In this document: in pieces, positions 1-34,540 of the stretch
Layout: each line of letters opens with the position of its first letter
How positions within the stretch are numbered: position 1 is the first letter of the stretch
Assembly: GCA_035260525.1 (NCBI GenBank)
Contig: DATFVB010000175.1
Coordinates: 1-34,540 of the forward strand
Source of the DNA: Thermoanaerobaculia bacterium
Lineage (GTDB): Bacteria > Acidobacteriota > Thermoanaerobaculia > UBA5066 > DATFVB01
Length of the DNA: 34,540 nucleotides
Direction: 5' to 3'
The notes under the pieces: generated by a model
Seen by the model: only the letters and a program-made list of their open reading frames with translations
What the model was told of the DNA's origin: nothing
Database searches by the model: none
Translations under genes and position numbers: made by a program

Positions 1-30
1 CCGCGCCTTCAGGTCACTCCGAACTGAGAA
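1..30 (+). repeat. Right-end tail of a truncated B-family repeat
   Basis: The first bases (CCGCGCCTTCAGG, then TCCGAACTGAG) match the right-hand tail that follows other B copies: CCGCGCCTTCGGG at 209-221 and CCGCGCCTCGATG, then ACAACTGAG, at 7716-7742. I read this as the end of another B copy cut by the window edge, in tandem with the complete copy at 91-211. Only the tail is visible, so confidence is limited. Confidence 0.4.
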
Positions 31-69
31 TTGGTTTTCCTGGTATTTGAGTGGAGGCGCGGCGACCTG

Positions 70-96
70 TCCCGCCGAAGCCTTGGCGAAGGCGGA
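70..96 (+). repeat. Short palindromic motif C, copy 1
   Basis: TCCCGCC and GGCGGA arms flank GAAGCCTTGGCGAA. Almost the same block recurs at 31093-31118. Here it abuts the left end of a B repeat; at 31093 it replaces the right end of one. That suggests a small separate module attached to B elements. Confidence 0.5.
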
Positions 97-211
97 TGCA
101 TCGAGCCGGGCGGGCGCGTGCGCCGCGACCCGCGGCCTTACCGTACGCTCATCGGTACGCCGCGGCCGCGGGTCGGACGACCCGCATCCCGCCGGGCTCG
201 CGCCTCGCCGC
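91..211 (+). repeat. B-family structured repeat, copy B1
   Basis: This is a long imperfect hairpin. The outer pair GAGCCGGGCGGG (103-114) with CCCGCCGGGCTC (188-199) has one mismatch. The middle stem CGACCCGCGGCC (126-137) pairs perfectly with GGCCGCGGGTCG (164-175). The tip CGTAC (142-146) pairs with GTACG (155-159). The middle stem differs in sequence from every other B copy yet remains paired. The A-to-G change in the left outer arm relative to 20217-20334 is matched by T-to-C in the right arm. Either strand could form the structure as RNA or as a DNA cruciform. Confidence 0.75.
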
Positions 212-376
212 GCCTTCGGGTAGTTCCGAACCGACGGTCGCCGGGCCCCTCGCTTGCCCGCAAGCGCCGCGGCGCCGCGACCGCACCTCTTGCGATCCTC
301 AGTCGCCTGATCCTGGGACTCGCGACTCGCGACTGATACCCATACATAAGGCACGCCGATTGCTCTCGGTCATGGC
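212..376. other. Non-coding gap with no gene recognised
   Basis: The B1 tail contains a small TTCGG/CCGAA stem-loop at about 216-230. GACTCGC is repeated in tandem at about 317-330. An AT-richer stretch (ATACCCATACAT, about 337-348) lies 29 bp before the lipoprotein start and could hold its promoter, but no convincing -35/-10 pair is visible. Confidence 0.4.
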
Positions 377-571
377 GTGAGCAGAATTCTGCTTCTTGCG
401 GCCCTGATCGGCGCGATCGCCGGATGCCGGACGACGGCGAATCCGGGAACGCCGGGTCCCGCGCCGCAGGCCGCGCCTCCGACCGCTCAGCCGGGAACGG
501 CGCCGACGCCCGCGCCGATCAACCCGCCGCCGCCGACGAAGCCGCCGCCGCCCCCCCCGCCTTCGAGGTGA
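377..571 (+). CDS. Small proline-rich lipoprotein
   Basis: This 64-residue protein starts with GTG. Residues 1-17 form a short charged and hydrophobic signal sequence ending in the lipobox Ile-Ala-Gly-Cys, with Cys17 as the predicted lipidation site. After cleavage it is almost entirely Pro, Ala, Thr and Gly, with proline runs near the C-terminus and no folded domain. The likely role is a membrane-anchored, cell-wall- or periplasm-spanning tether, but no family is recognisable. It ends 21 bp before the convergent gene at 593. No strong ribosome-binding site is visible. The lipobox supports a real gene; low complexity keeps confidence moderate. Confidence 0.55.
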   Translation: MSRILLLAALIGAIAGCRTTANPGTPGPAPQAAPPTAQPGTAPTPAPINPPPPTKPPPPPPPSR

Positions 572-592
572 GGCGTCCCGCGACGGGGGGCC

Positions 593-952
593 TCATACTC
601 GCTCGACGCCCCGGCCGGTGTAATCCGTCAGCAGCCAGACGAGGAAGAGCGCGACGCCCGCGGTGACGAAGAAGTAGCGCGCGGGAGAGCCGGGCGCGAA
701 GCCGAAGAGCCAGGACGCGGCCACCAGGAAGATCGCGACGACGAGCTCGAGGACGCCGTGAGCGACGAGCGCGATCCCGCCGGACCGGCCGGGGAAACGG
801 GTGGCGAGGGTCACGAGGAGATGGACGATCGCGAGCGCCCAGCAGATCGCGGCGGGCAGGCCGCCGAGGCCGAACGCGAAAGGAGCGACGGCGAAAACGA
901 CGACCGCCGCGAAGTCGAGGAGCCGGTGCGCCGCGGGAGTGATCAGTTTCAT
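593..952 (-). CDS. Four-helix integral membrane protein
   Basis: This is a 119-residue protein with four predicted transmembrane segments, at about residues 9-30, 33-52, 58-86 and 91-109. Loops are short, and the C-terminal tail is charged (TDYTGRGVERV). GGAGG sits just before the ATG, an unusually strong ribosome-binding site for this window. The layout recalls small SPW-repeat-type membrane proteins, but I do not see a diagnostic motif and assign no function. It is divergent from the small helical gene at 1057, whose sigma-54-type promoter lies in the shared gap. Confidence 0.7.
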   Translation of the reverse strand: MKLITPAAHRLLDFAAVVVFAVAPFAFGLGGLPAAICWALAIVHLLVTLATRFPGRSGGIALVAHGVLELVVAIFLVAASWLFGFAPGSPARYFFVTAGVALFLVWLLTDYTGRGVERV

Positions 953-1015
953 GGGATCCTCCGGGCCGATCTTGACGTCGGGCAGCGGGGGAAATCAAGC
1001 CATCCGCCCCGTAAC

Positions 1016-1031
1016 TGGCACTCATGTTGCT
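1016..1031 (+). promoter_or_regulatory. Sigma-54 (-24/-12) promoter
   Basis: The sequence reads TGGCAC, five bases, TTGCT. The GG and GC dinucleotides are separated by exactly 10 nt, as the RpoN consensus requires. Transcription would begin near 1042, about 15 nt before the ATG at 1057. The transcript would carry the ribosome-binding site GGAAGGAG but only half of the palindrome TCCTTCC-GT-GGAAGGA around it. The upstream in-frame ATG at 1024 lies inside this promoter, so it cannot be the start for this transcript. The window also encodes an NtrX-type sigma-54 activator at 31221-32579. Confidence 0.8.
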
Positions 1032-1056
1032 TTTTCCTTCCGTGGAAGGAGACGGG

Positions 1057-1299
1057 ATGTCGAATCGGGAAGAGCTCATGCGACGCTATGACGCGGCCGT
1101 CGTCGCGGCGGTCCAGACCGCCGAGTCGATCAGCGATTGGAGCGAAGAGACTCGCATGGCGGTCGCGATGACGATCCGGCTCCTCGGAAATCAGTTTTCC
1201 CGCACGCTCGCTCTCGCTCTCGCCAGCGAGGAGATCGACCCGGTGTCGCCGGAGAGGATCGCGGAGGTCGAGCGCGACTGGCAGCGGTTTTTGAAATAG
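1057..1299 (+). CDS. Small helical protein behind a sigma-54 promoter
   Basis: This 80-residue acidic protein is predicted to be almost entirely alpha-helical (MSNREELMRR at the start, ERDWQRFLK at the end). It has no signal peptide or transmembrane segment and no recognised domain. I chose ATG 1057 because GGAAGGAG lies 6 nt upstream and because the earlier ATG at 1024 overlaps the sigma-54 promoter. Regulation by an RpoN-dependent activator is the one functional clue; nitrogen or redox response is a guess from the NtrYX system elsewhere in the window. The gene ends directly at a degenerate repeat. Confidence 0.7.
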   Translation: MSNREELMRRYDAAVVAAVQTAESISDWSEETRMAVAMTIRLLGNQFSRTLALALASEEIDPVSPERIAEVERDWQRFLK

Positions 1300-1440
1300 C
1301 GCGGACCCGCCCGGGATATCCAGCGGCCGACGGCCAGCACCGAACGCGTCGGATCTCCGAGCACCTGGCGCGATGGCCCATACGGACCCGTTCGAGAACG
1401 TCTGGCCGCTTGACGACGTTCCCGGTACGCGCATCGACGT
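1300..1440 (+). repeat. Degenerate B-like repeat, copy B8
   Basis: The segment starts at the stop codon of the 1057 gene. It carries CGGGATATCCAGC, also present on the minus strand downstream of the permease gene (about 7904-7916). It also holds ATACGGACCCG and ACGTCTGGCCGC, shared with copies B6 and B7. An internal stem GAACGTC/GACGTTC is visible. Homology to the B family is partial, so this is a tentative member. The rest of the 1300-1741 gap is occupied by A repeats; no gene is recognised in it. Confidence 0.4.
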
Positions 1441-1449
1441 GACGGTAGC

Positions 1450-1483
1450 GCGCTCCCGTCCCCCGAGCCCGCTCCCGCGACGG
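1450..1483 (-). repeat. Partial A-family repeat, copy A1
   Basis: On the minus strand this reads CCGTCGCGGGAGC, then GGGCTCGGGGGACGGGAGCG, identical to the first 33 nt of copy A2 at 1741-1709. The second half of the element is missing. It is a truncated direct duplicate lying beyond A2. Confidence 0.65.
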
Positions 1484-1575
1484 GCTCCAGCCTTTCGATT
1501 CTCGTTCGGTCGATCCCTCGATGCAGAGAACCTCGGGTGTGCGCCGCTGGAGGCCGAGAGCCATCCCCCACCGTG

Positions 1576-1741
1576 CCTTCGCGGCGCGACGAAGTCTCGC
1601 GCGATCGCTGCGCGAGACGACTCGCGACGCGGGAGCGGGAGCGCAGGCGAAGGGGGTGGCGGCGGCGCGGTCGAGCCGCTCGTTCGGCGAGCCGCGCAAG
1701 GCGCCACGCGCTCCCGTCCCCCGAGCCCGCTCCCGCGACGG
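1576..1741 (-). repeat. A-family structured repeat, copy A2
   Basis: The element begins on the base after the PilZ stop codon and runs away from that gene. Module 1 (1622-1741) is an imperfect hairpin whose ends are CCGTCGCGGGAGC and GCTCCCGCGTCGCGA, with a tip GCTCG/CGAGC. Module 2 is a second hairpin with a perfect 9-bp stem, GTCTCGCGC (1594-1602) and GCGCGAGAC (1610-1618). The module 2 stem sequence is unrelated to those of A3 and A4, but all three are complementary. Confidence 0.75.
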
Positions 1742-2071
1742 TTAGCCGAAGGCTTGATGCACGACCTTGGGAAGATCCCGGCGTCTGAGCTTCTCGACGA
1801 ACAGTCCCGCCGTCAGAAAGGTCGACAGCCCGTCCACGCCGCGCTCCTCGCACCGGATGACGTAGAAATCCACGTGCTCGACGCCGGCCGGTCCGCTGAG
1901 CTCGAGCGAGCAGCGCTGGCCCGCTTCGAGAGGCACGTCGGTCTCGACGGCGATTCCCATCCGCGAAAGGTTCACGACGGTGATCCGCCCTTCCACGCCG
2001 TCCACACGCGCGGTGAAGCCGTCGCCGGGAACCCGTCGGGCGGAACGGCGTCCGGAAAGGTTCAAGGGCAT
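1742..2071 (-). CDS. PilZ-domain c-di-GMP-binding protein
   Basis: This is a 109-residue single-domain PilZ protein. The c-di-GMP-binding signature is visible in both parts: an Arg-rich RxxxR segment (GRRSARR, residues 7-13) and NLSRMG (residues 34-39, matching [D/N]xSxxG). The rest is the expected small beta-barrel followed by a short helix. Stand-alone PilZ proteins act as c-di-GMP receptors that alter motility, exopolysaccharide or secretion partners; the partner here is unknown. No di-guanylate enzyme is in the window. The ATG has only a weak GAGGT upstream. The stop codon abuts repeat A2. Confidence 0.85.
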   Translation of the reverse strand: MPLNLSGRRSARRVPGDGFTARVDGVEGRITVVNLSRMGIAVETDVPLEAGQRCSLELSGPAGVEHVDFYVIRCEERGVDGLSTFLTAGLFVEKLRRRDLPKVVHQAFG

Positions 2072-2139
2072 ACCTCGTCAACCTCGATTTGTCGTGATCT
2101 TTGCAGATTCCGGGATTTCGGGCAAGCGCGCCGCCGTCG

Positions 2140-2145
2140 TATGAT
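2140..2145 (+). promoter_or_regulatory. -10 box for a leaderless transcript (Cache-like gene)
   Basis: TATGAT is followed by 6 nt and then GTG 2152, so transcription should start on or next to the start codon. No Shine-Dalgarno sequence and no good -35 are visible. Confidence 0.5.
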
Positions 2146-2151
2146 TTGGCC

Positions 2152-2937
2152 GTGGGACTCGTTCGGGGAGCTTTCGCGGCCCTTCTGGCGCTCGGAACCG
2201 CGTCCCCGGCCTTTGCGGCGCCGGTTCGCTACGGGACCGAGGCCGAAGCGAAGGCCATGGCCGAAAAGGCCGTGGCTTTGTACAAAAAAGAAGGAGCCGC
2301 CGCGGCGCTCGCGGCGATTGGAAAGGCCCCGGGGCCGTTCTTCCACCGCGACCTCTACGTCGTCGTGATCGGGCCGGACAAGAAGATCGCCGCCGATCCG
2401 GCGGAGCCCGACCTCGTCGGCGCCGACGAGGCGACGCTGCGGGACTCTCTCGGAAAACCGTGGGCGCTCTTCATCGAGAAACAGGCGACGGAAGACGGGG
2501 TCTGGATCGATTACGAGGCGAAGAACCCGCAGACCGGGAGCATCGAGGACAAATCGGCGTTTTCGATCAGGGCGGGCGATCATGTCTTCTCGTGCGGGTA
2601 CTATCGGCGGCCGCCCGAGGCCGCGCCGGCGGCGCCGGCCGCCGCGCCCGCCAACGGCGCCGACCCGTGGACCGGCAAGTGGGACGCGACGGATACGGAC
2701 GGCGCGCATTTCACGATCTCTCTCGACGCGTCGGGCAGCGCGGTCAGCGACCGGGGAGAGGGGCAGCGGGGATTCTGGATCGTGGACACGTCCGGCGCCC
2801 GGATCGACTGGACCGACGGCCGGACCGATTACCTGCTGCCGGCGGGCTCCGGATTCGAGCGGATGTCGTTTGCCCCCGGCGCGCCCCGCGACGAGAAGCC
2901 CGACAGCACGACCCCGGTCACCCGCGAAAAGGAGTAG
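2152..2937 (+). CDS. Secreted Cache-like sensor-domain protein
   Basis: This is a 261-residue protein starting at GTG 2152. The choice rests on the N-terminus, which is a clean signal peptide (GAFAALLALGTASPAFA then APVRYG), and on the -10 box 6 nt upstream. Residues about 28-150 resemble a single Cache domain: a long helix rich in AEAKAMAEKAVALYKKEG, then FFHRDLYVVVIGPDKKIAADP and a GVWIDYEAKNPQTG strand. A Pro/Ala linker at about 151-170 leads to a beta-rich C-terminal part (DPWTGKWDATDTDG onward) I do not recognise. Such domains usually bind small ligands outside the cytoplasm, but this one has no signalling module, so it is probably a soluble periplasmic binding or accessory protein. It converges on the GDPD gene with a 7-bp gap. 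Confidence 0.7.
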   Translation: MGLVRGAFAALLALGTASPAFAAPVRYGTEAEAKAMAEKAVALYKKEGAAAALAAIGKAPGPFFHRDLYVVVIGPDKKIAADPAEPDLVGADEATLRDSLGKPWALFIEKQATEDGVWIDYEAKNPQTGSIEDKSAFSIRAGDHVFSCGYYRRPPEAAPAAPAAAPANGADPWTGKWDATDTDGAHFTISLDASGSAVSDRGEGQRGFWIVDTSGARIDWTDGRTDYLLPAGSGFERMSFAPGAPRDEKPDSTTPVTREKE

Positions 2938-2944
2938 AAGCCGG

Positions 2945-3709
2945 CTACGAGGCGAGCGCGCGCCGCAGCCTCCCCGGATAGTTCGTGAAGACCCCGGACG
3001 CGCCGGCCGCGAAGAGCCGCCGCGCGCGTGTCGCGTCGTTGACGGTGTAGGCGAGCACCGGGCGCCCGCTCCCGGCGACCGCCCGCAGCAGCCGCGGCGT
3101 CACGGCGCCGAACTGGCAATGGAGGCTCGAGGCCCCCAGCGCCTCCGCCGCCCGAAGGACGCCCGGGACGCGGTGCCGCGACATCGGCGCGACCGGCGCG
3201 TTCGCGATCGCGCTCTTGACCTCCGCGAGGAGCCTCCAGTTGAAGCTCGCGAAGATCGCATGGCCCCGTCCCGCGAGGGCCCGCGCGAGGACGCGGGCAT
3301 AGCGGGCGCGCCCCGCCCGCCGGCACTTGAGGTCCAGCGTGAGAGGGAACCGGGGGGGGAGGAGATCGAGGATCTCTTCGAGAGTCGGGACGCGCGCGCG
3401 CTTCCTCCCGCGGTGAAAATGGTAGGAAACGTCGAGGTGCCGCAGGATGTTGACCGACGTGTCCTCGACGGAGACGGTGTGGCCCGCGACGCGCCGGAGG
3501 TTCCGGTCGTGGACCGCGACGAGAACGCCGTCGGACGTCAGGCGAAGGTCGAGCTCGATCATGTCCGCGCCTTGCTCCACCGCGAGGCGAAAGCTGTCGA
3601 GCGTGTTCTCGGGGCTCTCTCCGCACGCGCCGCGATGCGCGATGATCCACGGCCTCGCCGGGAGGCCGATCGCGGCGAGCTCGGGGCGCAGCGGCGAAGG
3701 GGGATGCAT
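2945..3709 (-). CDS. Glycerophosphodiester phosphodiesterase
   Basis: This is a 254-residue GDPD-family TIM barrel without a signal peptide, hence cytoplasmic. Visible family marks are AHRGACGESPENTLDSF (residues 24-40, first catalytic His and substrate Arg), GADMIELDLRLTSDGVLVAVHD (47-68, metal-binding Glu/Asp and second catalytic His) and LTLDLK further on. The enzyme hydrolyses glycerophosphodiesters to glycerol 3-phosphate and an alcohol, recycling phospholipid headgroups. The C-terminus holds the usual AYTVND and GVFTNYPG motifs. It follows the laccase-domain gene on the same strand by 78 bp and has its own -10 box 6 nt before the ATG. Confidence 0.9.
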   Translation of the reverse strand: MHPPSPLRPELAAIGLPARPWIIAHRGACGESPENTLDSFRLAVEQGADMIELDLRLTSDGVLVAVHDRNLRRVAGHTVSVEDTSVNILRHLDVSYHFHRGRKRARVPTLEEILDLLPPRFPLTLDLKCRRAGRARYARVLARALAGRGHAIFASFNWRLLAEVKSAIANAPVAPMSRHRVPGVLRAAEALGASSLHCQFGAVTPRLLRAVAGSGRPVLAYTVNDATRARRLFAAGASGVFTNYPGRLRRALAS

Positions 3710-3715
3710 GTCGAG

Positions 3716-3721
3716 AAGATA
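3716..3721 (-). promoter_or_regulatory. -10 box for a leaderless transcript (GDPD gene)
   Basis: On the minus strand TATCTT is followed by CTCGAC and then ATG. The 6-nt spacing puts the transcription start at the initiator codon, and no Shine-Dalgarno sequence is present. Confidence 0.5.
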
Positions 3722-3787
3722 ACGCGCCGGCGCCTCCGCGGATTCCCGCGCCGTTCGGGCGGTTCGGTGCCTTTCCTGTCCTTCGGA

Positions 3788-4486
3788 TCAGGACAGCCGC
3801 GCGACGAGCGCGATCATCCGGCCCGCCGCCGGCCCGTCGCGCCGAAACGACGCGAGCTCTTCTCCTCCGCACAGCGTGCAGAAGGGGAGGACGTCGATGT
3901 TCTCCGGAAGGAGCCCCTCGCGTTCGAGCTGGGCCCGGTTGGCGGCCTTGAGGTCCAGCCGGAACTTGCCGCCGCATTCCCGCCGGACGAACTCGCCCGC
4001 GAACGCCGCGGCGACCTCGCCGCCGATTTCGTAGCAGCAGGCGCCGATCGACGGCCCGAGGACCGCGGCGAACGCGGCGGGCGGTTCGCCGCACTCGCGC
4101 GAAAGCGCCCGAACCCCTTCGGCCGCCGCGCCGGCCGCCGTCCCCCTCCATCCGGCGTGAACCGCGGCGACGCCCGCACCGCCGAAGAGGAGGATCGGGA
4201 CGCAATCGGCGGTCTGGACCGCGAGCGCGACGCCCGCGCGTGCCGTGACGAGCACGTCGCCTTCGCCGACGTCCCGCGTCTCTCCGGGAAGGATCGGTTC
4301 GCGCACCGGGAGGACGTTCTTCCCGTGGACCTGCCTCCCCCGCGCGATCGGGAGGTCGGGGTGTCCGATCGTCTCGGCGAGGCGGCGCGCGAGGTGCCCG
4401 GTCGCCGACGCGATGCCGGGCGGGGCCTCTCCGCGCTTCGAGAACGCCGCGACGAAGGGTCCGCGGCGGCTCCTCCACAGCTCCAC
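3788..4486 (-). CDS. pgeF: PgeF/YlmD-family laccase-domain protein
   Basis: This is a 232-residue protein of the multicopper-polyphenol-oxidase-like family (DUF152), now known mainly as zinc-dependent purine nucleoside phosphorylases/deaminases or peptidoglycan-editing factors. Key elements are RGRQVHG (49-55), QTADCVPILL (91-100), AAVHAGWRGT (107-116) and GPSIGACCYEIGG (145-157); His and Cys residues in these form the metal site. FCTLCGGEELASFRRDG near the C-terminus is the usual terminal signature. It starts with GTG and has a -10 box 7 nt upstream, divergent from gatB across 59 bp. The exact substrate cannot be told from sequence. Confidence 0.88.
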   Translation of the reverse strand: MELWRSRRGPFVAAFSKRGEAPPGIASATGHLARRLAETIGHPDLPIARGRQVHGKNVLPVREPILPGETRDVGEGDVLVTARAGVALAVQTADCVPILLFGGAGVAAVHAGWRGTAAGAAAEGVRALSRECGEPPAAFAAVLGPSIGACCYEIGGEVAAAFAGEFVRRECGGKFRLDLKAANRAQLEREGLLPENIDVLPFCTLCGGEELASFRRDGPAAGRMIALVARLS

Positions 4487-4493
4487 GGCGCCG

Positions 4494-4499
4494 AGAATA
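4494..4499 (-). promoter_or_regulatory. -10 box for a leaderless transcript (pgeF)
   Basis: On the minus strand TATTCT is followed by CGGCGCC and then GTG 4486. The spacing is 7 nt, with no Shine-Dalgarno sequence. Confidence 0.5.
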
Positions 4500-4530
4500 C
4501 CGCGATCGCCGGGCCCCGGCAGGGCGTGTT

Positions 4531-4539
4531 TGCTACAAT
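4531..4539 (+). promoter_or_regulatory. Extended -10 promoter for gatB, leaderless
   Basis: TGC plus TACAAT fits the extended -10 pattern TGnTANNNT, and the GC-rich -35 region is not a consensus match. Six nucleotides separate it from GTG 4546, placing the transcription start at the start codon. Confidence 0.65.
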
Positions 4540-4545
4540 CTGACG

Positions 4546-6011
<1,466 letters not shown>

Positions 6012-6015
<4 letters not shown>

Positions 6016-6722
6016 TCCAGGTCTTTCACGTCTCGAAGGAATACGGACGGTACCGGCACGCGTTGACGGACGTTTCGTTCACGATCAACAAGGGGGAATT
6101 CGTCTTCCTCACGGGTCCTTCCGGCGCCGGTAAGACGACGCTCCTGCGGCTCCTCTTCCGGGACGAGCTCCCGACGGAGGGGCAGATCGTCGTCAACGGC
6201 CGGAACATCGGCGTGCTCCCGTCGTCGAGGCTCCCTTACTTCCGGCGGACGGTGGGAATCGTCTTCCAGGATTTCAAGCTCATCGGACGCAAGACGGTCT
6301 TCGAGAACCTCGCGTTCGTGCAGACCATCCTCGGGACGCCGCCGGCCGAGCAGAAGCGCCGCGCGTACCAGGTCTTGAAGCAGGTCGGCCTCCATTACCG
6401 GATGAACGCCTACCCCTCCGAGCTTTCGGGCGGGGAGCAGCAGCGCGTCGCGATCGCGCGGGCCCTCGTCAACGAGCCGCAGCTGCTCCTGGCCGATGAG
6501 CCGACCGGGAACCTGGATCCGGCGCTCTCGGAGGAGATCATGCACCTCTTCGCCGAGATCAACCTCCGGGGCACGGTCGTCGTGATCGCGACGCACGACG
6601 TCGACCTGATCCGCCGGATGGGGAAGCGTGTCCTCACGCTGGACCACGGCCGCCTGCGCGAGGACCCGGTCCGCGCTCCGGCCGGCCTCGCCGCCCGCGA
6701 GGCTCCCTTCCTCCCCGCGTGA
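6012..6722 (+). CDS. ftsE: Cell-division ATP-binding protein FtsE
   Basis: This is a 236-residue ABC ATPase. Walker A GPSGAGKTT (35-43), signature LSGGEQQR (137-144), Walker B LLLADEPTGNLD and switch His ATHD are all intact. The opening MIQVFHVSKEYG and the FQDFKLI Q-loop are typical of FtsE. With FtsX it forms the membrane complex that activates peptidoglycan hydrolases at the division septum through extracellular coiled-coil partners. The start ATG overlaps the gatB stop, and the stop overlaps the ftsX start (GTGA), giving one coupled operon. Pairing ftsEX with gatB, not with ftsY, is uncommon. Confidence 0.95.
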
Positions 6723-7600
6723 TCCGCGTCGCGGTCCGGCACGCGTTCGCCGAGGCCTGGTCGATCGCTCGGAGTGGCCCGGGCCTCACGGCCGTGGCCG
6801 TGGGCCTCATCGCGGTCGCGCTGTACATCCCCGGGATCGTGCTCCTCCTCACGCAGAACGTCGCCCGCCTGGCCTCCTCGGCCGAGGAGCCGGCATCGAT
6901 CGTCGCGACGCTGCTTCCGTCGGCGGACGCGCGGTCTGTCGCGCAGGCGATCGCGGCCGCTCCGGAGGTCGCGCAGGTTCGGATCGTCGGCCCCGCCGCG
7001 GCGCGCCGGCGCTTCGAGAGGACCTTTCCCGACCTGAAGGAGGCCCTCGCCACCCTCGAGGGGATGGAGTTTCCGACGTCGCTCGAAGTCGTGCTGAGGC
7101 CGCAGTCGGCGGAGAAGGGGAGCGCGGTCGCGGCCGCCGTCGCCCGCCGGCCGGGCGTCGACCAGGTCCAGGAGGAGGCGCCCTTCGAGGTGCGGTTCCG
7201 GGACTTCCTGAAGATCGTCCGCCGCACGGCATTCGCCCTCGGTGCGCTGCTGTGCGCCGCGGCGGTGCTGTCGGTCGCGTCGGCGGTGCGGCTCGCGCTC
7301 GACCAGCACCGGGACGAGATCGAGATCATGCGCCTGATGGGGGCGACCGAGACGAAGATCCGCACGCCGTTCTGGCTGCACGGAGCCCTCGAAGGCGCGG
7401 TCGGAGGCGCGTTCGCGCTGCTCCTCCTCGCCGGGACCTACGTCGCGGCCGGACGAGTGCTCGCCGCCTCCCCCCACCCGGTGCTGTCGCTCTTCTGGGT
7501 GCGTTTCTTCTCGGCGGGAACGGCCGCGCTGTTTCCGCTCTCCGGCGCGGTCGCGGGGTTTATTGGCGCGGCGCTGTCGGTCGGAAAGGCGAGACTCTAG
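6719..7600 (+). CDS. ftsX: Cell-division permease-like protein FtsX
   Basis: This is a 293-residue integral membrane protein with the FtsX plan. A short cytoplasmic N-terminus leads to TM1 (about 22-45) and an extracytoplasmic domain of about 120 residues. That domain includes EFPTSLEVVLRP and AAVARRPGVDQVQEEAP. Three C-terminal TMs follow, at about 173-193, 222-245 and 257-286. EIEIMRLMGAT just before the third segment is the conserved FtsX cytoplasmic loop. It transmits FtsE ATP hydrolysis to septal murein hydrolases. It starts with GTG inside the ftsE stop. The stop codon is followed after one base by repeat B2, so it is the last gene of the operon. Confidence 0.92.
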   Translation: MIRVAVRHAFAEAWSIARSGPGLTAVAVGLIAVALYIPGIVLLLTQNVARLASSAEEPASIVATLLPSADARSVAQAIAAAPEVAQVRIVGPAAARRRFERTFPDLKEALATLEGMEFPTSLEVVLRPQSAEKGSAVAAAVARRPGVDQVQEEAPFEVRFRDFLKIVRRTAFALGALLCAAAVLSVASAVRLALDQHRDEIEIMRLMGATETKIRTPFWLHGALEGAVGGAFALLLLAGTYVAAGRVLAASPHPVLSLFWVRFFSAGTAALFPLSGAVAGFIGAALSVGKARL

Positions 7601-7601
7601 C

Positions 7602-7719
7602 GCGGCGATACATCGAGCCGGACGGGCGCGTGCCGCCCGCGTCGCCCTGCGACATACGCCCCGGTATGCCTCGGGACGCCGCGGGCGACCCGCATCCCGT
7701 CGGGCTCGCGTCTCGCCGC
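7602..7719 (+). repeat. B-family structured repeat, copy B2
   Basis: The element starts one base after the ftsX stop. The outer stem GCGGCGA (7602-7608) pairs with TCGCCGC (7713-7719). CGAGCC (7614-7619) pairs with GGCTCG (7703-7708). The middle stem GCCCGCG (7635-7641) pairs with CGCGGGC (7680-7686), and the tip CATAC (7653-7657) with GTATG (7664-7668). Compared with B1 and B4 the tip has changed from CGTAC/GTACG to CATAC/GTATG on both sides, a compensated change. Confidence 0.75.
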
Positions 7720-7814
7720 GCCTCGATGTCACGACAACTGAGCGGCGGAGTCCGGAGAGCAGGGCGCTGAACCTTCGAGCACCAGCGTCACTCGATCAAC
7801 GTCGATGACGAGGC

Positions 7815-7934
7815 GCGGCCAGACGTGCGGGAAGACGCGCGCGGGGACCCGGGCCGGCGGGTGAGGCGTACCGGGGCGTGCGTTGAGCCGCGGGCGGCGT
7901 CTGCTGGATATCCCGTGCGTATGATCCGCGCCTG
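7815..7934 (-). repeat. Degenerate B-family repeat, copy B7
   Basis: Read on the minus strand, this copy begins at the stop codon of the permease gene: GGCGCGGATCATACG, a GGATATCCAGC block, then GCTCAACGCACGCCCCGGTA, CGCCTC and GTCTTCCCGCACGTCTGGCC. The centre aligns with B5 and B6. The middle stem is only partly paired. B2 and B7 face each other in the gap between two convergent genes. No gene is recognised in 7601-7934. Confidence 0.55.
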
Positions 7935-9023
7935 CTAGACCGCGTCCGGAGGAGGTAATTCGTCCGGCTCGCCCATGAGTCGCGCGAGGGGCTGCCAGTC
8001 CTCGACGTTCTCGCAGACGACCTTCAGCGCCGAGGTCAGCGGCACCGCGAGGATCGCTCCCGCCACGCCCCAGAGCATCCCCCAGAAGAGGAAGGCGATG
8101 AGGACCGTGAGCGGGAAGAGGCGGACTTTCCCGCCGACGATGAAGGGCGTGAGGATGTTGCCTTCGAGGAACTGGAGGGAGACGTAGATGATCAGGACGG
8201 TCACGGCGGCGCGGCCGCCCAGCTGGAAATACGCGACCAGGACCGCGGGGATCGTCGAGACGATCACGCCGACGTACGGGACGAGCACGCAGAGCCCGGC
8301 GAGCGGGCCGAGGATGTAGAAATAGTTGATGCGGATCGCCATGAGCGAAAGCATCGTCGCGGCCGTCATGATGAGGACCACGAACGACTCGCCGAGGGCA
8401 TAGGCGGTCAGCGACCGGGAGATCGCGCCGACGACGTCGAGCCGCTCGAACCGGCGGTCGCGCCGGAGGAGGCCCGACAGGGCGCGCCCGAACTTCTCCC
8501 GGTCCTTGAGCATCAGAAACGAGAGGAGCGGGACGGCCGCTGCGGAAAGCAGCGTCGAGAGCGTCGATCCGAGCCGCGCCAGCAGCGCGCGCGTCGTCTC
8601 GAGCGACGACCCCGCGATCTTCACCTCGCGAACCCCGCGCGTCTCTTCGGGGAGGATGCTTCCGGTCCGCTCCTGGACGTTCCGCACGAGGTCCGCGAGG
8701 CGCCTCGTCACTTCGCGGATCTTGGTCTGATAGAGCGGCAGGTCCAGGTAGAACTGCTGGAGCTGCGCCGAGACGTTGACGATCAGCAGCGCGACGGCCC
8801 CGATCAGGATCGCGAGGACGAGGAGGATCGCGGCGACGCGCGGCATCCGCGCGCGCTCCAGCAGCGAGACGAAGGGGCGCAGCGCCAGCGACAGGAAGAG
8901 CGAAAAGAAAATCGTGACGAAGAACGCCTGCCCGTACGACAGGAGGGCGACGGCGGCGGCGAACGCCAGGATGCGCAGACCGGCCCGTCCGGGCGGTGTT
9001 TCGGGAGAGAACCCGGCCGTCAT
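7935..9023 (-). CDS. AI-2E family (TerC/PerM-like) membrane transporter
   Basis: This is a 362-residue polytopic inner-membrane protein of the AI-2E transporter family (UPF0118). Two N-terminal hydrophobic pairs (about 15-45 and 60-85) are followed by a soluble amphipathic region (about 90-150) and a C-terminal bundle. Family marks are SFLMLKDREKFGRAL, LGPLAGLCVLVPYVGVIVSTIPA, FLEGNILTPFIVGGKVRL and the final LFWGMLWGVAGAILAVPLTSALKVV. Members move autoinducer-2 or sodium/protons; the substrate here is unknown. Its ATG comes only 5 nt after the T-tract of the ompA terminator and has no normal ribosome-binding site, so its expression arrangement is odd. Confidence 0.88.
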   Translation of the reverse strand: MTAGFSPETPPGRAGLRILAFAAAVALLSYGQAFFVTIFFSLFLSLALRPFVSLLERARMPRVAAILLVLAILIGAVALLIVNVSAQLQQFYLDLPLYQTKIREVTRRLADLVRNVQERTGSILPEETRGVREVKIAGSSLETTRALLARLGSTLSTLLSAAAVPLLSFLMLKDREKFGRALSGLLRRDRRFERLDVVGAISRSLTAYALGESFVVLIMTAATMLSLMAIRINYFYILGPLAGLCVLVPYVGVIVSTIPAVLVAYFQLGGRAAVTVLIIYVSLQFLEGNILTPFIVGGKVRLFPLTVLIAFLFWGMLWGVAGAILAVPLTSALKVVCENVEDWQPLARLMGEPDELPPPDAV

Positions 9024-9028
9024 ACCCG

Positions 9029-9055
9029 AAAAAAAACCCCCTCCATCGGAGGGGG
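9029..9055 (-). terminator. Intrinsic terminator of the OmpA-like gene
   Basis: On the minus strand an 8-bp G/C stem (CCCCCTCC with GGAGGGGG, triloop GAT) is followed by eight consecutive T residues. This is a textbook rho-independent terminator and the only one with a T-tract that I see in the window. It lies 26 nt past the OmpA-like stop and runs into the start of the permease gene. Confidence 0.92.
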
Positions 9056-9081
9056 CGGGAAAGAGCGGGTAGACGGGGCGG

Positions 9082-10527
9082 TCACGAGCCGGAAACGAGC
9101 GTGACGACGATCACCGCGCGGCGGTTTTTGGCGCGCCCTTCCGCCGTGCCGTTGTCGGCGACCGGGTCCGCGGCGCCGCGGCCCTCGGTCTTGATCCGCG
9201 CGCCGTCGATCCCGTGCCGCTCGACGAGGTAGGCCCTGGCCGCCTCGGCGCGCTGGGTCGAGATCTTCAGGTTCGCGTCTTCGCTGCCGGCGTTGTCGGA
9301 GTAGCCGGTGATGACCGCGGTCGAGTTGAGGTCGTTCTTCATGCGGAGCGCGACGCCGTCGAGGATCGCCTTGGCGATGTTCGTCAGGCGGGCGCCGCCC
9401 TTGTCGAAACCGATCGTGTCGGTCGTGGTCCGCGTCTGCGGCGCGGGCGGCGCGGCGGGCGGGGCCGGCGTCTCGACGGCGGCCGGCGGCGGCGCTTCCT
9501 CGGTCTCCTGGGTGGTCACGGCCGCGGCCGGCGGCGGGAGAGGCTTCGGCGGCGCGGGAGGCGCCGGGAACGGGGCGTAGTGGACGCCCAGAATCGCGCC
9601 GATCGGCGTCGGGGAGAATCCGTGCCGCACGAGCTGGTCGACGTTCGCGTTGAGCGCGGCCGTGACGCCCCATCCGGTGTGCCCGAAGAAGACCCGCACG
9701 CCGCTCGCGAAATACGACCAGTCCGGCGTCTTGATGTCGGGCGATCCTTCGCTGATCGACGCGTTGTCGTAGACGCTCCGGTCGAGCTCCGAGATCCAGT
9801 GGACGGGCCCGAAGGGGACGTCGGTGCCGACGGCGAACCGCAGCCGGTTCGGAACGCGAATGTCCGGGTCCGTCGACCGGCGCCCGGAGAGCAGGTACGA
9901 CACGTTGCCGGTCACGATGCCGAGCGATCCGGAGGCGCCGAACTCCCAGTCGGTGCGCCGCGTCTCGACGAAATCCTGGTCGTTGGCGACCGGAATGTGC
10001 GCGGCGGTGTAGAGCGCGAAGCGTCCGCGGGATCCCGCCTCCCACATCGAGACCTTGGCGCCGACTCGGAGTTTGGCCGGATCCGTCAGCTTGTAGGGTT
10101 CGGAAAATTCCTGGCCGTTGATGACGCCCGTCCACCAGCCCCCGCGGCTCTCGTCCCTCTCCTCGCCCGCGGAGGCGAAGATTTCGAGATGGTTCGCGAT
10201 GCCGTAGCCGATGCTGCCGCGGAAGGTCGTGTTCTCGTGCAGCCGGTGGCGGTCCGGCGCCGGGAAGTTCGGGTCCTCGCCGGCCACGAGCTTGAGGTTC
10301 TGGATGTACAGGCCGAGCGAGAACGCGCGGGCGGGCAGACTGTCTCCGGTCGGGATCGTGAAGAGGCCGGTTTCTCCGCCGAAGTCCGGGGCGAGGGGAC
10401 CGGTGTACGGAGAGGGCGAGTAGAGCCCCACTCCGAGCTGGCCCGCGTAAGCCTGAGCATTGACTCGCATCGGAATCGCCAGGAGGATGAAAGCCAAGAC
10501 GAGCGGCGCCCGGCGCGCAACCTTCAT
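9082..10527 (-). CDS. OmpA-family outer-membrane beta-barrel protein
   Basis: This is a 481-residue protein. ATG 10527 is chosen because GAAAGGAG lies 7 nt upstream and a signal peptide (VLAFILLAIPMRVNAQA) follows at once. Residues about 26-300 alternate short amphipathic strands as in an outer-membrane barrel. A Pro/Ala-rich linker (about 303-350) leads to an OmpA C-terminal peptidoglycan-binding domain (about 365-478). That domain carries ITGYSDNAGSEDANLKISTQRAEAARAYL, GRGAADPVADNGTAEGRAKNRR and the conserved Asp and Arg that grip diaminopimelate. It tethers the outer membrane to the cell wall. It has its own sigma-70-like promoter and terminator, hence is monocistronic. Confidence 0.9.
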   Translation of the reverse strand: MKVARRAPLVLAFILLAIPMRVNAQAYAGQLGVGLYSPSPYTGPLAPDFGGETGLFTIPTGDSLPARAFSLGLYIQNLKLVAGEDPNFPAPDRHRLHENTTFRGSIGYGIANHLEIFASAGEERDESRGGWWTGVINGQEFSEPYKLTDPAKLRVGAKVSMWEAGSRGRFALYTAAHIPVANDQDFVETRRTDWEFGASGSLGIVTGNVSYLLSGRRSTDPDIRVPNRLRFAVGTDVPFGPVHWISELDRSVYDNASISEGSPDIKTPDWSYFASGVRVFFGHTGWGVTAALNANVDQLVRHGFSPTPIGAILGVHYAPFPAPPAPPKPLPPPAAAVTTQETEEAPPPAAVETPAPPAAPPAPQTRTTTDTIGFDKGGARLTNIAKAILDGVALRMKNDLNSTAVITGYSDNAGSEDANLKISTQRAEAARAYLVERHGIDGARIKTEGRGAADPVADNGTAEGRAKNRRAVIVVTLVSGS

Positions 10528-10596
10528 AGAAACTCCTTTCTCCCCAGTCTCTGGTACCGTGCTTGGGTCCGCCGGCCGATGCCGGAAATTACCCGA

Positions 10597-10625
10597 AGTA
10601 TAAGGCCAACCCTCTTCTTTTGAAA
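10597..10625 (-). promoter_or_regulatory. Sigma-70-type promoter of the OmpA-like gene
   Basis: On the minus strand TTTCAA (-35) and TATACT (-10) are separated by 17 bp. The leader is about 65 nt, unusually long for this window, and ends in a good Shine-Dalgarno sequence. Twin palindromes at 10631-10666 lie directly upstream. Confidence 0.65.
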
Positions 10626-10630
10626 GACTT

Positions 10631-10666
10631 TTTCCCATGGGGCGCGACGGAAGTGCCCATGGGAAA
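10631..10666. promoter_or_regulatory. Paired CCCATGGG palindromes (candidate operator)
   Basis: TTTCCCATGGG (10631-10641) and CCCATGGGAAA (10656-10666) are perfect inverted arms around 14 nt. Each arm holds the self-complementary octamer CCCATGGG, with octamer starts 22 bp apart, close to two helical turns. The pair lies 6 bp upstream of the OmpA-like -35 box. This could be a tandem operator or activator site; a terminator is unlikely because no T-tract follows on the minus strand. Confidence 0.5.
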
Positions 10667-10675
10667 TCCCGAGCG

Positions 10676-10799
10676 CCAAATCCCAAATTCCAATATTCGA
10701 ATTCCAACGGGCCCCAGGGCGAGAGAAACTCCCGATTCCGATACGCGAACTCCTGGAGCCGGACCGGAAACCCTTTGGAGTTTGGATATTGGGATTAGG
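10676..10799. repeat. AT-richer terminal-inverted-repeat element
   Basis: The left end (CCAAATCCCAAATTCCAA, 10676-10693) and the inverted right end (CCTAATCCCAATATCCAA when reverse complemented, 10782-10799) match at 15 of 18 positions. The base composition is strikingly lower in GC than the flanks. It has no coding potential and resembles a small palindromic or MITE-like insertion between the DUF4388 and OmpA-like genes. Confidence 0.6.
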
Positions 10800-10833
10800 T
10801 GCTTTCGGCGTGCGGCGGCGGCCGCGCCGGCGC

Positions 10834-11697
10834 CTATGCCTTCGGCTGCATCACGAGCGCCATCTTCTCCTGGAACGTGCGCATCGGCGCCGTTCCGCGG
10901 AGAGCGGAGATCGTTTGCTCCGTCTGCCGGATGAAATCGCGCACCGACTCGATGCCGCGCCCACGGTCGATCTCGGCGAGCGCCTGGCGGTACGGGCGGT
11001 CGATGCCGGGGAGGTTCTGTTCGCCCATCGCGGCTTCCGCTTCCTGCTTCACGCGGGTGCAGAGGATCATCAGGATCTTCTTCTCGTCCCCGAGCGTCGC
11101 GGGCGAGCCGGGCGCGGCCGGCGGGATCGGGACCGCCGCCGGGGGCGGCAGTCGGGCAGGTTCCTTCGCGCGCAGCTCGACGAGATCTGCGGCGACGAGC
11201 CCGTAGAGAGTCTTCGCGACCTCGAAAGGGGAGGTCTTGTTGGCGCGCGCGATCTCCTCGATCGTGCGGTGGCCGTCGATCTTTCCGGCGAGATTCCATT
11301 CCTGCGGGGAGAGCGTGACGGGCTCCGGACTTTCCCGCTCCTTGAGCTGCGGAACGGCGTCGATGCCGGGGATCTTCTTCGAGAGGACCTTCCACTCGTC
11401 GAGCCGCCGGGCCGCTTCCATCAGGAGGCTGGTGTTCGACTTCGTGATCGTGTGCTCGTCGCTCTCGTCGTTGGGGTTGAACTGGAAGTCGCCCGACGAC
11501 CAGATCGCCAGCGCGTAGACGGCCTCCTCGCCCGTGATCTCGCCGAGGCGGCTGTGGACCATTTGTCCGTTTTTCAGGTAAATGACCCCGCGCTCGGGAC
11601 CCCGGGTGAGCGTGAACACGCCCGTTTTCCCCGATACGGACATCAATTGGACGATGTCCGGGACCGGGAGTTCTTTCAGCGAACCCTGGAATGACAT
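10834..11697 (-). CDS. DUF4388 (PATAN-type) protein
   Basis: This is a 287-residue protein. ATG 11697 gives the canonical DUF4388 opening MSFQGSLKELPVPDIVQLM; a GTG at 11718 would add seven residues but overlaps the promoter. The DUF4388 domain (about 1-95) includes SGKTGVFTLTRGPERGVIYLKNGQMVHSRLG and GEEAVYALAIWSSGDFQF. A second, winged-helix-like segment (about 118-170, LSPQEWNLAGKIDGHRTIEEIARANKTSPFEVAKTLYGLVAADLV) follows, then a Pro-rich linker and a helical C-terminus. DUF4388 proteins are linked to gliding, type IV pilus and c-di-GMP signalling in Acidobacteriota and Myxococcota. The precise role is unknown. Confidence 0.85.
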   Translation of the reverse strand: MSFQGSLKELPVPDIVQLMSVSGKTGVFTLTRGPERGVIYLKNGQMVHSRLGEITGEEAVYALAIWSSGDFQFNPNDESDEHTITKSNTSLLMEAARRLDEWKVLSKKIPGIDAVPQLKERESPEPVTLSPQEWNLAGKIDGHRTIEEIARANKTSPFEVAKTLYGLVAADLVELRAKEPARLPPPAAVPIPPAAPGSPATLGDEKKILMILCTRVKQEAEAAMGEQNLPGIDRPYRQALAEIDRGRGIESVRDFIRQTEQTISALRGTAPMRTFQEKMALVMQPKA

Positions 11698-11708
11698 GTT
11701 TGGCTCGG

Positions 11709-11737
11709 ATGCTAACACGCGACCGTTCGACCGTCAA
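11709..11737 (-). promoter_or_regulatory. Sigma-70-type promoter of the DUF4388 gene
   Basis: On the minus strand TTGACG and TAGCAT are spaced 17 bp apart, ending 11 nt before ATG 11697. The predicted leader is 4-5 nt. The promoter overlaps the last codons of ruvC. Confidence 0.7.
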
Positions 11738-12212
11738 AAGTCGGTCCCGAGGCGTGGTGACAGTGGCAGATCGCGGTCGCGAGGGCGTCGGCGGCATCCA
11801 GTGGAATGGCCGCCGATGTCGCCGAAAGGAGCGATTTGACCATTTCGCGGACCTGCGGCTTTTCGGCGCGCCCGTACCCGGTGATCGACTTCTTGATCGT
11901 GAGCGGCTCGTATTCGTAGGTCGGGAGACCGGCGCGGGCGGCGGCCAGGAGCACGACGCCGCGCGCGTGGGAGAGCGCGACCGCGGAGGCGGCGCTCTTG
12001 CCGGCGAAGACCGTCTCGAGGGCCACGGCGTCGGGACGGCAGTCGGCGAGGAAACGCTCCGCCCGCGCGAATAAGGACTCGAGCCGCCGCGAGAGCCGGC
12101 CGTCCCCTTCGCGCCAGACCCCGAAGTCCAAGGCGACGAGGACGCCCGAGGTGAAGTCGACGAGCCCGTAGCCGCAGGCGCGGGAGCCCGGGTCGATGCC
12201 GAGGACCTTCAC
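11712..12212 (-). CDS. ruvC: Holliday-junction resolvase RuvC
   Basis: This 166-residue endonuclease cuts Holliday junctions in recombinational repair, acting with RuvAB. The four catalytic acidic residues sit in the expected motifs: GIDPGSRACGYG (Asp6), ALETVFAGKSAASAVALSHARG (Glu about 66) and DAADALATAICHCHH (two Asp about 139 and 142). It starts with GTG. yebC lies upstream on the same strand, the common yebC-ruvC order, but a 354-bp gap full of repeats separates them. ruvA and ruvB are not in the window; a DUF4388 gene follows instead. Confidence 0.95.
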   Translation of the reverse strand: MKVLGIDPGSRACGYGLVDFTSGVLVALDFGVWREGDGRLSRRLESLFARAERFLADCRPDAVALETVFAGKSAASAVALSHARGVVLLAAARAGLPTYEYEPLTIKKSITGYGRAEKPQVREMVKSLLSATSAAIPLDAADALATAICHCHHASGPTFDGRTVAC

Positions 12213-12252
12213 GGCTGTCCGGCGCGGACCATGCGCGGCGAAAATCGAGCGG

Positions 12253-12275
12253 GATCCGTCGCCCGGCGACGGATC
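12253..12275. other. Perfect 10-bp hairpin upstream of ruvC
   Basis: GATCCGTCGC (12253-12262) and GCGACGGATC (12266-12275) form a perfect stem with a CCG triloop. It lies 41 bp before the ruvC start on its strand. No T-tract follows. A role in attenuation or protein binding is possible but not shown. Confidence 0.5.
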
Positions 12276-12340
12276 GGCCTCAGAGCGGCCGGCGCGGTTC
12301 GCGCGGAACGCGGCGATCGCCGAGCACGCCAGTGCGACGG

Positions 12341-12452
12341 CAATACGGACCCGATCCGCCGGCCGCCGGGCTCAACGGACGCACTTCGGTACGCCTCGCC
12401 CGCCGGCCGTCGGCGCGGGCCCGTCTTCCGGCACGTCTCGCCGCGCTTTCGC
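12341..12452 (+). repeat. B-family repeat, copy B6 (divergent)
   Basis: The central block GCTCAAC, ACGCACTTCGGTACGCCTCG and the right tail GTCTTCCGGCACGTCTCGCC match B5 and B7. The middle stem GGCCGCCGGGC (12361-12371) pairs with GCCCGCCGGCC (12398-12408) at 10 of 11 positions. Unlike other copies it does not follow a stop codon: it lies between yebC and ruvC and points against them. The remaining parts of the 12213-12566 gap hold hairpins only; I see no gene. Confidence 0.55.
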
Positions 12453-12485
12453 GTCATCGGAAAAGGAGCTTCGTCGTCCATCCGT

Positions 12486-12548
12486 GTATGGCCGGCCCGG
12501 CGCGGCGATGGGCGCCGATCGCCGCGCGCGCGAGTGCAAAGGCCATAC
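12486..12548 (-). other. Nested hairpin downstream of yebC
   Basis: The outer arms GTATGGCC (12486-12493) and GGCCATAC (12541-12548) enclose an inner stem CGCGGCGAT (12501-12509) with ATCGCCGCG (12518-12526). It begins 18 bp past the yebC stop. It may protect the 3' end or terminate transcription without a T-tract. Confidence 0.5.
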
Positions 12549-12566
12549 GGCCCGTTCCGCCGCCGG

Positions 12567-13301
12567 TCAGGCCGACTCGGGGAGCTCGGCCGCCGTCCAG
12601 ACGTTCTGGACGTCGTCGTGCTCTTCGATCGCTTCCATCAGCTTCATCAGCTGCGCGCTCTTGGCGTCGTCGAGCTTGACGGGCGTCTGGGGGATCATCG
12701 AGACCTCCGAGACGGCGACCGGCACGCCCCTGGCCTCGATCTTCGTCTTCACGTCGTTGAACGATTCCGGCGCCGTGTAGATCTCGAAATACTCGGCATC
12801 GTCGGTCGCGAGGTCGTCGGCCCCCGCCTCGAGGGCGATCTCCATCAGGCGATCCTCCGAGACCTTGTCGCGCTCGACGGCGAGGTAGCCCTTCTTGTCG
12901 AACATGAAACGAACGCACCCGCTCTCGCCGAGGTTGCCGCCGTTTTTCGTGAACATGTGGCGGATCTCGGGGAGCGTGCGGTTCTTGTTGTCGGTGAGCG
13001 CCTCGATGTAAATGGCGGCGCCGCCGGGACCGTACCCTTCGAAGACGACCTCCTCGTACTGGACTCCGGGCAGCTCGCCCGTCCCGCGCTGGATCGCCCG
13101 CTTGATGTTGTCCGCGGGCATGTTCGCGGCCTTGGCGTCGTCGACCGCCTTGCGCAGCCGGGCGTTGGTCTCGACGCTCCCGCCTCCTTCGCGCGCGGCG
13201 ACCGTCAGCTCCTTGATGAGACGCGTGAAGATGCGCCCGCGCTTGGCGTCGGCGGCGCCCTTCTTGTGCTTAATCGTGCTCCATTTGCTGTGGCCCGACA
13301 T
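12567..13301 (-). CDS. yebC: YebC/PmpR family regulatory or ribosome-rescue protein
   Basis: This is a 244-residue TACO1/YebC-family protein. The diagnostic start MSGHSKWSTIKHKKGAADAKRGRIFTRL and internal NMPADNIKRAI, YEGYGPGGAA-like (FEGYGPGGAAIYIEALTDNKNRT) and GCVRFMFDKKG motifs are all present. Members were described as transcriptional regulators; recent work on the family supports a role in translating difficult proline stretches. That is relevant here because several neighbours, including the kinase fusion, are very proline-rich. AAGAGGA precedes the ATG, and a good promoter lies upstream, divergent from the kinase promoter. Confidence 0.95.
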   Translation of the reverse strand: MSGHSKWSTIKHKKGAADAKRGRIFTRLIKELTVAAREGGGSVETNARLRKAVDDAKAANMPADNIKRAIQRGTGELPGVQYEEVVFEGYGPGGAAIYIEALTDNKNRTLPEIRHMFTKNGGNLGESGCVRFMFDKKGYLAVERDKVSEDRLMEIALEAGADDLATDDAEYFEIYTAPESFNDVKTKIEARGVPVAVSEVSMIPQTPVKLDDAKSAQLMKLMEAIEEHDDVQNVWTAAELPESA

Positions 13302-13328
13302 GGTTCGTCCTCTTTTCGAAAGCCCCCT

Positions 13329-13357
13329 ATTTTATTCGCCGATCGGGGGGGTGTAAA
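13329..13357 (-). promoter_or_regulatory. Sigma-70-type promoter of yebC
   Basis: On the minus strand TTTACA and TAAAAT are spaced 17 bp apart, with a leader of about 20 nt carrying the Shine-Dalgarno sequence AAGAGGA. Confidence 0.75.
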
Positions 13358-13368
13358 GCGCTCCGCGA

Positions 13369-13398
13369 TTGACAACCGCTGCGGCGCATGGAGATAAT
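13369..13398 (+). promoter_or_regulatory. Sigma-70 promoter of the kinase-TonB fusion gene
   Basis: TTGACA and GATAAT are spaced 18 bp apart, the best -35 in the window. The predicted transcript starts near 13405, about 7 nt before ATG 13412. An in-frame ATG at 13388 lies between the two boxes and is therefore not the initiator. Confidence 0.8.
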
Positions 13399-13411
13399 GG
13401 GTCATCCAACC

Positions 13412-16315
13412 ATGGCAAAGAAGCTTCTCCTGATCGAGAACGAGCCGCGATACATCGATAAGGTGCGTCTGGCGGGGGGGCCGGATTTCGATGTGACGGT
13501 CGCCCGCGAGGGGGACGAGGGCCTCGCGGCCTTCGACCGCGAGCGTCCTGACCTCGTCGTGGTGACCGCCGCCCTCCAGAAGATGCGGGTCAACGACGTG
13601 ATCCGCGACCTGCGCCGGAAGGGCGGCCCGACGGCTCCTCCCATCCTCCTGATGATGTCCGGCTACAAAGGTTCCAATCCCAAAGCGGACGCGCAGAAGA
13701 TCGGCGCGTTCGACATCCTCGAGAAGCCGTTCTCCGACGAGACCTTCCGGAGCATCGCGTTCGAAGCGATCGATTCGACCGATCCGGGCGCCCAGACGAT
13801 GCGCATCGACGCTTCGAAGCTGCAGGGCGGGCTCACGTCCTCGGACATCTTCGCCGACGTGCTGGAGGATCTCCAGCCGGAGGAGGCGGCGCCTCCGCCG
13901 CGGAGCTCCGCGGCCACGATTCCCGATCTCGCGATTCCCTCTCCGGCCCCGGCGCCGCCGCGCGCATCCGCGCCGGCTCCCAACGTCGACCAGCGGCTGG
14001 AGGACACGCTGTCGGGCATCCTCAGCCCGAAGAAGAGCGCTCCCGCCGCTCCCCCCGCCCGGCCCGCGCCTATGGAGCCGCCGAAGCCGGCTTCGGCCGC
14101 GCCGGCGCCGAGACCCGCGCCCCCGGCCCCGGTGAGGCCCGCGGGCCCCCCGCCCCTGCCGAAGCCCGCCGAGCCTTCCCGGCCGGCGCCGCGGGCCTCG
14201 ACCGATCTCGAGGTCGAGAACATGATCTCGCAGACGCTCTCGGGCATGGCGATCTCGAAACCGAAGCCCGCCGCGCCCGCGAAACCGGCGGCGGCCGCGC
14301 CCCCTCCTCCGGCGCCCGCGGCGGCCGCGAAGAAGGCCCCCGCCCCGTCCGACAAGGACCGTTTCGGCCAGTTCCAGCTCATGGAAAAGATCGCGACCGG
14401 CGGCATGGCAGAGGTCTGGAAGGCGCGGATGAGCGGCGTCGACGGTTTCCAGAAGATCGTCGCGATCAAGAAGATCCTTCCGCACATGGCCGCGTCGGAG
14501 GACTTCATCACGATGTTCGCCGACGAGGCCAAGCTCGCCGCGCAGCTCAACCACCCGAACATCATCCACATCTACGATCTCGGGAAGGTCGAGAACTCCT
14601 ACTACATCGCGATGGAGTACGTGGAGGGACGCGACCTGCGGTCGATCCTGAAGTCCGGGGCGGACCACGGGCTGCCGCTCCCGCCGGAGCTCGCGCTGTT
14701 CGTCGCGTCGAAGCTCGCCGCGGCGCTCGACTACGCGCACCGGCGCAAGGACTTCAACGGCCAGGACCTGTCGCTCGTCCATCGGGACGTCTCGCCGCAG
14801 AACGTGCTCATCTCCTACGAAGGCGACATCAAGCTCTGCGACTTCGGCATCGCGAAGGCCGCGTCGAAGTCCTCGCAGACGCAGGCGGGTGCGCTGAAGG
14901 GCAAGCTCCAGTACATGTCCCCGGAGCAGGCCTCGGGCAAGCCGCTCGACCGGCGGAGCGATCTCTTTTCGCTCGGGAGCGTGCTCTACGAGATGCTGAC
15001 CGGCGAGAAGCTCTTCGCCGGCGACACGGACCTGACGATTCTCGAGCAGGTGCGCAACGTCAAGGCGGCCGCGCCGTCGACGAAGAACCCCGACGTCCCG
15101 AAGCGCGTGGACGCGATCGTCCTGAAGGCGCTCGCGAAGAGCCCCGAGGAGCGGTACCAGAACGCCTCGGACCTCCAGCGCGACCTCGAATCCGTTTTGT
15201 ACACGTTCTCTCCCGCTCCGGGGAGCGCGGATCTGGCGATCTATCTCCACCATCTCCAGGCGGAGGAGAAAGGCGCGGCCGCGGGGAGCGAGCGGGCCTT
15301 CGACCAGGCTTTCACGCCGTCGAAGCCCGAGCCGGCGGCGCCCGCGAAATCGAAGAAGGCCAAGGGCACCGTCGTCCAGCGCAAGACCGGCACCGTTCCG
15401 GGCGTCCCGATGCCCGCCTCGCCCGCGCCCGTCGCGGCCGCCGAGCCGGCCGTCGCGGGGTCCGCCGAGGGCGTCAAGCACGACACCAAGAGCGGCGTCT
15501 TCGGCGCCTACTCGTCCAAGCGCGTCGAAGCGGAGAAGAAGGGAAGGGCGCCGCTCGTCGCCGGGATCGCCGTGGCCGCCCTCGTCCTGATCGGCGTGAT
15601 CGTCGCCGTCACCCGCAAGCACCCGGCGCCGCCCGTCGCCGTCCCATCGGCGGCGACGACGTCCGCGGCGCCCGCCACGACGTCGGCCGCTCCCGCCGCG
15701 ACGACGACGGCGGCGAGCTCCACCCTGACCGAGAAGCAGATCGAGGACGAGGTCAAGAAGCAGCTCGCGCAGAAGCAGAAGGAGCTCGAGAAGGCGCAGG
15801 CGGCGCAGAAGAAGAACGCCGCGCCACCCCCGGCGTCGGCTTCCGCCGCGGCTCCGACGGCCGTGGCGAGCGACGCGATCAAGCCGCCCGTGCCGATGCC
15901 GATCGTTCCCGAGCCCACGTCCCCGCAGCCGACCGCGATCAGCGTTCCGAAGAAGATCGCGAGCGCTCCTGCTTCCGCGCCGCCGCCGGCCGAGCCGGCC
16001 GCGGCCGCCGTCTCGCGCGGCGATCTCGTCGGCCCGGGGCCGGGCGTCGTCGAGCCCGAGCTCGTGTCGCGTCTCGCCGTGAATTACCCTCTCGCGGTCC
16101 GGCAGGAGCGTGTCTCCGGCCGTGTCGTGATCCTCGCCCTCGTGGACGAGAACGGCAAAGTCCAGTCGGCGCGGATCCAGACGGGGGTCGCTACGAGGAC
16201 CGGCGTCAACCAGGCGATCGTCGACGCCGTCAAGAGGGCGCGGTTCCGGCCCGCCACGAAGGACGGCGTGCCGGTGAAGATGTACAAGGCGATTCCGGTC
16301 GACGTGAATCCGTAA
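13412..16315 (+). CDS. Pseudo-receiver / Ser-Thr kinase / TonB C-terminal fusion
   Basis: This is a 967-residue multidomain protein. Residues 2-120 have a response-regulator fold, but the phospho-acceptor position is Thr52, not Asp, and the acidic pair is Glu9/Glu11; Ser83 and Lys105 remain, so it is a pseudo-receiver. A long Pro/Ala linker (about 150-315) follows. The protein kinase domain spans about 318-597, with the glycine loop IATGGM, Lys353, HRDVSPQN (457-464), DFG (477-479) and GKLQYMSPEQA. One transmembrane helix (about 714-734) is followed by a Pro/Ala-rich segment, a short coiled coil (about 773-802) and a TonB C-terminal domain (about 880-967). The predicted topology is kinase inside and TonB domain in the periplasm. 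It starts at ATG 13412, just after a strong promoter. It is probably a transmembrane signalling or energy-transduction protein; partners are unknown. Confidence 0.88.
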   Translation: MAKKLLLIENEPRYIDKVRLAGGPDFDVTVAREGDEGLAAFDRERPDLVVVTAALQKMRVNDVIRDLRRKGGPTAPPILLMMSGYKGSNPKADAQKIGAFDILEKPFSDETFRSIAFEAIDSTDPGAQTMRIDASKLQGGLTSSDIFADVLEDLQPEEAAPPPRSSAATIPDLAIPSPAPAPPRASAPAPNVDQRLEDTLSGILSPKKSAPAAPPARPAPMEPPKPASAAPAPRPAPPAPVRPAGPPPLPKPAEPSRPAPRASTDLEVENMISQTLSGMAISKPKPAAPAKPAAAAPPPPAPAAAAKKAPAPSDKDRFGQFQLMEKIATGGMAEVWKARMSGVDGFQKIVAIKKILPHMAASEDFITMFADEAKLAAQLNHPNIIHIYDLGKVENSYYIAMEYVEGRDLRSILKSGADHGLPLPPELALFVASKLAAALDYAHRRKDFNGQDLSLVHRDVSPQNVLISYEGDIKLCDFGIAKAASKSSQTQAGALKGKLQYMSPEQASGKPLDRRSDLFSLGSVLYEMLTGEKLFAGDTDLTILEQVRNVKAAAPSTKNPDVPKRVDAIVLKALAKSPEERYQNASDLQRDLESVLYTFSPAPGSADLAIYLHHLQAEEKGAAAGSERAFDQAFTPSKPEPAAPAKSKKAKGTVVQRKTGTVPGVPMPASPAPVAAAEPAVAGSAEGVKHDTKSGVFGAYSSKRVEAEKKGRAPLVAGIAVAALVLIGVIVAVTRKHPAPPVAVPSAATTSAAPATTSAAPAATTTAASSTLTEKQIEDEVKKQLAQKQKELEKAQAAQKKNAAPPPASASAAAPTAVASDAIKPPVPMPIVPEPTSPQPTAISVPKKIASAPASAPPPAEPAAAAVSRGDLVGPGPGVVEPELVSRLAVNYPLAVRQERVSGRVVILALVDENGKVQSARIQTGVATRTGVNQAIVDAVKRARFRPATKDGVPVKMYKAIPVDVNP

Positions 16316-16346
16316 GAGCCGGGTTCAAGAGAAGGAGAGTTTTCCC

Positions 16347-16571
16347 ATGACCCTTTCGGCGGAGCAGAAGAAGTTCTACGAACAGACCCTGGCGGTCACG
16401 AAAAAGGAGATCTCGGACCTGGAGGCGAACATCCAGGACGAGCTCGCGAAGGTCAAGGAGCGCCTGGCCGAGCTCCAGAACGCCCAGAAAGCGGCGCGCC
16501 AGATGTACGACGCCGCCTGCACCCGCCTCGGCGTGCCGAACGACCTGGAAGAGGCGGAAAGCGCGTCGTAG
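16347..16571 (+). CDS. Small coiled-coil protein
   Basis: This 74-residue, highly charged protein is predicted to be one long amphipathic helix (residues about 4-58, heptad pattern through KKEISDLEANIQDELAKVKERLAELQNAQKAARQ) with a short acidic tail. It has no signal peptide and no recognised family. GAAGGAGAG lies 10 nt before the ATG. It follows the kinase-TonB gene by 31 nt and is probably co-transcribed, so it may be a partner or scaffold for it. Two cysteines are absent except for one near residue 59. Confidence 0.75.
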   Translation: MTLSAEQKKFYEQTLAVTKKEISDLEANIQDELAKVKERLAELQNAQKAARQMYDAACTRLGVPNDLEEAESAS

Positions 16572-16644
16572 CGGGACCCGGCCGGGCCGGTCGGCGGCGA
16601 GCCGGCCGAGTCCTTCGTCCCGGAACCCGCCCCGACGCCTTCCG

Positions 16645-16672
16645 TCGGCCGCGGAGTGAGCCCCGCGGCCGA
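16645..16672 (+). other. Strong hairpin just before the btuF-like start
   Basis: TCGGCCGCGG (16645-16654) and CCGCGGCCGA (16663-16672) form a perfect 10-bp stem with an 8-nt loop. Only 6 nt separate it from the ATG at 16679, which has no Shine-Dalgarno sequence. It might end the kinase/coiled-coil transcript or control translation of the importer. I see no cobalamin-riboswitch B12 box in 16572-16678. Confidence 0.55.
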
Positions 16673-16678
16673 TTCGCG

Positions 16679-17515
16679 ATGCGCCGCCTCCATTCGCGCG
16701 CGCTGGCCGCGCTCTCCTTCCTCTCCGCGGCGTCCTTCGCGCCGGCCGCGCCCGCGGCGCCCCGCCGCGTCGTCGCTCTCGCTCCGAATCTGACGGAGAT
16801 CGTCTTCGCGCTCGGCGCCGGCGGCCGCCTCGTCGGGGTATCGGCACTCTCGGACTACCCGCCCGCCGCGGCGTCGCTTCCGCCGGTCGGCGGTCTCACG
16901 CCGGATCTCGAGAAGATCGTCTCGCTGCGCCCCGACCTCGTGCTGGCGACGACCGAAGGGAACCCGGCGGCGTCGGTGAAGATCCTCGCCGACCGGGGGA
17001 TCCCGGTCCTCACGACGTCGGCCCCGGACCTCGACGGAGTGCTCGCGTCGATCCGCGAGATCGGCGATCGCCTCGGCGTGAGGGCCGAAGGCGAGCGGCT
17101 CGCCGCCGCGCTCGCGCGGCGCCGCGACGCGGTGCTCCGGCGGCGGCGGGGATCGGGACCTTCCGCGGTTCTCCTCATCTGGCCCTCGCCGCCGCAGGCG
17201 GCCGGCGCCGGGACGTTCGCCGCCGACATCCTGAGGACGGCGGGGGCGCGCAACTGCGTCGGCCGGCCGGGGTGGCCGGTCGTCTCGCCGGAGTTTCTCC
17301 TGACCGCTGCCTGCGACGCCGTGGTGTACCCCGTGGAGAAGGACACCATGCCGGTCTTCGCCCGTGCGTTCCGCGAGGGGCCGCTGTCGCGCATGCCGGC
17401 CGTCGCCGCCGGGCGCGTCATCGGTATCGACGGCGACCGTCTGATCCGTCCGGGGCCGCGCTCCTTCGACGCGCTCGAGGAGCTCGCGGCCGCGCTCGCG
17501 AAGATCCCGCGATGA
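16679..17515 (+). CDS. Periplasmic metal-chelate/cobalamin-binding protein (BtuF-like)
   Basis: This is a 278-residue substrate-binding protein of the BtuF/FecB type (Peripla_BP_2). The signal peptide (ALSFLSAASFAPAAPAAP, residues 9-26) precedes RRVVALAPNLTEIVFALGAGGRLVGVS (28-54). SDYPP, VGGLTPDLEKIVSLRPDLVLA and the C-terminal AARVIGIDGD-like strand (AAGRVIGIDGDRLIRPGPRSFDALEEL) follow. Such proteins deliver vitamin B12, haem or ferric siderophores to a BtuCD/FecCD transporter. Specificity cannot be fixed: AHPGT-type cobalamin residues are not obvious and there is no riboswitch. It is the first gene of a three-gene importer operon, 7 nt before the permease gene. Confidence 0.85.
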   Translation: MRRLHSRALAALSFLSAASFAPAAPAAPRRVVALAPNLTEIVFALGAGGRLVGVSALSDYPPAAASLPPVGGLTPDLEKIVSLRPDLVLATTEGNPAASVKILADRGIPVLTTSAPDLDGVLASIREIGDRLGVRAEGERLAAALARRRDAVLRRRRGSGPSAVLLIWPSPPQAAGAGTFAADILRTAGARNCVGRPGWPVVSPEFLLTAACDAVVYPVEKDTMPVFARAFREGPLSRMPAVAAGRVIGIDGDRLIRPGPRSFDALEELAAALAKIPR

Positions 17516-17522
17516 AGAGCCG

Positions 17523-18491
17523 ATGAAGGGACGCCGCGCTTCGCCCGCCGGAGCGATCGCCGCCGCGTTCGCGATCCTCGCGGCGGCTGCCGTTTTCGCG
17601 GTCCTCGTCGGAAGCGTGCCGCTCTCGTTCGAGGCGCTCCGCCGCGGCGACCCGGTCGCTCGGGCGATCCTCTCGCTCCGGCTGCCGCGGGTCGCGCTCG
17701 CGGCCGGCACCGGAGCCGCGCTCGCGATCGCGGGGGCGGCGCTGCAGGCGCTGCTCAAGAACCCGCTCGCCGATCCTTTTCTGCTCGGGACCTCGGGAGG
17801 CGCGGCCGCCGGCGCGGCCGTCGCCGTCTATTTCGGCGCGTCGGCGCTCGCGTCGCCGGCCGGAGCCTTCGCGGGGGCGGCCGCGGCGACCGCGGCGGTG
17901 CTCCTCCTCTCGCTTCGTTCCGGCCGCCTGGACCTCCAGCGGCTGCTCCTGGCCGGAGTCACCGCCAACGCGTTCTTCTCCGCGGTGATCCTCCTGCTCT
18001 TCTCCTCGTCGGCCGGAGGGCGCTCGCGTTCGATGCTCTTCTGGATGATGGGAAGCCTCGCCGAAGCGCGGCCGTCGGAGGCGGCGGCGCTCGGCCTCTA
18101 TCTCGCCGTCGGCGGAGGGCTCCTGCTCGCGACGGCGCCCTCGCTCAACCTCTTTCTCGTGGGCGAGGAGAGCGCCGCCTCGCTCGGCGTCGCCGTCGAC
18201 CGGACGAAGGCCCTCGTGTTCGCTGCCGCCGCGCTGCTGGCGGCCGCGGCGACGTCGTTTGTCGGGATCGTCGGGTTCGTGGGCCTGATCGCGCCGCATC
18301 TGGCGCGGCTCGCGTGGGGGAACGATCAGCGCCGGCTGCTTCCCTGCAGCGCCGCGGCGGGCGGCGCTCTCGTCGTGCTCGCCGACGCGCTTTCCCGTCT
18401 CCTCTTCTCGCCGGCCGAGATCCCGATCGGCGCCGTCACGGCGCTGGTCGGCGTGCCGTTCTTCCTGCTCGCTCTCCGGAGGGTCTCGTGA
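17523..18491 (+). CDS. FecCD/BtuC-family permease
   Basis: This 322-residue polytopic permease has 8-10 hydrophobic segments. Typical BtuC/FecCD elements are LRLPRVALAAGTGAALAIAGAALQALLKNPLADPFLLGTSGGAAAGA (residues 53-99) and MLFWMMGSLAEA. SAASLGVAVDRTKALVFAAAALLAAAATSFVGIVGFVGLIAPHLAR contains the coupling helix facing the ATPase. It moves the chelate delivered by the upstream binding protein across the inner membrane. The final GTGA overlaps the start of the ATPase gene, which implies translational coupling. Confidence 0.9.
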   Translation: MKGRRASPAGAIAAAFAILAAAAVFAVLVGSVPLSFEALRRGDPVARAILSLRLPRVALAAGTGAALAIAGAALQALLKNPLADPFLLGTSGGAAAGAAVAVYFGASALASPAGAFAGAAAATAAVLLLSLRSGRLDLQRLLLAGVTANAFFSAVILLLFSSSAGGRSRSMLFWMMGSLAEARPSEAAALGLYLAVGGGLLLATAPSLNLFLVGEESAASLGVAVDRTKALVFAAAALLAAAATSFVGIVGFVGLIAPHLARLAWGNDQRRLLPCSAAAGGALVVLADALSRLLFSPAEIPIGAVTALVGVPFFLLALRRVS

Positions 18492-19273
18492 CGGCGGGAC
18501 TCGCGGTCGCGGGGCTGCGCGCGGGATACGGCCGGGAGACGGCGCTCGACGGCGTCGACTTCGAGGCGGGCGCGGGACGGCTCGTCGCGCTCGCGGGGGA
18601 GAACGGGTCGGGAAAGTCGACGCTGCTGAAGGCGATCGCCGGCGTCGTCCCGAGGTCGACGGGCGAGATCCGGCTCGGCGGCGAGTCGATCCGGGAGTGG
18701 CCCCGGCGCAAGCGCGCCCGGGCCGTCGCCTACGCGGCTCAGTCGGTCGACCTCATCTTTCCGATTTCCGTTCGCGACCTCGTCCTCCAGGGACGCGCCC
18801 CGTGGCGTTCCGGGTTCCTCTGGGAGAGCGGGGAGGACCGCGAGATCGCCGAAGAGGCGATGCGCGCCTGCGACGTGCTCGATCTCGCCGAGCGCGACGC
18901 GACCCGGCTCTCGGGAGGCGAGCGCCGCCGCGCGTTCCTCGCGCGCCTGCTCGCGCAGCGCGCCGCCGTGTGGCTCCTCGACGAGCCGACCGCGGATCTC
19001 GACCCGCGCCACCGGCTGGAGTTCCTCGAGGTGCTGCGGGAAGCGCACGCGCGCGCCCGGCCGATCGTGCTCTGGGCCACCCACGACGTCAACGAGGCGC
19101 TCGCGATCGCCGACGACCTGCTGCTGCTCCGCCGCGGACGCCTCGTCGCGGCCGGTCCCGTCGACGGCGCGCTCGCGCCGGAGGCGCTGGAGCGGACCTT
19201 CTCGATCGGCGCGGCGGTCGAGCGCGACGCGGCGGGACGACCGCGGGTGACGTTCTTTCGGCCGAGCTCCTGA
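18488..19273 (+). CDS. ABC importer ATPase (BtuD/FecE-like)
   Basis: This is a 261-residue ABC ATPase. GTG 18488 is chosen because it overlaps the permease stop (GTGA) and precedes the domain directly (TAGLAVAGLRAGYG). Walker A GENGSGKST (about 38-46), Q-loop YAAQSVDLIFPISVRDLV, signature LSGGERRR, Walker B VWLLDEPTADLD and switch ATHDVNEA are intact. It powers import of the B12-, haem- or siderophore-type substrate. A C-terminal extension (ERTFSIGAAVERDAAGRPRVTFFRPSS) is typical of FecE/HmuV-like members. Confidence 0.9.
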   Translation: MTAGLAVAGLRAGYGRETALDGVDFEAGAGRLVALAGENGSGKSTLLKAIAGVVPRSTGEIRLGGESIREWPRRKRARAVAYAAQSVDLIFPISVRDLVLQGRAPWRSGFLWESGEDREIAEEAMRACDVLDLAERDATRLSGGERRRAFLARLLAQRAAVWLLDEPTADLDPRHRLEFLEVLREAHARARPIVLWATHDVNEALAIADDLLLLRRGRLVAAGPVDGALAPEALERTFSIGAAVERDAAGRPRVTFFRPSS

Positions 19274-19356
19274 AGGATCGACCGGCGAAGCCCCCGCTCC
19301 GGGCGATTCGCGGGCGGTGGCGCGCGAGCGGCGCGGTTTCGGCCCGCCCTCCGGGT

Positions 19357-19362
19357 TAGAAT
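19357..19362 (+). promoter_or_regulatory. -10 box of accD with very short leader
   Basis: TAGAAT lies 10 nt before ATG 19373, between TCCGG and CCGGA arms. The predicted leader is 3-4 nt and no Shine-Dalgarno sequence is present. The -35 region is not a consensus match. Confidence 0.5.
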
Positions 19363-19372
19363 CCGGAAATTC

Positions 19373-20215
19373 ATGTGGTTCAAGAAGGACAAGGCTCCGA
19401 AGGAGCCCCGGCAGAACCGTCCCAGCAAGGTCCCCGAGGGGCTCTGGGTCAAGTGCACGTCGTGCCGGGAGATCATCTACGCCAAGGAGCTCCACCGGTT
19501 CGTCAAGATCTGCCCGCGGTGCGGCTACCATTTCCCGCTCTCCGCGACCGAGCGGCTGCGCTCCCTCTTCGACGGCGAGACGTTCACGGTCGTCGAGAGC
19601 GAGCTCCGGTCGGGCGACCCGCTCCACTTCAAGGACAGCAAGCGGTACCGCGACCGCCTGAAGCAGTACGAGGAGTCGGTCGGGCCCGAGGACGCCGCGA
19701 TCGTCGCGCACGGAGCCGTCGACGGCCTCCCGACGGTCATCGTCGCCATGGAATTCGGGTTCATGGGCGGATCGATGGGGAGCGTGGTCGGCGAGAAGAT
19801 CGCGCGCGCGGCGGAGCGGTGCGTCCGCGATCGGGCAGCGCTCGTGATCGTCTGCACGTCCGGCGGCGCCCGGATGCAGGAGGGGATCCTCTCGCTGATG
19901 CAGATGGCGAAGACCTCGGCGGCGCTCGTCCGCCTGGGCGAGGCGCGCCTGCCCTACATCGCGGTGCTGACCGACCCCACGACCGGCGGCGTGACGGCTT
20001 CCTACGCGATGCTCGGGGACCTCACGATCGCCGAGCCGAAAGCGCTCATCGGTTTCGCCGGGCCGCGCGTGATCGAGCAGACGATCCGGCAGACGCTTCC
20101 ACCCGGTTTCCAGCGCTCGGAGTTCCTCCTCGAGCACGGGATGGTGGACATGGTCGTGGAGCGGAAGGATCTCAAGGAGATGGTCGGCAGATGCCTGCGG
20201 TTATTGATGGGCTGA
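19373..20215 (+). CDS. accD: Acetyl-CoA carboxylase carboxyltransferase subunit beta
   Basis: This 280-residue protein transfers the carboxyl group from biotin to acetyl-CoA with AccA, the committed step of fatty-acid synthesis. The N-terminal C4 zinc ribbon is intact (CTSCREIIYAKELHRFVKICPRCGYHF, residues about 28-54). The crotonase-like core includes GAVDGLPTVIVAMEFGFMGGSMGSVVGEKI, SGGARMQEG (oxyanion hole) and PTTGGVTASYAMLGD. GFAGPRVIEQTIRQTLPPGFQRSEFLLEHGMVDMVV is the standard ending. accD-folC is a widespread gene order, here interrupted by repeat B3 directly after the stop. Confidence 0.97.
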   Translation: MWFKKDKAPKEPRQNRPSKVPEGLWVKCTSCREIIYAKELHRFVKICPRCGYHFPLSATERLRSLFDGETFTVVESELRSGDPLHFKDSKRYRDRLKQYEESVGPEDAAIVAHGAVDGLPTVIVAMEFGFMGGSMGSVVGEKIARAAERCVRDRAALVIVCTSGGARMQEGILSLMQMAKTSAALVRLGEARLPYIAVLTDPTTGGVTASYAMLGDLTIAEPKALIGFAGPRVIEQTIRQTLPPGFQRSEFLLEHGMVDMVVERKDLKEMVGRCLRLLMG

Positions 20216-20216
20216 C

Positions 20217-20334
20217 GCGGCGATGCATCGAGCCGGACGGGCGCGTGCCGCCCGCGAGGCCCTGCGACATACGCCCCGGTATGCCTCGGGACCTCGCGGG
20301 CGTCCCGCATCCCGTCGGGCTCGCGCCTCGCCGC
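20217..20334 (+). repeat. B-family structured repeat, copy B3
   Basis: The element starts one base after the accD stop. GCGGCGA (20217-20223) pairs with TCGCCGC (20328-20334). The perfect 11-bp middle stem is CGCCCGCGAGG (20249-20259) with CCTCGCGGGCG (20292-20302), and the tip is CATAC/GTATG. Outside the middle stem it is nearly identical to B2. The 128 nt after it, up to folC, include an AT-richer TTCGAATTTCGGGCTTCGGC stretch (about 20429-20448) and no gene. Confidence 0.8.
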
Positions 20335-20462
20335 GTCTTCGGGTTGCCCGCAACTGGCCATGCTTTTCGAAACATCCCGGGCGAGCATCCCGATCGCCTC
20401 ATCGCGATGCGAGCCGCCGTCTCGTGTTTCGAATTTCGGGCTTCGGCTTTCGGATCTTTACC

Positions 20463-21755
20463 GTGACGCACCCCGCCCTGGAACATCTCGATTCCCTCTC
20501 GATGCGCGGCATCAAGCTCGGCCTCGAGCCGATCCGGGAAGTGCTCGCGCGCCTCGGCCACCCGGAGCGTTCCTGCCCGCGCGTCCTGATCGCCGGGACC
20601 AACGGCAAGGGATCGACGGCGGCCATGCTCTCGTCGATCTTCCGCGCGGCGGGCGTCCGGGCGGGTCTCCACACGTCTCCGCATCTGGTCGACGTCACCG
20701 AGCGCGTCCGCGTCGGCGACGCGGACGTGAGTCGACGGCGTCTCGGAGACGCGCTCGAGGAGGTCTTCGCGGCCGCCGCGCGCCCGCCGGAGGTGCCGGT
20801 GACGTACTTCGAGGCGGTCACCGCCGCGGCCGAGCGCATCTTCGCCGGCGAGGAGTGCCGCGCCGCGGTCGTGGAAGTCGGCCTGGGAGGACGCCTCGAC
20901 GCGACGAACGCGTGCGAGCCGGTGCTCTCGGCCGTCACGTCGATCGACTTCGACCACACGGCCGATCTCGGCTCGACGCTCGCGGCCATCGCCCGCGAGA
21001 AAGCGGGCGTGTTCCGCGCCGGCCGGCCCGCGCTCTCGGCGGCGTCCGCGCCCGAGGCCCGGCGCGTCCTCGCGGCGGAGGCGGAGAGGGTCGGAGCGGA
21101 ATTCATCGACGTCCCCGAGGCGACGCGCGTATCGGCGCGCCGCGAGACGGGCTTCGGCCAGGCGTTCACGCTCGAGACGCCGGAAACCCGATACGCGATC
21201 GAGACCCCGCTCCGCGGCGCGCACCAGGCATCCAACGTCGCCGTAGCCGTCGCCGCGGCCGAGCGGCTCCGCCCGCTCTTCCCGGAGCTGTCCGCGGAAG
21301 CGATCGGTCGAGGCGTGGCGGCCGTCCGCTGGCCGGGTCGGCTCGAGCGCTTCCGCGTCGAAGGGAGGACCGTCTGGCTCGACGGCTGCCACAATCCCGA
21401 AGGGGCGCGGTCGCTGGCGGCCTTCCTCGCGGGCCGCCGCACGCCTTACGACCTGCTCTTCGGCGTGATGGGGGACAAGGACGCCGCCGCGATCGCCGCG
21501 CCGCTGTTTCCCGCGGCGCAGCGCATCGTCCTCGTCGCGCCGGAAGGAGAGCGGGCGTTCCCGGTCGACGCGCTCGCACAACGCCTGGGGCCCCTCGCCG
21601 CGCGCGCCGAGCGCTGCGCCTCGCCGTCGGAGGGGCTCGAGCGTCTGCTTCGCCGCGGCGACGCCGAGATCGTCGTCGCCGGGTCGCTCTTCCTCGCCGG
21701 AGAGGTCCGCCCGCGGCTCCTCGGGCGGGACGCGGCCGGGAGGGCGATCGCGTGA
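20463..21755 (+). CDS. folC: Folylpolyglutamate / dihydrofolate synthase
   Basis: This 430-residue Mur-ligase-family enzyme adds glutamate to dihydropteroate or reduced folates. GTG 20463 gives the usual short lead-in (THPALEHLDSLSMRGIKLGLEPIREVLARLGHPE). The longer open frame upstream runs through repeat B3 and is rejected. ATP loop IAGTNGKGST (about 41-50), HTSPHLVDVTERVRV, the metal-binding VEVGLGGRLDATNA and the C-terminal-domain LDGCHNPEGARSLAAFL are present. No clear ribosome-binding site is visible. The stop overlaps the dgt start (GTGA). Confidence 0.94.
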   Translation: MTHPALEHLDSLSMRGIKLGLEPIREVLARLGHPERSCPRVLIAGTNGKGSTAAMLSSIFRAAGVRAGLHTSPHLVDVTERVRVGDADVSRRRLGDALEEVFAAAARPPEVPVTYFEAVTAAAERIFAGEECRAAVVEVGLGGRLDATNACEPVLSAVTSIDFDHTADLGSTLAAIAREKAGVFRAGRPALSAASAPEARRVLAAEAERVGAEFIDVPEATRVSARRETGFGQAFTLETPETRYAIETPLRGAHQASNVAVAVAAAERLRPLFPELSAEAIGRGVAAVRWPGRLERFRVEGRTVWLDGCHNPEGARSLAAFLAGRRTPYDLLFGVMGDKDAAAIAAPLFPAAQRIVLVAPEGERAFPVDALAQRLGPLAARAERCASPSEGLERLLRRGDAEIVVAGSLFLAGEVRPRLLGRDAAGRAIA

Positions 21756-23065
21756 AGAAGGCCGCCGCGACCCCGTGGGAAGAGCGCCAGGAGCAGCTCC
21801 TTTCGGTCGCGGCGGCGAGGAGCTCCCGCGCGACCCGGCCGTACGGCGACCGGACCGAGCGCGACGACCCTTTCCGCGCCGCCTTCGCGCGGGACCGCGA
21901 CCGCATCGTCCACTCGCGGGCCTTCCGGAGGCTCAAGCACAAGACGCAGGTCTTCATCCCGTTCGAGGGGGATCATTTCCGGACCCGGCTCACGCACACG
22001 CTCGAGGTCTCGCAGATCGCCCGCTCCGTCGCCCGCGCACTGGCTCTCAACGAGGACCTGACGGAAGCGATCGCGCTCGGGCACGACCTCGGGCACACCC
22101 CCTTCGGCCATTCCGGGGAGTCGGTGCTCGACGCGCTGCTGCGCGGGCTCGACGCGGGATTCCCCCTGCCGCCCGCGATCGCCGCGGAGACCGGCGCGTT
22201 CAAGCACAACTACCAGTCGGTCCGCGTCGTCGACCGGCTCGAGAAGCGCTACGCGCACCCGGGCCTGAACCTCACCCACGACGTGCGCGAGGGGATCCTC
22301 AAGCACACCTCGTGGAAGCGCGATTTCCCGTTCCCGGTCGAGTTCCCGGAGGGGCTGCGCCTGGGGTCGGGAGGGTCCCTCGAGGCGCAGACCGTGAACT
22401 GGTCCGATGAGATCGCGCAGCAGGCGCACGATCTCGAGGACGGCCTCGCGATGGTGCCGGAGGCGGCGATCGAGGAGCTCGAGATCTCGCGCCGGATCCG
22501 GAAGCAGCGCGGGCTTCCCGCGGATCGAGCGCTCCGCCGGGCGGAGCTCGTCCGCGGCCTCTATCGGGAGATGATCGCCGATCTCGTCACGGCCTCGTCG
22601 GCGCGCGTCGCGGCCTTCGTGGAGAGACGGCGGATCGCGACGCCCGAGGCGTTCGACCGGCTTCGCGACCGTCTCCCCGGGAACCTGATCGGTTTCTCCG
22701 CGGACGGCGGGCGCCGGTACCGCGAGCTCAAGGCGTTCGTCTACGAGAACATCATCCACTCGTTTCCGATCGCCCGGCGGGACGGGCGGGCGCGGCTCGT
22801 CATGCGCGGGCTCTTCGTCGCTTTCCACGACAATCCGCGGCTCCTGCCGGACGACCTGCTCGAGGCGTACGCCGGCGAGGAGGGGATCCGGTTCCTCCGC
22901 CGCGTCGCGCTGCCGGAAGCCGAGCGGGAAGCGCGGAAGCATTACCACCGCAAGCCCCGGTTCCTCCGCACGATCGCGGACCACATCGCGGGGATGACGG
23001 ACAAGTTCGCGCTCTCCGAGTACGAGTCGCTGACGACGGCATTTCCCTCGCAGGGGTCGTTGTGA
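21752..23065 (+). CDS. dgt: Deoxyguanosinetriphosphate triphosphohydrolase-like protein
   Basis: This 437-residue HD-domain dNTPase converts dGTP (or other dNTPs) to the nucleoside and triphosphate. GTG 21752 overlaps the folC stop by 4 nt. The metal site is visible: His in [10 protein letters not shown] (about residues 83-92), HD in [15 protein letters not shown] (about 109-123) and a distal Asp in [12 protein letters not shown]. The lead-in [35 protein letters not shown] is typical of the bacterial dGTPase-like type 2 group. Its role is probably nucleotide-pool control. It ends 13 nt before glyA. Confidence 0.93.
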
Positions 23066-23071
23066 AAAGAT
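23063..23071 (+). promoter_or_regulatory. Possible leaderless promoter of glyA
   Basis: TGA followed by AAAGAT fits a weak extended -10 and ends 7 nt before ATG 23079. No Shine-Dalgarno sequence exists in the 13-nt gap, so glyA either uses this or depends on coupling with dgt. Confidence 0.35.
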
Positions 23072-23078
23072 CCCCCGC

Positions 23079-24353
23079 ATGAGCCGGACCCTGACGCCCG
23101 CCTCCTTCCTCTCCCGCGACCTCGAAGTCGCCGATCCCGAAGTGTTCCGCGCGATCCAGGAGGAGGCGCGGCGCCAGAGCGAGAACCTCGAGCTGATCGC
23201 GTCGGAGAACTTCGTCTCCCGGGCCGTCCGGCAGGCGGCCGGCTCGGTGCTCACGAACAAGTACGCGGAGGGCTACCCGGGCCGGCGTTACTACGGCGGC
23301 TGCGAGTTCGTGGACCGCGTCGAGTCGCTCGCGATCGAGCGGGCGAAGGCGCTCTTCTCGGCCGAGCACGCCAACGTCCAGCCGCATTCCGGGTCCCAGG
23401 CGAACATGGCCGTCTACCTGACGGCGCTCTCGGCCGGCGACGTGATCCTCGGCATGAACCTCTCCCACGGCGGCCATCTCACGCACGGCCACCCGCTGTC
23501 GTTCTCCGGGCGCGAGTACAAGGTCGTCGCGTACGGCGTGCGGCGCGAGGACGAGCGGATCGATTACGACGAGCTCGCCGCCCTCGCCCGCGAGCACCGG
23601 CCCAAGCTCATCATCGCGGGAGCGTCCGCGTATTCGCGCATCCTCGATTTCGAGCGGTTCGGCGAGATCGCTCGAGAAGTCGGCGCCGTGCTGATGTGCG
23701 ACATCGCCCACATCGCGGGGCTCGTCGTGGCGGGGCTGCACCCCTCGCCGGTTCCGGTCGCCGAGTACGTCACGACGACGACCCACAAGACGCTCCGCGG
23801 ACCGCGCGGCGGAATGATCCTCTGCCGGTCGGCGTTCCAGAAGGACCTCGACCGCAACGTCTTCCCGGGCGTGCAGGGGGGGCCTCTCGAGCACATCATC
23901 GCGGCGAAGGCCGTCTGCTTCGCCGAAGCGGCCGCTCCCGAGTTTTCGGCGTACCAGCGGCGGATCGTGGAGAACGCCCGCGCGCTCGCGGCGGCGCTCT
24001 CGGCGCGCGGCTGGCGGGTCGTCTCCGGCGGCACCGACACGCATCTCTTCTCGATCGACGTGGGCGCGCGCGGAATCACCGGGAAGGACGCCGAGAAGGC
24101 TCTCGACGCCGCGGGAATCACGGTCAACAAGAACACGATCCCGTTCGACCCGCTCCCGCCGCTCAAGGCGTCGGGGATCCGGATCGGGACGCCGGCGGTG
24201 ACGACGCGGGGGATGGGGGTCGAGGAGATGGAAACCGTCGCGGAGCTGATCGCCGAGGTACTCGCCGCCCCGGCCGACGCCGAGACGGGCCGGCGCGTGC
24301 GCGGGAGGGTGCGCGAGCTTTGCGGGGCCTTTCCGCTGGACGCGGCGGAGTGA
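23079..24353 (+). CDS. glyA: Serine hydroxymethyltransferase
   Basis: This 424-residue PLP enzyme interconverts serine and glycine while loading one-carbon units on tetrahydrofolate. Signature segments are [16 protein letters not shown] (about 28-43), [44 protein letters not shown] and the PLP-lysine motif [16 protein letters not shown] (about 228-243). It sits directly downstream of folC and dgt, a sensible folate and nucleotide neighbourhood. A hairpin 13 nt after the stop may mark the end of the transcript. Confidence 0.97.
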
Positions 24354-24366
24354 CGGAGCTCGAACG

Positions 24367-24384
24367 TCCGGCCTGACGGCCGGA
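24367..24384 (+). terminator. Hairpin after glyA (weak terminator candidate)
   Basis: TCCGGCC (24367-24373) and GGCCGGA (24378-24384) form a perfect 7-bp stem with loop TGAC, followed by AATCAGGAATC, not a T-tract. It may be a rho-dependent or 3'-stabilising structure. Confidence 0.4.
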
Positions 24385-24432
24385 AATCAGGAATCGCCTT
24401 TGGCGTTCCGGGGCGTCTTGCACGGTGGTGTC

Positions 24433-24762
24433 ATGAAAATCGACGAACTGGCGGCGGCGGTAGGGCTCGGACGCGTGCGAATCACGAACCGGGCGGACGA
24501 GGAGCTCCATTCGCACCGCCTCACGATCGACCAGGTCTGCGCGGCCGTCGCGCACGGCGAGATCGTCGAGGAGCTCGCGGCCGATGCGGGCCCCTATCCG
24601 GCCTGCCGCGTCGCCGCGAAGCTCGCGGACGGGGAGCCGATGGAGGCCGTCTGGGCCTGGAACGCCCGGACGGGGTGGACCGTGCTGATCAACGCGTACC
24701 GCATCGCCCGCCCGGAAGGCGGCGGCCGGGAGGAGAAATCGGATGAAGTGGCCGTTCGATAA
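24433..24762 (+). CDS. DUF4258 family protein (possible MqsR-like toxin)
   Basis: This is a 109-residue protein with ATG 24433 (MKIDELAAAVGLGRVRITNRADEELHSHRLTIDQVC). The core HSHRLTIDQVCAAVAHGEIVEELAADAGPYPACRVAAKLADGEPMEAVWAWNARTGWTVLINAYRI matches DUF4258. In that family an N-terminal His and a Y/R-rich final strand recall small RNase-type toxins. It overlaps the YgiT-type zinc-finger gene by 20 nt, the arrangement seen in toxin/antitoxin-like pairs across many genomes. An upstream TTG could extend it by 11 residues. The ribosome-binding site is poor, which would keep toxin level low. Toxicity is inferred, not shown. Confidence 0.75.
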   Translation: MKIDELAAAVGLGRVRITNRADEELHSHRLTIDQVCAAVAHGEIVEELAADAGPYPACRVAAKLADGEPMEAVWAWNARTGWTVLINAYRIARPEGGGREEKSDEVAVR

Positions 24763-24988
24763 GTGCCCGCTCTGCGGCGGGGAGCTGGTCGACCGCATCG
24801 TCGAGAAGCTCCTGCGGGGCGGTGTCGACACCGCGGTGCTGAAGGTCCAGGCCGAGGTCTGCGCCCGCTGCGCCGGCCGGATCTACACGCAGAAGGCGAT
24901 TCGCCAGTTCGAGGCGGTGCGCGCCCGGCTGGAGAAGAAGGAGACGGCGGGGTTGCAGCCGGTCGGCCGCACCTTCCACGTGCTGTAA
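24743..24988 (+). CDS. YgiT-type zinc-finger protein (possible antitoxin)
   Basis: This is an 81-residue protein with the four-cysteine zinc ribbon CPLCGG (residues 8-13) and CARCAG (about 40-45), followed by a helix ending in RTFHVL. This is the MqsA/YgiT N-terminal type domain without the C-terminal HTH of MqsA, so self-repression of the operon is not expected from this protein. GGAGGAGAAA gives it a much stronger ribosome-binding site than its partner, fitting an antitoxin made in excess. Its stop is followed by repeats B4 and A3. Confidence 0.8.
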   Translation: MKWPFDKCPLCGGELVDRIVEKLLRGGVDTAVLKVQAEVCARCAGRIYTQKAIRQFEAVRARLEKKETAGLQPVGRTFHVL

Positions 24989-24994
24989 GCCGGC

Positions 24995-25113
24995 GCGGCG
25001 ATGCATCGAGCCGGACGGGCGCGTGCGGCCGGCGTCTCCTTCCGACGTACGTTTTCAGTACGCCTGCGGTCGCCGCCGGCCACCCGCATCCCGTCGGGTT
25101 CGCGCCTCGCCGC
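24995..25113 (+). repeat. B-family structured repeat, copy B4
   Basis: The element starts 6 nt after the zinc-finger gene stop. GCGGCGA (24995-25001) pairs with TCGCCGC (25107-25113). The middle stem GGCCGGCG (25027-25034) pairs with CGCCGGCC (25074-25081), and the tip CGTAC (25046-25050) with GTACG (25058-25062). Its middle stem again differs from all other copies. The left and right outer blocks are nearly identical to B3. Confidence 0.78.
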
Positions 25114-25164
25114 GCCTCAAGGTTGCTCTCGATTCGAGGAGCCGGACATACCTTGTCATCCCGA

Positions 25165-25502
25165 CCGTCGCGGGAGCTTGCTCGGGGAACGGGAGCGCGT
25201 GGCGGCTGCGCGGCTCGTCGAACCTCCCTCATCCGGCGGCCTACGGCCGCCGCCTTCTCCCGGCGGGAGAAGTCGCGCGGTGGCGTCGCTTAGGGACGCA
25301 GCCTTGTGTCGACTCGACCGCGCAACCGCCACCCCCTCGCTGGCGCTCCCGCTCCCGCATCGCGGAGCTTTCGCCTCGGTGGCTCGCACACGGGCGTGCG
25401 CGGCGATCGGCGCGCGCGGCGCTCCCGCGCCGGCCGCTTCGCGGCGGCGACTCATGTCGCCCGCTGGATATCCTTCGGCGAAAGCTTTCCGCGATGCGAG
25501 GG
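25165..25502 (+). repeat. A-family structured repeat with insertions, copy A3
   Basis: Module 1 has ends CCGTCGCGGGAGC (from 25165) and GCTCCCGCATCGCGG (to 25365), but its tip is replaced by an 87-bp block (25224-25310). Module 2 has CGCATCGCGG (25356-25365) pairing with CCGCGATGCG (25489-25498), and the inner stem AGCTTTCGCC (25366-25375) pairing perfectly with GGCGAAAGCT (25477-25486) across about 100 bp. That inner stem sequence is unrelated to A2 and A4. Nothing else in 24989-25554 looks like a gene. Confidence 0.7.
25224..25310 (+). repeat. Triple-hairpin block nested in repeat A3
   Basis: This block is absent from A2 and A4 at the same point. It carries CGGCGGCC/GGCCGCCG (25234-25252), CTTCTCCC/GGGAGAAG (25254-25272) and a short GCGTC/GACGC hairpin. 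The first part (CCCTCATCCGG, then CTTCTCCC) resembles common proteobacterial REP-like sequences. It interrupts the A tip exactly at the loop. Confidence 0.6.
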
Positions 25503-25554
25503 GCCCCGGGGATTTCGCATCCGGGCCCGTCTCGCGGTGGCCGCTCCGGGCGAT

Positions 25555-26304
25555 CTACCCTCGCGGGGCCGCCTGCTCCGTCCTCCGAGCCGCCTTCGCC
25601 TCGCGCCGCATCCGCAGCCGGATCCTCAGCAGGTCCCGCACCGTCGGCGCCAGGTCGCGGAAGACCGATACTTTCGATTCCGGCGAGTTAAACCAGAGGA
25701 CCGGGACCTCGGCGATCGGGATCCCCCGCGCGCGCGCGATCGCGAGGATCTCCACGTCCCACGCGAACCGGTCGATCCGCGCCGCCGCGAAGAGGTCGCG
25801 CGCCACGGCGCCGTCGAACAGTTTGAATCCGCACTGCGTGTCCCGGATCCCCGGCACGGAGAGCGTCCGGACGATCCGGTTGAAGACCTTGCCGAGGGCG
25901 CGCCGGTACCACGCCTGGCGGCGGCGGACCGTCGCCTCGTCGATCGCGCGCGATCCGATCGCGAGCGGCGCCCCGGCGTCGCGGAGCTTCGTCCACTCCT
26001 CGATCGGCGTCGAGAGGTCGGCGTCGCTCACGAGGACCCGTTCTCCGCGCGACCGCCGCACGCCCTCCCGGATCGCCGCTCCCTTGCCGCGGTTGGCGGG
26101 AAGGACGACGACTTCGACGGGAATGCCCCCCGCGGAGCCGGCGGCTCGGGCCGCCTCGGCCGTGCGGTCGGCGGAGCCGTCGTCGACGACGACGATCTCC
26201 CATCCGGTCTCTCCCGCGCTCGCGACGTATTCGCCGATCCTCGCGAGCGTGGCGGGGAGGCGGCGCTCCTCGTTGTAGGCGGGAACGACGACGGAGAGCC
26301 TCAC
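25555..26304 (-). CDS. Family 2 glycosyltransferase (dolichyl-phosphate-glucosyltransferase-like)
   Basis: This is a 249-residue GT-A fold enzyme. GTG 26304 overlaps the methyltransferase stop and gives VRLSVVVPAYNEERRLPATLARI at once. Nucleotide-sugar site VVDDGSADRT (about 39-48), LPANRGKGAAIREGV, metal-binding VSDADLSTP (about 88-96) and DTQCGFKLF (about 150-158) match the Alg5/DPM-like group. That group transfers a hexose to a polyprenyl phosphate. No membrane segment is present, so it probably works at the membrane surface. It is the last gene of the four-gene operon. Confidence 0.9.
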   Translation of the reverse strand: MRLSVVVPAYNEERRLPATLARIGEYVASAGETGWEIVVVDDGSADRTAEAARAAGSAGGIPVEVVVLPANRGKGAAIREGVRRSRGERVLVSDADLSTPIEEWTKLRDAGAPLAIGSRAIDEATVRRRQAWYRRALGKVFNRIVRTLSVPGIRDTQCGFKLFDGAVARDLFAAARIDRFAWDVEILAIARARGIPIAEVPVLWFNSPESKVSVFRDLAPTVRDLLRIRLRMRREAKAARRTEQAAPRG

Positions 26305-26984
26305 GCGGGCTCCGCCTCGATGACGAACTGATAGCCGAAAAGCGCCGGCCAGAGCCGGGCGGCGGACGAGAAGAGCGCGCGCGAGGGCGCACGGAGTGGG
26401 GCGCGGCCGAGAACCGGGAGCGGGAGCTCGGCCGGAATCGGCGTCGCCCGGACGCGGCGGATACGGAACCCGCCGCCCTCGACCAGGCGGCGGGCGCTCC
26501 GGCGCGTGTAGAAGCGCAGGTGGGTGCGGTCGAGGATCCCCGCGTCGGCGTACTCGAACCGGCCCGCGAGGAGGGAGATCCGCACCGCGACGTTCGCCAC
26601 GTTCGGGAGCGAGACGAGGAGGAGCCCGTCCGGAGCGATCCATTCCCGGACCCGCGCGAGCACGGACTCGGGATCCGCGACGTGCTCGAGGACGTCTGCG
26701 CAGACGACGACGTCGAAGCGGCGGCTCCAGGAGAGTTCGCCGGAGACCGACGCGGCCACCCACTCGTCGTAGGCGCCGATCGGAGGCCGCGCCGACGGAT
26801 CGGCCTCGACCCCCGCGACGTGCGAGAAATGGCCGGCGACCGCCTTTCCGAGGTGCCCGGCGCCCGCGCCGAGGTCGAGCATCGTCCGGCCGGGAGGAAG
26901 CGCGAGCAGGAGCCGCCGGAGGCGATCGTGCGACGAGCCGGGGATCTCTTTCCAGCGGTAGCGGGACGCGTCCGCGACGGTCAG
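26301..26984 (-). CDS. SAM-dependent methyltransferase, probable CTG start
   Basis: This is a 227-residue class I methyltransferase. Motif I MLDLGAGAGHLGKAVAG (about 34-50), VEADPSARPP, and FDVVVCADVLEHVADPESVL (about 87-106, motif IV) are followed by a Methyltransf_11/23-type C-terminal half with IAPDGLLLVSLPNVANVAVRI and HLRFYTRRSARRLVEGGGF. No ATG, GTG or TTG lies upstream in frame near the domain. CTG 26984 forms a CTGA overlap with the RDD gene stop, like the other junctions of this operon, and GGGAG lies 8 nt upstream. The first in-frame ATG would cut into motif I. Its substrate is probably a lipid, polyprenyl or sugar intermediate, by context only. Confidence 0.82.
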   Translation of the reverse strand: MTVADASRYRWKEIPGSSHDRLRRLLLALPPGRTMLDLGAGAGHLGKAVAGHFSHVAGVEADPSARPPIGAYDEWVAASVSGELSWSRRFDVVVCADVLEHVADPESVLARVREWIAPDGLLLVSLPNVANVAVRISLLAGRFEYADAGILDRTHLRFYTRRSARRLVEGGGFRIRRVRATPIPAELPLPVLGRAPLRAPSRALFSSAARLWPALFGYQFVIEAEPA

Positions 26985-27637
26985 GCGGCCGGCTCCCGCT
27001 GCGGGACGAGCGGTCGTCCGGAGAGGATGTCCGCGGGCGTCCGCCGGCGCCGGTCGAAGAGGATCGTCGCGAGCGGAAGCCCCGCGAGCGCGGCTGTCGC
27101 GGCGGTCGCCGCCCAGCGGACGACGGAGGTCGCCAGCGGCGGCTTTTCGCCTTCGGGGTCCTCGGCCGACAGGTCCGCGAGCGCCATGCCCGGGGTCCGG
27201 CCGAAGAGGACGAGCGTCGGGACGACGAGGAAGAAAGAGAGGAGCAGGGCAAAAAGCGCGCACCAGAGCCACCCGATTCCCGGCGGGGACCGCCGCACGA
27301 GCGCGGCCGCACCGAGAAAGCTCGCGCCGGCGACGATGCCGCACGCCGCGGCGTCCGCGACGAATGCCGTCAGCCGCGGTCCGGCGGGGGCGGCGAGGAG
27401 GATCGGCTCGGGCGCCTCGGCCGCGGGCGGCGGCTCGTCGCCGAAGAGCGAGACGCTCTCCGGCGCCGCGGCGGCGGCGGCGCCCCGCTCGGCTTCCGCG
27501 CCGGGGAACAGCGCGGGCGGGTGGTGGATCAGGACGCGGCCGAGCGGATCGTCGGGCGCTCCGCCGAGATCCCCTTCGAGATCCGGCGAAGGGTCGCCGG
27601 ACCACAGCTCGGGCTCGTCGGGATCGCGGCGTTTCAC
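26981..27637 (-). CDS. RDD family membrane protein
   Basis: This 218-residue protein has a soluble, Pro/Ala-rich and acidic N-terminal half (about 1-85) and then an RDD domain with three hydrophobic helices (about 92-115, 121-140, 165-190). The family marks GPRLTAFVADAAACG (Arg then Asp) and LFGRTPGMALADLSA are visible. RDD proteins have been linked to transport and small-molecule export; the function here is unknown. GTG 27637 overlaps the TPR gene stop by 4 nt and its own stop overlaps the methyltransferase start. Confidence 0.8.
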   Translation of the reverse strand: MKRRDPDEPELWSGDPSPDLEGDLGGAPDDPLGRVLIHHPPALFPGAEAERGAAAAAAPESVSLFGDEPPPAAEAPEPILLAAPAGPRLTAFVADAAACGIVAGASFLGAAALVRRSPPGIGWLWCALFALLLSFFLVVPTLVLFGRTPGMALADLSAEDPEGEKPPLATSVVRWAATAATAALAGLPLATILFDRRRRTPADILSGRPLVPQREPAA

Positions 27638-29838
27638 GGCCGCGGTCGGAGGTACTTCAAATAGACGCGCGCGAGGAGGTCCGCGGGCTTCTTGAGATAG
27701 CGTTCCGCGAACGCCTTCTGGCGCTTCGACAGGGCGTCGTCCGGGTCCACGCCCAGCGCGTCGCCGAACGCCTTCGAGGCCCGGTCGTACAGGTTGTTCT
27801 GCAGCGCGATCACTCCCTGGTTGTAATAGCAGCGAACGAGATACGACTTCACGTCCGCGTTCTGATGGTCGGCCTGGTAGAGCCGCCAGAGGATGGGAAG
27901 CGCGGAGTCGTAGTCCCCGTCGTTGAAGAGCTTCACGGCGGGGGAGATCTCCTGCACCTTCTCGGCGGCCTGCGCCATTTCCCGCTTGATGTCGGCGTCG
28001 TCCGGGTAGGCGATCGCGCTCTGGTGGAACCCCGTGAGCGCCGCGATGTAGCGATGGTCGGCGAGCGCCTGCTCGGCCTCCTGCCGCTGCGCCGCGGCGT
28101 TGGCCGGGGGGGGCGTTCCCGGCGTGGCGGGAGGGGGCGCGTTCTCGGCGGCCGGCGGCGGGGTCGCGGGGCCGAAGTTCGCGAGCATCTTCTGCGCCCG
28201 CGCGTAGTACGGGCTCGAGGGAGGGACGCGCATCAGCGCGTCGCGGGCATCGTCGACCTTTCCTTCCTGGAAGAGACGGGTCGCTTCGGCGATCGGGTTG
28301 GGCGCCGTGGCGCTCTTCGCCGGAGCCGGCGGAGGCGCACCCGCTCCGCGCGGCCGCAACACGAGGAAGAGCCCGATCCCGATCGCCACGGCGAGGGCCG
28401 CGACCGCGATCGGGAGGACGGGGATCCGGCGGCGGGCGGCCGGCCGCGGCGCAACGGCGGTCCGCCGGCCCTCTTCGGCCGCGGCCTCCTCCTCTTCGGC
28501 GAGCACGTCCCCGGCCGGGGCGGTCGCCGACAGGTCGTACGACACGGCCGGACGCGCGAGATCCTCTTCGATGCGGTGGAGGTACGACCGCGCGGTCGCC
28601 TCGTTCTCGTCGATGGCGAGGACCTCGAGGAACTTCTCGCGCGCCTCCTTCGGCTGGCCCGACTCGTAGAGCGTGCGGCCCTGCTTGATCGCCTCCGAGA
28701 CCCGCCGATGCGTCTCCACGAGGCGCGTGCGCGCGTTCTCGATCCTCGATGCGGCCTCGGGGTTGCTGAGATCGGAGAGGAAGACGCGGGACCAGACCTC
28801 GATCGCGCCCTGCTGGTCGCCCTTCTCGGAGAGCCGATCGCCCTCGTCGAGGAGCCGCCGGATCTCGGGGGAGGCGGCCGACGTCGGCGCCGCCGGGGGC
28901 GCCGGCTCCTGGAGGGAGATCTCCGGGGCCGTCGTGTTCCAGAAATCCGCGAAGCTCGAGGGCTCGGGGGCGGGCGGCTCCGAGCCCGGGGCCGAAGGGC
29001 TCGGCATCGGCGACCACTCCTCCCCGGGGGGCATCTCGAGCGAAAGCGAGTCGAGCGCGACCGGTCCGGTCGCCTCGGAAGGAGGCGCCGGCGGCGTCGA
29101 CGGCTCCGGGGCCGGCGGCACCGGAGCGAACCCGAACGGCTCGGCGGCCGGCTCGGCCGCGTTCTCGAAGGTGCCGAAAGGAAATTCGAAGGAGGGCATC
29201 TCCGGCTCCTCCGGCGCGGGCGTCGCGTCCGGGATCGGGACGGCCGTCGGAGCGGTCGCCTCCTGGAGGCGTTCGGCGAGCTTTTCGACCTCGGGGTGTT
29301 CCGGATCGAGGCTCCGCATGCGCTCGAAATTGCGGCGCGCCTCGTCGACCTGCCCGGACTCGAGGGCGAAGAGCGCGCGCTGGCGGAAATTCTCGACGTG
29401 CGGCTGGAGCTCCTTCTTTCGCGTCGCCTTTTCCAGGATCTCCCGCGCGTCGTTGTTTCCCGGAAGGACCGAAAGCACGCGGTTCGAGGCTTCGATCGCG
29501 CGGTCGAAATCGCGGTCGGCGTACGCCTCGATTGCCGAGATGAGGAGCTTGTCGGGCGCGGTGGCGCCGAGCTTCTCCATCGGTGTGAGCGTCTCGGCGA
29601 CGTACGACTCGAGCTCCGCGAGGTCCACCGGCGCATTCGAGTCGCGCGCTTTCTCGAGCAGGCGCTTGGCGGGGACGAACCGGGGGTCCATCTTCAGGAT
29701 GAAATCGCAGCCGACCGCGCAATCTTCGGTCTTCCCCGCCTTGAACAGATTGAGCGAGTGGCGGAAGGTCGACAGGATCTTTTCCCGGACTTCCCTGGGG
29801 AGCCCCGGATTGCCGGGATAAGCGATATTGTCGGCCAT
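27634..29838 (-). CDS. Membrane-anchored TPR protein
   Basis: This is a 734-residue protein. N-terminal TPR-like helices (about 15-195, with ILKMDPRFVPAKRLLEKA and ALFALESGQVDEARRNFERMRSLDPEHPEVEKL) are followed by a Pro/Glu-rich linker (about 200-320) and further repeats (about 325-425). One transmembrane helix (about 472-494) and an outer part follow. The outer part has a Pro/Ala stretch and C-terminal TPRs (about 580-715, including YDRASKAFGDALGVDPDDALSKRQKAFAERYLKK). It probably scaffolds an envelope complex. It is the first gene of the TPR/RDD/methyltransferase/glycosyltransferase operon. ATG 29838 has no Shine-Dalgarno sequence, but an extended -10 lies 12 nt upstream. Confidence 0.88.
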   Translation of the reverse strand: MADNIAYPGNPGLPREVREKILSTFRHSLNLFKAGKTEDCAVGCDFILKMDPRFVPAKRLLEKARDSNAPVDLAELESYVAETLTPMEKLGATAPDKLLISAIEAYADRDFDRAIEASNRVLSVLPGNNDAREILEKATRKKELQPHVENFRQRALFALESGQVDEARRNFERMRSLDPEHPEVEKLAERLQEATAPTAVPIPDATPAPEEPEMPSFEFPFGTFENAAEPAAEPFGFAPVPPAPEPSTPPAPPSEATGPVALDSLSLEMPPGEEWSPMPSPSAPGSEPPAPEPSSFADFWNTTAPEISLQEPAPPAAPTSAASPEIRRLLDEGDRLSEKGDQQGAIEVWSRVFLSDLSNPEAASRIENARTRLVETHRRVSEAIKQGRTLYESGQPKEAREKFLEVLAIDENEATARSYLHRIEEDLARPAVSYDLSATAPAGDVLAEEEEAAAEEGRRTAVAPRPAARRRIPVLPIAVAALAVAIGIGLFLVLRPRGAGAPPPAPAKSATAPNPIAEATRLFQEGKVDDARDALMRVPPSSPYYARAQKMLANFGPATPPPAAENAPPPATPGTPPPANAAAQRQEAEQALADHRYIAALTGFHQSAIAYPDDADIKREMAQAAEKVQEISPAVKLFNDGDYDSALPILWRLYQADHQNADVKSYLVRCYYNQGVIALQNNLYDRASKAFGDALGVDPDDALSKRQKAFAERYLKKPADLLARVYLKYLRPRP

Positions 29839-29850
29839 CGAAGTCCGGCA

Positions 29851-29859
29851 AGAATAGCA
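29851..29859 (-). promoter_or_regulatory. Extended -10 promoter of the TPR operon
   Basis: On the minus strand TGC plus TATTCT lies 12 nt before ATG 29838, giving a leader of about 5 nt. A weak TTCAAT sits 17 bp upstream. The box is within 36 bp of the divergent ftcD start. Confidence 0.6.
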
Positions 29860-29874
29860 AAGCGAGGTGGGAAA

Positions 29875-30777
29875 TTGAAGCAGATCGTCGAGTGCGTTCC
29901 GAACTTCTCCGAAGGCCGCAACGTCGAAGCGATCCGCGCCATCGCGGCCGCGGCGGCCGCGGTCCCCGGCGTGAAGGTGCTCGATCTGACGTCGGATCCC
30001 GACCACAATCGTTCGGTGCTGACCTTCGTCGGCGAGCCGGCCGCCGTCCGCGACGCGGCGGTCGCGCTCGTCGGCGCGGCGCTGCCGCGGATCGACCTTC
30101 GGCGCCATCGGGGCCAGCATCCGCGGCTCGGCGCCGTCGACGTCATTCCGTTCATCCCGATCCGCGACATCGACGCGAAGGAGTGCGTCGCGCTCGCGCG
30201 CGAGGCGGGAGCCGCGATCGCGGACCGGTTCGGGATTCCCGTCTATCTCTACGAGGACGCCGCCGCGTCGGAAGAGCGCCGGAACCTGTCGAACATCCGG
30301 AAAGGGGAGTTCGAAGGGCTCGCCGAGAAGATGAAGAATCCGGAGTGGAAGCCGGACTTCGGCCCCGAAGCTCCGCACGAGACCGCCGGAGCCGTCGTCG
30401 TGGGAGCGCGCATGCCGCTCATCGCCTACAACGTCAACCTCGGGACCGCCGACCTCGCGGTCGCCGACCGCATCGCGAAGTCGATCCGCCACATCGGCGG
30501 CGGCTTCCGCTACTGCAAGGCGATGGCGGTCGACCTGAAGGACCGCGGGATCGTCCAGGTGTCGATCAACATGACGAACTACAAGAAGACGCCGCTCTTC
30601 CGCGTGTTCGAGTGCGTCAAGTCGGAGGCCGCGCGCTGGGGGGTCAACGTCGTGGGGAGCGAGATCGTCGGCCTGACGCCCGCCGAGGCGCTCTACGAGG
30701 CCGCGGAGTTCTACCTGCGGATCGAGAAGTTCAGCCCGGATCTGGTGCTCGAAACGAAGCTCATGAAGGCGGATTAG
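29875..30777 (+). CDS. ftcD: Glutamate formimidoyltransferase
   Basis: This is a 300-residue protein corresponding to the formiminotransferase domains only; the cyclodeaminase domain of the animal enzyme is absent, as in many bacteria. It transfers the formimino group from formiminoglutamate, a histidine-degradation product, to tetrahydrofolate. The start QIVECVPNFSEGRNVEAI (residues 3-20), DPDHNRSVLTFVG, IDLRRHRGQHPRLGAVDVIPF (catalytic His region) and the C-terminal domain from IAYNVNLGT are clear. The initiator is TTG 29875 with GAGGTGGG upstream. No other hut gene is in the window, but glyA and folC share the folate theme. Repeat A4 follows. Confidence 0.94.
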   Translation: MKQIVECVPNFSEGRNVEAIRAIAAAAAAVPGVKVLDLTSDPDHNRSVLTFVGEPAAVRDAAVALVGAALPRIDLRRHRGQHPRLGAVDVIPFIPIRDIDAKECVALAREAGAAIADRFGIPVYLYEDAAASEERRNLSNIRKGEFEGLAEKMKNPEWKPDFGPEAPHETAGAVVVGARMPLIAYNVNLGTADLAVADRIAKSIRHIGGGFRYCKAMAVDLKDRGIVQVSINMTNYKKTPLFRVFECVKSEAARWGVNVVGSEIVGLTPAEALYEAAEFYLRIEKFSPDLVLETKLMKAD

Positions 30778-30795
30778 CGGGCGCAGCGATGCATA

Positions 30796-30960
30796 CCGTC
30801 GCGGGAGCTGGCTCGGGGACCGGGAGCGCGTGACGGCGGCGCGGCTCGTCGAACGAGCGACTCGACCGCGCCGACCGCCACCCCCTCGCCGACGCTCCCG
30901 CTCCCGCATCGCGGAACCTGCGCTCGGTTACTTCGCGCAGGGTCCCCCGCGATGCGAAGG
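30796..30960 (+). repeat. A-family structured repeat, copy A4
   Basis: After the ftcD stop come GCAGCGATGCAT, the left end of a B element, and then a full A element. Module 1 runs from CCGTCGCGGGAGC to GCTCCCGCATCGCGG (30914) with tip GCTCGT (30844-30849) and ACGAGC (30853-30858). Module 2 has CGCATCGCGG (30905-30914) with CCGCGATGCG (30947-30956) and inner stem CCTGCGC (30917-30923) with GCGCAGG (30935-30941). It is the cleanest A copy. The rest of the 30778-31220 gap holds motif C and repeat B5 but no recognised gene. Confidence 0.78.
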
Positions 30961-31092
30961 GCCCCGACCGCCTCACCCGTCAAACGACGAGGCGCGTGGA
31001 GGCGCGAGCCCGGTCCGCCGTCGCTCTGACGAGCTATGGCGGATTGATCGTCCCGAACGGCCGTTGTGAAGCGAGCACCCCTGCCGCCTCGA

Positions 31093-31118
31093 TCCGCCGT
31101 AGCCTTGGCGAAGGCGGA
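31093..31118 (+). repeat. Short palindromic motif C, copy 2
   Basis: TCCGCC and GGCGGA arms surround GTAGCCTTGGCGAA, matching 70-96 except for small changes. It replaces the distal end of repeat B5. Confidence 0.5.
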
Positions 31119-31119
31119 C

Positions 31120-31219
31120 GGGATGCGGGGCAGCCGGCCCGCGGGCGAGGCATACCGGTGGCGTATGTTGAGCCCGCGGGCGGTTGACACGCGCCCGCCC
31201 GGCTCGATGCATCCGCGCG
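31120..31219 (-). repeat. B-family structured repeat, copy B5
   Basis: Read on the minus strand, this copy starts within 4 nt of the ntrX stop with GCGGATGCATCGAGCC. The middle stem is GCCCGCGGGC (31172-31181) with GCCCGCGGGC (31137-31146), and the tip is CATAC/GTATG around GCCACCG. The far end, after CCCGCATCCCGTCCGCC, is replaced by motif C. Its orientation is opposite to A4 in the same convergent gap. Confidence 0.72.
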
Positions 31220-31220
31220 C

Positions 31221-32575
<1,355 letters not shown>

Positions 32576-32579
<4 letters not shown>

Positions 32580-34540
32580 GCGGCGGGGATCTCGATGACG
32601 AAGCGCGAGCCGCGCGGGCGGTTCTCCTCCCACCGGATCGTGCCGCGGTGGTCGGCCACGATGCGCGAGACGATCGCGAGGCCGAGCCCCGAGCTGCCCG
32701 GCTTCGTGGAGAAGTCGGGAAGGAAGATCTTTTCGCGGTCCTCCGGCCCGATGCCGGAACCCGTGTCGGAGACCTGGATCGTGAGCGTCCCGGAGCGCTC
32801 CTCGAGCGACAGGACGATCGTTCCGCCCGCGGCGCACGCCTCGAGCGCGTTGTCGAGAAGGTTGACGAGGACGCGCTGCACCTGCTGCCCGTCGAGCCGG
32901 TACGGGCGGCGGGGGAGCCGGTCCTCGAGCGCGATCGCGACCCCTTCCTTCGCGTCGCGGTAGAGCGCGACGGTCTTCTCGACGAGCGCGGAGAGGTTCG
33001 TGTCGGCCGGGCGCGATTCCGGCATGCGGGAGAACTTCGAGAACTGGTCGACGAGGGCCTTGAGCAGGTCGACCTCCTCGATGATGACGGCGGCGCCCTG
33101 CCGCACCGCCTCGGCCGCCCCGGGATCGCCCGCCCGGATCTTCTTCACCATGCGCTCGGCCGAGAGGCGGATGGGCGTCAGCGGGTTCTTGATCTCGTGC
33201 GCGACGCGCCGCGCGGCCTCCGTCCACGCCTGCAGGCGCTGGGCGCGCGCGACCTCGGTCGTGTCCTCGAGAGCGATCACGAAGCCGCGCGACCGTCCTT
33301 CCTCCCCCGGCATCGCGGCGACCGCGACCTCGGCGCGGCGCGTGCCCGAAGAGATCTCGCGGAATGCGGGCCTGGCGCCGCCGCGCGCGGCCGCGAGCGC
33401 CTCGAAGAGCGGCGCGAGCTCGGGCCGGGCGGCGATCGCGTCGAGGGTCGTCGGCACCGCGTCGAGGCGGAGGATCTCGAGCGCCGCGGGGTTGGCGAGC
33501 TGGACGCGTCCGGCCGGGTCGACGGCGACGATTCCGGTGCGGGCCGTCTCGAGGATCGTGGAGAGGAGCTGGCGCTCCCGGTCGAGCCGCCGGTTGATCG
33601 CGGTGAGGTCGACGTTGGACTGCTCGAGGCGGCGGCGCGTCTCGCGGATCTCCGCCGTCATCGTGTTGAAGGATTCGACGAGCACGCCGAGCTCGTCGCT
33701 CGCGGGAACGTCGACCTCGGCCGTCAGGTCGCCCTGCGTGATCTTCTTCGTGGACTCGGCGAGAGCGCCGATGGGCGCCGTGATCCGCCGGGCGAGCGTG
33801 AGCCCCGTCCAGATCGCGGCGAACAGGAGCGCGAGCGTCAGCAGCGTGAAGACGAGGATGTTCGTCGCCTTGATCGCCGACTTCTGCACCTCCATCTTCC
33901 GGTAATCGCTCCACGCGCCCGCCACGAAGTCGCCCGCCGCCGCTTCCGCCCGCGTCACGCGGAGGCCGGCGACGACGATCCCGCGCCGGCTCGTCGCGGC
34001 GCTCCGGAACCACCGCGAGCCGTCGTGGAGGAAGTCGACCCACCGGGATTCCCCGCGCGCGCGCGCTTCGGCGAGAGAGGCGGCGCCCGCGGCGGGGGGG
34101 AGCGGCAGCCCCCCGGACGAGACGCGGACCGGCTCCGCGCTCTCGGGATAGAGCTCGAGGCTCGAGAAATCGCGGAGCCGGAGATCCGCGGCGATCACCG
34201 TTTCGGGGTCGGCGGCCGGGGACCCGTCGAGGATCCGCGCGACCGCCCGCGCTTCGCGGCTCGCCGCGTCGGCGAGCCGGCGGTCCGCCACGTCGCGCAG
34301 CGCTTCCGACCGGTTGACGATCGTCTCGACGGGTGTGGAGAACCACCGGTCGATCGAACGCTGGAGGAGGTTGGTCGCCGCGAGGAACAGGAGAGCGATC
34401 GGGATCGCCGTCAGGCCGAGCTGCGTGATCAGGAGCTTCGTCTTGAACTTGGCCCCCAGGACCCCCCGCCGGCGCTCGAGGAGCAGCTTGATCAGCGCCC
34501 GGAAGATCACGAAGAGGGTGGCCGCGATCAGGACGACGTC
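32576..34540 (-). CDS. ntrY: NtrY-type sensor histidine kinase (5' end outside window)
   Basis: At least 654 residues are visible and the frame stays open to the window edge. The upstream part is a hydrophobic helix (VVLIAATLFVIFRALIKLL), so the true N-terminus is beyond 34540. Order: TM, RRRGVLGAKFKTKL (an NtrY hallmark), second TM, an extracytoplasmic domain of about 170 residues, and a third TM (ILVFTLLTLALLFAAIWTGL). HAMP follows, then PAS (ILETARTGIVAVDPAGRVQLANPAA), phospho-His in RRVAHEIKNPLTPIRLSAERM, and HATPase boxes NLLDNALEA, DTGSGI and GLGLAIV. It phosphorylates NtrX in response to an envelope-side or redox/nitrogen signal. Confidence 0.92.

Follow-up and report, generated by a model that had tools for sequence, protein, structure and literature searches.

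The known routes by which outer-membrane signals reach the cytoplasm rely either on TonB-ExbBD together with anti-sigma factors or on sensors that sit separately in the periplasm. Among receptor kinases, the PASTA kinases PknB, StkP and Stk1 combine a PknB-like kinase having a conserved activation-loop Thr with a single transmembrane (TM) helix and an extracytoplasmic C-terminal part. TonB energy transducers are built from a TM helix, a further helix, a Pro-rich spacer and a TonB C-terminal fold. The membrane helix of TonB and TolA carries a Ser-x3-His motif through which these proteins bind their motors (PMC12215075; PMC8928145), and Asn can stand in for the TonB His in E. coli according to a reference listed in PMC8928145. 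The TonBC motif is also used outside nutrient uptake, namely in GltG and GltJ (AgmX) of the Myxococcus gliding machine, which possess one TM helix, a periplasmic helical domain and the TonBC motif (PMC5349195). Finally, aspartate-less receivers (ALRs), which have the receiver fold without the phospho-Asp, are abundant in Acidobacteria; across the ALR survey, Glu is the commonest replacement of the Asp (PMC4395418).

We analyzed a DNA stretch of 34,540 nucleotides, referred to as the window in its full length, which encodes a 967-aa protein that shares features with each of these systems. It resembles the PASTA kinases in the characters listed above, but it lacks PASTA repeats, begins with an Asp-less receiver and ends in a TonB C-terminal domain that sits on a Pro-rich spacer. 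It has the layout of a TonB energy transducer, but with a large, predicted cytoplasmic signalling part, without Ser-His in the TM helix and without adjoining ExbBD. GltG and GltJ differ from it in having no kinase and in having the AglRQS motor as their partner. Its receiver is an aspartate-less receiver as PMC4395418 uses the term, although it is fused to a Ser/Thr kinase and the usual replacement in its relatives is Ser, Thr or Asn rather than Glu. No description of a kinase-TonB_C protein was found in the literature searched, which is weak evidence given that subscription journals were mostly not covered. The protein is conserved, real and apparently undescribed, and its kinase with a TonB tail looks like an undescribed route for signals across the envelope. 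If true, a kinase ending in a TonB domain would link the outer membrane and the cytoplasm in one molecule.

Domain Architecture of the 967-aa Protein

The start site at 13412 agrees with those of aligned relatives, and an in-frame ATG at 13388 represents a possible upstream start (Table 1). Three Pfam domains exceeded their curated cut-offs: Response_reg (E = 7e-9), Pkinase (E = 1e-43) and TonB_C (E = 3.5e-9). An AlphaFold2 model, for which the orthologue alignment served as input, predicted the receiver, the kinase core, the coil and the TonB domain with confidence, while the linker remained below pLDDT 50 except for short stretches. The initial annotation, which had proposed a pseudo-receiver, a Ser/Thr kinase and a TonB C-terminal domain in one polypeptide, was thus right in each part according to Pfam, NCBIfam and AlphaFold2.

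Table 1. Features of the kinase locus in the window and the paralogue found elsewhere in the same genome.
Feature	Residues	Position	Strand	Basis
DUF4388 (PATAN-type) protein, conserved neighbour		10834..11718	-	synteny
RuvC, conserved neighbour		11712..12212	-	synteny
YebC, divergent conserved neighbour		12567..13301	-	synteny
Receiver-kinase-TM-coil-TonB_C protein, 967 aa		13412..16315	+	ORF from ATG 13412, Pfam, NCBIfam
Pseudo-receiver	7-113	13430..13750	+	Pfam, alignment
Thr52 in phospho-Asp position of receiver	52	codon 13565-13567	+	alignment
Linker motif LTSSDIFADVL, variant of LTSxDIFGDVL	141-151	13832..13864	+	pattern in relatives
Linker motif VDQRLEDTLSGI	192-203	13985..14020	+	TLSG-type motif
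Second linker motif VENMISQTLSGM	268-279	14213..14248	+	sequence, relatives
Ser/Thr kinase domain, PknB-like	322-583	14375..15160	+	Pfam, motifs in relatives
Activation-loop Thr490	490	codon 14879-14881	+	conserved in relatives
Single transmembrane helix, without SxxxH	713-733	15548..15610	+	sequence, model
Helical coil, predicted periplasmic	774-801	15731..15814	+	AlphaFold2
Pro/Ala-rich stretch	802-868	15815..16015	+	sequence; low pLDDT
TonB C-terminal domain	890-963	16079..16300	+	Pfam, NCBIfam, AlphaFold2, foldseek
small74, 74-aa helical coiled-coil protein, constant downstream partner gene		16347..16571	+	synteny
BtuFCD-type importer (16679-17515, 17523-18491, 18485-19273)		16679..19273	+	neighbour in some relatives
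Pseudokinase-TM-coil-TonB_C paralogue, about 600 aa		G000:C294:12272-14077 (= L127:6273-8078)		TonB-domain search of genome

The N-terminal domain matched the receiver family PF00072 with 36.2 bits (cut-off 30.2), and its model showed alternating strands and helices, mostly at pLDDT 90-95. In the alignment, Glu9 and Asn10 occupy the acidic-pair position and Thr52, as had been noticed at the outset, replaces the phosphorylatable Asp. The Asp was lost in 76 of 79 relatives, the position being occupied by Ser (32), Thr (28), Asn (12), Asp (3) or other residues (4); outside the class of the window, Ser, Arg, Glu or Tyr were found, with Asp in one of the sequences read. Since the loss of the Asp is conserved while the replacing residue varies by lineage, Thr52 has no special standing. 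The idea of a Ser/Thr at this site as a universal autophosphorylation site was likewise weakened, since Asn often occupies the position in the class and other lineages of the phylum have Arg, Glu or Tyr. Behind the receiver, the LTSxDIFGDVL-type pattern recurred in 66 of 90 relatives, some of which are cut by contig ends, and the TLSG-type motif in 78 of 90.

All the motifs of an active kinase were present in the window protein, namely the VAIK Lys (K353), the alpha-C Glu (E372), HRD (457-459), Asn (N464), DFG (D477) and the APE Glu. They were kept in 90/90 relatives, save for one row gapped at the VAIK and alpha-C sites, which bears out the intact active site initially reported, and the activation-loop Thr490 was invariant in 90/90. 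The domain is catalytically complete and predicted to be active. The closest solved kinases were PknB, StkP and Stk1. However, the PASTA-kinase model NF033483 scored 313.6 bits against a cut-off of 450, and Pfam detected no PASTA repeats in the protein. Of note, the source genome (3.8 Mb) gave about 60 Ser/Thr-kinase matches, with runs of them on contigs C252, C264 and C357.

The tail exceeded the cut-offs of both PF03544 (37.4 vs 24.6 bits) and the NCBIfam model TIGR01352 tonB_Cterm (44.3 vs 27.1 bits) and was modelled with pLDDT 89-98. In a foldseek search against the PDB, all top matches were TonB C-terminal domains (6i97_D, TMt 0.79; BtuB:TonB 2gsk_B, 0.72), including some solved with FoxA, TbpA, BtuB and FhuA. 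The early reservations that the tail might not have a TonB fold, or that the preceding helix might not span the membrane, did not hold: the model and the fold search gave a TonB fold, the TM segment was a single helix in the AlphaFold2 model, and by a simple hydropathy count 87 of 90 relatives have one apparent TM segment separating the kinase from TonB_C. The distance from this helix to the TonB domain is about 100-260 residues in the family and Pro-rich, with at least 15% Pro in 72 of the 82 relatives that have TonB_C. The positive-inside rule was uninformative as a guide to topology, which the flanking charges leave unsettled, the kinase side being more positive in just 32 of 90 relatives and equal in 16. 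Because kinases need ATP and known TonB domains are periplasmic, we infer that the kinase is cytoplasmic and the tail periplasmic. Eight of the 90 kinases had no TonB_C (L180, L221, L226, L230, L234, L239, L243, L025); they kept the kinase and TM helix, in most cases also the receiver, and most of them still end in a coil-like segment.

Related tails occur in other signalling settings. Two myxobacterial kinases (L037:7770-9680 and L038:7914-9650) end in an AgmX/PglI (GltJ-like) tail that exceeds the NF033768 cut-off. They share the order kinase-TM-TonB-like tail, but their tail belongs to another subfamily, they have no receiver and they fall outside this family, so that they resemble a parallel invention. 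Together with the TonBC motif of GltG and GltJ, these proteins indicate that the combination of a kinase and a TonB-like tail probably arose more than once. In the source genome, a protein with an SH3-like part, a TM helix and TonB_C (contig C123; L005, L129) adjoins an FHA-GAF-adenylate-cyclase-like gene, placing a TonB domain in a signalling setting.

Distribution of the Kinase and Its Partner Gene small74

The orthologues from a first scan of genome contigs bore the labels Acidobacteria, Thermoanaerobaculia or Holophagae. For a second survey, the small74 gene was sought in 148 genomes of the window's class without selection for kinase features. It was found in 106 of them, and the kinase lay directly upstream in every locus with enough upstream sequence. 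After removal of duplicates and inclusion of the first-scan loci, the family set comprised 90 distinct kinases, 82 of which have TonB_C; the median distance to small74 is about 34 bases. With a whole-protein profile (E ≤ 1e-90), members were detected in 65 of 199 genomes from across the phylum. Judging from these predicted proteins, the kinase with a TonB tail is a conserved family across much of the Acidobacteriota, recurring in other classes.

In the class, small74 comes after the kinase in all 90 distinct loci that could be read, and outside it in 17 of 19 loci. In 16 aligned relatives, its product is 55-70% identical to the window copy. Database comparison gave no family over the cut-off for small74, just weak coiled-coil look-alikes below cut-offs. 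Without a known family, it is a concrete new partner candidate. The gene is single-copy in most genomes of the class and ranks with the best-conserved elements of the locus. In one family of the class (f9), small74, the receiver-kinase and the pseudokinase described below are missing from nearly all members, an apparent joint loss.

A Pseudokinase Paralogue with the Same Kind of Tail

The source genome encodes a second protein in which a degraded kinase domain is followed by a TM helix, a coil similar to that of the kinase and a TonB domain. Relatives of this twin were present in nearly all of 22 genomes tested. In 17 aligned sequences, the HRD Asp was lost and DFG was broken in all 17, and the VAIK Lys was lost in most. 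TonB_C was present in 17/17, and 14 still register as a kinase fold. The paralogue is, on the loss of these catalytic residues, a pseudokinase.

Its tail scored 108 bits with a model of the kinase tail, compared with 38-75 for the four other TonB_C proteins tested from the same genome. In a phylum sample counted by hand, the twin was present at another place in 55 of 65 kinase-bearing genomes vs 4 of 134 without the kinase (Fisher p about 1e-33, a value that ignores shared ancestry and is therefore overstated), and it was missing in 10 of the 65. Moreover, six genomes have an active kinase that lost TonB_C, and there the twin still matches its model to the end. The co-occurrence, the common tail and this retention suggest that kinase and pseudokinase work together at the envelope, possibly by direct pairing. 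In some families of the class, pseudokinase-like proteins are also present in the absence of small74. We consider the kinase/pseudokinase pair the most interesting lead. An active kinase accompanied by a pseudokinase with a matching tail resembles the receptor logic of animals and would make it testable in a phylum with poorly studied signalling.

In six loci of the window's class with enough flank, the twin gene lies directly after mltG; beyond the class, the two genes were not seen linked. In the source genome, it stands directly after mltG and RuvX/YqgF.

A Putative Trans-Envelope Receptor Kinase

We give about an even chance to the reading that the protein is an unpowered trans-envelope receptor Ser/Thr kinase acting with the pseudokinase, and the best reading of direction is that signals run inwards, reaching the kinase from the periplasm or outer membrane. 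The receiver and the PknB-like kinase would lie on one, presumably cytoplasmic, side of the helix, with the coil, the Pro-rich spacer and the TonB fold on the other, presumably periplasmic, side. Without ExbBD power, the tail would bind an outer-membrane partner (a TonB-dependent receptor or another outer-membrane protein) or peptidoglycan. Such contact would alter the pairing of kinase chains via the coil, and the chains would trans-phosphorylate Thr490. The receiver would no longer accept phosphate from a histidine kinase and, together with the repeated linker motifs, may act as a docking site. In this scheme, the twin would probably join the kinase in a kinase/pseudokinase complex, with small74 as a probable soluble regulator or adaptor. 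By analogy, the protein may work as PASTA-type receptor kinases do, but through another sensor, its tail belonging to the TonB domain family.

What the tail touches is a matter on which we hold tentative views. With low confidence, we propose that much of the phylum Acidobacteriota has a receptor composed of an active kinase and a pseudokinase, both of which would dock with their TonB tails directly on outer-membrane receptors or other outer-membrane proteins; the cytoplasmic Ser/Thr kinase would then read the outer-membrane state with neither TonB-ExbBD power nor a FecR/FecI-type relay. A lack of receptors is unavailable as an argument against such contact: they are present in the source genome, and TonB-dependent receptor plugs occurred in all 22 kinase-bearing genomes searched. 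We regard it as rather unlikely that the tail is instead a peptidoglycan-binding or dimerisation module and the protein an analogue of the PASTA kinases, sensing the state of the cell wall without ever contacting outer-membrane receptors. The nearest kinase matches and the position of the twin behind mltG would fit a cell-wall role, although the latter link is confined to the window's class. TonB-like proteins with cell-wall roles exist, e.g., SjdR (PMC8262864), and the eight kinases that lost the tail mostly retained a coil-like segment, but the long spacer and a fold matching TonB domains solved in receptor complexes speak against this alternative.

It is improbable that the protein is a TonB energy transducer switched by its own kinase, with ExbBD driving the tail and phosphorylation turning it on or off. 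The true TonB fold and layout would suit such a role, and the search for ExbBD and TonB-dependent receptors that the initial annotation called for found both in the source genome, the receptors numbering four or five. However, the Ser-x3-His motif for ExbB contact (PMC12215075; PMC8928145) was absent from the window TM helix, from 89 of 90 relatives and from 17/17 pseudokinases. Furthermore, the motif is present (SVIIH) in a dedicated TonB of the same genome, whose gene forms one cluster with, and immediately precedes, those of ExbB and two ExbD. A separate Tol cluster is also present, and the neighbourhood of the window kinase contained no ExbB/ExbD partner genes. Some kinases without TonB_C also retain everything else. 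The helix without Ser-His and the separate TonB-ExbB-ExbD set make energy transduction by the kinase tail unlikely, and the earlier suggestion that phosphorylation gates it found no support. The simplest reading of these sequences is that the tail would be an undriven contact to the envelope. As a caution, the residue statistics are compatible with some other motor acting on the tail, and the His of the TonB motif can, as noted above, be substituted by Asn in E. coli.

Gene Neighbourhood

Many relatives retain YebC, RuvC and the DUF4388 protein upstream of the kinase. The BtuFCD-type importer had been described as lying directly downstream; it is indeed downstream in the window, but the conserved 74-aa gene intervenes. 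Behind small74, BtuFCD was present in the window and in seven relatives, in one of which just BtuF was found. In most relatives with a TonB tail (at least ten), accD directly follows small74 without BtuFCD, making the importer a poor guide to kinase function. From the resulting order, YebC/RuvC//kinase-small74-(BtuFCD)-accD, BtuFCD looks like an optional insertion, and on this synteny it is probably not part of the kinase system. A nutrient-status kinase dedicated to the importer (B12 or a metal chelate) is very improbable, as its proximity (364 bases downstream in the window) and recurrence are outweighed by the TonB-tailed relatives with accD in its place, which leave the B12/metal import link unsupported and rule out BtuFCD as an obligate partner. 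Elsewhere in the window, a receiver-like stretch (32193-32564, minus strand) within a 1105-aa open frame shares 31% identity with the pseudo-receiver.
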